From an uncultured Treponema sp. (GTDB lineage: Bacteria > Spirochaetota > Spirochaetia > Treponematales > Treponemataceae): a stretch of 64,000 bases of DNA. The position numbers and the translations under genes are program-made. The notes under the pieces are model-generated. The model saw only the letters and a program-made list of their open reading frames with translations, was not told the DNA's origin and made no database searches. The stretch lies in NCBI GenBank assembly GCA_946615905.1, contig CAMOIE010000002.1, positions 62,001 through 126,000 on the forward strand, given 5' to 3'. Numbering within the stretch: position 1 is the first letter of the stretch; each line of letters starts with the position of its first letter. This document shows, one piece after another, positions 1 through 64,000 of the stretch.

Positions 1-1
1 C

Positions 2-1972
2 CACTTCGTCGTATTCGAGGGCTTCAAGGGCAAAAAAGTCTACCTGAACGACTCCGCCATTGGCCGCCGAATCGTAGAGCCGGACGAATTCGACGAATCG
101 TTCACGGGCGTGGTCCTCGTGTTCCAAAAGGGCGCGGAATTCAAAAAGGGCGGGGAAAAGCCCAAAGTCTGGCCGCGCCTCAAAAAACGCCTCGGCGGTC
201 TCGGCTCGATTTTCACATTCCTGGGCTTTTTGAGCTTCCTCTATTTTATCCCCGGCTTCGTCTATCCGCTCTTCTCGCGCTTTTTCATCGACGAAATCCT
301 CATCAAAAACTCGATGAACCTTCTAAAACCGCTCCTTGTCGCGATGGCGGTCACCTGCGTAATCAGCACATTTCTGCAGGCAATCCAGAACACTGTCCTG
401 ATGCGCTTCCAGGCACGCTTGAGCCTTTCCTCCGCATCAAAGTTCATCGACCACATCTTCAAGATGCCGGTCCAGTTCTTCGTCCAGCGACTTCCGGGCG
501 AACTGTGCAACCGAATCTCCTCGTGCGACTCTATTTCCGCCCTCATTTCGGGGCAGCTCATCGGGGTCGTCATAAACCTCGTGAGCACAATTTTCTTCCT
601 TATATTGATGCTCCTGTACGACATTCCGCTCACGATCATTTCCGTCACGCTCACGGCGGTCGTCGTCGTCGTTTTTAGAATCACATCCGAGCGCGTCAAG
701 AACAAGTCCTTCAAAATCCAGATGGAAGACGGAAAGCTCAGCGGAATCACGATGTCGGGAATCGACATGATCGAGTCCCTCAAGGCCTCAGGCTCCGAGA
801 ACGACTTTTTCATGCAGTGGTCGGGCCAGCAGGCGAAGGTTCTTCAGGAAACCCAGCGGCTCGTCAGGACCAACACCGGAAATTCGATTATCCCGCAGCT
901 CATTTCTTCGGTTCAGGGCATCCTGATTCTCACGGTCGGCGCTCTGCGCGTCATGGACGGACACCTCACAATCGGAATGCTTATGGCCTTTCAGACGCTC
1001 CTCTCGCATTTTTCCGGCCCCATCAACTCGTTTTTGAGCCTCGGCTCTTCGCTCCTCTCCGCCAACGCCGACATGCAGCGAATCGACGACGTTATGGAGT
1101 ACCCGATTCCAAAGATTTTCAAAGAAGATTTTGAAAGTGAGGGGGTAGGGAGCGACGGCGAAGCCGGCAAAACTCACGAGGTGAGTTTTGAGCGAGTCTC
1201 GGAAAAATCTGTGATTTTTCCGCCCCCGCTCGGCTATCAACCGTTTAAAAAGCTCGAAGGCTACATCTCGCTAAAGGACATCGTGTTCGGCTATTCGCCG
1301 CTCGCAGAGCCGCTCATTAACGGACTGAACATCGAATTCACGCCCGGAAAGCGTGTCGCCCTCGTCGGTGCGACAGGCAGCGGCAAGTCAACAATCGGAA
1401 AACTCGTGAGCGCACTTTACGCACCGTGGAGTGGCGAAATCTTATTCGACGGAAAGTCGCTCTCTCAAATCGAAAAAAAGCAGTTCGCCGCCTCGGTCTC
1501 CGTCGTGAACCAGTCGATTTCGCTCTTTGAAGGCACTGTCAAGGACAACATCACGATGTGGGACAAGACTGTTCCCGAGGAAGTCTACATCCAGGCGGCG
1601 AAGGACGCGTGCATCCACGACGTAATCGCATCGCGCCCCAACGGCTACTACTCCAAAGTCGGCGAAGGCGGCCGCAATTTCTCAGGCGGCCAACGCCAAA
1701 GGCTCGAAATCGCCCGAGCCCTCGCCACAAACCCGCGCATAATCATCATGGACGAGGCGACCAGCGCGCTCGACGCAATCACCGAGCAGACCGTAGACCA
1801 AAACATCCGCCGCCGGGGCTGCACAAGCATCATCATCGCCCACCGCCTCTCCACAATCCGCGACTGCGACGAAATCATCGTCCTCGACCACGGCCAAATC
1901 GTCCAGCGCGGCACCCACAACGAGCTGATCGCGCAGGAGGGAACATACAAGGCGCTCATAGCGAGTATGTAG
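2..1972 (+). CDS. C39-peptidase-containing bacteriocin ABC transporter (NHLM/PCAT type), 5' end outside window
   Basis: Frame 2 is open from the window edge: HFVVFEGFKGKKVYLNDSAIGRR...FTGVVLVFQKG resembles the C-terminal part of a C39 peptidase, followed by TM domain and NBD (GATGSGKST Walker A, FSGGQRQRLEIARAL signature, IIIMDEATSALD Walker B). Confidence 0.9.
   Translation, partial: HFVVFEGFKGKKVYLNDSAIGRRIVEPDEFDESFTGVVLVFQKGAEFKKGGEKPKVWPRLKKRLGGLGSIFTFLGFLSFLYFIPGFVYPLFSRFFIDEILIKNSMNLLKPLLVAMAVTCVISTFLQAIQNTVLMRFQARLSLSSASKFIDHIFKMPVQFFVQRLPGELCNRISSCDSISALISGQLIGVVINLVSTIFFLILMLLYDIPLTIISVTLTAVVVVVFRITSERVKNKSFKIQMEDGKLSGITMSGIDMIESLKASGSENDFFMQWSGQQAKVLQETQRLVRTNTGNSIIPQLISSVQGILILTVGALRVMDGHLTIGMLMAFQTLLSHFSGPINSFLSLGSSLLSANADMQRIDDVMEYPIPKIFKEDFESEGVGSDGEAGKTHEVSFERVSEKSVIFPPPLGYQPFKKLEGYISLKDIVFGYSPLAEPLINGLNIEFTPGKRVALVGATGSGKSTIGKLVSALYAPWSGEILFDGKSLSQIEKKQFAASVSVVNQSISLFEGTVKDNITMWDKTVPEEVYIQAAKDACIHDVIASRPNGYYSKVGEGGRNFSGGQRQRLEIARALATNPRIIIMDEATSALDAITEQTVDQNIRRRGCTSIIIAHRLSTIRDCDEIIVLDHGQIVQRGTHNELIAQEGTYKALIASM
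1145..1222 (+). repeat. Palindromic repeat family S, copy A (in frame inside the ABC transporter gene)
   Basis: GTAGGGAGC...AAAACTCACGAGGTGAGTTTT...GAGTCTCGGAAAAATCTGTGATTTTTCCG; same block at 1969 and 15251. Confidence 0.85.
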
Positions 1973-2030
1973 GGAGCCGGTCGCCGAAGGCGAAAAAACT
2001 CACGAGGTGAGTTTTTAGGCGAGTCTCCGA
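1969..2030 (+). repeat. Palindromic repeat family S, copy B
   Basis: GTAGGGAGCCGGTCGCCGAAGGCGAAAAAACTCACGAGGTGAGTTTTTAGGCGAGTCTC; its TAG is the stop codon of the upstream transporter gene. Confidence 0.85.
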
Positions 2031-2062
2031 GCAGCTGCGCTGCGAAGGCGTAATGGAACAAA

Positions 2063-4621
2063 ATGGAACACAGAATATACGAAATCGACAACACGAATTT
2101 TCTCACGCTTGACGGAAGCTGCACGACCATCAAGGTCTTGAAGGGGCACGCCTATCTTTTTATCGCGCCTGTCCTTGAGGGCGGAAAGATTGGCGCACGG
2201 CACGAAATCACGGACTACGAAGAGGGCGGGACGTTCCCGAACATTCCCAGCACCGACGAATACAAGGTGATTCTCACGGGAACAATCGGAACGAAGGTCG
2301 AGGCCCTTCCGTTCCCCGATTCCGACTACGAGGCGGTTCTTGAGGCGGCGAAGGAATTCATCATTTCAAAATTCGAGGCTGAGGAAGAAAAACTCGATGC
2401 CCGCTCGGTTCTCCAGCAGGAGCTTTCCGACGAGGCGTTCTCGCTCGCGCTCGAAAACATTGCTTCCGTTGTCAACCGAAAAAAGCGGCACAATCTGCTT
2501 TTTGAGTCGGAAGACTCGCCGTTGGTCAAGGTCTTCAAGGTCGTCGCGCAAAAGATGGGCGGAATGGCTGTCCATTCAGTTCCTGGGAAAAAATACGAGG
2601 CGAACAAGTCGGGAGTCCAGCGGCTTGCGAAGGACAGCACGATTCGCGTCCGCGAGGTCGTTTTGCGCGACAGGTGGCACAAGGAAGACAACGGACACCT
2701 GATCGCCTTCTACAAGCCCGATGGCGAAATCAATCTTTCTTCCGTTGATTCTGCCTTGGTTCCTGTCGCTCTCATAAAGAATCTTGAGCGGACGGGCTAT
2801 GTGATGTTCAATCCGCTCGACGGCTCGATGACTCCCGTCACGAAAAAGAACTTGGCTCAGATTCACCCGATGGCGTTTATGATGTACCGCTCGATGAACG
2901 AGGAAAAAATCAGCCTTAAGAGCGTCCTAAAATTCGTCTTTATGGACATCAAGGCGGACATCGCGCGCTTCGTGATCATCGGTCTGGTCTGCACGCTTAT
3001 CGGTCTTATCACGCCAGTCATCACGCGGAACTTCATCGACGAGGTGATTCCAGAGGCAGCGAAGTCGCAGGCGGTGCAGATTTGCGTTCTCGTCTTTTTC
3101 TGCAACATTTCCTCGATGGTCGGAAGCCTCGCCAAATATTTCGCGAACCTCCGAATGGAGACGAAGGCGGACACGGACTTGCAGGCGGCAATTATGGACA
3201 GGCTCTTGAAGCTTCCCGTCGATTTTTTCAAGAACTATTCCTCCGGCGACCTTGCCGCTCGAATGATGACGCTCAACCAAATCCGAAAGCAGATTTTCAG
3301 CATCGTCCTCTCGTGCTTTATGAATTTCATATTCAGCTTTGTCTATCTGATTCAGGAATTTAGATTCTGCGCGTATTTTGCCAAGTGGGGAATCCTTTTC
3401 TGCATCTTCCCGATTGTCATTTCCTGCATCATCTGCTTCATCACCTACAAATGGGAAAAAATGCTCGTCGAGTCGCAGGGAAAGATTCAGGGCATGCTCC
3501 TGCAGTTCCTGAACGGGGTCGAAAAAATCTCGAATTCGCACTCGGAGAAGCGGGTTTTTGCGCAGTGGTCGGGCGAGTACATTCGTCAGGTCAAAATCGG
3601 CTACAACCTGGGGCTGATCGGAATCATCTCCTCGCTCATCAACACGGTCTACCCGACGGTCGTTGGAATCATCTTCTATTATCTTTACGGTCGCGGAATG
3701 AGGCTTCAGGCAATCGAAGGGCTTACGACGGGTACGTTTATGGCCTTCTTGAACGCATATTCTTCGTTCCAGAGCGCGTTCTTGGGAATGGCGGGCAGCC
3801 TTCTTGAAATCCGCAACGTGATTCCGCTCACGAAGCGAATACAGCCGATTCTTGACGCGAAGCCCGAGGTCGAAACTTCTATGCCGCCGATTGACAAGCT
3901 CGACGGAAACATCGAAATCAGCCACCTGAACTTCCGCTATGCGCCGGACGCTCCTCTCGTCTTAAAAGACGTGAATATGCACATAAAGGCAGGCGAATTC
4001 GTGGCGGTGGTCGGAACTTCGGGAGCGGGAAAGTCCACTCTAATGCGGATGTTGCTCCGCTTTGAAAAGCCTGAGTCGGGAACGATTTTCTTCGACAGCC
4101 AGGACATTTCCGCCGTGGACATCGGCTCGCTGAGAAGGCAGATGGGCGTTGTGCTGCAGAACGACACAATCTTGCAGGGGACGATTTTGCAGAACATCAT
4201 CGGAAGCTCGGGACTGAAGGAGGCGGACGCGTGGGAGGCGGCGAGAAAGGTCGCCTTTGACAAGGACATCGAGGAGATGCCGATGGGAATGTTCACGATG
4301 ATTCCCGCCGGCGGAAGCACTCTTTCCGGCGGCCAGCTCCAGCGTCTCATCATTGCGCGGGCGATTATCCGAAATCCGAGCGTCCTGATTTTCGACGAGG
4401 CGACGAGCGCGCTAGACAATTTGACTCAAGCGACCGTCCGAGAGAGCCTCGACAACCTAAAAGTCACAAGAATCATCATCGCGCACAGGCTTTCCACGAT
4501 CATCAACGCCGACAGAATCTACGTGATGAAGGACGGCGAGGTAATCGAAACTGGAAACTACGACGAACTGATGGAAAAAGACGGCTATTTCGCCCAACTC
4601 GCGAAACGGCAGAATGTGTAG
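2063..4621 (+). CDS. NHLM-type bacteriocin system ABC transporter, permease/ATP-binding protein without C39 domain
   Basis: 852 aa; long N-terminal non-peptidase region, TM domain, NBD with GTSGAGKST, LSGGQLQRLIIARAI, LIFDEATSALD. Confidence 0.88.
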   Translation: MEHRIYEIDNTNFLTLDGSCTTIKVLKGHAYLFIAPVLEGGKIGARHEITDYEEGGTFPNIPSTDEYKVILTGTIGTKVEALPFPDSDYEAVLEAAKEFIISKFEAEEEKLDARSVLQQELSDEAFSLALENIASVVNRKKRHNLLFESEDSPLVKVFKVVAQKMGGMAVHSVPGKKYEANKSGVQRLAKDSTIRVREVVLRDRWHKEDNGHLIAFYKPDGEINLSSVDSALVPVALIKNLERTGYVMFNPLDGSMTPVTKKNLAQIHPMAFMMYRSMNEEKISLKSVLKFVFMDIKADIARFVIIGLVCTLIGLITPVITRNFIDEVIPEAAKSQAVQICVLVFFCNISSMVGSLAKYFANLRMETKADTDLQAAIMDRLLKLPVDFFKNYSSGDLAARMMTLNQIRKQIFSIVLSCFMNFIFSFVYLIQEFRFCAYFAKWGILFCIFPIVISCIICFITYKWEKMLVESQGKIQGMLLQFLNGVEKISNSHSEKRVFAQWSGEYIRQVKIGYNLGLIGIISSLINTVYPTVVGIIFYYLYGRGMRLQAIEGLTTGTFMAFLNAYSSFQSAFLGMAGSLLEIRNVIPLTKRIQPILDAKPEVETSMPPIDKLDGNIEISHLNFRYAPDAPLVLKDVNMHIKAGEFVAVVGTSGAGKSTLMRMLLRFEKPESGTIFFDSQDISAVDIGSLRRQMGVVLQNDTILQGTILQNIIGSSGLKEADAWEAARKVAFDKDIEEMPMGMFTMIPAGGSTLSGGQLQRLIIARAIIRNPSVLIFDEATSALDNLTQATVRESLDNLKVTRIIIAHRLSTIINADRIYVMKDGEVIETGNYDELMEKDGYFAQLAKRQNV

Positions 4622-4625
4622 GAAG

Positions 4626-4716
4626 CGGTTGAATCGGTGGTTGAGCCTGTCGAAACCACCGATTCCAGCGAAAGTCAGAAGTGGTTTCGATACGGCTTCG
4701 CCTACTCAACCACCGT
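4626..4716 (+). repeat. GGTGGTTGAGCCTGTCGAAACCACC-type palindromic intergenic repeat
   Basis: GGTGGTTGAGCCTGTCGAAACCACC followed by an inverted GTGGTTTCGATACGGC...CTCAACCACC; related segment at 17188-17256. Confidence 0.7.
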
Positions 4717-4733
4717 ACCATAAGGAGTTATGT

Positions 4734-5903
4734 ATGAAAATTAGCAAAATTATAAAAAACTGCGCCCTCGCCCTTCTTTCACTCTCCCTCCTTTCCTGCC
4801 TTGACGACGACGACCCTGTTAGGGCGCGTGAGAAGGCGGTGAGGCGGCTTTACAAGCGCGGAACCGTCAAGATTGCGATTGCCAACAGTTTTGATGAAAA
4901 CAAAACTCAGATGTGGGATTCTGCCGTGCTGGCGGCGGAGACAATCAACACGCAGGGGCTTTGCCCGGCAAAATTCGAGCTTGTCAAATGCGACGACGGT
5001 GGAACTCCAATCAGCGGAACGAAAAAGGCTTATGAAATCGCGTCCGACAAGGAGATTGCGGCTGTCATCGGCCACGGCTACGCCGACATATCGCTTCCGT
5101 GTTCGCTCATCTATCAATATTACGGAATCCTCACATTCAACTTCATCTCCACGATTCATTCACTCACCGACCGGAATAATCCGCTCATTTTCAGCAATAT
5201 GCCGAACGATATTGACTTTGGCGATGAGATTGCGAATGTTTGCGAAAAGAACGGTTACAAGAGAATGCTGATTTTCTACCTTGAGAATACATCGGGAATA
5301 AGCCTTTCAAATTCATTTGAACTGAGCTGTAACAATCGAGGAATCGAAGTCGTGAGCCGCGACAGCTACGACATCACGAGCAATAAAAAGTTTTTTGAGC
5401 GGAGTGCAAGGCACTGGAAGAATAATTTCGTTTTCGATGCGGTTTTCATCGCTGGAAGAATGCCGAGCATTCTAGAAATTGTGCAGGCCCTCCGCGAAAA
5501 CGGTGTGAACTGTCCTATTGTCGGCGCGGATCCATTTGATGATCCTCTTCTTGCTGAGTCGCTTTCGGAAGCGGAAGACGGAAAAATCTTCTCGGTGTCC
5601 AACTACAATCTTTCGTCAAAAAACATTCACTTTCAGGCTTTCCGTGAATTGTTCAAGAAAAAGTATGGGGCAGAACCTGATCAGGAAGCTCTGCAAGTCT
5701 ATGACGCACTATTTGTCCTTGCACGTGCTATAAACGAGTCTTGGACAGCAGTTCCATCAGAACTTGCGGAGGTTCTGCGTTCGGAACTGTGGTTTGAGGC
5801 TGCCGGCCCATACACGTTTCACCCGAACGGGGCAATCAAGGATCGAGAACTTACCGTGAAAGTCTTCAAAAACGGAGCATTCGAGGAAATTGAAACATTA
5901 TAG
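4734..5903 (+). CDS. Periplasmic-binding-protein-like lipoprotein (Leu/Ile/Val-binding fold)
   Basis: Lipobox-like LSLLSC; VKIAIANSF...MWDSAVLAAETINTQG...AAVIGHGYADISLPCSLIYQYYGILTFNF...; ATG at 4734 with AAGGAG upstream. Confidence 0.75.
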   Translation: MKISKIIKNCALALLSLSLLSCLDDDDPVRAREKAVRRLYKRGTVKIAIANSFDENKTQMWDSAVLAAETINTQGLCPAKFELVKCDDGGTPISGTKKAYEIASDKEIAAVIGHGYADISLPCSLIYQYYGILTFNFISTIHSLTDRNNPLIFSNMPNDIDFGDEIANVCEKNGYKRMLIFYLENTSGISLSNSFELSCNNRGIEVVSRDSYDITSNKKFFERSARHWKNNFVFDAVFIAGRMPSILEIVQALRENGVNCPIVGADPFDDPLLAESLSEAEDGKIFSVSNYNLSSKNIHFQAFRELFKKKYGAEPDQEALQVYDALFVLARAINESWTAVPSELAEVLRSELWFEAAGPYTFHPNGAIKDRELTVKVFKNGAFEEIETL

Positions 5904-5904
5904 A

Positions 5905-7233
5905 ATGAAACAGAAAAAAATCATGCTTAAAATCCTGTACGGAATTGCAAGCTTTTTTATGTTGTCTATGCTTTCCGCTTGCGCGAGGGGCGAAAGGTTG
6001 ACGCTTGGAGACGAGCGGTTTGACGAGTATCTTCCCTTGCTCGAAGGAAAGCGTGTTGCCCTGTTCTCTAACCACACGGGAATCATCGGCGACGAAAGGT
6101 CGAAATCCGACACGGCGGAAGACGATGTTGACCCAACGCTGGTACATTTCGGCTTTGACGAATCGGGAAACGAAATCAGCTATGGAAAGCATATTCTTGA
6201 CGCATTGGTTGAGCGGGGCGTGAACGTCACGGCGATATTCAGCCCAGAACACGGCTTTCGGGGCACGGAGGATGCAGGGGCAAGCATAGATAATTCCGTT
6301 GATGAAAAGACGGGCGTTCCGATTCTTTCCCTCTACGAAAGCGAAGATACGCACTCTCCATCTTCGGCGGACATGGCAAAGTTCGATGTGCTTGTTGTTG
6401 ATATGCAGGATGTCGGGCTTCGGTACTACACCTACTACATCTCGATGTTCTACCTTATGGACGCTTGCGCGGGGCACGGAAAGGAGGTCGTAATCCTTGA
6501 CAGGCCGAACCCGAACGGATTCTATGTTGACGGGCCGATTCTCAAAGACGAATACAGGTCGAACGTCGGCCAGCTTCCGATTCCAATCGTCTACGGAATG
6601 ACCTGGGGGGAACTTGCCAAAATGATTGACGGCGAGGGCTGGCTTTCGAGCGGAAAGAACTCCTGCCGCCTCACGGTGATTCCCTGCCTGGGTTACACCC
6701 ACAAGACGAAAACCACCCTGATTCGCAATCCGTCGCCCAACATCAAGGACATGAGGGCGGTCTATCTGTACGCCTCGACGTGTTTTTTCGAGAACACCGC
6801 CGTTTCCGTCGGGAGGGGGACGGATTTTCCGTTCGAGACCTACGGAAGCCCCTTCTTCAAGGATATGGCGGGCTTCGACTTTCAGTTCACGCCAAAAAGC
6901 ATGGAAGGCGCGACCAATCCTCCGTTTATGGGCGAAGCGTGCTACGGAGTCGATTTGCGGAAAGTCCCGATAGAGGAAATCTGGAACGCGGGAATCAACC
7001 TTGAATATCTTGTCTCCTCTTATTCCGCCTTCAAGGCTTCAGGTTCTAGTCTGGATTTTTGGGGAACTCCCGACAAAAACGGGCAATACTGGATAGACAA
7101 GCTGAGCGGTTCCAACGAATTGCGCCGCATGGTTTCCGACGGCAAGAGCGCAGGCGAAATCAAGGCATCCTGGCAGAAAGATATAGAGAAGTTCAAGAAA
7201 GAGCGCAAGCCCTACCTCTTGTATGATGAGTGA
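5905..7233 (+). CDS. DUF1343 / NamZ-like exo-beta-N-acetylmuramidase domain lipoprotein
   Basis: GKRVALFSNHTGI, IFSPEHGFRG, LVVDMQDVGLRYYTYYISM, VVILDRPNPNG; LSAC lipobox-like signal. Confidence 0.85.
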   Translation: MKQKKIMLKILYGIASFFMLSMLSACARGERLTLGDERFDEYLPLLEGKRVALFSNHTGIIGDERSKSDTAEDDVDPTLVHFGFDESGNEISYGKHILDALVERGVNVTAIFSPEHGFRGTEDAGASIDNSVDEKTGVPILSLYESEDTHSPSSADMAKFDVLVVDMQDVGLRYYTYYISMFYLMDACAGHGKEVVILDRPNPNGFYVDGPILKDEYRSNVGQLPIPIVYGMTWGELAKMIDGEGWLSSGKNSCRLTVIPCLGYTHKTKTTLIRNPSPNIKDMRAVYLYASTCFFENTAVSVGRGTDFPFETYGSPFFKDMAGFDFQFTPKSMEGATNPPFMGEACYGVDLRKVPIEEIWNAGINLEYLVSSYSAFKASGSSLDFWGTPDKNGQYWIDKLSGSNELRRMVSDGKSAGEIKASWQKDIEKFKKERKPYLLYDE

Positions 7234-7253
7234 GAAGATTTTTTTTCAAATAA

Positions 7254-7285
7254 TTAGCCCTTTTCAAAAGTCTCTCGTATAAATA
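7254..7285 (+). promoter_or_regulatory. 32-bp promoter-like module, copy 1 (candidate ECF sigma promoter)
   Basis: TTAGCCCTTTTCAAAAGTCTCTCGTATAAATA; same length and boundary motifs as 8188-8219 and 10498-10529. Confidence 0.75.
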
Positions 7286-7299
7286 GATGTAAGTGCAAA

Positions 7300-7372
7300 A
7301 GACGGTCGTCATGTTGAGCGACAGCGAAACATCTATGAGATTCTTCGCTTCGCTCAGAATGACAGGCGGGCT
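7300..7372 (+). repeat. Intergenic repeat of TTGAGCG...CTTCGCTCAGAATGACA type
   Basis: GTCATGTTGAGCGACAGCGAAACATC...CTTCGCTTCGCTCAGAATGACAG; partial copies near 8092-8123 and 11525-11563. Confidence 0.65.
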
Positions 7373-7397
7373 TACACAAAACATCAAATTAAGCGCG

Positions 7398-7428
7398 AAA
7401 GGGAAGTTACCTCCTGTAATTTCCCTTT
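7398..7428 (+). promoter_or_regulatory. 5'-leader hairpin with CCTCC loop
   Basis: AAAGGGAAgTTAC-CTCCT-GTAAtTTCCCTTT inverted repeat about 30 nt upstream of the peptide start codon. Confidence 0.5.
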
Positions 7429-7459
7429 CTACGAGAAAGTCGCAAACGGAGAAAATAAA

Positions 7460-8084
7460 ATGACAAACGAAGAAGCGAAGAGAGCGATTGTACAGGGGGG
7501 GGGTATCACCTGAGGTGGCGGAGGCGTTCGCCGAAAAGTTCGACGCTGAGAAGATTTCGCAGATTGTGGAAGGAGCCGCCAATGCGGGCGAGGCATTCGA
7601 GAAACTGCACGAGGCGTACCCGGAGTTTGAGGTCAAGGACCTGCAGAAGCAGATGGACTTCATCCAGGGGCAGTTCGAGGCGGCGTACAAGGCGCAGAAG
7701 ACGGACGAGGCGGTGGAGCTGACCGAGGAGGAGCTTGACCACGTTTCAGGCGGCGGACTCTGGGACTGGTGCAAGAGCAACTGGAAGACAATCGCCATCG
7801 GCGCGGCAATCGTGGTGGGCGCGGCATTGATTTGCTCGGGAGTCGGGGCAGGAATTGGAGCGGCGATGACAGCTTCTGCGGCTAACGCCGCGGCAAATAT
7901 CAATCTTGCTATTGGTTTTGCACTTGCTATCGATGCGGAGATAACCGGAACTGCGGTTGCTGCAGCTAGTGTTACAGCTGGGGCCGCCGCGTACACGGGT
8001 GTCGCCGCGGCAATCGGAGCGGGCATTGGCGCGATAATCGGCAATAATGTGGCGTGCGGGCTTGCAGGAGCGGACATAATCTAA
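7460..8084 (+). CDS. Putative double-glycine-leader bacteriocin-like precursor, frame interrupted at G9 tract (7495-7503)
   Basis: ATG at 7460 gives MTNEEAKRAIVQGGGIT*; removing one G gives MTNEEAKRAIVQGGVSPEVAEAFAEKFDAEKIS...ELTEEELDHVSGG/GLWDWCKSNWKTIAIGAAIVVG... to the stop at 8084. Listed by the ORF track as 7488-8084. Confidence 0.8.
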
Positions 8085-8135
8085 CGCGCGGTTTTGTCAT
8101 GTTTCGCTACGCTCAGAATGACAGATTCGGCAAGG

Positions 8136-8168
8136 CGGCTCTCTGGAAACGGAGAGCCGTTTTTTTTT
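8136..8168 (+). terminator. Rho-independent terminator
   Basis: CGGCTCTC-TGGAAACG-GAGAGCCG followed by a T9 run. Confidence 0.85.
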
Positions 8169-8187
8169 GCGATTTTTTTCAAAAAAA

Positions 8188-8219
8188 TTAGCCTTTTTCC
8201 AAAGTCGTTCGTATAAATA
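8188..8219 (+). promoter_or_regulatory. 32-bp promoter-like module, copy 2
   Basis: TTAGCCTTTTTCCAAAGTCGTTCGTATAAATA. Confidence 0.75.
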
Positions 8220-8248
8220 GTTGCAATGTAAATATAGGAGAAAACAAA

Positions 8249-8578
8249 ATGACAAACGAACACTTTAAGAGTATTATGGGCGGAATCCGACAGAACAAAA
8301 GCCATTCTGTTTGCATCAAATTCGACTCGGAAAAGATTTCGGACGGTGGATTTTTCGACTGGATGTCAAAGAGATGGAAGAGTGTCGTAGCGGTTGCATG
8401 CTTTACACTTCTTATGACTGTTGGAGGCTTTTGCGGTGGACTTCTTATATCAGGCTGGGGATTATGGTTTCTTGGAGTTCGCTCTGTGACTTTATGTGCA
8501 ATCATCGCAATATTCTGTGCCGTTGGATTAGGTGCGATAACAATATATTTCATGGGCAAAGAGGAAAATTTGTTTTAG
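8249..8578 (+). CDS. Second bacteriocin-like precursor, short leader, hydrophobic core
   Basis: Starts MTNE like the first; FDSEKISDGG/FFDWMSKRWKS aligns with FDAEKIS and GGG/LWDWCKSNWKT of the first peptide; Gly/Ala/Ile-rich hydrophobic C-terminus. Confidence 0.65.
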   Translation: MTNEHFKSIMGGIRQNKSHSVCIKFDSEKISDGGFFDWMSKRWKSVVAVACFTLLMTVGGFCGGLLISGWGLWFLGVRSVTLCAIIAIFCAVGLGAITIYFMGKEENLF

Positions 8579-8646
8579 GATGCGGGTGCAAAAATCATTC
8601 TAAACACTGAATAAGTATGCTCAAAGAGTGAAAAGGAGCAATTCAA

Positions 8647-8847
8647 ATGAAAAAGATTATAGCAGCTGCTTTTGGAATATCGGTGCTTTTTACAGCTTTT
8701 TCTGTTTGTGGAACCGAGCTGAATAATTTCGATGTTTTTACGAACTCTTACGTCATCTGTGAGGATAGTGGAGAGGCTCATCCGAACTATGAGGATTTCC
8801 ACGCCGATGTCTCGGAAGTCATTTTCCACGACCGAGTGAATTCATAA
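8647..8847 (+). CDS. Small exported protein of unknown function
   Basis: MKKIIAAAFGISVLFTAFSVCG signal-like start, 66 aa, AAAAGGAG-like RBS. Confidence 0.5.
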   Translation: MKKIIAAAFGISVLFTAFSVCGTELNNFDVFTNSYVICEDSGEAHPNYEDFHADVSEVIFHDRVNS

Positions 8848-8854
8848 AAAAATC

Positions 8855-10411
8855 CTATTCTACCGAAACGATACTTGCCGTGTAGTATTTGAATTCCAAA
8901 ATCGCCTGCAAGTAGTTTACAAGCACTTGGTAGTAAGAGTTTTCTGCTGAAATGTGCTTTTGGTCCTGCTGTAAAAGATTGTCCACCGTGATAAGCCCGG
9001 CGTTGAATCTTTTTTGCTCGTTTTCGTAGAGATTTTTTTGTAAGTCAAGAACAGAGTCGGCACCTTGCACGAGATTTTTGTAGATTGCAAGTTTTTCCGC
9101 TGCACTCTGAATTTGCAAGGCCAGCGTGTTTTTTGCCTTGTTGTATTCGATTAGGGCCTTGTCGTATTCTGCCTGAGCCTGGTCAAAAGCCCCTTTTTTT
9201 TCGTTGTTTCCGATTTTAGCGCTCACTCCTACGGCTCCGCTTACGTTCACACCGTGGTTATTTTTGAAGCCAGATGAAAGGAATTGGTCTGTGTTGTCGG
9301 AATAGGTCGCGCCGCTCGCCCCGATTCCAAAGTTGAGGTTCGCATCGGGGAGACGGTCGGCCTTTGCAAGCCTCACCTTTAAGTCTGCCATTTCAACGCC
9401 CTGTTTGAGATATTTTAAGTCATTCCTATTTTCCAGCACAGATGAGATAAAATCCTCTGTCAGCTCGCCGGAATTAGGAATTTGAATTGATTTTAAGTCA
9501 ATTTCCGAAAACGGGTTTTCCGGCAGCCCGATTTTGCTTGTATCGGAAATTCCAAGGACGGTCACAAGTTCGATTTTAGCTTTGTTGCACTGAACTTTTG
9601 CATCCTGAAGTTGCCGCCTGTTTTCGTGCGTGTTGACCTCTAGTGCGAGCAAGTCGTTTTTGGTGCGAACGCCAGCCCGAATGAGCGAGTCCATGTTGTC
9701 GTTTCGCTCTTCGATTTTTTTCTGTAAATTTTCTAGCTGCTCTAGAAATTTGTAGGCCAAAAAATAGTTCCAGTAAAGCTGTGAGACATTTATCATCGAC
9801 TTTGAGATTGTGTCTTCTAGGGAAAATTCCATTTGTTCGATGTAATTTTTTGCCATGTCGAGTCTAAGAGAAGTGAGCGAATTCTTGAATGACTTGAAGA
9901 GGGGTAGGGAAAGTTCCAATGAAATCTCCCCCTTGTTCCTTGCTTTTTCGTCATCAAGTTTTGAAAGTCCAGCATCATAAAATTTGCTTCCGTATGTGTA
10001 ATCAGGAGAATTTTTTGTCTGCTGAACCGTGTATGAAAGTTTTGTCTCAAGTCCGAAGCTGAATAGTTTTTTGAGGAAAATCGTTCCCCCTGTCTGCTCA
10101 CTTATAGTGTTTCCCAAATCAATAAAATCCGCCCCAACGGTTGAATCGACATGATAATTCGGGTCATCTTCGTCAACAGGATTTTGGGTTCGCGAATACT
10201 GTGCCTGTGCGCCCGCCTCAATGTCAAAAGCCCCCTTCACCTGACGGTACTGGCCGCGTGCGGAGGCTAGGGCCGCCCTTTGGTTTTGAATGTCGTAATT
10301 GTTTTCAAGTGCGAGCGAAAATGCGTCTTGAAGGGAAAGTTTTTTTGATTCCTGTGCAAAAAAAGAGAGCGGTATGAAAATCAAACAAGCAAGGCAAATA
10401 AAAAATCGCAT
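8855..10411 (-). CDS. TolC-family outer membrane efflux protein
   Basis: Signal peptide, KKLSLQDAFSLALENNYDIQNQRAALASARGQYRQVKGAFD..., coiled-coil repeats typical of TolC-like proteins. Confidence 0.85.
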   Translation of the reverse strand: MRFFICLACLIFIPLSFFAQESKKLSLQDAFSLALENNYDIQNQRAALASARGQYRQVKGAFDIEAGAQAQYSRTQNPVDEDDPNYHVDSTVGADFIDLGNTISEQTGGTIFLKKLFSFGLETKLSYTVQQTKNSPDYTYGSKFYDAGLSKLDDEKARNKGEISLELSLPLFKSFKNSLTSLRLDMAKNYIEQMEFSLEDTISKSMINVSQLYWNYFLAYKFLEQLENLQKKIEERNDNMDSLIRAGVRTKNDLLALEVNTHENRRQLQDAKVQCNKAKIELVTVLGISDTSKIGLPENPFSEIDLKSIQIPNSGELTEDFISSVLENRNDLKYLKQGVEMADLKVRLAKADRLPDANLNFGIGASGATYSDNTDQFLSSGFKNNHGVNVSGAVGVSAKIGNNEKKGAFDQAQAEYDKALIEYNKAKNTLALQIQSAAEKLAIYKNLVQGADSVLDLQKNLYENEQKRFNAGLITVDNLLQQDQKHISAENSYYQVLVNYLQAILEFKYYTASIVSVE

Positions 10412-10497
10412 GATGGTATTTTAGTGCATCCAATAAGAAAGAAAAAGAAGCAATGAAATTTTAATTTGTTTTTTCCCAGAAAAATGTTACAATATCT

Positions 10498-10529
10498 TTA
10501 GCCTTTTTTGGTTTATCTTCGTATAAATA
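10498..10529 (+). promoter_or_regulatory. 32-bp promoter-like module, copy 3
   Basis: TTAGCCTTTTTTGGTTTATCTTCGTATAAATA. Confidence 0.75.
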
Positions 10530-10545
10530 TACGTGAGGTAAAATT

Positions 10546-10761
10546 ATGAATGATAAAAGACTTAAGCAGTTATTCGATTTTCAAAGATTCGCAGGGAATT
10601 CATCTATGGAATTCGCAATCAAAAGCGCACACTCCTATATCGACTCGTTGCAGGCGAAAGGTTTTGAAGAGCTTTCCGATGATGAGCTTGAGATGGTGAA
10701 CGCTGCAGGCATCCCTGGAGTAAAAACAAAATCAGACTGCACGGAAGTCCCAAAAATCTAA
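10546..10761 (+). CDS. Small leader-type peptide precursor (ELSDDELEMVNAAG leader end)
   Basis: 71 aa; ELSDDELEMVNAAG resembles the distal end of Nif11/NHLP-type leaders, followed by core-like IPGVKTKSDCTEVPKI. Confidence 0.6.
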   Translation: MNDKRLKQLFDFQRFAGNSSMEFAIKSAHSYIDSLQAKGFEELSDDELEMVNAAGIPGVKTKSDCTEVPKI

Positions 10762-10770
10762 CGGAATAAA

Positions 10771-11250
10771 GTGACGCAGCAAGAGAAAGAGCAAATTTAT
10801 CGGGAATATAATAAAAAAGTATTCTGTTATTTCAGAGGAAAAGGCCTCAACGAAGACGATGCTGAGGATTTATGTGCAAGTGTCTTTGTCAAATTTTATG
10901 GCAGTGCCGAAAATTTCGATTCGAACAAGGCTAGCCCTTCAACGCTTATCTACCGAATCTCACACAACTCTCTGATTGATTTTTACAGAACAAAAAAACA
11001 GCATTCGGAACTTGATGAAGAAATCTCTTACAATGACGAAACGCTCGACAACATCCTCACCGAAGAAACTCTTACTGAGCTTGGTCAGGCTCTTATGCGG
11101 TTGGAAGACCGCGAACGGGCGCTTATCGTGCTTGTCTACTATGACAACAAAAGTCTCAAAGATGCCGCTGCAATCTTAAGAATGAGCTACAGCAATTCAA
11201 AAATTGTGATGAAAAAGGCTCTCGCAGAACTGAAAGACTTTCTAACATAA
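10771..11250 (+). CDS. ECF-like RNA polymerase sigma factor (sigma-70 family)
   Basis: 159 aa; YNKKVFCYFRGKGLNEDDAEDLCASVFVKFY (region 2) and ALMRLEDRERALIVLVYYDNKSLKDAAAILRMSYSNSKIVMKKALAEL (region 4). GTG start. Confidence 0.85.
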   Translation: MTQQEKEQIYREYNKKVFCYFRGKGLNEDDAEDLCASVFVKFYGSAENFDSNKASPSTLIYRISHNSLIDFYRTKKQHSELDEEISYNDETLDNILTEETLTELGQALMRLEDRERALIVLVYYDNKSLKDAAAILRMSYSNSKIVMKKALAELKDFLT

Positions 11251-11266
11251 TGCGGCAGGAGAAAAA

Positions 11267-11506
11267 ATGGATATTGAATATCTTCTTTTTTTGCAGAACT
11301 TCAGGAACAGCATAAACGATGCATTAACGCCGTTTATGGAAGCGATTTCGTATTTTGCAGTTTCTGTTTGCGCCTACCGACCGTGGATTCGCGATGTGCG
11401 GGTCCTCCCTGCTGGAGACGCAATCAAGACAGCAACGGGCTATTCTTTTCCGAGTGGACACACCACGACGGCGACTCCGATTTACGGAGGACTTGCCCTG
11501 AGCTAA
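11267..11506 (+). pseudogene. PAP2-family phosphatase fragment with internal deletion and 3' truncation
   Basis: MDIEYLLFLQNFRNSINDALTPFMEAISYFAVS joined directly to VCAYRPWIRDVRVLPAGDA...SFPSGHTTTA; normal intervening helices and C-terminus absent. Confidence 0.7.
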
Positions 11507-11596
11507 GCGAAGGGGCTAGCAAAACATCTGAGGAGTCTTAACATCGATATCGCTCAGAATGACTCACTACCAATAATTTTTGGAGGATTTTTTTGC

Positions 11597-13432
11597 GTGA
11601 AAAAATATTTTCTCCTTTTCATTTTTCTTTTAGGCTCGCTTTCACTTTTCGCCCATGAATACCAGCTCGATGCGACTTTCCCAGGCTGGATTCACAACGC
11701 GAATTTCAGTGCGGACAATTCGCTCAGCTTCACTTTCTACCACGGGCAGGGCAGCGCGGTAGTGACACCCTCGAAGGGCGTGAAGGACTTTTCCTTCTAT
11801 GTAAATGGAAAGAAAATAAGCACGAAGTCGATAAAGGCGGGCGAAGAAAATTCTCTCGACATCTCAAGATACACGAGGGACGGGCGGAACATCCTCTTTG
11901 TGGGCGATGTAGAGCCGAAGGGCGAGGAATACAAAGTCCGCGTGCAGATTCCGTATCCGACGGTCGTGGAAGGCTCTGTCAAAAAATCCTCTCTCTCAAA
12001 AGACTCGCTTGATTTAATCGAAAAAATCGTTTCTTCCGACATTGCCCACGGATTCACCTCGGCTCAGCTTGCAATCGTGAAGGACGGTCAGCTTGTCTAC
12101 CAGAATGCGTGGGGAAGAGTCCGGACGAACGACGAGAACGGTCCTGTTGCCAATTCCCCAGACGCGACGAACGAGACCCTTTACGACTTGGCTTCTTGCA
12201 CAAAGATGATGGCGGGGGCGTATGCGATTCAGTATCTTGTGTCGAAAGGAAAGCTTTCGCTTGAAACGAAGCTTGTTGACATTTTCGGCTCTGCTTTCGC
12301 CGAAGACACAATCGACGTTAAATTCGAGGAAAAAGAGAAGATTCCGCTTGAGACAATCAAAAAATGGAAGAAAAATCTCACGATTCGCGATGTAATCACG
12401 CACACGGCGGGCTTCGAGGCGGGCTATCCCTACTTCAACGACAACTACGACCTCGCAAAAAACGAATTCGGCTCGGGCGAAGGAAAAAATCCCCTTTTTT
12501 CTGGAAACGATGGCTCTGAAAAGACGCGCGAGAACACGCTCAAGCAGATTTTCCGAACGCCACTCATCTACGAGCCCGGAACAAAGCTCGTCTACAGCGA
12601 CATCGACTTTATGATTCTCTGCTTTGTCGTCGAAAAGGTGAGCGGAAAGCGTCTCGACGTTTTCTTGAAGGAAACTTTCTGGGAACCGCTGGGGCTAAAA
12701 AGAATCACGTTCAACCCGCTTCAAAACGGATTTTCCGCAAGCGACTGCGCTGCGACCGACCCGGCAGGAAATTCATTTATGGGAAAAATCTTGTTCACGA
12801 ATTGCCGAACTGCCACGATTCAAGGAGAAGTACACGATGGTCTTGCGTATTACACGATGGCGGGCGTTTCTGGACATGCGGGGCTGTTCTCATCTGCTAT
12901 CGACCTGGCAAAACTTGCAAGCCTTATGCTCACAGGCGGCTGGGGGACGCACTCATTTTTCACGAAAAATGCTCTTGACCTCTTCACTTCCCCGCAGGAT
13001 ATTAAGAACGCAGACTACGCACTCGGCTGGTGGCGGGGTGGCGAAATGCAGAATGTCCGCTCATTCGGGACGGTCTGTTCTACTAGGGCGTTCGGGCATA
13101 ACGGATTTACCGGAACGCTGGTCTTTGTGGAACCAGAGGAAAATCTCGTCATAGTGTTTTTGACGAACAAAATCAACTCGAAGATGACAGATCCAGAATC
13201 GCTAAATAACCACTTCACGGGAAACTACTACCAGACGGCGAATTTCGGCTTTGTTCCGCAGATTGTCCTCATGGGATTAGACAAGGGCACCCAAAAATCC
13301 CAGTGGAAGTCACTCTTGCGCACAATGGCGGACGAGGCTAGGCGGACGGCGGAAAAGGGGGCGAAGGAAAACAAAGGCGATGCCCGTTGGAATGCTTACG
13401 AGGCTTTGGAAGAAGCGTACAGAAAATTTTAA
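11597..13432 (+). CDS. Serine beta-lactamase-like / penicillin-binding hydrolase, exported
   Basis: Signal peptide; SCTKM (SxxK) and YSD motifs of the beta-lactamase fold; HAGLFSSAIDLAK. Confidence 0.85.
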   Translation: MKKYFLLFIFLLGSLSLFAHEYQLDATFPGWIHNANFSADNSLSFTFYHGQGSAVVTPSKGVKDFSFYVNGKKISTKSIKAGEENSLDISRYTRDGRNILFVGDVEPKGEEYKVRVQIPYPTVVEGSVKKSSLSKDSLDLIEKIVSSDIAHGFTSAQLAIVKDGQLVYQNAWGRVRTNDENGPVANSPDATNETLYDLASCTKMMAGAYAIQYLVSKGKLSLETKLVDIFGSAFAEDTIDVKFEEKEKIPLETIKKWKKNLTIRDVITHTAGFEAGYPYFNDNYDLAKNEFGSGEGKNPLFSGNDGSEKTRENTLKQIFRTPLIYEPGTKLVYSDIDFMILCFVVEKVSGKRLDVFLKETFWEPLGLKRITFNPLQNGFSASDCAATDPAGNSFMGKILFTNCRTATIQGEVHDGLAYYTMAGVSGHAGLFSSAIDLAKLASLMLTGGWGTHSFFTKNALDLFTSPQDIKNADYALGWWRGGEMQNVRSFGTVCSTRAFGHNGFTGTLVFVEPEENLVIVFLTNKINSKMTDPESLNNHFTGNYYQTANFGFVPQIVLMGLDKGTQKSQWKSLLRTMADEARRTAEKGAKENKGDARWNAYEALEEAYRKF

Positions 13433-13459
13433 AAAAGACCGATACTATAAGGGAGACCT

Positions 13460-14809
13460 ATGGATTTTTTGCGCAATCACCAGCTTGACATAATGCTCGT
13501 AATGACCGGAACTTGCGGAATCCTTTCGCTTTTTGTCTTTTTTACAACGAGCCTTTCCAAAAGAAGGATGCACACCCTCTTGCTGACGGAAATTAGCGCG
13601 ACCCTTCTACTTATCGCGGACAGGGCGGCATACATCTACCGTGGCGATACAAGCGTCCTCGGCTGGTGGATGGTGAGAATCAGCAATTACTCTGTCTTTG
13701 CCTTGAGCCTCCTCGTTTTTTATGCTTTCGACTTGTATCTGATTGACCTTTTCACGAACGAGGGAGGGCTACCGAAGGCTCCACGTAGGCTCCAGTTCGT
13801 AAAATGGCTTGTCTTGGTCGGTGAGGTCTTAATCATAATCTCCCAGTTCACGGGATTTTATTATACATTCGATGAGAGCAACCGCTACCAGCGGGCAAGT
13901 GGCCATATTGTCTGCTATCTTTTCCCCTTTGTGATTTATATCCTGCAGTCCTCACTCATTATCCAGTACCGGAAGAGAATCCGCCGTATGGTTTTGATTC
14001 CTATTTTTCTGTTTGAATTTCTTCCGATCGCCGCGACGATTGTCCAGATTTTTGCCTACGGTCTTTCTCTCACGAACATGACGCTTGTCGGGGCTGCGGT
14101 AATTCTTTATTTATTCGTACTTTTGGACATGAACAAGACTGTCGAGAAGTCAAGAAGAATGGAAATTGACTTTCTCAAAACCGAGCAGCTTCACATGCAG
14201 GTTCTTTTTTCTGAGACGGCGGAAGCCCTGGCCCAGGCAATCGATGCAAAGGACAAGTACACCCACGGTCATTCCTCCAGAGTTGCGGAATACGCAAAGG
14301 AAATCGCAAAGCGGGCCGGTCTTCCAGAAGAGGAAATCAACGACATTTATTTTGCGGCCCTCCTCCACGATGTCGGAAAAATCGGAGTCCCTGACGCAAT
14401 CATAAACAAAGAGGGAAAACTCACGGACGATGAGTATCAGGCGATAAAAGAACACCCAAAATTAGGAAACGAGATTTTGCGGAACATCACCCAGTCTCCG
14501 ACGCTGAGAATCGGCGCTTACTACCACCACGAGCGTTACGATGGCAAGGGATATCCGATAGGTCTAAAGGGAGAGGAAATTCCTGAGATTGCCAGAATTA
14601 TAGCCGTCGCCGACACATACGATGCGATGACGAGCAAGAGAAGCTACCGCTCCACCCTTCCTCAGTCTGTCGTCCGTAGCGAAATTGAAAAAGGAATCGG
14701 CACTCAGTTCGACCCCCGCTTTGCGAAAATCATGCTTTCGATAATCGACGAGGACAAGGACTATAAGATGCAGGAATGGGGCAACACCGCAGAACGATAC
14801 GGAAAGTAA
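13460..14809 (+). CDS. HD-GYP domain phosphodiesterase with N-terminal membrane region
   Basis: HGHSSRVAEYAKEIAKRAGL...LLHDVGKIGVPDAIINKEGKL...HHERYDGKGYP. Confidence 0.9.
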   Translation: MDFLRNHQLDIMLVMTGTCGILSLFVFFTTSLSKRRMHTLLLTEISATLLLIADRAAYIYRGDTSVLGWWMVRISNYSVFALSLLVFYAFDLYLIDLFTNEGGLPKAPRRLQFVKWLVLVGEVLIIISQFTGFYYTFDESNRYQRASGHIVCYLFPFVIYILQSSLIIQYRKRIRRMVLIPIFLFEFLPIAATIVQIFAYGLSLTNMTLVGAAVILYLFVLLDMNKTVEKSRRMEIDFLKTEQLHMQVLFSETAEALAQAIDAKDKYTHGHSSRVAEYAKEIAKRAGLPEEEINDIYFAALLHDVGKIGVPDAIINKEGKLTDDEYQAIKEHPKLGNEILRNITQSPTLRIGAYYHHERYDGKGYPIGLKGEEIPEIARIIAVADTYDAMTSKRSYRSTLPQSVVRSEIEKGIGTQFDPRFAKIMLSIIDEDKDYKMQEWGNTAERYGK

Positions 14810-14839
14810 AGATAGGTTTTCTGCATAAAAATCGTGAAG

Positions 14840-15211
14840 TTAAAATTCCTCGTAATCAAAAATCTCCTCGTCGTCGCGGAGGAAAATCCAGAATTTTGTG
14901 TATGGCTGTAAAAGTTCGCCAGTCTCGACATAGACAGGACGCTGCAAAAGCACATAGTACCAGGTGCCGTTTTTAGCCTTGTCAAAATCGCCTTTTTCGA
15001 GAACCTTTAGGTTAAGCCCGCCCTCGTGGTTGAAAATCCTGTGCCACTCGGCATCTTTTGAAAAATCCGCCCTTTCGTAAAGAATATGCTCGCCCCAAAG
15101 CCGGAAGCTGGATAATTTCGGAAGGTCGCGGTTTGAGAGGGAGAATGCGAAAATCGGCAGAAGAAGAAAAAGGGGCAAGAAAAATCGTTTCATCGGTTTA
15201 TGATATAACAA
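14840..15211 (-). CDS. Hypothetical exported protein
   Basis: Signal peptide MKRFFLPLFLLLPIFAFS; no family recognised. Confidence 0.5.
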   Translation of the reverse strand: MLYHKPMKRFFLPLFLLLPIFAFSLSNRDLPKLSSFRLWGEHILYERADFSKDAEWHRIFNHEGGLNLKVLEKGDFDKAKNGTWYYVLLQRPVYVETGELLQPYTKFWIFLRDDEEIFDYEEF

Positions 15212-15250
15212 TGCGGCGCGTTACGCCATAGTCTGCGTTAAGCGCGGCAG

Positions 15251-15328
15251 GTAGGGAGCCGGTCGCGAAGTGAAAAAACTCACGAGGTGAGTTTTTAGGC
15301 GAGTCTCGACAAAATCTGTGATTTTCCG
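15251..15328 (+). repeat. Palindromic repeat family S, copy C
   Basis: GTAGGGAGCCGGTCGCGAAGTGAAAAAACTCACGAGGTGAGTTTTTAGGCGAGTCTCGACAAAATCTGTGATTTTCC. Confidence 0.85.
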
Positions 15329-15340
15329 TTGGAGCCGACG

Positions 15341-15454
15341 CGGCAGGGATTGTAGGGGCGGCGGTAGCCGTTGCAGGTCGCACGCGACCTGCAATGAAGC
15401 GATAGCGGAACCCCGAAAAGCCCGACCCGCCGACAGGCGGGTGCCGCCCAAAAA
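15341..15454 (+). repeat. Variable-stem intergenic repeat family V, copy 1
   Basis: AGGGATTGTAGGGGCGG...GAAGCGATAGCGGAACCCCGAAAAGCCCG-hairpin-GCCCAAAAA; ends at the stop codon of the VOC gene. Confidence 0.75.
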
Positions 15455-15862
15455 CTACATCGACGTTCCGACTTCAATCAAGTTGCCGTCCGGGTCATAG
15501 AAACGCACGACTTTCTGACCCCACGAATGTGTCATAAGGCGATTGACATATTGGACATCTGGATAATAGTGCTCGAGCTTTTCGACAAAGGCTTCAATGT
15601 CGCTCTCCTCAAAATAAAGTTCGCTCGCGTTGTTTTTCGAAGTCACATTTGCACCAAGAAATTGCTTCCAGATTTTTTCATCTTGCAGACAAAGCCCCTC
15701 CGAAAGAACCATGTTGCCGTCATTATCGACGAGCATTTCAAGCCCGAACAAATCGTGATAGAACCGCTGCGACTTTTCAATGTCTTTGACCACAATCAGA
15801 ATGTTTTTTAGTTTCACTTTTATCTTCCTTTCCGTTTTAACATGAAATGAAGGGCACCGCAA
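15455..15862 (-). CDS. VOC family (glyoxalase-like) protein
   Basis: VKDIEKSQRFYHDLFGLEMLVDNDGNMVL...VRFYDPDGNLIEV. Confidence 0.85.
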   Translation of the reverse strand: MRCPSFHVKTERKIKVKLKNILIVVKDIEKSQRFYHDLFGLEMLVDNDGNMVLSEGLCLQDEKIWKQFLGANVTSKNNASELYFEESDIEAFVEKLEHYYPDVQYVNRLMTHSWGQKVVRFYDPDGNLIEVGTSM

Positions 15863-16458
15863 GCTCCAGCAATAATCAGCGCGTACTCCAAGAAAAAAAT
15901 CGGAACTGGCGGAACTTCAACATAACGGTCGTAGAAAATCATCGCTGACCACAAGCGGCTCTTTATAAAGAAGAAAACGCCAAGCGCGAAAATCAAAATT
16001 TCGCAGAAAAAACAAATCCATTTTCCCAAGCCGACCGAGAACCGTCTTTCGATTTTGTTAAAAAGTCCGTTCGTGTGAAGTCCCAAGTGAAATGCCATAA
16101 TCACAAACATCCAGCTTGCCGCCGCCTTGTGAATCGGAAGCCATTCAAATTTAAACGGCAGAAAAGAAAACGCCATACCAGAAATCTGCACGGAAGAAAA
16201 AATCAGGACGAGCAGTGAAAGGACTAACGCGGTGTCAATCGCAATCATTGCGACTCTGCGCGGTGGATATTTTCCCCTAAAAAGCGATTTATAGTAGGCG
16301 ATGTTCAGAATGTTGTGGGCGATAAAAAGCGCGAACAATACTGTTCCCAAAACAGCGTGGAGAAAAATGTTCCGTCCTTCCCGCTGGCTCATCTCGAAGA
16401 TGAAGAGAATGAGCATTAGTGAGTCGATGAGGGTGCGGGTGAGTTTGTTTTTGGTCAT
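15820..16458 (-). CDS. DUF4405-like / cytochrome b-like membrane protein
   Basis: Multiple TM helices with paired histidines (HAVLGTVLFALFIAHNILN; HKAAASWMFVIMAFHLGLH). Confidence 0.6.
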   Translation of the reverse strand: MTKNKLTRTLIDSLMLILFIFEMSQREGRNIFLHAVLGTVLFALFIAHNILNIAYYKSLFRGKYPPRRVAMIAIDTALVLSLLVLIFSSVQISGMAFSFLPFKFEWLPIHKAAASWMFVIMAFHLGLHTNGLFNKIERRFSVGLGKWICFFCEILIFALGVFFFIKSRLWSAMIFYDRYVEVPPVPIFFLEYALIIAGACGALHFMLKRKGR

Positions 16459-16461
16459 GGG

Positions 16462-17034
16462 CTACATCTCTTTTTTTGCCCAATCAGCAATCGTCTTTTC
16501 AGAATCGCTTGAGCGGAATCGCCTGCCGTTCGACACTTTTGCGCCAGGAGCGTATTTTTTAATTCCGGGGATTGCTCCGCCGATTCCGCTTCCGCCAGAT
16601 GTGCAGAATGGAACGATTTTCTTTCCCGAAAGGTTTGCGTCTTTCAAGAACGTGCGGATTATGTGCGGCTCTTTGTACCACCAGATGGGGAAGCCCACGA
16701 AAATCGTGTCGTATTTTGAAAAGTCGGGCAGCTGACCTGCGATTGCAGGAAGAGAGTTTTCGTCCGCGCACTCGATTGAAGTGCGGGATTTTTTGTCGTT
16801 CCAGTCAAGGTCTGTGGCGGTGTACTTTTGCTCGGGGACGATTTCGTAGAGGTCTATCGCGCCGTCACCCTGAGCCTGTCGAAGGGCCGAAGCTAACTTT
16901 TTCGCCACGCCCTCGGTCGTTCCTGTCGCCGAAAAATACGCAACCAGCACTTTCTTTTCTCCGGTTGAGTTTTGCGCGGTCGCAACACCAGTCGCGAACA
17001 CAGCCGCTAAAATCAATGTGATGAATTTTTTCAT
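16462..17034 (-). CDS. Flavodoxin-like exported protein
   Basis: Signal peptide; KKVLVAYFSATGTTEGVAKKLA...DTIFVGFPIWWYKEPHIIRTFL...IVPFCTSGGSGIG. Confidence 0.88.
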   Translation of the reverse strand: MKKFITLILAAVFATGVATAQNSTGEKKVLVAYFSATGTTEGVAKKLASALRQAQGDGAIDLYEIVPEQKYTATDLDWNDKKSRTSIECADENSLPAIAGQLPDFSKYDTIFVGFPIWWYKEPHIIRTFLKDANLSGKKIVPFCTSGGSGIGGAIPGIKKYAPGAKVSNGRRFRSSDSEKTIADWAKKEM

Positions 17035-17059
17035 TTTCGTTTCCTCAAAAAGATTTTAC

Positions 17060-17109
17060 TGACATAGTGTCAATATAAAGTATTATTACAGACATCTGAC
17101 ATTTTGTCA
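17060..17109. promoter_or_regulatory. Pair of TGACANNNTGTCA operators
   Basis: TGACATAGTGTCA (17060-17072) and TGACATTTTGTCA (17097-17109) upstream of the flavodoxin gene. Confidence 0.65.
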
Positions 17110-17405
17110 ATTAAATCGGTACACAAAAGGTTTTTGCAGAAGTAGTTATAAAATGACGTGTTACTGAAAGTATGATTTTGGAAAAATTCGGTGATTGAGC
17201 CTGTCGAAATCACCAGTTTTGCGGTATTTTCGATAAACTCAACCACCGCAAAATCCTTGTCATCAGACTTTTGATAACACACCATAAAATGAACATCGGT
17301 TCTTGAATGAGGGCTGCCGGTTTTTGGGAAAATATAATTCTTATATTGACAATCATCTATGTAAGGCGTATATTACATATAGATATTTATCAATACGAGG
17401 TGCTT

Positions 17406-17711
17406 ATGGAATCAGAGCAAGTTTCTTCTATATGTAAGGCTCTCGGCGACGAAAACCGACTCAAAATCGTCTCGCTTTTGACGCATGGTGAGTTGTGCGC
17501 CTGTAAGATTTTGGAACAGTTCGAAATCACGCAGCCCACGCTTTCACATCACATGAAGATTTTGGAATCTTGCAGTTTGGTTTCGTCTCGAAAGGACGGC
17601 AAGTGGACATATTATTCGCTTGACTGCAAGACACTCGGGGAGTTCCGTGATTTTATCGGGGGATTGAATTGTGGGAGCACAAACGGTGAATGTGACTGTT
17701 TGCAGAACTAA
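17406..17711 (+). CDS. ArsR-family transcriptional regulator
   Basis: ALGDENRLKIVSLLTHGELCACKILEQFEITQPTLSHHMKILESCSLV. Confidence 0.9.
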   Translation: MESEQVSSICKALGDENRLKIVSLLTHGELCACKILEQFEITQPTLSHHMKILESCSLVSSRKDGKWTYYSLDCKTLGEFRDFIGGLNCGSTNGECDCLQN

Positions 17712-17729
17712 TTATAACGGAGGAAAACC

Positions 17730-18023
17730 ATGGGATGCTGTTGTTCAAATGCAGATGCAAAAACTGTTGGAGCTGCAGAAAAATACAAGACACAGAAAGG
17801 ATTTTTGATTTTGGGCGGAGGCTGCAAAAACTGCCACGCACTTATGCAAAACACAATTGACGCCCTTGCAGAAATGAACCGTGAGGAAAATGTTGAATTG
17901 GTGACGGATTTCTCTGTGATTGCGACTTTTGGCATTATGTCCACACCGGCTTTGGTTCACGACGGAAAAGTTGTAAGCTATGGCAAGGTGCTGACTAAAG
18001 AGCAGATTAAGAAATTTATTTGA
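17730..18023 (+). CDS. Small thioredoxin-fold protein, ars-operon type
   Basis: GGGCKNCHALMQNTIDAL...VIATFGIMSTPALVHDGKVVSYG. Confidence 0.8.
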   Translation: MGCCCSNADAKTVGAAEKYKTQKGFLILGGGCKNCHALMQNTIDALAEMNREENVELVTDFSVIATFGIMSTPALVHDGKVVSYGKVLTKEQIKKFI

Positions 18024-18037
18024 GATAAGGAAAACAA

Positions 18038-18676
18038 ATGCAAGATAAAAAGCTTCCCAATCCTAACGAAATCCATCCAATCCCAGACTACGCCAAGGAA
18101 ATCTACATAAAGCCGACGATTAAAAATCCAAACATCATCGTTGGTGATTTTTCCTACATTGCAGATTCCGATTTTGAAAGCCACGTGACGAACTTTTATA
18201 CGTGGAGCCGCGACAAGCTGATTATCGGAAAATTCTGCCAGATTGCGCGTGGTGTTGAGTTTGTAATGAATGACGCGAACCATCAGATGAATTGCGTGAC
18301 GACTTTCCCATTCTACACGCTTGAAGGCTGGAACATGGAGAAGCCCGCCGAATCTGATATGCATTTCAAGGGAAACACTGAGATTGGAAACGACGTTTGG
18401 ATTGGGCAGAACGCGGTGATTCTTCCCGGTGTGAAAATCGGAGACGGCGCGATTGTCGGTGCGAACAGCGTCGTCGGAAGTGATGTTGCGCCGTACACGG
18501 TTGTCGTTGGAAATCCCGCACGGACAATTCGTAAACGTTTTGACGATGAGCTGATTGGCTTGCTCTTAAAGTTCAAATGGTGGGATAAGCCGATTGAAGA
18601 AATCAACAATTTGATTTCGATTTTGACAAGCGGTGATTTGGAAAAAGTACGTGTGGAATTGAAAGCGAGGGAATAA
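18038..18676 (+). CDS. CatB/Vat-like xenobiotic O-acetyltransferase (left-handed beta helix)
   Basis: [31 protein letters not shown]...[30 protein letters not shown]...[13 protein letters not shown]. Confidence 0.85.
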
Positions 18677-18680
18677 AATT

Positions 18681-19682
18681 ATGATTTGGAACTTTATTCA
18701 GAATCAAATACTCGGAATGCACTGGTTGAACTCCTTGATTGGCTCTTTGCTCTCGGCGGGCGGACTCGACACGACCAGCAGAATCGGTGGCAGCGTTCAG
18801 TTCTTTCTATACGACACAATCAAAATCACGATTCTGCTTTGCGTGCTGATTTTTGTAATCTCTTACATTCAGTCATACTTTCCGCCGGAGAGGAGCAAGA
18901 AGATTCTCGGTCGCTTCCACGGAATCGGGGCGAACTGCATTGCGGCTTTGCTCGGAACGGTTACGCCGTTTTGCTCGTGCTCGTCGATTCCGCTTTTCAT
19001 CGGCTTTACCAGTGCGGGGCTTCCGGTCGGCGTTACATTCAGTTTTTTGATTTCGTCTCCGATGGTTGATTTGGGTTCGCTCGTTCTATTGATGAGCATT
19101 TTCGGCGCCAAGGTCGCTGTCATTTACGTTGTGGCTGGCCTTGTTATCGCGGTTCTTGGCGGCACTTTGATTGAAAAGCTCGGAATGGAAAAATATGTCG
19201 AGGACTTTATTAAGAACGCGTCCGCCGTGGATATAGATTCTCCGTCTCTCACACAAAGGGAACGGCTGATTTATGCCCGCGAGCAGACCTGGCAGACATT
19301 CAAAAAAGTCTTTCCTTATATTTTGATTGGCGTTGGAATCGGCGCGGTCATCCACAACTGGATTCCTCAAGCCTGGGTTGAAACAATCCTCGGAAGCAAA
19401 AATCCGTTCAGCGTGATTCTTGCGACGGTGGTCGGCGTTCCCATGTATGCGGACATTTTCGGCACAATTCCGATTGCAGAAAGCCTCTTGGCAAAAGGTG
19501 CGATGATTGGAACGGTGTTGAGTTTTATGATGGCGGTAACGACTTTGAGCCTGCCTTCGATGATTATGCTTCGTAAGGCGGTAAAGGCAAAACTGCTCGG
19601 TGTCTTTATTGCAATTTGTACTGTGGGAATTATTTTGGTGGGGTATTTGTTTAATATGATTGCGCCGTGGGTAGTGGGGTAG
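18681..19682 (+). CDS. Permease, YraQ/ArsP-like
   Basis: ALLGTVTPFCSCSSIPLFIGFTSAGLPVGVTFSFLISSPMVDLGSLVLL; linked to ArsR and thioredoxin-like genes. Confidence 0.85.
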   Translation: MIWNFIQNQILGMHWLNSLIGSLLSAGGLDTTSRIGGSVQFFLYDTIKITILLCVLIFVISYIQSYFPPERSKKILGRFHGIGANCIAALLGTVTPFCSCSSIPLFIGFTSAGLPVGVTFSFLISSPMVDLGSLVLLMSIFGAKVAVIYVVAGLVIAVLGGTLIEKLGMEKYVEDFIKNASAVDIDSPSLTQRERLIYAREQTWQTFKKVFPYILIGVGIGAVIHNWIPQAWVETILGSKNPFSVILATVVGVPMYADIFGTIPIAESLLAKGAMIGTVLSFMMAVTTLSLPSMIMLRKAVKAKLLGVFIAICTVGIILVGYLFNMIAPWVVG

Positions 19683-19687
19683 GAAAT

Positions 19688-19809
19688 GCGCAAGGGATTG
19701 GAGCTGCACCGAAGGTGGCCACCGCAGGAAGCGTAGCGGACGAGGAGGCTGGAGCGACAGCGGAACAGCGGAAAGCCCGGTGGCCGCTTGCGGCCATGCG
19801 CCCAAAAAT
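19688..19809 (+). repeat. Variable-stem intergenic repeat family V, copy 2
   Basis: AAGGGATTGGAGC...AGCGACAGCGGAACAGCGGAAAGCCCGGTGGCCGCTTGCGGCCATGCGCCCAAAAA; starts just after the permease stop. Confidence 0.75.
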
Positions 19810-19961
19810 ATAAAAAAATCAAAAATAATCAAAATTTTTTCGTATTCAATTGCAGAAAATGCATTATCACCGCCTATATTATATATAAGGAGATGATATG
19901 AAAATTGAAGCAAAAAAAATGCGAGAATCAGATTGAGTTGAAGATTCCATAAGATGAAGGA

Positions 19962-20330
19962 ATGATAGCAAAAGTTCGGGGTATAAAGGGGAGACGGTGG
20001 AATGCGGCAAAAGAATTTCGCTGGCAGTGGCTCTTTCCACAAAAAATGCGTTGGCACGATGAAAAAACTGGCGCTGAGGGAAGATTCCACATGGACGAAA
20101 GTCTTATGCAAAGAGCAGTCTACAATGCAGTTAGCGCAAGTGTAATAAACAAGCGCGGGAGCTGCCACACGTTCCGCCATTCCTTTGCGCCCCACCTCTT
20201 GGAAAATGGATATGATATAAGGACCGTTCAAGAACTTTTGGGGCACGCTGATGTGAGCACAACGATGATTTATACCCATGTTCTAAACAAAGGAGCCGGG
20301 GCTGTGAAAAGTCCAATTGACTGGATGTGA
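19962..20330 (+). pseudogene. Integron integrase (IntI-type tyrosine recombinase), C-terminal fragment
   Basis: [37 protein letters not shown]...[44 protein letters not shown]; catalytic core-N and most of the protein missing. Confidence 0.85.
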
Positions 20331-20547
20331 GGAGGTTGAAGACTCCTAACTGACAGACAAGAATACTGTGTCTTATAAGGAGCAGTATAAGACAATACGG
20401 CTTTTGTGCTATTTTGTTGTTATAAAGGGATTTAGCTCTGTTTATCATGCGGATTTATGCTGACAAAGATTTTAATTTTAATAATTTTACAAGGAATGGT
20501 ATAATAGGAGTTATTGTGACACCGCCTATGCGGCGACACTTTGAAAT

Positions 20548-21012
20548 ATGAATGGAAAAATAGAAATAAAGACAACTACAAAAGAAGATATTGAAACATT
20601 AATGAATATCCGCCTTGAAATGCTAAGAATTGTAAACTGCATGAAGGATGGTGAAAACTTTTCAGAAGAACTAATTCAATCAGCAAGAAAATATTTTTTG
20701 AACGGAGAGCAAACAACCGTTTTAGCCTTAGATAATGAGAAAGCAATTGGCTGTGCTTCAATTTCATACATTACAATTATGCCGACTTTTGACCATCCAA
20801 ATGGAAAACGTGCACATCTGATGAATGTCTATACAAATAAAGCATACCGCAAGCGAGGAATCGCTACGAAAATGATTCAAATTCTAATCGACGAAGCAAA
20901 AAAGAAGGGGTGTACAGAAATCACCCTTGATGCAACAGATATGGGGAGACCTCTTTATAAAAAAGTTGGGTTTTCAGAAAACCGCGAGGGGATGAATCTC
21001 CAATTAAGATAA
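20548..21012 (+). CDS. GNAT family N-acetyltransferase
   Basis: AHLMNVYTNKAYRKRGIATKMIQILIDEAKKKGCTEITLDATDMGRPLYKKVGF. Confidence 0.88.
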   Translation: MNGKIEIKTTTKEDIETLMNIRLEMLRIVNCMKDGENFSEELIQSARKYFLNGEQTTVLALDNEKAIGCASISYITIMPTFDHPNGKRAHLMNVYTNKAYRKRGIATKMIQILIDEAKKKGCTEITLDATDMGRPLYKKVGFSENREGMNLQLR

Positions 21013-21050
21013 CTATTGACAATACTTCTGTTTTGCGTTAGTATATAATT

Positions 21051-21329
21051 ATGATAAAGTCATTCCAAGACGAAGAAACAAAAAAGGTTTTTGACGGCTA
21101 CCGTTCACTGAAAATTGACCAGTCAATTCTGAATGTTGCCCGCCGAAAATTGCGAATGATAAATGCTGCAAAAGTCGTGGAAGATTTACGTGTGCCGCCG
21201 GGAAACCGGCTTGAAAAATTGCTGGGAGATTTGGAAAGTTCTTTCAGCATTAGAATCAATGACCAGTGGAGAATTATTTTTGACTGGAAGGACGGTGCAG
21301 AAAATGTCAGAATCGCAGACTATCACTAA
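21051..21329 (+). CDS. higB: HigB-like (RelE superfamily) toxin
   Basis: MIKSFQDEETKKVFDG...RKLRMINAAKVVEDLRVPPGNRLEKLLGDLESSFSIRINDQWRIIFDW. Confidence 0.88.
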   Translation: MIKSFQDEETKKVFDGYRSLKIDQSILNVARRKLRMINAAKVVEDLRVPPGNRLEKLLGDLESSFSIRINDQWRIIFDWKDGAENVRIADYH

Positions 21330-21627
21330 CGACAGATTGCCAAATATTCATCCTGGAGAAATTTTAAAAGAAGAATTTCTTGACCCGATGAATATTTCAG
21401 CGTACAGGCTCGCAAAAGAAACGAACATTCCACAGACAAGAATTTCAGAAATAATTCATGGGAAAAGAAGTGTTACAGCGGACACTGCAATCCGCTTTTC
21501 AAGATTCTTTGGAACAAGCCCGGAATTTTGGCTTAATCTGCAAAACTCATATGATTTGGAAGAAGAAGAATTTAATCACGAAAAAGAATTTGAAATGATT
21601 CAGCAGTATGCATTTGTTTATGCATAG
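21304..21627 (+). CDS. higA: HigA-like antitoxin
   Basis: LPNIHPGEILKEEFLDPMNISAYRLAKETNIPQTRISEIIHGKRSVTADTAIRFSRFFGTSPEFWLNLQ; start overlaps higB. Confidence 0.88.
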   Translation: MSESQTITNDRLPNIHPGEILKEEFLDPMNISAYRLAKETNIPQTRISEIIHGKRSVTADTAIRFSRFFGTSPEFWLNLQNSYDLEEEEFNHEKEFEMIQQYAFVYA

Positions 21628-21696
21628 TGCGCGAGAGCGCACAGGAAAATAATTACCTTGAACGCAAACGGCACGCAGGTGACGTATGCGTAAACA

Positions 21697-21831
21697 CATA
21701 TAACTCAGTTTTCGTGCGGACATTTTGCTTTGTCACGTTTTTTGCTAGTCGTTTCGCTCCTCCACGCAAAAACCGCACCAATTTTGCCTGAGGGCAAAAC
21801 CGCAAAACGCAGCACAAAACAACGTTATATG
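21697..21831 (+). other. attC-like integron recombination site
   Basis: CATATAACTCAGTTTTCGTGC...GCAGCACAAAACAACGTTATATG, imperfect palindrome with matching ends between two cassette-like genes. Confidence 0.65.
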
Positions 21832-21876
21832 GATGTCGCCTATGCGGCGACACGAAAAAAAATGAGGAAGAAGTAA

Positions 21877-22740
21877 ATGAAAAAGTTCATTATTTTTATA
21901 TTAATATTACTTAGCACATTAAGCACATATGCACGAGACTTTCAAAAAGAATTTGTTGATTCTTTCAAGAAATCAGATTATGAAACAGTAAAAAGCATTC
22001 TTACAGATTGGGAAAAAGAAGATTCTAAAAATCCGGAAATGATGATTGCCTGGTTTAATTATTATTTGAACAGAAGCGCAGTAGAACATCCAACCATGGG
22101 AAAAATGAAAGACGGCCGTTACGGAATGTATTCGTGGATGGAATACAGTCAAGATGATGTTAAAACCGGGATTTCATATCTTGACAAAGCATTAAAATCC
22201 TATCCGAATAGACTTGATATTCACTTAGGAAAAGCCTCTTCTTTAATTAAATCTGAAAATTATAAACAAGCCGTTGATTCAATTATAAATACAATAAAAA
22301 TTTCAAAAAAGAATAAAAACAAATGGTTTTGGACAAACAATCAATTCATGGGTGAAGACGGTAAAAATGTTTTACTTTCAAGTTTACAAGATTATTGTCA
22401 ACAGATTTTTTATGATTTCGACACAACTAAAGATTCATATAAACTTTTGGTTGAAACAATAAATAAAGAGTATCCTAATGAAATAGTATTTTTAAACTAT
22501 GAAAGCCTATATTATTCACGCACCGGTGATAATAAAAAAGCCATTGAAATCCTAAAAAAAGCTTATGAACTGGATAAAACCGATTACATTATCATTGGAA
22601 ATATTGCTTATGATTATGAACTTATGGAAAATTATCAAGAAGCAAAACAATGGTATGAAATGCTTTTAGAAATAGATAATCCAGAAGCAAAAGAATACGG
22701 ACAGCGTGGTCTTGATATAATTAAAGATAAATTAAAATAA
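21877..22740 (+). CDS. TPR-containing exported protein (cassette-like)
   Basis: Signal peptide; SRTGDNKKAIEILKKAYELDKTDYIIIGNIAYDYELMENYQEAKQWYEMLL. Confidence 0.7.
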   Translation: MKKFIIFILILLSTLSTYARDFQKEFVDSFKKSDYETVKSILTDWEKEDSKNPEMMIAWFNYYLNRSAVEHPTMGKMKDGRYGMYSWMEYSQDDVKTGISYLDKALKSYPNRLDIHLGKASSLIKSENYKQAVDSIINTIKISKKNKNKWFWTNNQFMGEDGKNVLLSSLQDYCQQIFYDFDTTKDSYKLLVETINKEYPNEIVFLNYESLYYSRTGDNKKAIEILKKAYELDKTDYIIIGNIAYDYELMENYQEAKQWYEMLLEIDNPEAKEYGQRGLDIIKDKLK

Positions 22741-22742
22741 CT

Positions 22743-22840
22743 CATATAACTCAGTTTTCGTGCGGACACGCCCCGCCGTGAGCGGCGGCCGGCTATGCGC
22801 ACCTGCTCTTGACGGAGAAGAAACTTCAGAAAGTTTAAAC
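22743..22840 (+). other. Partial attC-like site (left half)
   Basis: CATATAACTCAGTTTTCGTGCGGACA repeats 21697 left half exactly; no matching GTTATATG right half seen. Confidence 0.5.
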
Positions 22841-22875
22841 AACCTGTAAACAATTAAAAAATACAGGGGTATTTC

Positions 22876-23115
22876 ATGGTAATAGGATTTATCATCTTTT
22901 GTATAATAATTTGTTTGATAGTATCAGCGGTAACAAGAAAAGATGCTAGCAAATCTGGAGGCACAAACATAAACAGTGTTCCAAAGAAAACAGCAATTTC
23001 TATAGTCGGGGGAATTAATCATTTTTCCGCAGAAAATTTTGGTCAAAAAAAACTTAAATTTTGGCTACAGAAAGCATTGATATACACTCCTTATCATGGT
23101 ATAATTTGTCCATAA
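22876..23115 (+). CDS. Small membrane-anchored hypothetical protein
   Basis: N-terminal TM segment, 79 aa; no family recognised. Confidence 0.4.
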   Translation: MVIGFIIFCIIICLIVSAVTRKDASKSGGTNINSVPKKTAISIVGGINHFSAENFGQKKLKFWLQKALIYTPYHGIICP

Positions 23116-23130
23116 TAAGGAGTTGTTTTT

Positions 23131-23391
23131 ATGCCTTGTATAGTGCCGATAAAGGACTTGAAAAATACAAATCAAATCTCAGAATTGTGTCATGAAAGAC
23201 GGGAACCTATTTTCATTACCAAAAATGGCTATGGAGATATGGTTTTAATGAGCATGGAAACCTACGAAAGAAATAATTATATGCGAGACATCTATGCAAA
23301 ACTTGATGCCGCCGAAGATGATTTGAAAAACAACCGCTTTACTGATTCCGACTCTTTTATGGCCAAATTAGACGAAAAGTATGGCGTATAA
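23131..23391 (+). CDS. Phd/YefM-like antitoxin
   Basis: IVPIKDLKNTNQISELCHERREPIFITKNGYGDMVLMSMETYER; overlaps downstream toxin gene. Confidence 0.88.
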   Translation: MPCIVPIKDLKNTNQISELCHERREPIFITKNGYGDMVLMSMETYERNNYMRDIYAKLDAAEDDLKNNRFTDSDSFMAKLDEKYGV

Positions 23392-23692
23392 AATCAATAT
23401 CACATCTCTTGCCCAAGCAGATTTGGAAGAAGACCTCGATTATATTGCAAATACTCTCCACAATAAAAAAGCTGCTTTAGGACTGAAAAACGCATTCAAA
23501 GAATGTTTTGAATTCTTGAAGACAAGTCCAAGAATGTACCCAGAATGTCAGGACGCACGACTAGCAAGAGAAGGATACAGAAAAGCAATCGTAAAAAATT
23601 ATATTGGTCTTTATAAAGTAGACGATGATAAAAAAGTTGTAAATATAATGAGAATCGTCTACGGAAGAATGGATTACACAAAATTGGTATAG
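23381..23692 (+). CDS. ParE/RelE-like toxin
   Basis: YKINITSLAQADLEEDLDYIANTLHNKKAALGLKNAF...VKNYIGLYKVDDDKKVVNIMRIVYGRMDY. Confidence 0.88.
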   Translation: MAYKINITSLAQADLEEDLDYIANTLHNKKAALGLKNAFKECFEFLKTSPRMYPECQDARLAREGYRKAIVKNYIGLYKVDDDKKVVNIMRIVYGRMDYTKLV

Positions 23693-23747
23693 AAGGCTAG
23701 TTGGCTGAGTTGACTATTTTCTACACTCAACATAATAAAATCTAAAT

Positions 23748-24074
23748 TTACTGATTCTTCAATAAAATAGAAGAAATTTCTATCAGCGTCTTTTTGCCCT
23801 GCGGACTGAGGGCATTGAATGATTTTTTAAATTCAGCGGAAAGGTATGCGGACGAATTCGTAGATGCCCCTGTTATCAATTCCGAAATGTCAGTACCAAG
23901 ATAATCAGAAATCGCTGATAACGTTTCAAGATTCACCTTCGTTATGCCACGTTCAATCTGACTTACATATCCAACGGTTACGGAAAGGGCTTCTGCCATA
24001 TTTTCCTGCGTTTTCTTCAGCGCCTTGCGCTTGTTCTGAATTCTCTGCCCGATTGAAGTATAGTCTATAGCCAT
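23748..24074 (-). CDS. XRE-family helix-turn-helix regulator
   Basis: GQRIQNKRKALKKTQENMAEALSVTVGYVSQIERGITKVNLETLSAISDYL. Confidence 0.85.
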   Translation of the reverse strand: MAIDYTSIGQRIQNKRKALKKTQENMAEALSVTVGYVSQIERGITKVNLETLSAISDYLGTDISELITGASTNSSAYLSAEFKKSFNALSPQGKKTLIEISSILLKNQ

Positions 24075-24176
24075 TTGCGTTATTTTCTTAGTAATAACTA
24101 AAATTTTACAGACAGTAATGACTAAAGTTTTAGTTTAAACTAGAATATCTACAGTATTTCTCTTGGAGATACAATC

Positions 24177-25301
24177 ATGAAATCTGCGCAAAACAAATTC
24201 GACATCACTTTTATATTTTTATTCTTATTTCTCCTCATCATTCCTTGTCTGAAGATTGATTTTTCATCGACACTCTCGGAAAAGGAAAATCGGACGTTGG
24301 CAGAATACGAGCATCTGTTTGTAAACGGAAAAATCAATCTGAACTACAGTAAGGCGTTTGAAAGTTGGTTCAATGATAGATTTTTCTGCAGAAACCTTCT
24401 TTTAGCTATCAATCAGAAATTAAAACTGACGTCTTCTTCATCTGCAAAGTCTCACAATGAATTGGTTTTAAAAGGAAAAGACGGTTGGTATTTTTATCGT
24501 GGCGACAAATCAGAAGCAAATTATATGAACAAGTCTGTTTTCACCGATGAGCAAATGCAGTCAATCTTAAAATACCTGACTGACATAGAAGCGTGGTGCA
24601 AAGAGCACGGAAAGTCTTTCATTTTCTTTATCGCCCCAGACAAGAACAAAATCTACGGAGAATTCTACCCGGACATTATCAAAAAAGCACGTCCAGATTC
24701 AGAATCAAGAACACGGAAATTCATTCAGTATGCAAAGGAAAATGGCTTTTCTGTGATTTATCCGCTTGATAAACTTTTGTTGGAAAAAGAAAGCGGCAAT
24801 TTATTGTATTACAAAAACGACACCCATTGGGATGACTACGGAGCATACATCGGCTACAAGGAAGTTGAAAAAGTTCTTTCTGCAGAATGCGGCATAGTTC
24901 CTTTGACGGTAGACAAGTGGGAAAATCGGTTTCATGAAACCGGTGACTTGAACAATCTTTGGCCAGAGGGAACTGTTTCGGACACAGAAAGCCTTTACCC
25001 ATATTCGATTTTTGACTCAAAATATCAAGTTTCACCCGAAAATCCAGCAAACGAGAGAGACGGATATTTTACAAGTTGTGCTGGCAAGGAACTAAAAGCC
25101 ATCGTGTTCCGAGATTCTTTTTGCACTGCCCTCAAACAATACATTTCAAATGATTTTTCCGAAGTTCAATATCACTGGCGAAGAAATGTTCAAAAATCAG
25201 ATTTGAAAAATCTTGAAGAAAACGCGGATGTAGTCATTTTTGAAATTGTAGAGAGATATTTGCCAGAGTTGGCAAGACTTAATTTTCCTGTTTCTGAATA
25301 G
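24177..25301 (+). CDS. AlgJ/AlgX-like (DHHW/SGNH) O-acetylation protein
   Basis: ENRTLAEYEHLF...GKDGWYFYRGDKSE...YYKNDTHWDDYGAYIGYKEV...AIVFRDSFCTAL. Confidence 0.8.
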   Translation: MKSAQNKFDITFIFLFLFLLIIPCLKIDFSSTLSEKENRTLAEYEHLFVNGKINLNYSKAFESWFNDRFFCRNLLLAINQKLKLTSSSSAKSHNELVLKGKDGWYFYRGDKSEANYMNKSVFTDEQMQSILKYLTDIEAWCKEHGKSFIFFIAPDKNKIYGEFYPDIIKKARPDSESRTRKFIQYAKENGFSVIYPLDKLLLEKESGNLLYYKNDTHWDDYGAYIGYKEVEKVLSAECGIVPLTVDKWENRFHETGDLNNLWPEGTVSDTESLYPYSIFDSKYQVSPENPANERDGYFTSCAGKELKAIVFRDSFCTALKQYISNDFSEVQYHWRRNVQKSDLKNLEENADVVIFEIVERYLPELARLNFPVSE

Positions 25302-25309
25302 GTGTAAAA

Positions 25310-26746
25310 ATGGTATTTTCGTCTTTAACATTTATTTATGTGTTTTTGCCATTGACTTTGCTTTGCTATTATCTTTCCCCTGTAAAAGCAAAAAATTATG
25401 TACTTTTGTTTTTTAGTTTCTGTTTTTATGCTTGGGGTGAGCCAAAGGCATTTTTTGTTATGCTTGCCGTTATTTTGCTTAATTATTGTTTTTCGCTTTT
25501 TATTTCAAGATTTGATGACAATCGTACTGCCAGAACAATGCTTTTGGCTCTTGATTTGATAGGAAATTTGGGAATTCTCTTCTATTTCAAGTACATTGAT
25601 TTTACGATAAAAACATTTAATCATTTTTTTAATAGAGATATTGGTCTGCTAAATATTGCTCTTCCAATCGGCATTTCGTTTTTTATCTTTCAGGCTCTTT
25701 CGTATACGATTGATGTATTCAGAAAAGACTGTGAGGTTCAAAAAAATCCTTTTAAACTTGCCCTCTATATAAGCCTTTTTCCGCAGTTGATAGCGGGACC
25801 GATTGTAAAGTATCACGACATTGAACTTCAAATTGACAACAGGCACATTGGCATAAGTGATTTTTCAGCTGGAATCAGACGCTTTATTTTAGGACTTGGT
25901 AAGAAAGTTCTGATTGCGAATATTTGTGCAAGCGTAGTTGATGATGTTTTTTCTTCGTTTTTAGAGGTAAACTCTCTGACGCTATGGGTTGGAGCGTTGG
26001 CATATTCTTTGCAGATTTATTATGATTTTTCGGGTTACTCGGATATGGCGATTGGGCTTGGAAAAATGTTTGGTTTTACCTTCCTTGAAAACTTTAACTA
26101 TCCATATATTTCGTCATCGATTACAGAATTCTGGAGACGGTGGCACATATCGCTTTCCACTTGGTTCAAAGAATATGTCTACATTCCACTTGGTGGAAAT
26201 CGCTGTTCAAAAGTGCGAAATCTTTTTAACATCTTTGTAGTGTTTTTGCTGACTGGAATCTGGCACGGAGCGGCATGGGTCTTTATTCTCTGGGGCTTGT
26301 GGCACGGATTTTTCAATATGTTTGAAAAAGTGACAGGTCTGAATAAGGTTGGTAAGGACAATAAAAATGTTTGTATAAAAATAATAATGCATATTTACAC
26401 GATTGTAGCAGTTTTCTTTGGGTGGATAATTTTCCGGTCTGTAAGTGTAAAAAGTGCTGTGAAATATATTCTTGCGATGTTCAATTTGTACGAAACAATC
26501 GAAGTTTACTCGCTTGCTTATTTTGTTTCAACAAATAGTATTCTTGTGATTCTTGTAGGAATACTTTTTTCAATGCCAATATTCAAACTTTTGCAGGAAA
26601 AAGTTTCTTGGCTTAAAAACCAGGGAAGAGGTGCCTTTGTTTTGGTGAATGTTTTGGAAATAATTTTCTATCTTGGAATCTTTGTTTTGTGTGCTGCCTT
26701 GCTTGCTGGAAATACTTACAATCCCTTTATATACTTTAGGTTTTAG
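25310..26746 (+). CDS. MBOAT family O-acyltransferase (AlgI-like)
   Basis: GISFFIFQALSYTIDVFRKD, FPQLIAGPIVKYHDI, SSITEFWRRWHISLSTWFKEYVYIPLGGNR, GIWHGAAWVFILWGLWHG. Confidence 0.92.
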   Translation: MVFSSLTFIYVFLPLTLLCYYLSPVKAKNYVLLFFSFCFYAWGEPKAFFVMLAVILLNYCFSLFISRFDDNRTARTMLLALDLIGNLGILFYFKYIDFTIKTFNHFFNRDIGLLNIALPIGISFFIFQALSYTIDVFRKDCEVQKNPFKLALYISLFPQLIAGPIVKYHDIELQIDNRHIGISDFSAGIRRFILGLGKKVLIANICASVVDDVFSSFLEVNSLTLWVGALAYSLQIYYDFSGYSDMAIGLGKMFGFTFLENFNYPYISSSITEFWRRWHISLSTWFKEYVYIPLGGNRCSKVRNLFNIFVVFLLTGIWHGAAWVFILWGLWHGFFNMFEKVTGLNKVGKDNKNVCIKIIMHIYTIVAVFFGWIIFRSVSVKSAVKYILAMFNLYETIEVYSLAYFVSTNSILVILVGILFSMPIFKLLQEKVSWLKNQGRGAFVLVNVLEIIFYLGIFVLCAALLAGNTYNPFIYFRF

Positions 26747-26892
26747 GGCTTAGTCTTCATTTTTTTCTTCGGTTTTCATTTGTTACCGAGTGGAGTTTGG
26801 ACCTTGCTTGTCGAAAATACTTATTACGAAAATCGCAAGGTAGCGAAAGTGACAGCCACATTGCTATTTGTGACACGGAATATCTGCCCCGC

Positions 26893-27050
26893 CTCCGTGC
26901 GGGGTAAACGGAGCGAGGCTAGGGCATGGCTGGAACAAAAAATCCTTCCTTGGATTTTTTTGTTCCTACGAGAAAATTCTGTTCACCTGAAGGCAAACAG
27001 AATTTTCTCTCTTTATTGCTGCCCCCCGCCACAGGCGGGGAAGCCCCCAG
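26893..27050. repeat. Tandem set of four unrelated hairpins
   Basis: CCCCGC/GCGGGG; GGAACAAAAAATCC/GGATTTTTTTGTTCC; AGAAAATTCTGTT/AACAGAATTTTCT; CCCCGC/GGCGGGG, ending at the ADH stop codon. Confidence 0.75.
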
Positions 27051-28217
27051 CTACAAACTCTCTTTCAGAATCTCAACGACTTCCGCCTTGTCGAGTTTTT
27101 TGTAGCCGCCTTCGAGCAGAATCGTCGCGTTCGCGATTGCCTCGATGTCGCTTCTCGTTGCGCCGAGTTCGGAGATTTTCATCGCAAGGCCAAGTTCGCG
27201 CATCCATGATTCCATCGCACAAAGTCCTGCCTCGGCAAGTTCCTGTTCTGTCTTTCCGTCCGCGCTCACTCCCCAGACTTCACGGGCAAAGCGGGCGAAC
27301 TTTGGCAAACCACAGGGCATGATGTGGCGGTAATAGGGAAGGGAAACCGCGGCGAGTGTCATTCCGTGGGTCGCGTCGGTGACGGCTCCGACTGCCTGAC
27401 CGAGCATGTGAACCATCCAGTCCTCGCTCTTTCCGCAGGCGACGAGTTTGTTCAAGGCCCAGGTCGCAGTCCACATGATGTTGCTCCGCGCCTCGTAGTC
27501 TTCCTGATTTTTGAGCGCGATTCTTGAAGAATGAATCAGGCTTTTCATCAAGGCTTCGCTGATGTAGTCGCTCGTGTTGTCGTCAGTTCCGGAAAAATAC
27601 TGCTCCGAGATGTGGTTGAAGATGTCGTAGATTCCCGCGACCATCTGCCTTTTTGGGAGCGAGAATGTGAATTCTGGGTTCAGAATCGAGAACTTAGGGA
27701 AGACTTCCGTTCCAAAGACATGGCCGATTTTGAGTTTTTGCGCGTGGTTCGTGATGACCGCTCCGCCGTTCATTTCGCTTCCGGTTCCGGCCATTGTTAG
27801 CACACAGCCGACCGGCACAACCGGGCATGAAACGTCCTCAAAGCGGAGGTAATATTTTTGCCAGGGGTCTTCGTCGCAATGTATGGAAACGGAAACTGCC
27901 TTCGCGTAATCGCAGCAAGAGCCGCCGCCCACCGCAAGCAAAAAGTCCACTTTGTTTTCGCGTGCGATTTTTACGCCCTCGTTCAGTTTTTCGACCGTCG
28001 GATTTGGCATGACGCCCGCATCCTCGACAATCGTCTTTCCGCATTTTTTGAGTGCGGCGACAACAGCGTCATACACTCCGTTTTTCTTGATTGAACCGCC
28101 GCCGTAAATGAGCTGCACGGTTTTTCCGTATTTTGGAAGCTCTTCTTCAAGCCCCAAAAGAGCGTCCTTTCCAAAGTAAAGTTTTGTCGGATTGTGAAAT
28201 GTGAAATTTCCTTGCAT
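27051..28217 (-). CDS. Iron-containing alcohol dehydrogenase
   Basis: NPTKLYFGKDAL...QLIYGGGSIKKNGVYD...LLAVGGGSCCDYAKAVS. Confidence 0.9.
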   Translation of the reverse strand: MQGNFTFHNPTKLYFGKDALLGLEEELPKYGKTVQLIYGGGSIKKNGVYDAVVAALKKCGKTIVEDAGVMPNPTVEKLNEGVKIARENKVDFLLAVGGGSCCDYAKAVSVSIHCDEDPWQKYYLRFEDVSCPVVPVGCVLTMAGTGSEMNGGAVITNHAQKLKIGHVFGTEVFPKFSILNPEFTFSLPKRQMVAGIYDIFNHISEQYFSGTDDNTSDYISEALMKSLIHSSRIALKNQEDYEARSNIMWTATWALNKLVACGKSEDWMVHMLGQAVGAVTDATHGMTLAAVSLPYYRHIMPCGLPKFARFAREVWGVSADGKTEQELAEAGLCAMESWMRELGLAMKISELGATRSDIEAIANATILLEGGYKKLDKAEVVEILKESL

Positions 28218-28239
28218 TTTTTTTTCCTCCTAAAGTTCT

Positions 28240-28336
28240 AGTTTATAAAATTCGTAAAAATATGCACGTCACGTTTTGGCATTTTCACGCCCGCTTCCTC
28301 GCCTGCCTTGCGGTTTTTCACGAGCCAGGCGATGTT
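28240..28336 (-). pseudogene. 3'-terminal fragment duplicated from the FMN-reductase gene at 31682-32302
   Basis: 97 bp near-identical to 31684-31780; reverse-strand translation VKNRKAGEEAGVKMPKRDVHIFTNFIN*. Confidence 0.85.
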
Positions 28337-28390
28337 CAATATCCGTCCGCTTTTCTGCTTCCGCTCGCGCCGCCGTTCGCTCGCCCACTT

Positions 28391-29284
28391 CTACCAATTC
28401 TCGTACCGTCTCCCTGTATCAAGTTCACCAATTCTCTTCATTTCGTCCGCGCTCAACTCAAAATCCCAGACGGCGCAGTTTTCGCGGATATGCGCTGCGT
28501 TCGCGCTTCCGGGAATTGCGATAAAGCCCGCTTGCAAGTGCCAGCGCAAGATTATCTGTGCCGCAGTCTTTTTGTGCGACTTTGCGATTTCAAGAATAGA
28601 CTTGTTGTTCAAACTATCTTTTGTGTGTCCGCGCCCGCCGAGCGGATAGTAGCTTTCGATTACAATGCCTTCGGTTTTGCACCAGTCGCGGAGGGCGTTG
28701 TTTTGGTAGAAGATGTGGTTCTCGTTTTGAATCACGCAGGGCTTTGTCTTTGCGAACGAAAGAACACGCTTCACGTCGCGTTCGGTGTAATAGTTTGAAA
28801 TCCCGAGAGAGCGGACAATGCCCTTTTGAACAGACCGCTCCATCGCCTCGTAGAGTTTTTTCTCGTCGCTTCCTTGTTGGTGGACGAGCATCAAGTCGAT
28901 GTAGCCAAGCCCTATCGCCTCGTTGCATTCGGAAATCGCCTTGTCGTAGTTGGGGTAGCCCCACGGAGTCACCTTGCTGGTGACAAAAATCTCCTCGCGA
29001 GTTACAAGCCCTTCCGCTATCGCCCGCCGAATGCCCCGACCGACTCCGCGCTCCGTTCCGTAGTATTTTGCCGTGTCAATCAATCGGCATCCCGCCTTAA
29101 TCGCCTCATAAGTGCAGTTTTCCGCCTCCGCGTCGGAAAGTGACCAAGTTCCGAAGCCCGCAAGCGGCATTTTATAGCCCGAATTGAGTTTTACGCTTTT
29201 CATCTGATTTTTCCCCTGCGCGAATATTGTTGCCGTCATAAAAATCGCTGTTACAAAAAGTAAAAGTGATTTTTTCATTTTCAT
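28391..29284 (-). CDS. Aldo/keto reductase, with signal peptide
   Basis: KMPLAGFGTWSLSDAEAENCTYEAIKAGCRLIDTAKYYGTERGVGRGI...GYIDLMLVHQQG. Confidence 0.88.
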   Translation of the reverse strand: MKMKKSLLLFVTAIFMTATIFAQGKNQMKSVKLNSGYKMPLAGFGTWSLSDAEAENCTYEAIKAGCRLIDTAKYYGTERGVGRGIRRAIAEGLVTREEIFVTSKVTPWGYPNYDKAISECNEAIGLGYIDLMLVHQQGSDEKKLYEAMERSVQKGIVRSLGISNYYTERDVKRVLSFAKTKPCVIQNENHIFYQNNALRDWCKTEGIVIESYYPLGGRGHTKDSLNNKSILEIAKSHKKTAAQIILRWHLQAGFIAIPGSANAAHIRENCAVWDFELSADEMKRIGELDTGRRYENW

Positions 29285-29616
29285 TCCTCATCGTCCCAGA
29301 TTTTGTTCTGCTTCGCGATGTTGAAAACGCCCCAAGCCTTCGGCCAGCCCGCGTAAAAAGCGACGTGGGTTACAATCGCGGCGAATTCCTTTTTCGTAAC
29401 GCCGTGCGCCTTCGCGTTCTTGAGGTGGTAGACAATCGGCTCTCCCGTGATTCCCTGCGACATAAGCGACACGAACGTGATAATGCAGCGCGTCTTTAGG
29501 TCGATGTCGGGATTGTTCCAGTTCTCGCCAAAGAGAATGTCGTCGTTGAAGTGCGCGAAGTCTGGCGCAAAGTCGCCCAACTGCTCTCTGCCCGCTGTCT
29601 GTGTGATTTTTTCCAT
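29281..29616 (-). CDS. Carboxymuconolactone decarboxylase family protein
   Basis: DLKTRCIITFVSLMSQGITGEPIVYHLKNAKAHGVTKKEFAAIVTHVAFYAGWPKAW. Confidence 0.88.
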   Translation of the reverse strand: MEKITQTAGREQLGDFAPDFAHFNDDILFGENWNNPDIDLKTRCIITFVSLMSQGITGEPIVYHLKNAKAHGVTKKEFAAIVTHVAFYAGWPKAWGVFNIAKQNKIWDDEE

Positions 29617-29633
29617 AAAATGACTCCTTAAAA

Positions 29634-30650
29634 TTATTTTTTCAGTCCCTTCATCATTCCCGCGACTTCCTTCTCGCCCGGTCTCCCCGCAGGTCCAACC
29701 AGTTCGTGCGCGGTGTACAGCTCTTCAAGATACGAGATTTCCTCCACCGTAAGCTTTATCTCCAGTGCGCGAACCAAGTCCGCGACGCGCTCCGCCTTTG
29801 TACAGCCGCAAATTGGGCTTTCAATTCCTTTTTCCCAGAGCCAAGCGAGTGCCACGTCCGCCATTGCCACGCCGTGATTTTTTGCGACTTCTTCCACACG
29901 CGCGATTATCTTCATGTTGTTTTCTTTATAAGCGTCGTACTTGTCGCGGGCAACCTTGTCGGTTTCGGCGCGTTTGGAACTTCCTTCCCAAGTCGCACGG
30001 GTCAAATGCCCTGCGGCAAGGGCGGAAAAAGGCGTGATTGTCATTCCGAACTGACGCGCCACAGGCAAAAGTTCCCGCTCGTCCTCGCGGTAAATCAAAT
30101 TGTAATGCGGTTGCAGGACGGAAAAGCGAGTCCAGCCGTTTTTGTCGGCGGCGTTCTGCATATTGTGCAACTGGTAGGCGTACATCTCGCTTGCCCCGAT
30201 TGCGCGGACTTTCCCCGTGCGAACCAAGTCGTCGAGAGCCTGCATAGTTTCTTCTATCGGGGTTGCGTAGTCGAAGCGGTGAATCAAATAAAGGTCGAGA
30301 TAGTCCGTGCCGAGCCGCCCCAGCGTGCCGTCAATTTCCCGCTTGATTGCCTTTGCGCTAAGTCCGCCCTCATTGAAAAAGACTTTGCTTGCAAGAACAA
30401 CTTTGTCGCGCGCGATTCCGAGGTTTTTAATCGACCTTCTCAAAAACTCCTCGCTCGTTCCCTTGGAATAGCAGTTGGCCGTGTCAAAAAAGTTGATTCC
30501 CGCATCGAACGCCGCCTTGACAACGGATTCGGTCGTCTTTTGGTCAACGACCCAGGCGTGAAAGTCGGGAAAAACCTCGCCGAATCCCATGCAGCCGATA
30601 CAGATTTTTGAAATCTCAATGTCCGTGTTTCCAAGTTTCGTGTATTCCAT
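29634..30650 (-). CDS. Aldo/keto reductase
   Basis: MEYTKLGNTDIEISKICIGCMGFGE...AAFDAGINFFDTANCYSKGTSEEFLRRSI...DYLDLYLIHRFDY. Confidence 0.9.
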   Translation of the reverse strand: MEYTKLGNTDIEISKICIGCMGFGEVFPDFHAWVVDQKTTESVVKAAFDAGINFFDTANCYSKGTSEEFLRRSIKNLGIARDKVVLASKVFFNEGGLSAKAIKREIDGTLGRLGTDYLDLYLIHRFDYATPIEETMQALDDLVRTGKVRAIGASEMYAYQLHNMQNAADKNGWTRFSVLQPHYNLIYREDERELLPVARQFGMTITPFSALAAGHLTRATWEGSSKRAETDKVARDKYDAYKENNMKIIARVEEVAKNHGVAMADVALAWLWEKGIESPICGCTKAERVADLVRALEIKLTVEEISYLEELYTAHELVGPAGRPGEKEVAGMMKGLKK

Positions 30651-30675
30651 AAAAGCCTCCAAAATTACAGTTTGA

Positions 30676-30802
30676 TTTTTGGGCGCATGGCCGCAGGGTT
30701 CGACAGGCTCACCCACAGCGACCACCGGGCTTTCCGCCACTCCGCTGTCGCTTCGGCCTCGCTACGCGAGTCTGCCTGCGGCATGGCTCCAATCCCTTGC
30801 GC
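30676..30802 (-). repeat. Variable-stem intergenic repeat family V, copy 3
   Basis: Reverse complement: CGCAAGGGATTGGAGCC...AAGCGACAGCGGAGTGGCGGAAAGCCCGGTGGTCGC...GCGGCCATGCGCCCAAAAA. Confidence 0.75.
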
Positions 30803-30807
30803 GTTTG

Positions 30808-31341
30808 CTACAATTTGATTTTTCCGTCCGACATGCACCAGAGCATTACCCGCCCATAGAATTCTGAGACGATTTTTTTTGAAAGCCCTTCCGTGTCGGT
30901 CGCCGGCTCCAAGTCGCCCTCGGCGATTTCCTCGTCCAAAAGTTTTTTCACCGTCGAAAGGTCAAATTCCAGCTTTCTCATGCCGTTTTCCTCGCCCGAA
31001 AGGGGCGCCGCCACCGCCTTGAACCACTGCTGCGTGATTCCGAGCGTGCTGTTTTTGACCGTCTTTGTCGATTCCTTTATGAAAAGCTCCACTTTTTCCT
31101 TCGCCGGAATCCGCTTTTTAAAGATTTTGTCCGCGTTTTTGAGGCTTTTGTCGTAGGCTATGTCCGCGCACACGTCTTCAAGACGCTTGAAGTAGACATA
31201 AAAAGTCCCCTTCGCTACGCCCGCCTTTTTGGTGATTTCGTCAATCGACATCTCGCCGTAAGACTTTTCGCCTGAAAGTTCCTTCACCGCGTCGATTATC
31301 TTTTGCCGCGTCACAAGCGCCGCTTCCTGCCGTTTCGTCAT
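30808..31341 (-). CDS. TetR-family transcriptional regulator
   Basis: TRQKIIDAVKELSGEKSYGEMSIDEITKKAGVAKGTFYVYFKRLEDVCADI. Confidence 0.9.
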   Translation of the reverse strand: MTKRQEAALVTRQKIIDAVKELSGEKSYGEMSIDEITKKAGVAKGTFYVYFKRLEDVCADIAYDKSLKNADKIFKKRIPAKEKVELFIKESTKTVKNSTLGITQQWFKAVAAPLSGEENGMRKLEFDLSTVKKLLDEEIAEGDLEPATDTEGLSKKIVSEFYGRVMLWCMSDGKIKL

Positions 31342-31462
31342 AATCAGTTTTCCTTACACTGATTATTGTAATATAGTCAATGAATTTAGTCAATGAAAAT
31401 GACATTTTTTTTCAAAACGAGGTTTTATGAAGAATACGCTATAATTTTAAGACAGACAAAGC

Positions 31463-31557
31463 TTGAACACGCGAATCTTCAAGGAATGGCTTCCAACGAA
31501 CGGAAAGTACGAAATCGCCTCGGGCTACAGCATTGAGTGGTACGACACGCAGAACGG
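31463..31557 (+). pseudogene. C-terminal fragment of AraC/GyrI-like regulator (paralog of 53345-54279)
   Basis: LNTRIFKEWLPTNGKYEIASGYSIEWYDTQNG matches LNTRIFKEWLPTNGKYEIAAGYNIEWYDTQNG of the intact gene. Confidence 0.85.
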
Positions 31558-31681
31558 CAGTCGATTTTTTCGCCACGCCTCGGCTACTTTCTTACCGACA
31601 GCACAAAATCCACATATCCGTTTCCAAGAACTGAAAGCAGGCTTTCCCGCGTTGCACCCGCGCTGTGTTTCAGGGTTTCTT

Positions 31682-32302
31682 TCAGTTTATAAAATTCGTA
31701 AAGATATGCGCGTCGCGTTCAGGCATTTTCACGCCCGCTTCCTCGCCTGCCTTGCGGTTCTTTACGAGCCAGGCGATGTTGTCCGCAAGGACGCGCATTG
31801 TCTGCAAGCCCTCCGCGTCTTTTTCAACGTCCTCTGCGCTAAATCCGTGGACTTGGTTCCAGTACTGGCTTGCGGGAATCATGCAGTTCAACATTCCGAA
31901 GTACATATTGAGCCGTTCGTAGGCAGCAGTCGCTCCCCCGCGCCGGCAGCTGACCACGCTTGCGGCGATTTTTCCGTCGAGTTTTGCACCAGCCGAATAC
32001 GAAAGCCTGTCCATAAACGAGGTGATTCTTCCGTTCGGGCCGCCGTAGTACACGGGCGAGCCGATTACAATTCCGTCGGCGGTGTCGAGTTTTGCGGCGA
32101 CCTCGTTCACGATGTCGTCAAAGGCGCATTTTCCGGTCTTGTAGCAAGAGCCGCAGGCGATGCAGTCCTGCATGGGCTTGTTCCCGAGCCAGATGATTTC
32201 GCCTTCGATTCCGTTTTTTGAAAGCTGATTTTTCACTTCCTCCAACGCGCGGTTCGTGCATCCATCCTTTCGCGGACTTCCGTTAATCAACAATATTCCC
32301 AT
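31682..32302 (-). CDS. NADPH-dependent FMN reductase / flavodoxin-fold protein
   Basis: MGILLINGSPRKDGCTNRALEEVKNQL...CIACGSCYKTGKCAFDD...GIVIGSPVYYGGPNGRITSFMDR. Confidence 0.9.
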   Translation of the reverse strand: MGILLINGSPRKDGCTNRALEEVKNQLSKNGIEGEIIWLGNKPMQDCIACGSCYKTGKCAFDDIVNEVAAKLDTADGIVIGSPVYYGGPNGRITSFMDRLSYSAGAKLDGKIAASVVSCRRGGATAAYERLNMYFGMLNCMIPASQYWNQVHGFSAEDVEKDAEGLQTMRVLADNIAWLVKNRKAGEEAGVKMPERDAHIFTNFIN

Positions 32303-32325
32303 GACTGTTTCCTCCGAGAGATAAT

Positions 32326-32374
32326 TGACGCTATGTCAGATAATTTAGAATACAAGACAACTGACATTGTGTCA
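32326..32374. promoter_or_regulatory. Pair of TGACNNNNNTGTCA-type operators (same class as 17060-17109)
   Basis: TGACGCTATGTCA (32326-32338) and TGACATTGTGTCA (32362-32374). Confidence 0.6.
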
Positions 32375-32587
32375 AGAAAAAATAAAATCTTTCTTTAAAA
32401 AGTGCCCAAACGCCTTATAACCACAAGTGATGGACAAACTCAAGCGAAATCTTTTTGGTCAAATCTCAAAACTCTTGACTCAAGTTCCTTTTGAAAGTGC
32501 AAATTGCAGAAAATTCATGTATAATGAACCATGGTGAAAAGCAATAATGGCTGAATTAACACTATATGGAAAAAATATGCCGAGACA

Positions 32588-33046
32588 TTGCGAGGTGAAA
32601 AATCCAAAGAGGGTAGTTCCGAAAGGAAAAAGTTTTTTAATGACTTAGGATGCAGTGATTTTGGACTTGATGTATTCAATCAGTTTTATTTTTCCAGAAC
32701 GAGGCGTAGCCTTGAACACTTTTTTGCGCAGGCCTTGGTAAAAGAAGATAACAGCACACCTACAGAAAAACAGATAAACTGCTTCGGGAACTTTGCTATG
32801 ATTGGTGCGGAGGCGAACAGTTCCGGCTCTGACTGGACTTGCCACACAAAACTAAATCACTATCGGGATAGCTCAAATAAAATACGAAAAATCAGCGTCG
32901 CCTCATTGAAATTCTGGATAATGATGCAGATTTGCAAGGACAATTTAGGAAAACGCAATGAAGGTGATGAATGGAATTGGAGTGACATCCAACAACATCA
33001 GGAAGCTATGATGAAGTTTTTTGGGCATGGAGAGAAGAATCTATAA
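32588..33046 (+). pseudogene. C-terminal fragment of a DUF262/GmrSD-like protein
   Basis: RRSLEHFFAQALVKEDNSTPTEKQINCFGNFAMIGAEANSSGSDW...KLNHYRDSSNKIRKISVASLKFWIMMQI resembles the C-terminal half of DUF262/HNH proteins. Confidence 0.5.
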
Positions 33047-33171
33047 CAGAAGACGGAATCTTTCAACTTTCATATGATAAATACAGGAGCCATGGATGAT
33101 ATGAAACTTGGGATTGTCTTTTGGAGATGGGGTGAGTTGCCGACAATTTGTCGACAACTGAAAAAACTGTC

Positions 33172-34899
33172 CTACTTCAAGCACTCGTTGACCCATGCGA
33201 TAAAGTTCGCGTGGGCTTCTCCGCTACGTTCAGCCTCGCGGTGGCCAAGTCCCCAGACGGTCTCAAAGTCAACTGATTTTACGCCGGGGTAGGCCATCAA
33301 TGCGAGCGAATAGTCAAGCTCCGTGCTTAAAGCCGTGTCACCCTGGAAGAGTCCCGATCGAACCCGCCAGAATTTTGCCGCTTTGCTTGTCTTGTAGCCG
33401 CCAAAAGCGGGGGAGAGGAAATACATTGGATCGTAGAGCATGACTCGGCTTGAGACAGAATTTTTTAGAGCGTCTTTTTTTGCCAAGTCTTCTTCATATT
33501 CGCCAGTCTTGCTTGAGCCAATTGATTTTAACACTTTCGCCATGACCGAATCCCAGTGGACGCCATTTTTGTCACCGTAGCCGAAAAGTGTGTTTTCACC
33601 CTGAGCTTTTTCCAAGTCGTCAAATGCTCCTACTGATTTTGTCGCGGGCTTAACTGCCTTATAAAAATCTTCAAGAGAAGAGATTTTTGCTGTGTTGGTA
33701 TTTTTGTCGTAGTAGACCCAAGTTCCATTTGCGTTGAGGGCGGCGATGTATTCTTCCGCTGAATTGTAACTTGCGGACAGGTCAAGTTTGTTTTCTGAAG
33801 AACTGCGCTTGATGTTGTCGAATGCCTCGAAATTTTGTCCCGGATTTCCCCCGTTGTTTCTTCCGGGGCGGAACATTCCCATTTTTTTACTTTGGTCGAG
33901 CTGCTCCGAGCCGAGGGCTGCTTCCTGCGCCTTTGAAGAATAAGGCCATTTTGTGTCAGAAAGGAAATTGTTTAGAGATTTTTCTACGACAGTTTTCAGA
34001 TAATCCCAGTAAGAGCCCGCATGGTAAAGTCCGTCTTGAGACTGCTCAAGTGTCAAAAGATTTCCGTTTTCATCTTTCAAGTCGAGAGAGTTGAAATACT
34101 TTGCGAATTCAATCGCAAGTCCGTCTGAAAGTGCCTTTGTCTGTGAGTCCAGGCCGCTTCTTGAAAGTCCTAGTTCCCATTCGTATGCTTCGTTCGCGGA
34201 AGAAAGATTTGTAATAGGGCACCAGTCCATGCTTCCCATGATGGCATCGCTTTCATCCATTACGGCTCCGATTGCTTTAAGATACGGCTCGTAGTCTTTT
34301 GCATCCCCGGTTGCACCGATTAAGGCCGACTGTGCGCCACCGCCAGACATTCCGTATGTGAAATAGCGGTCAGTGTCGCCAGGGAGCAAGTCCTTGTTGT
34401 AGCGGATAAAGCGGATTGCCGCCTTAAAGTCTGTAACTCCGGCTGGTGCCCCGTGGTCGCGTCCCCTGGCTCCAGTGTAGACAAAGATGAATCCTGCGTC
34501 CGTATAATTTTTTGCGGCAGAGGTATATTTTGAAGGAGGCTCGCAGGCTGCGTATCCGCCTGTGTCAACAGGAGTGGCGAAGGGGGCGGTCTTTGCTGTA
34601 TAGGAGGCGACTTTCGCATTTTTGTTTACGCTGGCAGTCCATGTGCCGTCACCGTTGTCTTTTGCAGTGAAGAATTTTCCTGGAACGAAGACTCCTAAAT
34701 TCTCGTATTTTTCGTCAGCGGGATTTGCCACGTAGACTATTCCTGTCTGATAAAAAACATCGTCAACCTCGTTGTAAAGCCATTTTGTCATGTTGATTTT
34801 TTCCGGCAATTTTTTTGCCACGTCTGCTTTGTTGGACGTGCATGACGAAAAAATTAGGCTTGCGGCCAAAAGAGAAAAAGTAAGAATTGATTTTTTCAT
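33172..34899 (-). CDS. Tannase-B-like/carboxylesterase-like lipoprotein
   Basis: Lipobox-like LIFSSC; DAGFIFVYTGARGRDHGAPAGVTDFKAAIRFIRYNKDLLPGDTDRYFTYGMSGGGAQSALIGATG. Confidence 0.75.
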   Translation of the reverse strand: MKKSILTFSLLAASLIFSSCTSNKADVAKKLPEKINMTKWLYNEVDDVFYQTGIVYVANPADEKYENLGVFVPGKFFTAKDNGDGTWTASVNKNAKVASYTAKTAPFATPVDTGGYAACEPPSKYTSAAKNYTDAGFIFVYTGARGRDHGAPAGVTDFKAAIRFIRYNKDLLPGDTDRYFTYGMSGGGAQSALIGATGDAKDYEPYLKAIGAVMDESDAIMGSMDWCPITNLSSANEAYEWELGLSRSGLDSQTKALSDGLAIEFAKYFNSLDLKDENGNLLTLEQSQDGLYHAGSYWDYLKTVVEKSLNNFLSDTKWPYSSKAQEAALGSEQLDQSKKMGMFRPGRNNGGNPGQNFEAFDNIKRSSSENKLDLSASYNSAEEYIAALNANGTWVYYDKNTNTAKISSLEDFYKAVKPATKSVGAFDDLEKAQGENTLFGYGDKNGVHWDSVMAKVLKSIGSSKTGEYEEDLAKKDALKNSVSSRVMLYDPMYFLSPAFGGYKTSKAAKFWRVRSGLFQGDTALSTELDYSLALMAYPGVKSVDFETVWGLGHREAERSGEAHANFIAWVNECLK

Positions 34900-35068
34900 G
34901 CTTGATTGTCCCTTTGTGAATGTGTAAAAAAGTTTGGCAATGATATTTGCCAGATAATCCGCTTATTATATATGGAAAGAGATTTCTTCGTAGAAGGTTA
35001 CAGTCTGTCGAACGCCCAAAAACACCCTCCACAAAAATCCTGCATTGTGCTAAGATTGACAACTCATT

Positions 35069-36379
35069 ATGAACGGTAAAAAATCAGACGCGCTCATTAT
35101 CGGGGCGGCACTTTTCGCGATGTTTTTTGGCTCTGGAAATTTAATTTTTCCTCCATATATAGGCGTTACCTGCGGGTCGAGATGGCTGCTGGGATTCATC
35201 TCGTATTTTATCGCGGACGGCGGACTCGCCCTCCTGACTGTTTTTGCGATGGCAAAAGCCGGTGGCGACCTCGGAAAAATCACCGGGACAATCGGACGCG
35301 CACCCTCAGTCATTTTGAACACAATCTCCATGCTTTGCATAGGCCCCTTTCTTGCGATTCCGAGGAACGGAGCTGTGACATTTGAAGTCGGAGTCCAGTC
35401 AGTCGCGGGTAGCGTCCAGCTGGGGCAGTTGGCCAGAATTATTTTTTCTGTCGTCTTTTTTACAGTCGTCCTCTTGCTGACCCTAAAGCCTTCTTCCGTG
35501 CTGGATATTGTCGGAAAAATCCTCACTCCACTTCTTTCCGCGACATTGCTGATTATGATTTTTGCCGGAATACTCGACCCAAAGCGCGGCGCGCATTTCG
35601 TGCAGAACTCTTCGATAATCCGCGACGGAATCTACAACGGCTACCAGACCCTCGACATGCTTGCGGCCCTCTTTTTCTCGATGATTGCAATCCGTGCCAT
35701 TGAGTCGAAGGGCTACAAGTCTGACCTTTTAAAAAGAAAAATCATAAGTGCCTCTGGCCTTGTCTCAGGGCTTGGCCTTGCGGTCATTTACGGGGGACTG
35801 ACTTTCCTCGGTGCTACGACCGGCTCTCTTTGGGAGCATGGGGTTAGGGACGCTCGGATCAGTCAGGCTCAACTTTTGATAAACATAACGCAAAGCCTTT
35901 TGGGGCGGCCCGGTGCCATTCTGATTGGAATCGTGATAACTCTTGCCTGTATTACGACCGCAATCGGACTGACTTCCGCGACCGCCTCCTATTTTGAGGA
36001 GCTTTCAAATAAAAAACTTCCTTACCGGGCTGTCGTGATTGCAGTCTGCGTCCTTTCGGCCATTCTCTGCAACCTCGGACTTGACCTGATTATTTCCGCC
36101 GCATTCCCGATCCTCTCGCTCTTGTACCCAGTCATCACATTTTTGATTGTCACGTCATTTTTTGAGAGCCGGATAAAAAATCGACTTCCTTTTATTTTAG
36201 GAACTCTCGTCGCCTTTGCAATCAGCCTTTTGAACACAGCCGAAGACCTATTTGCCATCAGGAGCCTTTCGTTTGTTCATCTGTTACCATTAAGCTCCGT
36301 CAGTCTTGAATGGCTGCCACCCGCAGCTATCGTCTTTGTGATTGCCGCGCTTGTTAGTGGGAGAAAGGGGAAAAGGTGA
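35069..36379 (+). CDS. brnQ: Branched-chain amino acid transport system II carrier (BrnQ-like)
   Basis: DALIIGAALFAMFFGSGNLIFPPYIGVTCGSRWLLGFISYFIADGGLALL...YNGYQTLDMLAALFFSMIAI. Confidence 0.92.
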   Translation: MNGKKSDALIIGAALFAMFFGSGNLIFPPYIGVTCGSRWLLGFISYFIADGGLALLTVFAMAKAGGDLGKITGTIGRAPSVILNTISMLCIGPFLAIPRNGAVTFEVGVQSVAGSVQLGQLARIIFSVVFFTVVLLLTLKPSSVLDIVGKILTPLLSATLLIMIFAGILDPKRGAHFVQNSSIIRDGIYNGYQTLDMLAALFFSMIAIRAIESKGYKSDLLKRKIISASGLVSGLGLAVIYGGLTFLGATTGSLWEHGVRDARISQAQLLINITQSLLGRPGAILIGIVITLACITTAIGLTSATASYFEELSNKKLPYRAVVIAVCVLSAILCNLGLDLIISAAFPILSLLYPVITFLIVTSFFESRIKNRLPFILGTLVAFAISLLNTAEDLFAIRSLSFVHLLPLSSVSLEWLPPAAIVFVIAALVSGRKGKR

Positions 36380-36435
36380 AGGGGGGAGAATAGTGGGGCG
36401 TGAGTAATTTTTTTTATAAAGCCACCGTCATTGTA

Positions 36436-37743
36436 CTATCGTACAGGAATTGAAAGCTTATTTCCTATAACTGACAAGTTGTAACCTATACCAGCTATGG
36501 CACGTCTTAGTTCAGGCGATATGCAGACGTGGACTGCCACGTAGATAATCAAGGCGAGAATGATTGTCACGCAGAGTTTTATTTTGATTGCCCGTGATGT
36601 AGAGCCGCATGAGAGTTCAAAGCAGAGGTAAGTCAGGAGCGAGAGCAGCAAAAAGATAAAAATATGCTCCCTTATTATGTAGCAGATGACCAGCATCATC
36701 ACAGTCAGCAGGAAGGGGATGATTTTCTTTGTGCTTGTATTTGAAAAAGTGCATACCACTGTCTTAAAGATGAAATAGACCGGCAGGGCTAGGCCGACAA
36801 AGAGATTTCGCATTGAAAGAATGGAGCTTGTGTAAGTCTTTTCAACTGAGATGGAGAAAAATTTGTCGCCAAAATTGCAGAAGAGTCTCCATGCCGGGTA
36901 AGAGCTGTCAAACTGGAAGCCAGCCATCAATTGTGGTTTCAGCGCGACTATGGCCGCCGCGATAAAGACAAGGCTTGCAAGAACGTCCAGAATGTTGAGC
37001 GAAGTCAGTTTGAAAAAATTAGTGACTATCGCGGATTCACCGGAAGTGCTTGTATTTTCTTCGGTAGGATTCTCCAGGTTTGGCTCTATCTCCGAGTGAG
37101 ACTCTTCGCTCTCATCGTATGTCTGTTCAGATTCAGCTTCCGCTGTTTCTTCTTTTTGCTTTTTGAAGGCATTTTTTGTTTCGGCTATCTTGTCTAAAAT
37201 GTTTCTGGCCAGCTTGTCGCGTGTGTTCACGATGGAATCAAGCGAGCTTTGGATAATATTCGGCTCGATTAATTTTATAAAGCCGTTTAAATCGTTTTTA
37301 GGGACTCTTTTTTGTGTGCAGGCGTATTTCAGGAGGTCACAGAGAATCTTTCCTTTTTCTTCTGTCAGACCAGAGATATAAAAGTCCTCGATCAGTTCTC
37401 CTGCCTTGATTTCAAGCCTTGAGCATTCCTCTGCCATTGATTTTTCTGAGGAGCTTGAGAAGGATTTTTCTGGCAAGATGTAGGTTGAAAAATCAAATTC
37501 TATGTCCGGCCTTCCGTCTGTCTGTATTTCACCCCTTTTGACGCTTTCTCCGAGTCTGATTTTCCAGTAAAGTTTTTTTTCTGTGATTATGAATCCGTCC
37601 CGGCGGTGCGGAGAAAACCAGACAGCGCAGAGAAGTTTTTCATCGCCCGAAAAGCCGAAAAAAGAAGAGAGACGCAGCCTTGTGCTCTCGGAAAAATCCC
37701 GCTGCAGGCAGATGTTTTTTGATTTTATAAGTTGTGTAGACAT
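36436..37743 (-). CDS. Hypothetical membrane protein
   Basis: Soluble N-terminal half, C-terminal TM helices; no family recognised. Confidence 0.6.
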   Translation of the reverse strand: MSTQLIKSKNICLQRDFSESTRLRLSSFFGFSGDEKLLCAVWFSPHRRDGFIITEKKLYWKIRLGESVKRGEIQTDGRPDIEFDFSTYILPEKSFSSSSEKSMAEECSRLEIKAGELIEDFYISGLTEEKGKILCDLLKYACTQKRVPKNDLNGFIKLIEPNIIQSSLDSIVNTRDKLARNILDKIAETKNAFKKQKEETAEAESEQTYDESEESHSEIEPNLENPTEENTSTSGESAIVTNFFKLTSLNILDVLASLVFIAAAIVALKPQLMAGFQFDSSYPAWRLFCNFGDKFFSISVEKTYTSSILSMRNLFVGLALPVYFIFKTVVCTFSNTSTKKIIPFLLTVMMLVICYIIREHIFIFLLLSLLTYLCFELSCGSTSRAIKIKLCVTIILALIIYVAVHVCISPELRRAIAGIGYNLSVIGNKLSIPVR

Positions 37744-37950
37744 ATTCTCCCCTTAAAAAACTGAATTCTCGCTTAAATCAGTAATATTTTAGTCTCAATT
37801 TTATGAAAAAACAATGTCTGTCACGACTTTTGCTGCTCAACGAGCTTCGGCAAAATCTGCGAGACCTTACTACAAAAATTGCTGTGCGACCAGCAAACGC
37901 GGGGGAGATGAAAATTTGACAACTATACCCAAATTGAATATGATTTGGGT

Positions 37951-38565
37951 ATGATTGTCAAAGAATTGGATTTCTATCCGGCAATACTCCTTCAGCAAGT
38001 TGCCAATGACAATGGTGGCATAATTCTCACAAATAAAGCGCAGGAAGCTGGTGTTTCTCGTGCTGTGCTTTCGTATCTTGTGAAAAATGGTTCTTTGGAA
38101 AGAATCGCAAAAGGCCAGTATATTTTTCCGTCTGAAATCCCGGATGAAATGCTTTCTCTCTCAAAGCGTTCAGAGAATATTATTTTTTCGCATGAAAGCG
38201 CACTTTTTTTAAATGGAATTAGCGAGCGAACTCCATTTGAACATTCCATTACAGTTCCAGAAAATAAGCGGCCTTCAACACAGATAAAAAAATCTTGCAA
38301 AGTTTACTGTATTAAATCGGAGCTTTTTAATTTGGGACGAACCGAGCGAAAAACAATAAATGGCAATCTTGTTCCTTGCTATGATGCAGAAAGAACTATT
38401 TGCGATATTATCAGAAGTCGCAGCCGTATGGATGAGGAAACTTTTTTAGCAGGAATAAAATTGTATGCTTTATCAAAAAACAAAGACCTTGCAAAACTCG
38501 GCTCGTATGCAGACAAGTTTCATATTCTCCCAAAAGTTAGGGATTTTATGGGGGTGCTGGTGTGA
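37951..38565 (+). CDS. AbiEi-family antitoxin (type IV TA)
   Basis: GIILTNKAQEAGVSRAVLSYLVKNGSLERIAKGQYIFPSEIPDEMLSL...ISHESALFLNGISERTPFEHSITVP; overlaps next gene. Confidence 0.9.
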   Translation: MIVKELDFYPAILLQQVANDNGGIILTNKAQEAGVSRAVLSYLVKNGSLERIAKGQYIFPSEIPDEMLSLSKRSENIIFSHESALFLNGISERTPFEHSITVPENKRPSTQIKKSCKVYCIKSELFNLGRTERKTINGNLVPCYDAERTICDIIRSRSRMDEETFLAGIKLYALSKNKDLAKLGSYADKFHILPKVRDFMGVLV

Positions 38566-39410
38566 ATCGAACAAAGGAAGGCATGAGCCTCAAGGCAAAA
38601 ATCAACAACTACGCAAAGGCAAACAGTATTCCTGCTCAAATAGTTCTTCAAAATTTTATGTTCGAGCATTTGCTAGAACGGCTTTCAAAATCAGATTACA
38701 AGGAAATGTTCATCATAAAGGGCGGTATTCTCGTTTCAAATCTTGTGGGGCTAGCCACACGCTCAACCATGGACTTGGATGTTACCCTCAAAAATCTTTC
38801 TCTTGACGAAGCGACAATCTTAACTGCAGTGAATAAAATCAGCAAGATTGATATTGGAGACGATTTAGAATTTTCTGATTTCAAATTTGAACCAATCCGC
38901 CCCGATGATGAATACGGTGGATTTAGGGTGAAGTTCAACGCAAAATATTTTTCAATTCTTACGCCTCTTTCAATCGATATCTCAACGGGAGATAAAATTA
39001 CACCAAGTCCTTTTGAATATGAATTCTCGTCGAGCTTTGAGCCAGATAAATCTTTCAAACTTTGGGGTTACAATATAGAAACTATTCTTGCAGAAAAAGT
39101 TCAGACAATAATAAGCCGAGGGGTGGCTTCTACTCGTCCACGTGATTTTTATGATGTCTATATTTTGACAAAAGACAAAGCTTATAATGCTGAAATTTTC
39201 AAAAATGCTTTTGCCGAAACTTGCATTCACAGAGGAACAGAAAAACTTATTCAAAATCCTGCATCAAATCTTACAGAAATCGAACAAAGTAAAACTCTTC
39301 AAGAACTTTGGAAAAAGTATTCAAAACAATTTCCGTATGCCAAAGAAATAACTTATGAAGATGTGATGAAATCACTAAAAAATCTTATTGATAATTTAGA
39401 TACATTCTAA
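38562..39410 (+). CDS. AbiEii/AbiGii nucleotidyltransferase toxin
   Basis: FIIKGGILVSNLVGLATRSTMDLDVTLKNLSL...YNIETILAEKVQTIISRGVASTRPRDFYDVYIL. Confidence 0.92.
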   Translation: MNRTKEGMSLKAKINNYAKANSIPAQIVLQNFMFEHLLERLSKSDYKEMFIIKGGILVSNLVGLATRSTMDLDVTLKNLSLDEATILTAVNKISKIDIGDDLEFSDFKFEPIRPDDEYGGFRVKFNAKYFSILTPLSIDISTGDKITPSPFEYEFSSSFEPDKSFKLWGYNIETILAEKVQTIISRGVASTRPRDFYDVYILTKDKAYNAEIFKNAFAETCIHRGTEKLIQNPASNLTEIEQSKTLQELWKKYSKQFPYAKEITYEDVMKSLKNLIDNLDTF

Positions 39411-39887
39411 TGGCCTCCGTCTGCGGCAATGCAGGTCTCTGCCGAAACCTTTTGAGTAGCCGTGTATTCCGATTGACTCGATTCCTGCAAGACGGCACAT
39501 TTCGTTCATCAGACTTGAATAGCCCGAACAGACCGCCTTTTTCTTTTTGAGGACGCTTTCGTAGTCCTGCTTGCTCACCCTGCCCGAAAAATACATATCC
39601 GCATCGTAGGCGATGTTGTCGCAAATCCAGTCGTGAAAAATTTTGACTTTCGCCTGTGTTCCGCCCGCTTTTTCCGTCAGAATCTTTACAAGCGTCGGGA
39701 GCCCCTTCTTAGGGCTTTTTGTGACGAGTTCAAGCGTGTCCTTTGGCACTGACCTGACGCGTGAATCCATCGAAGCCGAAAAGAGCGGGGCGGCGAGAAT
39801 CAGCACAAGAAGTGCGACAGTGAATTTTTTCATATTTACCCTCCGATTGGTATATTCTGCTGTTGTATGTGATTTATTTCTCCGCAT
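39396..39887 (-). pseudogene. Transglutaminase-like exported protein, truncated at 3' end
   Basis: KIFHDWICDNIAYDADMYFSGRVSKQDYESVLKKKKAVCSGYSSLMNEMCRLAGIESIGIHGYSKGFG then frame degenerates to RDLHCRRRRPLECI*; catalytic His/Asp region missing. Confidence 0.75.
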
Positions 39888-40647
39888 ACCCGCCTGCGTA
39901 GGTAATTACGCAGACAGAGCCGTAAGTCTTGTGTTTTTTTGTGAAGCCCACGCCGGTTGAAGAAAAATCCTTGTTCATGATGTTCTTCCTGTGTCCACGG
40001 CTTGCCACTCCATCGTCAATTAGCAATTGAACAACGATGTCTCGACCACTTGTAGAACCGTAGCTTATGTTTTCGCCCGCAGTCTTGTACGTCCCGTATT
40101 TTCCAATCCGAGTGAACGGTGTGCTTCCGTCAACACCAGTGTGACCTGTCTGGGCTGTCTCGCCTTGCGTTGAGGAATGTGACTGTGCTGCGAGCGAAAG
40201 TCCTTTTTGTGGGTTGAGCGGGGGAAGGGCTTTTGCCTTGTTCATGTACTGAATCAGTTCGTTCACGACTTTTACGCCCTCGTTTGTCATTAGGCTTCCG
40301 TTGTAAAGGTTTCCGTCAAAGCGTTTTGTCCGCGGCGTGATGTAAAGCTCTGCGTACAATGCGGGGTTCGACCTAGCCTTGTTCATTTCAAGAATCACGT
40401 CTTTTTCCACAGCCGAAAGATAATCAACATTTCGCGCCGTGTCGAGCGTGGCGATGTCCCATTTGTCAGCATCCTGTCCTTTTTGCGAATTGGACTCCGA
40501 CTGGCTTTCTGATGTGACTTCCGCAACCTTCTCGTCTACTTTCGCTCCGAGGTCGTTCAGTGATTTTGTCAACTCGTCCAGAGTCTCGCAGGAGAAAAAT
40601 AGAAATGCCGAAATAATGGCAAACATTGCCGTGAGTGATTTTTTCAT
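39874..40647 (-). CDS. CAP-domain (SCP-like) lipoprotein
   Basis: FFSCETL; LEMNKARSNPALYAELYI...LSLAAQSHSSTQGETAQTGHTG...GENISYGSTSGRDIVVQLLIDDGVASRGHRKNIMNKDF. Confidence 0.9.
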   Translation of the reverse strand: MKKSLTAMFAIISAFLFFSCETLDELTKSLNDLGAKVDEKVAEVTSESQSESNSQKGQDADKWDIATLDTARNVDYLSAVEKDVILEMNKARSNPALYAELYITPRTKRFDGNLYNGSLMTNEGVKVVNELIQYMNKAKALPPLNPQKGLSLAAQSHSSTQGETAQTGHTGVDGSTPFTRIGKYGTYKTAGENISYGSTSGRDIVVQLLIDDGVASRGHRKNIMNKDFSSTGVGFTKKHKTYGSVCVITYAGGYAEK

Positions 40648-40751
40648 AAATTAATCTCCTTATAGAGGTATAATTTCTTGTTGTTTGGTAATAAAAGTAT
40701 ATTGCTTAAAATTCAGAATTTCAAGATGATTTTTATGAACAATCAATTCTC

Positions 40752-41075
40752 TCAGAACAAGTATGGGGCTTCTGGTTTCCAGGAAATTCCATTTAAATAT
40801 AAAGCACTATAATTTTCAAAATTAAAAAGAAAATGACAGTTTTCTCTACAGATTTCAAAAGCATGTTGGATTTCAATTTCATTCATTTTCCTTTTGAGGT
40901 GATGATTTAAAAGTTTGCAATAAGTCTTAATTGTTTTTGTTGCAGGGCAATTCTCATCAAGAACTTCAAGTTTTTGTAATGTATTTATATATGAAGTATG
41001 TATTTGGTTAGATAAAATTTCTACCTCGACTTTGGTTAAATTTGACTTACAAAGGGAGTGGGTAAATTTAACCAA
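40752..41075 (-). CDS. Hypothetical protein
   Basis: 107-aa ORF; no family recognised. Confidence 0.35.
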   Translation of the reverse strand: MVKFTHSLCKSNLTKVEVEILSNQIHTSYINTLQKLEVLDENCPATKTIKTYCKLLNHHLKRKMNEIEIQHAFEICRENCHFLFNFENYSALYLNGISWKPEAPYLF

Positions 41076-41099
41076 AAAGGGTGAAGCTTCTATCTTCCT

Positions 41100-41369
41100 C
41101 TACCTCTGATAATGGCTTCCACACTGCGCAATATACAATTTGTCGTCATCGGTGATTTTATATACAAGGCGATTTTCTTTGTCGATTCGTCTGCTGTAAT
41201 ATTCAGAAAGTTCATGCTTTAATTGTTCGGGCTGACCCTTTCCCTTGTCCACTCCATTTCGTTCAATGTCTTTTAAAAGGTCATGAACTGATTTTATTAA
41301 CTTTTGCTGATGCTTGTCGAAAAAGGAGCAGTAGTCGTTCCATGCTATATCTGACCAAACTTTTATCAC
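41100..41369 (-). CDS. YoeB-like toxin
   Basis: MIKVWSDIAWNDYCSFFDKHQQKLIKSVHDLLKDIERNG...GKGQPEQLKHELSEYYSRRIDKENRLVYKI...IAQCGSHY. Confidence 0.92.
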   Translation of the reverse strand: MIKVWSDIAWNDYCSFFDKHQQKLIKSVHDLLKDIERNGVDKGKGQPEQLKHELSEYYSRRIDKENRLVYKITDDDKLYIAQCGSHYQR

Positions 41370-41372
41370 TGG

Positions 41373-41639
41373 TTATATCTCCCGAAGTTCGTGCGCTTGA
41401 CCTTTCCCGCTTTCAAGTTGGCTGATGCTTTCGCGGAGATATTTCATGTTTGATTCTGAATAGATGTATGGGTCGTCCGAAGCCTTGAGGGCGAAGGGCA
41501 TTCCATTTTCCCTGATTGTTGCCTTTACGAACGCGCTTATTGCGGTAGATATGTTAAGCCCCATCGACTCGCAGATGGATTCAAAAAGAGTTTTGTCAGA
41601 ATTTTCGATTTTTGCAGAAATTGTAGTCATATTTACCAC
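41373..41639 (-). CDS. RelB/DinJ-like antitoxin
   Basis: MTTISAKIENSDKTLFESICESMGLNISTAISAFVKATIRENGMPFAL; immediately upstream of yoeB-like toxin. Confidence 0.9.
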   Translation of the reverse strand: MVNMTTISAKIENSDKTLFESICESMGLNISTAISAFVKATIRENGMPFALKASDDPYIYSESNMKYLRESISQLESGKGQAHELREI

Positions 41640-41717
41640 CTTTTACTACAATTTACTGTAAAGAACTACTGGGGTCAAGGATTCTCTGCTTTTTTAAGAT
41701 TAAAATAGCAATAAATC

Positions 41718-42743
41718 CTACTTTCTCTTGAAAATCTCGCTTTGGCTTGAATATGTGCCGAGTTCTTTTGTTTCGACTTTTGCAAAAAACTCCCGGAGAG
41801 TGTTTTCCGAGAAAAGACTTTCCGCATTGAGACGGTTGTAATCGCTCGGTCTGAAATAATTGTAGTTATTTGATGCACTGGCCTTTTGGAATTCTGGGTA
41901 GTAGAGGAATAGATTCACTGATTTTGCGACGGTCTGGTCGGCGGAAAATAGATTTTTGAGTGAGTCTGAAAGAATATGAAGAGAGAACTCTCCCTTCGGC
42001 AGTTTTTGGATATAATAGCAGAGGACAGCGTAATTTTTTTCTACGGCCTTTGACTTCATGATTTTCTCAAGGTCGTTTACTGTCGCATTGTAGATTTTCA
42101 GCTCGTCATTTTTTGAAAATCCCAGGTCGTGCGCCTTTTTGTAGTCCGAGTAGTCTGAGAATCCCTGCTCCTGTGACTCGTAGAATTGGTTGGAATATTC
42201 GAATCCCTTTGCCGTGGCGGTCTGCCAGTCAGATTTTGACTTGAATCCCTTTCCCGTGTACTCAAGATAGTCCTTGTAGTCTGAATATTTTGAGAATTTC
42301 GCTTCTTTTGCGGCGTAATATTGTGTTGAAGATGGAAAACCATTTTTGTTTGCGTCTATGCAGTCATCGACGGACTGAAAATTGTTCTGCTTGTAGAAAT
42401 AGTATAGGGCAGGGGTGGGGAGGGCGAGTTTCCTTGCCTCATTGTATTCCGCACCATTTTTGTAGCCCGCGCTCTCTCCCTTTTTGTAGTCTGCGATGTT
42501 CGAGTAGCCCTTTAGCGGAAAAGAGAAATAAGTTGCCCCGATGTTTATCAGCAAATCACTTGATGAAGTCTGAATAAAGGCTGTCGAAATGTTGTTTTTG
42601 CTGATAAGAGACTCAAAGTCCGAAAGATTTTTTACTTTCACAATCGTGGCGTTCTGGATGGAGTCAATCTCAATATATTTCATCTCCGCGAAAGTGGCGG
42701 TTGTCAGAAAAGCCAGACTTATGACCAGCGGGAATTTTTTCAT
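41718..42743 (-). CDS. Exported protein with tandem ~14-aa G[FY]xxxx[DEQ][YF] repeats
   Basis: GYSNIADYKKGESA/GYKNGAEYNEARKL/...GFPSSTQYYAAKEA/...GFKSKSDWQTATAK/GFEYSNQFYESQEQ/GFSDYSDYKKAHDL. Confidence 0.75.
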   Translation of the reverse strand: MKKFPLVISLAFLTTATFAEMKYIEIDSIQNATIVKVKNLSDFESLISKNNISTAFIQTSSSDLLINIGATYFSFPLKGYSNIADYKKGESAGYKNGAEYNEARKLALPTPALYYFYKQNNFQSVDDCIDANKNGFPSSTQYYAAKEAKFSKYSDYKDYLEYTGKGFKSKSDWQTATAKGFEYSNQFYESQEQGFSDYSDYKKAHDLGFSKNDELKIYNATVNDLEKIMKSKAVEKNYAVLCYYIQKLPKGEFSLHILSDSLKNLFSADQTVAKSVNLFLYYPEFQKASASNNYNYFRPSDYNRLNAESLFSENTLREFFAKVETKELGTYSSQSEIFKRK

Positions 42744-42933
42744 TTTTCCTCCAAAAATACCGGGTAAGCGGTTGTGCTGGAATGTATATTACTTAAAAGC
42801 AGGAATTAGCTTTCAAATCAGTAATATTATAATCCCAGATTTGAAAAAAAACAAAGGTTAGTTCTATTTAAAAGGTATAATTATTACTTAGCTGAAAGTT
42901 CTGATTTTTCCGCTGTCAGTTTATGATTTTTAC

Positions 42934-43329
42934 ATGCAAAGTGAAGAAAATGCCGCCAAAGAGACGATTCAGGAGCTTTTCGGACGGAACCTCAAAAAAT
43001 ACCGCAAGCAGGCGGGGCTGACTCAGGAGGAACTTTCAAAAAAACTCGATGTCACCCAGAAGCACCTTTCAATTTTGGAGACCGGGACTCAGTTCGCTTC
43101 CGCACCGCTGATTCAGAAGATTTGCGAGGAGCTTAAGCTTTCGCCTGGGGACTTGTTCGGCGGCACGAGCGATGAGGTCATCAAGCATCTGAACGCCATG
43201 GAAAACAGGATCATGACGATGATGCTCAACGAACTTCGCCACGGATTTGCCCGCATCGACAGCGAGATTTCTGAGCTAAAGCGTTCTGCCGACTCAAAAG
43301 CTAAAGACCCGGCTGATTTTTTTATGTGA
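42934..43329 (+). CDS. XRE-family helix-turn-helix regulator
   Basis: FGRNLKKYRKQAGLTQEELSKKLDVTQKHLSILETGTQFASAPLIQKICEELKLSPGDLF. Confidence 0.9.
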   Translation: MQSEENAAKETIQELFGRNLKKYRKQAGLTQEELSKKLDVTQKHLSILETGTQFASAPLIQKICEELKLSPGDLFGGTSDEVIKHLNAMENRIMTMMLNELRHGFARIDSEISELKRSADSKAKDPADFFM

Positions 43330-43396
43330 AAAAAAATCAGTTTTTCTTTGATTTTACGGGCAACTGCCGTCCGCTCACAGCCGTTCGGTCGCTCCG

Positions 43397-43810
43397 CTAT
43401 ATCACTATCACGAGCGTTCCGGCTGTAATCAGCGCGGCTCCGATGGCGGACTTTAGCGTGAATTGTTCGTGCAGGAAAACGAAGGCGAGAAGGAGCGTGA
43501 TGACGACGCTCAGTTTGTCAATCGGGACGACTTTTGACGCTTCGCCCATCTGCAAGGCCTTGTAGTAGCAGAGCCATGACGCGCCAGTTGCAAGGCCGGA
43601 CAAAATCAGGAAAATCCAACTTTTGCGGCTTATCTCAAAAAGGCCGCCCTGCGTCTGCGTCACAAAGACCATGAGCCAGGACATTCCCACAACAACGACC
43701 GTCCGGATTGCGGTCGCGAGCGTGGATGAGACGCCCTCAATCCCGATTTTCGCGAGAATAGAAGTCAAAGCCGCAAAAACTGCGGAAAGCAATGCAAAAA
43801 TCAACCACAT
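43397..43810 (-). CDS. EamA-family (DMT superfamily) transporter
   Basis: MWLIFALLSAVFAALTSILAKIGIEGVSSTLATAIRT...APIDKLSVVITLLLAFVFLHE-like pattern. Confidence 0.88.
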   Translation of the reverse strand: MWLIFALLSAVFAALTSILAKIGIEGVSSTLATAIRTVVVVGMSWLMVFVTQTQGGLFEISRKSWIFLILSGLATGASWLCYYKALQMGEASKVVPIDKLSVVITLLLAFVFLHEQFTLKSAIGAALITAGTLVIVI

Positions 43811-43824
43811 AATTCACTAATTTT

Positions 43825-44385
43825 TTATACCCGAATCTTCTGGGAGGCATCTTCGATTATTTTCTGTGGATTGGCTCCGATGATATCGAGGTTTTCTGCT
43901 TGAAAAAGAATGACATCGGAAACGCCCCAATATTGCGTGGCCACAGTTTTAACATATTGAAACCCAAGATTTTCACCTATAACAGGGCCACCCGCTGTCG
44001 AAACGTAGTAGATTTTTTTTGCTTTGCAATTTCCTTGCGGGAAGCCTTCCTCTGTGTAAGAGAATGTGATTCTGTTTACCATGATGTGCTCAATAAAGAC
44101 TTTGACGGACGAGGGAAACGAACAGTCCCAATAGGGCGCGGCAAAAACGATTACATCTGCATTAGAAAACTGATGAACGACTTCGAATTCAGGATTATCA
44201 TATTCATTTGCCGAAAGGAGTGCGTCACGATGTCGTAAAGATTCTTTTGTTAGTGGATGAAGATTCATCTGTTCAAGATTCATCTCCAAGACTTCGCCAT
44301 CTAACGCTTTAATAAGCTTATCCGCAAGAATTTTTGTCCGCGATTTTTCTCTTACACAAGCATTAATGAACAATACTTTTTTCAT
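43825..44385 (-). CDS. Flavodoxin-fold NAD(P)H oxidoreductase
   Basis: MKKVLFINACVREKSRTKILADKLIKAL...DVIVFAAPYWDCSFPSSVKVFIEHIMV. Confidence 0.88.
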   Translation of the reverse strand: MKKVLFINACVREKSRTKILADKLIKALDGEVLEMNLEQMNLHPLTKESLRHRDALLSANEYDNPEFEVVHQFSNADVIVFAAPYWDCSFPSSVKVFIEHIMVNRITFSYTEEGFPQGNCKAKKIYYVSTAGGPVIGENLGFQYVKTVATQYWGVSDVILFQAENLDIIGANPQKIIEDASQKIRV

Positions 44386-44402
44386 GTATGATACCTCCAT
44401 AA

Positions 44403-45017
44403 TTACAGCACCCGAAGCAAAAATTCTTTTGCCAGAGTTTCCACGGTCGGGGGAACATATTCAAACTCTGCGGCGGTCATCGCGTCTTTTTGCTTTTGGG
44501 TGGGAAAGGCATACGGATAGACTCCGCTCAAAAAGGGGAAGAAAAGGCGGGTGACGGCTTCGGGACTTTCTTTTGTGCAAGACGCGCTTTCTTCTATTAT
44601 ATTGGTGAAAACCGAAAAGGCTTCCTTGTAGGCGGTCTTGTACTGGGCAAGACGCTCAAGGCGCGAGTTTTCTTCGATTTCGTAGATGTTTGTCGCGAGG
44701 ATTTTTAGGAAGGTCGTCCGATTTGAGAGCGTGCTTGCGATTTTTGAGGCAAGTTCTTCTTTTGCAGATTTCGTTTCGCCAAAAGAAATTTCTTTTAGCG
44801 AGGAAATCCACGCTTTGAGTTCGCGCAGGAGAAGGCCGAGGAAAATTTCCTCTTTTGTCTGGAAATAATTGTAGATTGACGGGCGGGAAAAACTAGTCTT
44901 CTCGCTGATGTCCTTTAATGTTATGTCGTGGAAGCCTTTTTGTGCGTACAGCGCATCGCAGGCGTTGAGGATTTCGTTCAGGCGGTTTTCTTCGTATTCG
45001 GCGGATTTCGTTCTCAT
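44403..45017 (-). CDS. TetR-family transcriptional regulator
   Basis: RLNEILNACDALYAQKGFHDITLKDISEKTSFSRPSIYNYFQTKEEIFLGLLLREL. Confidence 0.9.
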   Translation of the reverse strand: MRTKSAEYEENRLNEILNACDALYAQKGFHDITLKDISEKTSFSRPSIYNYFQTKEEIFLGLLLRELKAWISSLKEISFGETKSAKEELASKIASTLSNRTTFLKILATNIYEIEENSRLERLAQYKTAYKEAFSVFTNIIEESASCTKESPEAVTRLFFPFLSGVYPYAFPTQKQKDAMTAAEFEYVPPTVETLAKEFLLRVL

Positions 45018-45035
45018 AAGCTGACCTTTTTAATT

Positions 45036-45048
45036 TGACCTTGTGTCA
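45036..45048. promoter_or_regulatory. TGACCTTGTGTCA operator upstream of tetR-like gene
   Basis: Same TGACNNNNTGTCA pattern as 17060, 17097, 32326 and 32362. Confidence 0.55.
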
Positions 45049-45091
45049 AAGAATACTGTATTTTAGGCATGAGGTCAAGGAAAGTGAAAAT

Positions 45092-45208
45092 GCGGTAGGG
45101 ATAGTAGTGGCGGACGAAAGTCCGTTCTCGGACAGGATGTCCGCGAATGAAGCGATAGCGGAACCACGGATAGCCCGACGGCGGCTTGCCGCCGGACCGC
45201 CCGAATTC
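45092..45208 (+). repeat. Variable-stem intergenic repeat family V, copy 4
   Basis: TAGGGATAGTAGTGGCGGACGAAAGTCCGTTC...GAAGCGATAGCGGAACCACGGATAGCCCGACGGCGGCTTGCCGCCGGACCGCCCGAA. Confidence 0.75.
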
Positions 45209-45209
45209 T

Positions 45210-46628
45210 TTACTCAGCCTTGTACCAGTCGATTTTTCGGGTGATGAACATCAGGGCGACTATCACGAGGAAAAGGCCCACGCTTCCGATTAAGAGAGCG
45301 TAGTCGTCGGCCTGTAAAGTACCGAACAAAAAGACGTAGGAGACAAACTGAATGCCGGAAAGCATGGTGCCCCAGTGTATCTTTTTAAAAATCGCAGACG
45401 CGTAAAAGAGAGTCGAGGCGCAGACTGCCAGCGCGGAAATATAGTAGCTCAGGTTAAAATCCAGGTGCTCGGAAATTGAAAGCAGCAAGAGGTAGAACAT
45501 GACGTCCGCAACTCCAATCAGCGCATACTGTATCGGGTGGATGTTGGCTCCGGCAAAAATCTCACAGATAAAAATCGCAAGGAATGGAACGAGCAAAAAG
45601 AGGAGCGCGTATTTTATGCTGCGGATTGTCTTTTGGTATGTGTCCACTGGTGTGACCAGGGTGGTGACGATTTTTTCTCCGCCTGAGATTTTTGAGCCGT
45701 TTTCTGATTCCCACATTTTGGGGAAAACGGTCGTAAGGCCAGCGACATTCCATTTTGCAAAAAAGCCGTCTTTTGTAATCTCGCGCTCGGTGGGAAGCCA
45801 GCCGCCGCTAAAGCCGGGGTTCTTCCAGTCGGACCGGACGGAAAAATCGCAGTTTGTGCCAATCGGCTGGAAAATCAGTTTTTCTCCGCCCTGGATTTTA
45901 AATTCGCTTTTGAGAGAGAATCCTTCAAAAATGAATTTTTCAGGCAGCGTGTAATAAACGCTTTCTTCAAATGGAGAGACAGAATTGTATTCGGTCAATG
46001 AGTCTGAAAGTTCAAGCCCTGCGACCTTTATCTTTGGAAGTTCCGCAAGGATTTTTGTCTTGGAAAGGCCGAGGATTAGCACTGCGTTCTTTGTGTCCAG
46101 AGTTTCGCGTAAGGAGGTGAACTGCTGGTATTTGACAGGCTCAAATTTAGCCTCGATTGTCACATCGCTTGTAAAGACCGGCACAGAATAGATGCCGCGA
46201 GTAAGAGTATATGGAAGGATTTTTGAATCGAGCGAGAAGTTTTCTGGCCGGACAAAAATGTATTTTGTGCGGCTGTATTTTCGCTCAATGCCTTTTGCGT
46301 CAGTCTCAGAAAAATGCTCTGTATATGGAAGCATTACGAGAAGCCCCGAAATCTCCGGGTTCCCGCCCAAAGGCTCCAAAATGGATTCCACGGCCTCTTC
46401 CTGATAAGTTTTTCTGTCGTAGATAATCGACTTTATCAGAGAAAGAGGAATCATGAACAAAAGCAGCATTGCGACTATTATGAGAGGCTTTGTCCCTCGT
46501 CTTTTTAAAATGCCAGAAAAGCCCCTTGTGCCAGAATTGTCAGAGGCGTTTTTTGAGGCGATCTGTTTTGCTGAATTCTCATTTTCCATAGAAATAATTT
46601 TAACATGGAGCAATGCTGTTTTCAACAA
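45210..46628 (-). CDS. creD: CreD-like inner membrane protein
   Basis: LIIVAMLLLFMIPLSLIKSIIYDRKTYQEEAVESI...YALIGVADVMFYLLLLSISEHLDFNLSYYISALAVCASTLFYASAIFK...LQADDYALLIGSVGLFLVIVALMFITRKIDWY. Confidence 0.9.
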   Translation of the reverse strand: MLKTALLHVKIISMENENSAKQIASKNASDNSGTRGFSGILKRRGTKPLIIVAMLLLFMIPLSLIKSIIYDRKTYQEEAVESILEPLGGNPEISGLLVMLPYTEHFSETDAKGIERKYSRTKYIFVRPENFSLDSKILPYTLTRGIYSVPVFTSDVTIEAKFEPVKYQQFTSLRETLDTKNAVLILGLSKTKILAELPKIKVAGLELSDSLTEYNSVSPFEESVYYTLPEKFIFEGFSLKSEFKIQGGEKLIFQPIGTNCDFSVRSDWKNPGFSGGWLPTEREITKDGFFAKWNVAGLTTVFPKMWESENGSKISGGEKIVTTLVTPVDTYQKTIRSIKYALLFLLVPFLAIFICEIFAGANIHPIQYALIGVADVMFYLLLLSISEHLDFNLSYYISALAVCASTLFYASAIFKKIHWGTMLSGIQFVSYVFLFGTLQADDYALLIGSVGLFLVIVALMFITRKIDWYKAE

Positions 46629-46640
46629 GCGATAGGCTTA

Positions 46641-47144
46641 TCACAAGCGCGCGCGGATTTTTGGAAGAAGGAGGGCGTCGGCGGGGAGCCAGTTTACGCT
46701 TTCCAGACTGTCGGCGGCCAGCCAGCGTGAATCCTCGGCTTCTAGCAAGGTGAGCTTTCCCGAAACAAGCGAGCAGGCAAAACACTCCATCGTAAGGTGG
46801 AAGGCGGCGGAGTGGGCGGTAGCCGGATAGTCCCATTCAACTGTCGCGATTTTTTCTTCTATATTAATTGTAGAATCCAGCTCCTCGCAGATTTCGCGGA
46901 TTAAACATTCTTCGGCCTTTTCGATTTCGTTGCCATTTTCGTCATGCTCGATTTTCCCGCCGGGGAATTCCCACCAGCCCTTGTAGTCTCCGTAGCCTCG
47001 CGCAGTGGCAAAAACTTCGCGTCGGGATCCGGTGGTTGAGCCTGCACCGTCCTGAGCCTGTCGAAGGGTCGAAAACACCGTACTTTCGCGGAAGATGATG
47101 GCGGCGGAGACATGGATGCACTTGATAGGGGTATTTTCTTGCAT
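46641..47144 (-). CDS. NUDIX hydrolase (MutT-like) carrying an in-frame repeat insertion
   Basis: GYGDYKGWWEFPGGKIEHDENGNEIEKAEECLIREICEELD Nudix box; preceding TLRQAQDGAGSTTGSRR is repeat-encoded. Confidence 0.88.
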   Translation of the reverse strand: MQENTPIKCIHVSAAIIFRESTVFSTLRQAQDGAGSTTGSRREVFATARGYGDYKGWWEFPGGKIEHDENGNEIEKAEECLIREICEELDSTINIEEKIATVEWDYPATAHSAAFHLTMECFACSLVSGKLTLLEAEDSRWLAADSLESVNWLPADALLLPKIRARL

Positions 47145-47159
47145 ATCTGATTTCCTTTT

Positions 47160-47504
47160 TTATTCTACCTTAGTTTTATCAACATTGGTTATAAAGTCAT
47201 TATACAAATCTTCTGGCACCTCTGGAATTGCAAAGTTCATAGAAACTGGGCACTCACCTTTTGCTGTGTCTGAAAAAGTTGCAACGCTTCCTAAATAAAC
47301 ATAGTCTTGCGGGATGCCTTCAACTTCCTTAAATTTTCTAACGAACAAATGAAGATGCGCTTTTCGCTCGACATTATGAATCACGTCTTTACCGCGCTCA
47401 CTGTCCTGCTTCATGTCGTTTGGAGACTGCCAGTGAAAACAGCCGGGACTTACAAAATAATCGTCATAATTGATTTCCGCACTTTTTTCAGCCACCTTAA
47501 TCAA
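47160..47504 (-). pseudogene. DUF3427-like C-terminal fragment of a superfamily 2 helicase
   Basis: YDDYFVSPGCFHWQSPNDMKQDSERGKDVIHN...AHLHLFVRKFKEVEGIPQDYVYLGSV; TTG start with in-frame stop upstream. Confidence 0.55.
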
Positions 47505-47540
47505 CTGTTTTAATCATTCATTTCGTGCTATACTTCCCCC

Positions 47541-48062
47541 ATGGACACCCTCTCCCCGTCACAACGCCATGCGGTAATGGCCGCCAACCGCAGCAAGGAC
47601 ACTTCGCCAGAACGTGCAGTCCGGTCTGCATTGCACAGGCTAGGCTTTCGATTCCGCAAAAATGACGCCCGTCTTCCCGGTCATCCGGACATTGTGTTTC
47701 CGCACTACCATGCGGTTATTTTTGTAAACGGATGCTTTTGGCATGGGCATGTTCCTTATGCGATGAGCAAAATCATTTTGGGAAAGACGAAGAAACTAAA
47801 AAACTTGGCATACAAGTCTACCCCTTGCACAAGGTATAGGCTTCCAAAGTCCAACACTGACTTTTGGAAAAAGAAAATCAAAAGAAACAGGAACCGGGAT
47901 GCAGAGGAAATCCAGCAGCTGATGGGCGACGGCTGGCGGGTAGGTATTGTCTGGGAGTGCGAAATCACAGGGAAAAGTAGGACGCAGAAAATTAGGAATG
48001 TGTCAGAAGAAATTTCTCTTTGGTTGGAAGAAAGATTTGGAGAGACATTTCGGGAATTTTAA
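47541..48062 (+). CDS. vsr: Vsr-like very short patch repair endonuclease
   Basis: MDTLSPSQRHAVMAANRSKDTSPERAVRSALHRLGFRFRKNDARLPGHPDIVFPHYHAVIFVNGCFWHGH...DGWRVGIVWECE. Confidence 0.9.
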   Translation: MDTLSPSQRHAVMAANRSKDTSPERAVRSALHRLGFRFRKNDARLPGHPDIVFPHYHAVIFVNGCFWHGHVPYAMSKIILGKTKKLKNLAYKSTPCTRYRLPKSNTDFWKKKIKRNRNRDAEEIQQLMGDGWRVGIVWECEITGKSRTQKIRNVSEEISLWLEERFGETFREF

Positions 48063-48132
48063 AATCTACTATAATAATTTTTTAAGTGCCTTTTTTCTAT
48101 CAAATTTCAAATTCGATGTTATACTATATATT

Positions 48133-49704
48133 ATGAAGATTAGACATATTTTTAGTGCCATTTTTTGTATCGCTTTGCTTTCAGCTTGTAGCGAAAAAAT
48201 CCCCGAGCTGAATCCGACGGCGGAAAATCCGGTCACCATCACTCTTTGGTATGATCCCACCGTTTCCGAAGCGGACGAGCCTCCTGCCGATTGGTTTATG
48301 TACGATGTCGTCCGCGAAAAACTAGGCATCGACCTAAAAATTGCCATGCTTCCCCTGCTTCCCGCTGACCGCAATCTCAAGGTGAACGTTGCGGCAGACA
48401 GCGATACGCTTCCTGATATGGTCGTTGTAAACCGCGAGGCACTTGTAAATCTTGTTCAAAAAAAGCTCATAATGAGTGTCGATGAATTGTATGATCTGAT
48501 GCCAAACCGCACTCAAAAAATGTACGGCGAGTCTTCACGCCGTTTTGCCACATTCAACGGAAAGTGCTATGGATTTTCAACTCCTGGCGGAAGAATCCAA
48601 AAGAACGAAGGCGTTTTGATTCGCAAGGACTGGCTCGACAAGCTCGGACTTTCAGTTCCCAAGACGATTGACGAGTATCTCGATGTCATGCGTGCTTTCA
48701 CCTTCAAAGACCCTGACGGAAACGGAAAGAACGACACTTACGGCTATGGCGCATTCCGCGAAACATACAACTATGAGGAAGGCCTTGGTCGCCGCCTTGA
48801 CCCGATTTTTGGAGCTTACGGAGTGTCTGGTACCTGGAACATGACAGTAAAGGACGCTGGATTGAACGTGCGAAAGCCTGCATACTTTGACGCCCTGACC
48901 ACAGTTGCGACCATGCAAAAAGAAGGCATCATCGACCCGAACTGGCTCGGCTACAAAAAGGACGGATTCCGCGCAGCCTGGAAGTCTGGAAGGTTCGGAA
49001 TCATGCGCGAACAGCACAGTGCCTACGCCTCCGAAGCTAACTACGCCCCCTTTGACAATCGATTTCCAGAAGGCGAATGGATTGTCATAGACCCGCCCGT
49101 TGGGCCTGATGGAAAAAGCGCAGTCGGAGTGTATACAATTCAGTACACAAGTCTCGTAATCTCAAAGCGTGCGCAAAAAGAGGGAAAAGCACCCTTGATA
49201 GCAAAGCTCCTTGAATGGATGGTCAGCGATGAGGGATATTATATCTTTGGCTGGGGAAAGGAAGGCGAAAACTTTGTATTCGATGAGAACCATATTCCGA
49301 CCGCCGATGGAATCCCCGACCCAAGCAAGAGTTTTGCGAAAAAGGCTCAGCAGCCCCTCACCCAGCTCAGGAACATGGTATTCTGGAACAGCGATGTTGA
49401 ACTCATAAGTCGCTATCCCACATACATCACAGAAGTGAGCCACAAGGAAATGAGTGCCCTCAAAGTTCTCCGCGAAATGCAGAAAAAGCCTTGGGTCAAT
49501 GCGACTGGTTCCGATGCCCTTCCGGTTCCAAGCGAAGAACTGAAAAGTTTTTACGAGCAGGGCGTGATTGATTTTGTCACGGGGAAACGGGAGCTTACAA
49601 GAGAGGCTTGGAATGAGTGGCTTTCGGAATTCGACAAGATTGGTGGCGCGAAGTGGGAGAAAGACGGTATAAAAGCCGCCAAAGAAGCTAATTATTTGTA
49701 TTAA
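48133..49704 (+). CDS. Extracellular solute-binding lipoprotein (family 1-like)
   Basis: LLSACSEKIPELNPTAENPVTITLWYDP...DTLPDMVVVNREALVNLVQKKLI...DWLDKLGLSVPKTIDEYLDVMRAFTFKDPDGNGKNDTYGYG. Confidence 0.9.
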   Translation: MKIRHIFSAIFCIALLSACSEKIPELNPTAENPVTITLWYDPTVSEADEPPADWFMYDVVREKLGIDLKIAMLPLLPADRNLKVNVAADSDTLPDMVVVNREALVNLVQKKLIMSVDELYDLMPNRTQKMYGESSRRFATFNGKCYGFSTPGGRIQKNEGVLIRKDWLDKLGLSVPKTIDEYLDVMRAFTFKDPDGNGKNDTYGYGAFRETYNYEEGLGRRLDPIFGAYGVSGTWNMTVKDAGLNVRKPAYFDALTTVATMQKEGIIDPNWLGYKKDGFRAAWKSGRFGIMREQHSAYASEANYAPFDNRFPEGEWIVIDPPVGPDGKSAVGVYTIQYTSLVISKRAQKEGKAPLIAKLLEWMVSDEGYYIFGWGKEGENFVFDENHIPTADGIPDPSKSFAKKAQQPLTQLRNMVFWNSDVELISRYPTYITEVSHKEMSALKVLREMQKKPWVNATGSDALPVPSEELKSFYEQGVIDFVTGKRELTREAWNEWLSEFDKIGGAKWEKDGIKAAKEANYLY

Positions 49705-49763
49705 TCCAGTTTCAATCATTAATCCTGTTTCAAGCATCTGGGCTTTTGTGCTATAATTATCGT

Positions 49764-51356
49764 ATGAAACTCAAATCAATCCGAACGAAACTAACGATTA
49801 TACTTTTTCTCATTGCATTCATTCCGATTTTGATTGTCATTGGATTTTTTTTGGCGAACAACATCTCAAAGTCAATCTCCAGTGAAAAATCAGACAGTCT
49901 TTTGCGAAATTCGATTGTAAGTGAACATATCACGGAGCATTTTGAGAAAAGCCTTGCGGTTCTGAGGACTATTGCGCGGAACCCCATGACGCAGCAGTAT
50001 CTTCTTGCTTCCCCAGAAAATCGTACTCCCATCATGCGGCAGACTTTGACCCGGACGAACGCAGTCTTCAACGACAGTGACAATATGATTATCACCGATA
50101 AGAACGGCGATCAGGTCGCGCGTAGTGACGATTATCCCTTTGTAAACGTTGAGTTCAGGCGTTATTTTCATGAGGCCATGCGCGGCACTGAGCATATTTC
50201 CGATGTCTTGATAAGCCTTGCGAACAACAGGATGATTACAGTCCTTGAAGTGCCGATTTTCGATGAGAAGAACAATGTCATAGGCATGGTTCAGCGAGAT
50301 TACCACCTTGATGCCCTGCAAACGTTTGTTCAGAGTCTTTCCACAAGGCGGACTCGCGTCATGATTACAGACGGACTTGGAAATATCGTTGCACATTCAG
50401 AAAAATCGTTTGAGACAAACCAGCTCGTTTCGATGGCCGCAAATCCTGCGGTTCAGGCAGGACTCGCCGGAAAGACAGGCTCTCTCGATGTCGTCTACGA
50501 AAATGAGAAAGGCAAAAATGAGCGTATGCTCGTAAGCTATTCTCGGAACAAGCTTTCGGGCTGGGTTGTAATAACTGAAAAGTCATATTTCTATATCTGG
50601 CAGGAAGTCGCACTTGTCGCTTTGGCAGCTGTTGCAATCGGTGGCATCATGCTTTTTGCCCTTGCCTTTGTTTCGGCTTTCGTTGCAGAAAAGGCGACCA
50701 GAAAAATCCGTGCGATTTCCACTCTTGTTGACAGAGTTGCCGATGAATCTTCAAGTTCAGACGCACTTTCTGAAATCGGTGATGACGAGCTTGGAGACCT
50801 TGCAAACGCAATCAACAAAATCCGCTCTTCCCGAGACCTTTACCGAAAGGATGCCGAAACCGACAAACTCACAGGACTTTTAAACAAGGCGACTTTTGAG
50901 CGGCAGTGCCGGCGTCTTCTTTCCGAATCTGAGTCAGGCACTTTCTCGACTTTGCTCCTGATTGACCTTGACCACTTCAAAGAAGTGAACGACACTCTCG
51001 GCCACCAGACCGGGGACGCTCTTCTCCATGATTTTGCAGAAGTTTTGCGGCGGCTTTTCCGTCCGACTGACCCAATCGGCCGCTTCGGCGGAGATGAATT
51101 CGTCGTATTCCTGCACGATATTCCAGGCAAAGAAATCGCCATGCAAAAGGCAAAGCGCATCGTTGAGGTCACTCCAAGTATTCTCGTGGGGGTCCAGTCT
51201 GTAATGGTTAGCGCAAGCATAGGCGTAAGTTCGTCTACTTTGCACGGAACTGACTATGATTCGCTTTTTGCCGTGGCCGACAAATCTGTTTATGCCGTAA
51301 AAGAGAGCGGGCGAAACGGAGTCTGCTACGGTGGCGGGGAAGTCGTGCACCTGTAG
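49764..51356 (+). CDS. Diguanylate cyclase with extracellular dCache-like sensor
   Basis: N-terminal TM, ITDKNGDQVARSDDYPFVN...; DKLTGLLNKATFERQCRRLL...GRFGGDEFVVFL (GGDEF). Confidence 0.93.
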   Translation: MKLKSIRTKLTIILFLIAFIPILIVIGFFLANNISKSISSEKSDSLLRNSIVSEHITEHFEKSLAVLRTIARNPMTQQYLLASPENRTPIMRQTLTRTNAVFNDSDNMIITDKNGDQVARSDDYPFVNVEFRRYFHEAMRGTEHISDVLISLANNRMITVLEVPIFDEKNNVIGMVQRDYHLDALQTFVQSLSTRRTRVMITDGLGNIVAHSEKSFETNQLVSMAANPAVQAGLAGKTGSLDVVYENEKGKNERMLVSYSRNKLSGWVVITEKSYFYIWQEVALVALAAVAIGGIMLFALAFVSAFVAEKATRKIRAISTLVDRVADESSSSDALSEIGDDELGDLANAINKIRSSRDLYRKDAETDKLTGLLNKATFERQCRRLLSESESGTFSTLLLIDLDHFKEVNDTLGHQTGDALLHDFAEVLRRLFRPTDPIGRFGGDEFVVFLHDIPGKEIAMQKAKRIVEVTPSILVGVQSVMVSASIGVSSSTLHGTDYDSLFAVADKSVYAVKESGRNGVCYGGGEVVHL

Positions 51357-51603
51357 CATGCCCATGCAGTTCAATTGCAGACTAGACTCTTCATATAAAA
51401 CTGAAATAAGTATAATGTAGAAAACATGACATCTTGTGTCATATTATAAAAAATATGCTTTTGGAAGCGGAAAAGGGGTGTGGGGAAAAAGCGAAACCTT
51501 AAAGAAAAGGTTGCGTTTTGCCCCAAAGAGTTGCACGGGGGATTTTGTAACTAATTTTTTTTCTTTGCTGTTTTATAAGTGTTTTTACTATGGAGCAACT
51601 GTG

Positions 51604-53331
51604 ATGAAAAAATTTCTTCTATTATTCATGATTCTAACATCTGCCTGCGCGACATTTCTTTCCTGCGAAAGCACAAAATCAGCTGGCGGCAACACCGCCA
51701 CAAAAATTGAGAGCGTCTATTCATACGGTTTTATTGACTTGGAAGGGGCGAAGCTCTCTGCAATCATCGTGGAATTTGACGGAAACGTTCCGGCAAAAAG
51801 CGTGGGGCTGGACACATTCAGCGTGACGAATTACACGAAGTATCTAAAAGAAAAGGACGGACGCGAAAAAGCGATTGAAGTTGACTATGACGGAATCGAA
51901 GGTAACGAGGGCGAGATTACAAAAGTCTACGTCACAAGCGAAAAAGCTCCCGCCAAAAAAGGCGAAAAGTCAGGCCGTTATGTCGTAATCGAACTGAACA
52001 CGGATTATATGCTTAGCTCGCAGAACCTTGTCTACACAACGTCGATGATGGCAGGTGTTAAGCAAGAAAAGGACATTCAAATCGGCGACACCGTAATAAA
52101 GGCTGACGGCATCGAGTACAAAAACTACACGATGGAAGAAGTGCGTGGATTTAAAGGCAGAATGCAGACTGAAATCCAGACCGACAAGTCAAAAATCATC
52201 TTCCCGCAGTTTGCGGACGGTTCCGGGTGGACGCTCCACCACATCGGCGAGGATGCCTTTAAGGCGACCGGCTGCTACAGCGAGTACACGGGAAAATACG
52301 AGGACTTTGAGTTCCCCTATTCAATCTATGTTCCTGACCAAAAGACACTTGATGCGAACAAGGGAAAAATCGCGCTGGTAATCCACATGGAGCACGCGGG
52401 CGCGAACGACTCTGACCCGCTTGCGGCGATAACTTCTTCAAAGGCGGCGGTAAAACTTTCTTCGCCTGACTTTCAGAAAAAGCACCCTGCGATTGTCGTA
52501 GTTCCGCAGATAGAAGAGAGCCGCCGCTCAACTGACGACATGGACGCTTCGAGCGAGGCAAATCCCGCTGTCTGGCAGCTCTTGGATTCAATTCTTGCAG
52601 AATACAAAGGCTATATTGACGAGAACCGCATTTACGGAACAGGCCAGAGCATGGGTGGCATGACGATTTTGTACATGGCAAGCCAGCGGGACAACTTCTT
52701 TGCGGGAATCGCAGTCGTTGGCTCCCAGTGGTCGAACAATTACGACAAGGACATCCAGCACAAGGGAGCTGTGGCCAGGACTCCTGAGAACGACAGCGTG
52801 AGCTTTAACGGCTTCGGGCTTGACAGCAAGAATTTCCAGAACTGGTATTACATGGTCAGCGACGACAATATCTTAGTCCACACCTGCGCGGGCGACCCGA
52901 TGGCGACCGGCGAATGGGGAGCGGTACGCGAATACTTTGCCGCCTGCGGAGTTACTGTGCCTTACGCCGAGTGGGATCCCTACCTCACGCTTTCAGAGCA
53001 AAACGAAAATGACCGTAATCTCACAAACCACCCGACCACAAGACCCGGAAGCGGAATCAACTGGGCGGCATTCACAAAAGGAAGCCACATGTCCACATGG
53101 AAATACGGCTACCAGCTTGACGCTCCGTTTGAATGGCTTTTCGAGCAGACCCGTCAAAGCGAGAACGCCCGCGGCAAAATCGAGCAGCTCAAAAATCCCT
53201 GGCTCGGCCGCAACGCTGACGGCAGCATAAAAGAAGGAAGCGGAACAAGCGGCTTGAACTCCGCCCAGTACACGCCAAACGGCGCAAGCGAAAAATTCGG
53301 CGAAGGCTGGACGCGGGAGGGCGCGCGGTAA
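51604..53331 (+). CDS. Secreted esterase/PHB-depolymerase-like hydrolase, lipoprotein
   Basis: FLSCESTKS; IDENRIYGTGQSMGGMTILYMASQRDNFFAGIAVVGSQW (GxSxG); GSGINWAAFTKGSHMSTWKYGY. Confidence 0.85.
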   Translation: MKKFLLLFMILTSACATFLSCESTKSAGGNTATKIESVYSYGFIDLEGAKLSAIIVEFDGNVPAKSVGLDTFSVTNYTKYLKEKDGREKAIEVDYDGIEGNEGEITKVYVTSEKAPAKKGEKSGRYVVIELNTDYMLSSQNLVYTTSMMAGVKQEKDIQIGDTVIKADGIEYKNYTMEEVRGFKGRMQTEIQTDKSKIIFPQFADGSGWTLHHIGEDAFKATGCYSEYTGKYEDFEFPYSIYVPDQKTLDANKGKIALVIHMEHAGANDSDPLAAITSSKAAVKLSSPDFQKKHPAIVVVPQIEESRRSTDDMDASSEANPAVWQLLDSILAEYKGYIDENRIYGTGQSMGGMTILYMASQRDNFFAGIAVVGSQWSNNYDKDIQHKGAVARTPENDSVSFNGFGLDSKNFQNWYYMVSDDNILVHTCAGDPMATGEWGAVREYFAACGVTVPYAEWDPYLTLSEQNENDRNLTNHPTTRPGSGINWAAFTKGSHMSTWKYGYQLDAPFEWLFEQTRQSENARGKIEQLKNPWLGRNADGSIKEGSGTSGLNSAQYTPNGASEKFGEGWTREGAR

Positions 53332-53344
53332 AGAGGAATCGATT

Positions 53345-54279
53345 CTACTTTTCCTTCACAGGAACCCAGATCGCGCTCTTGTAGTCGGGGTCGGACATCT
53401 CGCCGTTTTGCGTGTCGTACCATTCGATGTTGTAGCCGGCGGCGATTTCGTACTTTCCGTTTGTGGGAAGCCATTCCTTAAAGATGCGCGTGTTCAAGTT
53501 TTGCAACGCCTTGGGGATAGCACCGGTGCAGTTGAAGATTGCCCAGTCCATCACGGGAATCTCAAAGACTTCCATCCCAGCTGGTACTTCGCCGCCTGTG
53601 TAGCGGCCTGCGACCATGTAGTCAAACTCGCTTCCGTCGCACGTGTCGATGCAGATTCCGTACTCGCCGATGCAGTTGTCGGCGATTGCCTTTTGAATCG
53701 GGTCGGTAACTTCCTCTCCCTTTTCCAATTTTGCGTAGAGTGTCTTGCAGTATTTTTCCGTAAGCTCGTTCCAGAATTTCGGAATTTCTTCGTAAGACGT
53801 TTCCATGTTGAACCGCCTCTTGAACCCAATCACCTTGAACGCAAAACGTTTTTGCACGGTAAAATCCAATGCTTCCATATTTGTCTCCTTGCCTGTGACA
53901 AAGCCGCCTGTAATCGTCACAGAAATTTTGATTGGAAGAAAAACTTTGATTCGGCTTGAATCTCCTTTGACCTGTTGTGGCGTGTACCCATGAAAGCGAC
54001 TGAATGCCTTTGAAAAAGCCTCGGGGCTTTCCCAGCAGTACTTGAGCGCGGTGTCAAGGACTTTCGCCCCCGCCGCAATTTCAAGAGAGGCAAGGTAGAG
54101 TCGCCTGTTTCTAATGTACTCGCCCAAGGTGTAGCCCGACACAATCGCAAATCCACGCTGAAAATAAAACGGTGAGATGAACGCCTCGCGCGCGACGTTC
54201 TCTACGCTTAAGTTTTCATCAGCGATGTGACTTTCGATGTAGTCAACTGCCCTTGTCAAGTTTTCAAGCCAAGTCATTT
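53345..54279 (-). CDS. AraC-family regulator with GyrI-like effector domain
   Basis: LTRAVDYIESHIADENLSVENVAREAFISPFYFQRGFAIVSGYTLGEYIRNRRLYLA...; FNCTGAIPKALQNLNTRIFKEWLPTNGKYEIAAGYNIEWY. Confidence 0.92.
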
Positions 54280-54386
54280 TTCCTCGCAGAACGGATGCGT
54301 TAGCAGGCGCATGTCCGTCTGATGATTGCATTGTATTTCACGCACGCTTTATTTTCCTGTCAGTTCTTGCTTTTGTTTGTCCGCAA

Positions 54387-55007
54387 TTATAACATATTTT
54401 GCAGGTTTTTCATAAAATCACAAAGCCCTATATGCATAAAATTGTAGTAGGCATCGATGTTTTCTGTCGTATCTGTTTTTAGAAGTTTTGTCAGTTCAAC
54501 GGCAAACTCTAAGGCGGCTGTTCCGTTTGCGGTGACAATGTTTTTGTCGCTCACGACCTGAACATTTTGATACTGCGCTTCGTTTGTGTAGGAGCCGCCC
54601 CAGCGTTTAAGCTCGTCAAGACCGTTTCCAGTATGTTTGACATCGTTCAAAAATCCGTGACTGGCCATAAAAGACGCGGCATTGCAGATTGCGCCCACGA
54701 TTTTGTTTTTGGAAATTGCGTTCCGAACAATCGGTATAAGGCGTTCTGCTTCTGGTGTCTGCCAGCTGTAGCCACCAACTAAAATCAAGGCCGCGTATTC
54801 GTCCGGCATGGTGTTAAAAGAATAGTCCGGGAGCGTCCTAAAACCGCCGCATGATTTGACGCATTCCATTGAAGGGGCGACAACTTTGTTCTCGTAAGGC
54901 GGATTTCTCCTAAGACCGAACCTGTCGCAGTTTACGTTACTCGCAATGTATGCTGGTTCGTAGTCTGCATAGTTTTCCAACAGCACATAAAGAAGTTCGT
55001 TTTTCAT
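54387..55007 (-). CDS. DJ-1/PfpI family protein
   Basis: NELLYVLLENYADYEPAYIASNVN...ALILVGGYSWQTPEAERLIPIVRNAISKNKIVGAICNAASFMASHGFLNDVKHTGNG. Confidence 0.9.
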   Translation of the reverse strand: MKNELLYVLLENYADYEPAYIASNVNCDRFGLRRNPPYENKVVAPSMECVKSCGGFRTLPDYSFNTMPDEYAALILVGGYSWQTPEAERLIPIVRNAISKNKIVGAICNAASFMASHGFLNDVKHTGNGLDELKRWGGSYTNEAQYQNVQVVSDKNIVTANGTAALEFAVELTKLLKTDTTENIDAYYNFMHIGLCDFMKNLQNML

Positions 55008-55081
55008 TTTGATTCTCCCTAATATAAGTTTAGGAAAATTGTAGCAGAGGTAATATGACATCTTATGTCATATTTTAGAAA

Positions 55082-55984
55082 TTATTTGTATTTTTCTTTT
55101 ATCTTCTCCACTTCTGCCAACACTCTTTCTCGCAAGGTTTCAGGCTTTACCACTTCCACTCCGCTTCCATAAGACAAAATGTATGCGACCGCCTCTTTTT
55201 CGCTCTTATAAGAAAGTTCTGCAAGCGCGTCACCGTTTTTGTAGAACTTGGTGATTTTCATTTCTTCAGACGCGCGCCAGACGTAATCCTTTTTGACTTT
55301 AAGAATGACGATTGAATTCGTTGTGTCGTTCCATATTCCGCCAGTTAAAACTTTACCGACTTTTTCTGGCTCAAATCTTTCTTCGGTGACTTCCAGTTTA
55401 ATAATTCGCGAGAGTTTGAAGAAACGGTATGCATTGTGCAGGTAACAAAAGCCGTAGAGATACCAGGCGTAGCCTTTAAAGCAAAGCTTTAGCGGTCGCA
55501 CTTTTCTTTCGGTGGGGGCTTTCCTTGTCGAAGCGTAATTTATGCTGATGATTTTATTTTCAAGAATTGCACTTTTGATTTTATCGAAGTATCCTTCCAT
55601 TTTGCCAGACGCGCTCCAGGAAGAGAACTCAATTTCAATCCAGTCGGTGCTAGCCTTTGCATTTTTTCCAAATAGGCTTCGAAGCTTTTCAAGCGTCTCT
55701 TTTTCCTTCCCGAATGAAGTCTCTTCCAACGCCTGCATGGAAGAGAGAATCTGGTTTTTCTCGTCATCGGAAAAAACTTCCTTGCTCAAAACATAATCTT
55801 TTAGGATTCCGATTCCGCCGCCTTTTCCCTGCTTCATAAAAACCGGAACGCCCGAAAGTGAGAGTTTTTCCACATCGCGCAAAATCGTCCGCGTGGAAAC
55901 GCCGAATCGTTCTGCAAGGTTTGAGCAAGTCGCGCTTCCGTCGTTCATGAGAATGTAGGTTATTTGAAAAAGCCTGTCGGTCAT
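55082..55984 (-). CDS. YafY-like WYL-domain transcriptional regulator
   Basis: RLFQITYILMNDGSATCSNLAERFGVSTRTILRDVEKLSLSGVPV...RPLKLCFKGYAWYLYGFCYLHNAYRFFKLSRI. Confidence 0.92.
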   Translation of the reverse strand: MTDRLFQITYILMNDGSATCSNLAERFGVSTRTILRDVEKLSLSGVPVFMKQGKGGGIGILKDYVLSKEVFSDDEKNQILSSMQALEETSFGKEKETLEKLRSLFGKNAKASTDWIEIEFSSWSASGKMEGYFDKIKSAILENKIISINYASTRKAPTERKVRPLKLCFKGYAWYLYGFCYLHNAYRFFKLSRIIKLEVTEERFEPEKVGKVLTGGIWNDTTNSIVILKVKKDYVWRASEEMKITKFYKNGDALAELSYKSEKEAVAYILSYGSGVEVVKPETLRERVLAEVEKIKEKYK

Positions 55985-55995
55985 TGATTTTCCTG

Positions 55996-57111
55996 TCAGT
56001 TCTTGCTTTTATTTGTCCGATGTTTTTTTACGAATCTCATCATGTCGTTTAACACTGCTTCGTTTTCTTCCCACAATGGACTGTGTGCGCTGTTTTTGTA
56101 TTCAAGGAATTCCACTTGCGGCGCGTCGATTTTTTTCGCAAGTTCCTTTACGTTGGTAATTGGGGTAGTGTAGTCGTAAGTTCCGCTTATAAAGACAATC
56201 GGTATTTCGGCTTTGATTGAATCGTAGACATTTTTACTCGTGACTGAATATGGGCTTTTTGAAGCCAGAACCTTTCCCTTCCAGTAGTTGATTTTTTCTG
56301 AAAAAGTGTAGCAGTGAGAGAGCATCTGCGGAAAAAAGATTCCGAATCCGTCTGAGCGCATTTGTCTTGTGGTGGCGCAACCGGCCGCGAGAAGTATCTT
56401 TTCCCAATCGCCTTCGTTGCAATCTTTTTTCAAGACGATATGACCGTTTTGCTTTTCTACCATTGATTCAAGTTTGCGAAGTTTTCTTTTCTGTCCGTTT
56501 TTTTCAAACTCGCCCTTCATAAAAAAGTATCCCGCCTCGTGCCTGCCGTAACCGAGATTCACAACTTGCCCCATGGAAAAGTAGCAGTAAAAATATTCAG
56601 GTCTTTGGAGCGCAAGGTTCAGTCCGAGCATCGTTCCGCCTGAATGCGCCATAAGATAAACTCGCTCTACGCAAAATCTTTCTTTTAGATAGTTGCAGAC
56701 AATGATTGCGTCTTCTGTAAGCTGCTCCATTGTGATTTCTTCAGGGCTTATGTTTTTGTCATAGGACAATCCCTCGCCGCGGTAATCCCACCAGCACACT
56801 GTAAACTCTCCTTCTATCCGGTTTGGATATTTCTTTTTAAGCGAGTCGTTCATCCAATACTGAGGAACTCCTGGACCGCCTGAAACAAAAAGCATCACGG
56901 GATTAGTTGCACTTTTTCCCCTTATGATTAGGCCGTTTTTTCTTCCGTTTACTTCTATGTATGTACGCTCTGAAACGCTTCCTTGAACGATTTTACCTTC
57001 GTCAACGAACGGCTCGATTTTTCCCCTGCCAGTAAAAGCCACTGCCGCCAAAAATACAAGTAAGGATAAAGCTACTGTAATAAAAAATGTTGCTATTATT
57101 TTAACCGTCAT
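55996..57111 (-). CDS. Alpha/beta hydrolase
   Basis: PVMLFVSGGPGVPQYWMND...VCWWDYRGEGLSYD...RVYLMAHSGGTMLGLNLALQRPEYF. Confidence 0.9.
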   Translation of the reverse strand: MTVKIIATFFITVALSLLVFLAAVAFTGRGKIEPFVDEGKIVQGSVSERTYIEVNGRKNGLIIRGKSATNPVMLFVSGGPGVPQYWMNDSLKKKYPNRIEGEFTVCWWDYRGEGLSYDKNISPEEITMEQLTEDAIIVCNYLKERFCVERVYLMAHSGGTMLGLNLALQRPEYFYCYFSMGQVVNLGYGRHEAGYFFMKGEFEKNGQKRKLRKLESMVEKQNGHIVLKKDCNEGDWEKILLAAGCATTRQMRSDGFGIFFPQMLSHCYTFSEKINYWKGKVLASKSPYSVTSKNVYDSIKAEIPIVFISGTYDYTTPITNVKELAKKIDAPQVEFLEYKNSAHSPLWEENEAVLNDMMRFVKKHRTNKSKN

Positions 57112-57637
57112 TATATTTGTTCCTTATTTGCTGATTTTCACGGCTGATTGCATACACCAACGTCCGCTCGTTTATATCATCGGCAAATTCTTCCACAAAA
57201 TGGCAGCCCCAAGACTCCGCGCATTTTGCGGAGGGCGCGTTCGTGGATTTCATGTACGAATAAATCATGTTGAACGGCGTGTTCGCAAAAGTCCAGTCGC
57301 GGACGGCAACGGCGGCCTCGTGCGCATAGCCATTTCGCTGCTTGTCGGCGCGGATGTGGTAGCCGATTTCAGGCTTGATGATGCCGTTTATGTTCTGCAT
57401 CGTAAGCCCGCAGTCGCCAATCATTTCGCCGCTCTCTTTCAGACACACCGCCCACAGCCCGAATCCGAAAATCTTGTAGCGTTCGATGTTGCGGGAAATC
57501 CAGCCCCGCACCCGCGCTTTGTCAAAGGTGTATGGGTAATGCCGCATGATGTCCGAATCTGCAAGGACTTTGTAGAGTGCGTCAAAATCTTCCGCCGTCA
57601 TTTCGCGCAGGAGTAAGCGTTCGGTTTCGATTTTCAT
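57101..57637 (-). CDS. GNAT N-acetyltransferase (RimJ-like)
   Basis: METERLLLREMTAEDFDALYKVLADSDIMRHYP-type start; MIGDCGLTMQNINGIIKPEIGYHIRADKQRNGYAHEAAVAVRDWTF. Confidence 0.9.
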   Translation of the reverse strand: MKIETERLLLREMTAEDFDALYKVLADSDIMRHYPYTFDKARVRGWISRNIERYKIFGFGLWAVCLKESGEMIGDCGLTMQNINGIIKPEIGYHIRADKQRNGYAHEAAVAVRDWTFANTPFNMIYSYMKSTNAPSAKCAESWGCHFVEEFADDINERTLVYAISRENQQIRNKYNDG

Positions 57638-57643
57638 TTTTCT

Positions 57644-58141
57644 TCACTCCCGCACCGGCGGCTTGTACTCTTTGCCCGTGATATGCTCGATTTCCATCAC
57701 GAAGACGGCGAGGTGCTTGAAGTTCTCCTCGATGTCGGTGGAGACCTTTTCCTTGTTTGGTAGAACGTGAAGACCGAGCTTCATGCACTCGTCCCTTGCC
57801 TCGTCCGTTCCTTGCAGAATGTGGATTTTTCCGAAGACAATCACGCTCTTGTAGTAGGTCGTGAGTTTTTCAGGTACGATGTCTTTTTTACTGATGACGC
57901 AAAAACTCGCCTTCTCGTAGTTCTTAATCGCGTCGTATTTGTGGCCGCTCGTCGCCCCGTGGAAAATCAGTTTTTCGCCGTCAAAAAAATAGTTGAGCGG
58001 AACGGCATAGGGGTAGCCCCCGTCTCCCAAAAGAGCCAACACGCCCTCGCTTCCGTTTTTTAAGATTGCGCGCGCTTCCTCGTCCGTAAGCTGCTGGCGG
58101 AATCGCCTCATTTGTCTGAAATCTGCCATAGAGTCCTCCAA
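57644..58141 (-). CDS. Pyridoxamine 5'-phosphate oxidase family (NimA-like) protein
   Basis: LTDEEARAILKNGSEGVLALLGDGGYPYAVPLNYFFDGEKLIFHGATSGHKYDAIKNYEKASFCVI. Confidence 0.92.
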   Translation of the reverse strand: MEDSMADFRQMRRFRQQLTDEEARAILKNGSEGVLALLGDGGYPYAVPLNYFFDGEKLIFHGATSGHKYDAIKNYEKASFCVISKKDIVPEKLTTYYKSVIVFGKIHILQGTDEARDECMKLGLHVLPNKEKVSTDIEENFKHLAVFVMEIEHITGKEYKPPVRE

Positions 58142-58333
58142 TGGTAAGATGGATTTATTGTAACTTATCGATGATATATAATAGAAGAAAGTTAATCTGC
58201 CGCCAGGTCTCCGGATTCTATTCTCGACATTTTGCCTATATAATTTTATTGACTGGAATCACTATACGAGTATATGATAATTAATAATAACACAATCTTA
58301 TTTGATTGTAATGTAAAAAAGGAGTTTTTGTTT

Positions 58334-58669
58334 ATGGATGCAAACAAAATTGACATGTTTTTCGTTGCGAACGGAAAGAAACTTCCGGCTGACAAGGCGA
58401 TAATCATCCGTGAGAAAATGGTACAGGCTGAGGATTCACGCTATGTGACACTCAGTTCTGTAGAACTTAAAGACCCGACAATAATGCTTTTGATAAGTAT
58501 CTTCCTTGGTGAATTGGGAGTAGACCGCTTTATGATTGGCGATATAGGAATGGGAATCTTGAAGTTGCTGACAGGCGGACTGTGCGGAATTCTTTGGCTG
58601 ATTGATGTCATCTGCATCTCAAAAAAGACCAAAGATTACAACTACAATGAGCTTATGAAGATTTTGTAA
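58334..58669 (+). CDS. TM2 domain-containing protein
   Basis: LLISIFLGELGVDRFMIGDIGMGILKLLTGGLCGILWLIDVICI. Confidence 0.92.
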   Translation: MDANKIDMFFVANGKKLPADKAIIIREKMVQAEDSRYVTLSSVELKDPTIMLLISIFLGELGVDRFMIGDIGMGILKLLTGGLCGILWLIDVICISKKTKDYNYNELMKIL

Positions 58670-58705
58670 CTTTTATTTTGAAAAATCTCGGCATCTGTCG
58701 AGATT

Positions 58706-58975
58706 TTGTTTTTTATGACTTGTATAATCAGGACAATATTCGGCTTCCCGTGTCCTACATGCGGAGTGACAAGGGCATTGCTTTCAATCGTAAAACTTGA
58801 TTTTAAATCCTATTGCTATTACAACGCAATGGCGCTTCCTCTTTTAATCGCTACAATTTTTATGTTTCTTGGAACGAAATATAAGATAAAGTTTTTGCAA
58901 ATAATCAGCGCATCAATATTGATTTTGAATATTCCATATTACATACTGCGACTTTGCACAAATTCGATTCCATGA
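58706..58975 (+). CDS. DUF2752 membrane protein
   Basis: IFGFPCPTCGVTRALLSIVKLDFKSYCYYNAMALPLL. Confidence 0.9.
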   Translation: MFFMTCIIRTIFGFPCPTCGVTRALLSIVKLDFKSYCYYNAMALPLLIATIFMFLGTKYKIKFLQIISASILILNIPYYILRLCTNSIP

Positions 58976-59149
58976 GAAATTGGCATACACTTGAGACCGA
59001 CCGTGTTTTAACATTTGTCATCGGAGAGATTTTTAAACGTTTTTTACGGAGAACGGCAAGAAGGATTGAGAAAACAAGAATGGCTGAAATTATGAGGTAG
59101 GACATATCTGCAGAAGTTAAAACACAGAGTCCCGCTCGTCTTCCACAGC

Positions 59150-59270
59150 GTTAGGGATTGTAAGGGCGGCACGAAGTGCCGTTCCGGAGCGAAGCGGAGA
59201 AATGGAGCGCGGTTAGCGCGGAACCCTGAAAAGCCCGGCGTCGCGAAAGCGGCGAACGCCCAGAAAAATA
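59150..59270 (+). repeat. Variable-stem intergenic repeat family V, copy 5
   Basis: TTAGGGATTGTAAGGGCGGCACGAAGTGCCGTTCCGGAGCGAAGCGGAGAAATGGAGCGCGGTTAGCGCGGAACCCTGAAAAGCCCGGCGTCGCGAAAGCGGCGAACGCCCAGAAAAA. Confidence 0.75.
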
Positions 59271-59347
59271 AAAATGCCACGCAGTGTCACCGGAACCGCA
59301 AATTCCGTGCTATAATCAAGACATCTTTTTCAAAAACGAGGCACGAG

Positions 59348-60331
59348 ATGACAGAACGAGAGGACAAATTCAAACTTCACCGGATGATTTTAATCGACAA
59401 GTGGATTCGGAGCGGGGCTTACCCTTCGATTCAGCAGATGATGGACGAGTACGGCGTTTCGAGGCGGACGGTTTTGCGAGACATGGAGTTTTTGCGCGAC
59501 CGATACAACGCGCCACTTGAGTGCGACCGCGTGCGGGGCGGCTACTATTATAGCGACCCGACTTTTATGATTCAGAACGTGCTCCTGACCGAGGGCGACC
59601 TTTTTACGGTCTCCACGCTCATGCCGCTCATGGAGCAGTACAAGAACACGCCGCTTGAGTCTTCGTTCAAGAACATCATGGCCAAAATCGCGGAGATGCT
59701 GCCTGACAAGGTGACGGTGGACACGAGTTTTTTGAACGACGACGTGACTTTTATCCCAGACCCGCTCCCAAAAATCGAGGAGGAGGTCTTCAACGGGATT
59801 TTCAAGGCGGTGAAGCTTCGGGAGACGATTTCTTTTGGCTACAAGAGCGTCGGTTCGGACGAGTTCAAGCAGAAGGCTTTTGACTCCTACCGCGTTCTCT
59901 GCCAAAAGGGGAACTGGTATGTCTTAGGCTATGAGCACGGGGCGGCCGACACAAGGACTTTCGCGCTTTCGAGAATGAGCGGAATCAATTTTACGGGTGA
60001 GCATTTTGAAGTCCCAAAAGATTTTGACATCGCGCAGCACGTGGATTTGTCCTTTGGAATCTGGAACAACCGTGAGGAGCCGACTGAGTATGAGCTTTTG
60101 TTCACGAAAAACATGGCGAACTACATTTTGGAGCGGACTTGGCACAAGGAACAGACCGTGGAGCGCACCGAAAGCGGCGACATCCTGCTCAAATTCAAGA
60201 CGAACCAGAGACAGCAGGTCTTTAGCTGGGTGCTCGGATTCGGAGACGCGGTGACGGTGCTGAAGCCGGAAGCCTTGCGCGAGGAGCTGCGGCGAGAAGG
60301 GGAGAAACTTTCAAGAAAATACGAAAAATAA
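59348..60331 (+). CDS. WYL-domain transcriptional regulator
   Basis: LIDKWIRSGAYPSIQQMMDEYGVSRRTVLRDMEFLRDRYNAPLECDRVRGGYYY...KGNWYVLGYEHGAADTRTFALSRMSGI. Confidence 0.92.
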   Translation: MTEREDKFKLHRMILIDKWIRSGAYPSIQQMMDEYGVSRRTVLRDMEFLRDRYNAPLECDRVRGGYYYSDPTFMIQNVLLTEGDLFTVSTLMPLMEQYKNTPLESSFKNIMAKIAEMLPDKVTVDTSFLNDDVTFIPDPLPKIEEEVFNGIFKAVKLRETISFGYKSVGSDEFKQKAFDSYRVLCQKGNWYVLGYEHGAADTRTFALSRMSGINFTGEHFEVPKDFDIAQHVDLSFGIWNNREEPTEYELLFTKNMANYILERTWHKEQTVERTESGDILLKFKTNQRQQVFSWVLGFGDAVTVLKPEALREELRREGEKLSRKYEK

Positions 60332-60395
60332 TCCCCCGGTGTCATTCTATGACATAGTGACCATGGTACAATCTTCCCACCAGCAGGGGGAAGAG

Positions 60396-61643
60396 ATGAA
60401 AGCGCGGGAACTTGAATTTGTCCAAAATCAGATAGGATACACTTTTCAAAATGAAAAACTTTTGAAACAGGCATTCATAAAAGAGTCACCAGAAAAGACA
60501 AATGCAAATTTCAACAACGACACTTTGGAATTCTACGGTGACAAGATTCTTGGATTTATCCTTGCAAAAAAATTCTTTTCTGAAAATTCAAAAATTTCTA
60601 TAAAAGGCAATTTTATGACTGCTATGAATGCTGGAATGCTGACTGGAGAATACTGCAAATATGCAAGCAACAAATATCTTGCCGAGCGGATTGAAAAACT
60701 CAGGCTTCGTCATTTTCTGATTGGACGCAGTGGAAAAAAGTTAGAAAGGGTTTCTGTAAAGTCGGAAGGCGATTTGTTCGAGGCGATACTCGGTGCTGTT
60801 GCTGTTGACTGCAATTGGAACATTCAGATTCTGGACGGTCTAGTTGAGCGAATGCTCATTGATGATTTAAGCAAAAATGCCAGCCGTGAAGAAATTTTGC
60901 AATACTGTGCGGAATATAATCTTGGACAGGTCGATTTTTACGAGGAGGAGCTTGGGTTTAACCATAGATTCACGGTTAGATTTTCAAGTTTGTACAAGGA
61001 GTTTTCTGCTAGCGACAAAAAGTCGGACGTGGCGGAAGTTGCTGCCTGCAGAAAGGCATTGAACTATCTGCAAATGGTTTTATCCGTGGGAAAACTTTTC
61101 TATGACAATGCGAAAACTGCTTTGGAAGATTTGTCAAAACTGCATTTTTTTCCGCAGCCAGAATTTCATACCTTCCTTAAAACTGATGGCGAGGTTGAAT
61201 GTTGGGGGGCAATTTGCTCCATAAAAGGATTCGATCAAGTTTGCGACGGGGAAGCACCTGATTTTGAAACTGCGGAAAACATCGTAGCAGGGAGAATGAT
61301 GAATTTTGTCTTTGATCTGGCACCAAAAACTCCAAAGGCAAGAGAACTTCCAAAAATTATTCAGACATATGAAACAGAAGAGAATGTTGAAGACAATTTT
61401 GATGACGAAAAATGCCGGTATGAGATGGATATTGTCTCGCAAGTCTATAACAAATTCAACTGCAAGGAAATCTCTCAGCTTGAATTTTCATTTGATGATT
61501 CAGAAGAGTCCGTAACTTGCATTGCACTTGCTGACGGTCAGGAATATCGCTCGACTAGCGACAGTCGGAAAAAATCCAAAAAGGCCGTGTGCGAGCAAAT
61601 CATGGCAGATTTGAACAAGGCGTATGAAGAATATTTGGTGTGA
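60396..61643 (+). CDS. RNase III-like protein with multiple dsRBD-like segments
   Basis: NDTLEFYGDKILGFILAKKFF and EGDLFEAILGAVAVD match RNase III catalytic motifs; C-terminal segments end in helices resembling dsRBDs (e.g. DSRKKSKKAVCEQIMADLNKAYEE). Confidence 0.75.
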   Translation: MKARELEFVQNQIGYTFQNEKLLKQAFIKESPEKTNANFNNDTLEFYGDKILGFILAKKFFSENSKISIKGNFMTAMNAGMLTGEYCKYASNKYLAERIEKLRLRHFLIGRSGKKLERVSVKSEGDLFEAILGAVAVDCNWNIQILDGLVERMLIDDLSKNASREEILQYCAEYNLGQVDFYEEELGFNHRFTVRFSSLYKEFSASDKKSDVAEVAACRKALNYLQMVLSVGKLFYDNAKTALEDLSKLHFFPQPEFHTFLKTDGEVECWGAICSIKGFDQVCDGEAPDFETAENIVAGRMMNFVFDLAPKTPKARELPKIIQTYETEENVEDNFDDEKCRYEMDIVSQVYNKFNCKEISQLEFSFDDSEESVTCIALADGQEYRSTSDSRKKSKKAVCEQIMADLNKAYEEYLV

Positions 61644-61711
61644 AAAAAACATTTTACCAGTGAAATCATTTGACACAGTGAGTGTGATATAATGGTAGCA
61701 AGGATAAATAA

Positions 61712-62722
61712 ATGGAAAACAAGGGCGAAATTGTATTTTTTCAAAGCAAAGACGGAATGGCAAAGCTTTCTGTCAAACTGCAAGATGAAACTGTCTGGCT
61801 TTCTCTTGACCAGATGGCAGAACTATTCCAGCGCGACAAGTCTACTATTTCAAGACATATAAAAAATGTGTTTGAGGAAGGGGAACTTAACGATAGCTCA
61901 ACTGTTGCAAATTTTGCAACAGTTCAAAATGAGGGCGGACGTAATGTTGAGCGTAATATCGATTACTACAACCTCGATGTGATAATTTCCGTCGGCTACC
62001 GTGTAAAATCTCTGCGAGGAACCCAATTCCGAATCTGGGCAAATTCTGTCCTAAAAGAATACATCAAAAAAGGATTTGCCCTAGACGATGAGCGGCTAAA
62101 AGAAAACGGTGGCGGCTCATATTGGAAAGAACTTCTTGACCGAATCCGCGATATCCGCTCGTCAGAAAAAGTCTTGTATCGCCAAGTTCTCGACTTGTAT
62201 GCTACTAGTGTTGACTACGACCCCAAAAGCAATGAGTCAATTCAGTTCTTTAAAATTGTACAGAATAAACTTCATTATGCTGCACACGGACATACGGCGG
62301 CAGAGGTAATTTACGAGCGGGCGGATTCAACAAAGCCTTTTATGGGACTGACAAATTTTTCTGGCGAACTACCAGCACTAAAAGATATCAAAATCGCAAA
62401 AAACTATCTTACAGAGTCTGAGTTGAAAATCCTGAACAATCTCGTTTCCGGCTATTTTGACATTGCTGAAATCAACGCAATCGAACACAAGCCGATGTAT
62501 ATGGAAGATTACGTAAAGCAACTTGATTCCGTTCTTTCTTCTGGTAACAGAAAATTGCTGGAAGGAAGCGGAAAAATCAGCCATGAAAAGGCTATGGAAA
62601 AAGCAGAGAGTGAATATAGGAAGTATCAAAAGGAAACTCTTTCACCGGTGGAAAAGGCGTATTTGGAGTCGATAAAGTGCTTGGAAAAAGAGGCGAAGAA
62701 AAATGCGAGAAAGGGAAAATAG
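61712..62722 (+). CDS. RhuM-family protein
   Basis: ETVWLSLDQMAELFQRDKSTISRHIKNVFEEGEL...ATVQNEGGRNVERNIDYYNLDVIISVGYRVKSLRGTQFRIWANSVLKEYIKKGFALDDERLK. Confidence 0.93.
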   Translation: MENKGEIVFFQSKDGMAKLSVKLQDETVWLSLDQMAELFQRDKSTISRHIKNVFEEGELNDSSTVANFATVQNEGGRNVERNIDYYNLDVIISVGYRVKSLRGTQFRIWANSVLKEYIKKGFALDDERLKENGGGSYWKELLDRIRDIRSSEKVLYRQVLDLYATSVDYDPKSNESIQFFKIVQNKLHYAAHGHTAAEVIYERADSTKPFMGLTNFSGELPALKDIKIAKNYLTESELKILNNLVSGYFDIAEINAIEHKPMYMEDYVKQLDSVLSSGNRKLLEGSGKISHEKAMEKAESEYRKYQKETLSPVEKAYLESIKCLEKEAKKNARKGK

Positions 62723-62785
62723 GGTGATGGGATACAAGTTTGCGGCAAATTGTGTGGTATAATGAATAACAAAGGAGAACTCAAA

Positions 62786-64000
62786 ATGTCAGAAGAAACT
62801 ACTTGGTGGCCATCGTTAGATGAATGGAATCCAGAAATTTCAGAAAATGATTGGCTTGAACTTTTAAAAGACTCTTCGGTTTTTACAGATAAATCACTGA
62901 GTATGCTCAAAAAGTTCTTAGATTGTGGTGGAAAAGCGACTTGTGCCGATTTAGCAAAAAAATACGGTGGTACGGCAAACTCTTATATTGGAATAGAACA
63001 AGGATTGGCTAGCCGAATCCTTAAAAAGGAAAATATAACTCCAATCAGTGATGGAAAGCGAGAATGGAAGTTTCCAATTCTATTTCTTGGTCGTTATGTG
63101 GATAAAGAAAAAGATGAAAATGATGGCTCATATATTTGGAAATTACGGCCTGAGTTGGAAGAAGCCCTGAAAAAATTTAATATCTTTGAGTGGGATATGA
63201 AATATCACTTTCGAAAACTTATTGAAGATTACAAAATTCTGATAAAGCAATCAAATTATACAGATTTTATCGATGACGAAATGTATAAGTGGAAGTTTAT
63301 CACGGAAAATCAGAAATCAAAACCTCTGGATATTGTAAACTATTTGATAAAGAACAATTTAAATATTTTTGACAGAGTGCGCGTTTCTCAAGGGTGGAAA
63401 GTACTTTTAAAAGACAAGCCAAACGACTTTGAACAGATTATTCAAAAACTATCTAATGAAAATATTCCGACTCACCAAAGGCTTCAAAATTTCAAAGGCG
63501 ATATGTCAAAATTATTTGATGGCTACAATTTCTCTAGTCACGCGAATGATGAAAGAACAGCCGCATGTTTTTTGGCATGTTTTAATCCTCAAAAATATAC
63601 GTTATATAAAGATGAAAATCTATACGCACCCCTATGTAAGTATCTTGGGTTAGAAAAAGCTAAAGCGGACTATAAATTAGAGCATTTTCATGAGCTTGTA
63701 AATGTTCTTGCCGGTATAATTAAAGAAGATTCTGAACTTCAAGAAATTTTCAAATCAAAAACAGAAAAAGCACATTATATTCAAAGCGATCTTTTGATAG
63801 CCCAAACTGTCGTATGGTGTGTTTTTGAAGAACGGGCTCAGAAAATATTGCATCAAGAATTTACAAACTGGATCCTTCCCTGCAACCCTACAAAGTTTGA
63901 TATTGACGGAGCATATAAAGAATTTTCTGTGCTGAATTGGAAACAGGGCAAAAATAAATTTTCGGTTGGCGACACTGTGTTCATTTATGTTTCCGGGCAA
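62786..64000 (+). CDS. EVE-domain protein, possibly McrB-like, 3' end outside window
   Basis: Frame open from ATG 62786 to the window edge (absent from ORF track because no stop); C-terminal NWILPCNPTKFDIDGAYKEFSVLNWKQGKNKFSVGDTVFIYVSGQ resembles an EVE domain start. Confidence 0.75.
   Translation, partial: MSEETTWWPSLDEWNPEISENDWLELLKDSSVFTDKSLSMLKKFLDCGGKATCADLAKKYGGTANSYIGIEQGLASRILKKENITPISDGKREWKFPILFLGRYVDKEKDENDGSYIWKLRPELEEALKKFNIFEWDMKYHFRKLIEDYKILIKQSNYTDFIDDEMYKWKFITENQKSKPLDIVNYLIKNNLNIFDRVRVSQGWKVLLKDKPNDFEQIIQKLSNENIPTHQRLQNFKGDMSKLFDGYNFSSHANDERTAACFLACFNPQKYTLYKDENLYAPLCKYLGLEKAKADYKLEHFHELVNVLAGIIKEDSELQEIFKSKTEKAHYIQSDLLIAQTVVWCVFEERAQKILHQEFTNWILPCNPTKFDIDGAYKEFSVLNWKQGKNKFSVGDTVFIYVSGQ

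Follow-up and report, generated by a model that had tools for sequence, protein, structure and literature searches.

Protein-coding palindromes are best known from the intracellular bacteria Rickettsia and Wolbachia. The palindromic elements of Rickettsia (RPEs) are dispersed hairpin-forming repeats that occur in intergenic DNA and in frame within unrelated conserved protein genes, and coding palindromic repeats have also been found in Wolbachia (PMC10969869, PMC2229807). RPEs span 105-146 bp and carry 12-bp terminal inverted repeats (PMC2229807), they have been described as losing their repeat identity over time (PMC6649704), and an RPE-bearing gmk gene was demonstrated to yield a translated, active product (PMC2229807, PMC10969869). 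For other prokaryotes, a 2024 review considered a similar mechanism of protein shaping only "conceivable" (PMC10969869). Two further groups of repeats are related in kind: GTAG REPs, which are palindromic, bear a GTAG tag at their 5' end and are sometimes located inside genes, with in-frame cases in other bacteria (PMC3733652), and MITEs such as ERIC, YPAL and Correia/NEMIS, which are small, non-autonomous and structured and give rise to occasional in-frame fusions (PMC2229807).

Here we examine S, a repeat of gut Treponema represented in a window of 64,000 nucleotides (the whole stretch of DNA analysed; contig CAMOIE010000002.1, positions 62,001 to 126,000) from a rumen species. We found no account of S in Treponema in the open literature, which is not proof of absence. 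Like RPEs, S resides both in intergenic DNA and in frame in many unrelated protein genes (about 17 families). It differs from them in its size (~75-90 bp) and its architecture, three separate hairpins and a closing helix of 4-6 pairs instead of 12-bp terminal inverted repeats; in its occurrence in another phylum (Spirochaetota) and a free-living gut host; and in its stems, which remain perfect although entire stems are exchanged, while RPEs lose repeat identity. On account of size, end structure and host, S is not an RPE. The first-pass annotation of the window had been reminded of the Rickettsia elements, a parallel that is borne out as to how the repeat works but does not extend to family membership, S being, by these criteria, a distinct family in Spirochaetota. 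S resembles MITEs in being small, non-autonomous, structured and found in frame in proteins, but it has no terminal inverted repeats beyond the 4-6 bp closing helix and no recognised target duplication. The principle itself has precedents, REPs in frame having been found in other bacteria (PMC3733652); what is new in S is the family, the phylum, the scale and the behaviour of the stems, and it provides an example spanning many genes in a genus that is free-living in the gut.

A covariance model of S, derived from 37 copies from across the genus, matched the window at exactly three places, all on the forward strand (1145-1230, 1969-2056 and 15251-15336; E 3e-17 to 1e-14). The hairpin AAAACTCACGAGGTGAGTTTT was found as exact matches at 1169, 1995 and 15275, against a chance expectation of 0 (100 shuffles). 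The first copy is read in frame over 26 codons without a stop (VGSDGEAGKTHEVSFERVSEKSVIFP, 1145-1222) inside a C39 ABC transporter. The second lies at the stop codon of the same gene, its TAG (1970-1972) being the transporter stop, and homologues terminate at the same residue; the third adjoins a palindromic repeat of another family, family 3. The in-frame reading and the two further locations, all inferred beforehand from the letters alone, are thus confirmed. Both adjacent hairpins that had been named in the coding copy are real, namely hairpin 2, CAAAACTCAC-GAG-GTGAGTTTTG (1168-1190), and hairpin 3, CGGAAAAATC-TGT-GATTTTTCCG (1200-1222), each supported by the fold and by pairing across 62 copies, but the total is three, as hairpin 1, CGGC-GAA-GCCG (1156-1166; from the fold, with a stem that varies among copies), precedes them. 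The description of S as a dispersed repeat also needs qualification: the copies exist, but they are alike in structure rather than in plain sequence, and hairpins 1 and 3 of the copy at 1969 have other stems. The general order of the element is (G/A)TAGGGAGC, hairpin 1, hairpin 2, (T)AGGCGAGTCTC, hairpin 3 and GC, with (G/A/C)TAG at the 5' start of most copies and GAAG or GCAG in others. The stems of all three hairpins are variable, while the loop of hairpin 2 is mostly GAG and that of hairpin 3 is C-TGT-G, and a short closing helix of 4-6 pairs, GGGAGC/GCGAGTCTC, can enclose the first two hairpins.

The host gene (2-1972, forward strand, its 5' end lying before the window) encodes a peptidase/permease/ATPase of NHLP/NHLM bacteriocin export (NHLM_micro_ABC1; TIGR03796, E 1e-249) with the Pfam domains C39, ABC_membrane and ABC_tran, and is followed by its operon partner, an NHLM_micro_ABC2 permease/ATPase identified by profile match (2063-4621, forward strand). 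Residues ~382-407 of the window ORF correspond to the insert, which is flanked by ABC_membrane (79-340) and ABC_tran (440-588) and hence occupies the linker between the transmembrane domain (TMD) and the nucleotide-binding domain (NBD), where the first-pass annotation had placed it. The frame GVGSDGEAGKTHEVSFERVSEKSVIFP is unbroken in an ORF of 752 codons from stop to stop (L119), with 477 codons before S and 249 after, and its product shows the C39 motif together with the Walker A, Walker B and signature motifs. An insertion implied that the segment would be absent in relatives, and orthologues with the same peptide would have refuted it; none of the 18 aligned homologues (17 genus transporters at 84-41% identity and one at 30%) contains the segment, and the peptide is found again only in genes that are not orthologues, e.g. 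that of a DUF554 protein, as a mobile insert predicts. The notion that this transporter subfamily has long possessed the segment, with no insertion at all, can scarcely be maintained: the linker varies in length and the segment occurs in a single species, so that the order of events is unreadable from close strains, but near-identical DNA is found in unrelated genes and also between genes of the own genome, and the absence from all relatives already contradicts it. The closest copy in the own genome, which is intergenic (C5:1899-1986), is identical to the window insert except for the loop of hairpin 1. The empty sites found were partial at best, and none at the transporter locus is nearly identical, so no target duplication was recognised for S. 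Nor can exact borders be read from orthologues, because the linker of the nearest transporter (84% identity) is too diverged and the radical-SAM pair described below is nested with another repeat. One transporter homologue (L121, G016:C44) carries a different in-frame palindromic repeat in the same TMD-NBD linker, GGGGAAAGCCTTCCCC...CTTCTGCGGGGGAGAGCCCCCGCAACGCCCC. This repeat belongs to a family referred to as family 2 and encodes GKAFPC..ATPSAGESPRNAP; the family 2 stem CTGCGGGG..CCCCCGCAACGCCCC is a frequent landing site of S, and the L121 motif also flanks several S copies.

Coding insertions, whose genome-wide count had been suggested at the outset, number one in the own genome with long flanking ORFs and extend genus-wide to about 17 protein families, i.e. 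the window transporter and about 16 others. In a CydCD-type ABC transporter S is again situated between TMD and NBD, in MnmE between the G4 and G5 motifs, in RecG immediately ahead of Walker A, and in CarB and a radical-SAM protein at two sites each. It is also in frame in CobB, MurE, an ABC-CobQ fusion, DUF554, MurI, UvrC, EttA/Uup, glutamate synthase (GltB) and a TonB receptor, and in an MptE-like protein (L277, on contig G174:C1, taken to be Treponema ruminis RU1; peptide region VGSDGGAGKTCETGFERVSAKAVPEP). All these insertions have recognisable domains around them. A copy in a possible N-terminal extension of TrmB (L045) and one in a PanC-like protein (L289) were not counted as firm internal insertions, S being near an uncertain start. 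Most gene-level assignments are based on domain profiles, and only the transporter and the radical-SAM protein were compared directly with homologues; among those of the radical-SAM protein, the position of S differs, and where one homologue has S the other has none. Both orientations relative to the gene occur, and MurE and CobB have each been invaded both ways in different genomes. Read sense, S yields the peptide VGSDGEAGKTHEVSFERVS common to the window transporter and DUF554; read antisense, it yields AVQAQPSPRLAQNSPREFC, common to the radical-SAM, MurE and ABC-CobQ proteins. The last of these (L115; NZ_JAFRNB010000100.1, Treponema sp. RGIG2619) combines an ABC ATPase and CobQ in one frame of 897 codons, joined through S and a neighbouring repeat, possibly a gene fusion made by the repeats. 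One radical-SAM protein (L218, G113:C11) contains, apart from S, RHPELVSGS elsewhere in its sequence, which looks like a further palindrome-encoded insertion.

Among the in-gene copies with at least 100 open codons on both sides, 9/9 were in frame and open. Of the copies that were out of frame, or in the same frame with a stop, those inspected (L015 and the window copy at 1969) proved to lie between genes and not inside them. An ORF-based census favours in-frame cases. These data bear on whether the insert might be spliced from the mRNA or bypassed by the ribosome, leaving the protein unchanged, an idea suggested by the stable hairpins, by insertion in conserved enzymes and by palindromes in Magnusiomyces mitochondria, for which such a case has been reported (cited in PMC6649704). 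Skipping would not need the frame to be kept, and the nine copies, all in frame and without stops, argue against it; the UvrC, GltB, CarB, RecG and MnmE copies are open too, although open frames were what the census sought. We regard splicing or bypass as very improbable.

At least 38 copies of S (E<0.01) were detected in the own genome, a lower bound given that 150 of 957 candidates were scored, and for most of them no long open frame runs through the copy, which indicates that S resides in intergenic DNA as well. Across the genus, 79 of 146 genomes harbour S (E<=1e-4), several with at least 28 matches. A pattern with 20 fixed bases, scanned over 85,462 species, retrieved 77 stretches, all in records of Treponema, Treponemataceae, Spirochaetaceae or Spirochaetales, and none in Rickettsia. 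Treponema ruminis RU1 is among the genomes matched; as this is a complete, named genome, translation of the insert and its tolerance by enzymes are testable there. Tandem and nested copies exist, and copies were also found in the loops of other palindromes.

The stems vary strongly among copies but keep their pairing. In an alignment of 62 copies, 44 of them from own-genome loci, 98.9% of cells were paired in hairpin 2, with two-sided changes at 8/10 pairs, and 84% in hairpin 3, with two-sided changes at 8/9 pairs; in the closing helix, the two pairs adjoining the hairpins change jointly (GC/GC, AC/GT, GT/AC). Cells with a double change numbered 275, whereas shuffles gave 81 and slid controls no more than 70. 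These counts lean towards structure because the alignment was fitted to it, but an earlier MAFFT alignment of 37 copies agrees (106 double-change cells vs 36). Stem differences between copies were two-sided in 9033 cases and one-sided in 540 (17:1), and G-U accounted for ~2% of pairs. Passage through G-U is more frequent in RNA stems under selection. We infer that the stem pattern reflects maintenance of a DNA palindrome, via template-switch correction or stem replacement. Such co-variation inside one genome amounts to a natural experiment, in which palindromes stay perfect while their sequence changes.

The paired changes are strong enough to raise another scenario, in which S is a structured RNA element (an attenuator, processing site or riboregulator) kept for its function and the coding copies are incidental; the conserved junction GGGAGC..GCGAGTCTC and the C-UGU-G loop would be in keeping with it. 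The rarity of G-U and the 17:1 two-sided excess nevertheless fit maintenance of the DNA palindrome or replacement of its stems better than RNA compensation via G-U, coding copies run both sense and antisense to their genes, and the copies adjoin unrelated genes. Rfam covariance models gave no relevant match for 12 S loci at E up to 5, only one weak chance match. An RNA function as the reason for the maintenance of S accordingly appears unlikely.

We favour instead the interpretation that S is a non-autonomous mobile repeat of Treponema, retained in genes as an in-frame translated linker, and that the window copy is such an insertion; we assign it a probability of roughly 0.86, in the absence of transcript, peptide or activity data. 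The repeat family, its absence from homologues, the retention of frame, the recurrence in unrelated proteins in both orientations and the paired stem changes are all observed, as are insertion and spread across genes: S has spread, given its many sites, its near-identical copies and its insertions in loops of other palindromes. That the extended protein is made and functional is inferred, and so is copying via a single strand that folds and is recognised by an enzyme yet to be identified. In the mechanism we propose, S would spread by copying itself, frequently landing in intergenic junctions or within the loop of another palindrome; in genes, selection would retain only in-frame, open insertions in tolerant inter-domain linkers or surface loops, where S would be translated as a linker extension of ~20-27 residues.

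No mobilising enzyme was identified for S. Most copies begin with (G/A)TAG, the sequence that marks GTAG REPs (PMC3733652), and S might on that basis be a REP of this type mobilised by a resident RAYT/Y1 transposase. S shares with GTAG/CGTC REPs the palindromic structure, the occasional presence in genes (PMC3733652) and, though not in every copy, the (G/A)TAG 5' end, but those are single hairpins of 20-40 bp, whereas S has three over ~80 nt and no Y1 transposase link. Y1_Tnp had 0 matches in the own genome, and the 42 of 146 genus genomes possessing a Y1 transposase do not coincide with the S-rich ones, some of which lack it (G000, G020, G074, G109, G113, G135) while others have it (G061, G107, G116, G148). 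Y1_Tnp/RAYT was consequently not retained as the mobiliser, a resident Y1/RAYT transposase is not required for S, and we hold its assignment to GTAG-type REPs to be improbable.

As a more tentative extension, on which we would not insist, gut Treponema may possess an entire repertoire of mobile repeats with several hairpins and variable stems (S, family 2 and family 3). These would nest in one another and time and again endow housekeeping enzymes with translated linkers, and their stems would be rewritten as perfect Watson-Crick pairs, e.g. by template-switch correction. They might then make up a class of their own among palindromes that remodel proteins, transposing by a route that does not depend on any known transposase.

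Several other repeats were recorded in the window. Family 3 is a multi-hairpin repeat present at 15340-15450, 19700-19810, 45100-45210 and 59160-59280, the first directly behind the S copy at 15251; its joints are conserved (GGAGCG..GCGGAACC..GAAAAGCCCG..GCCC) and its stems differ freely. The palindrome GGTGGTTGAGCCTGTCGAAACCACC occurs at 4634-4660 and 17188-17214, and elsewhere in the genome S is inserted in the middle of it (L169, L172, L173). Finally, paired intergenic repeats, GTTAT..GCCTATGCGGCGACA and AACWCATATAACTCAGTTTTCGTGCGGACA, flank small genes (20510-20551, 21824-21865, 21693-21722 and 22739-22768) and are reminiscent of integron attC sites.
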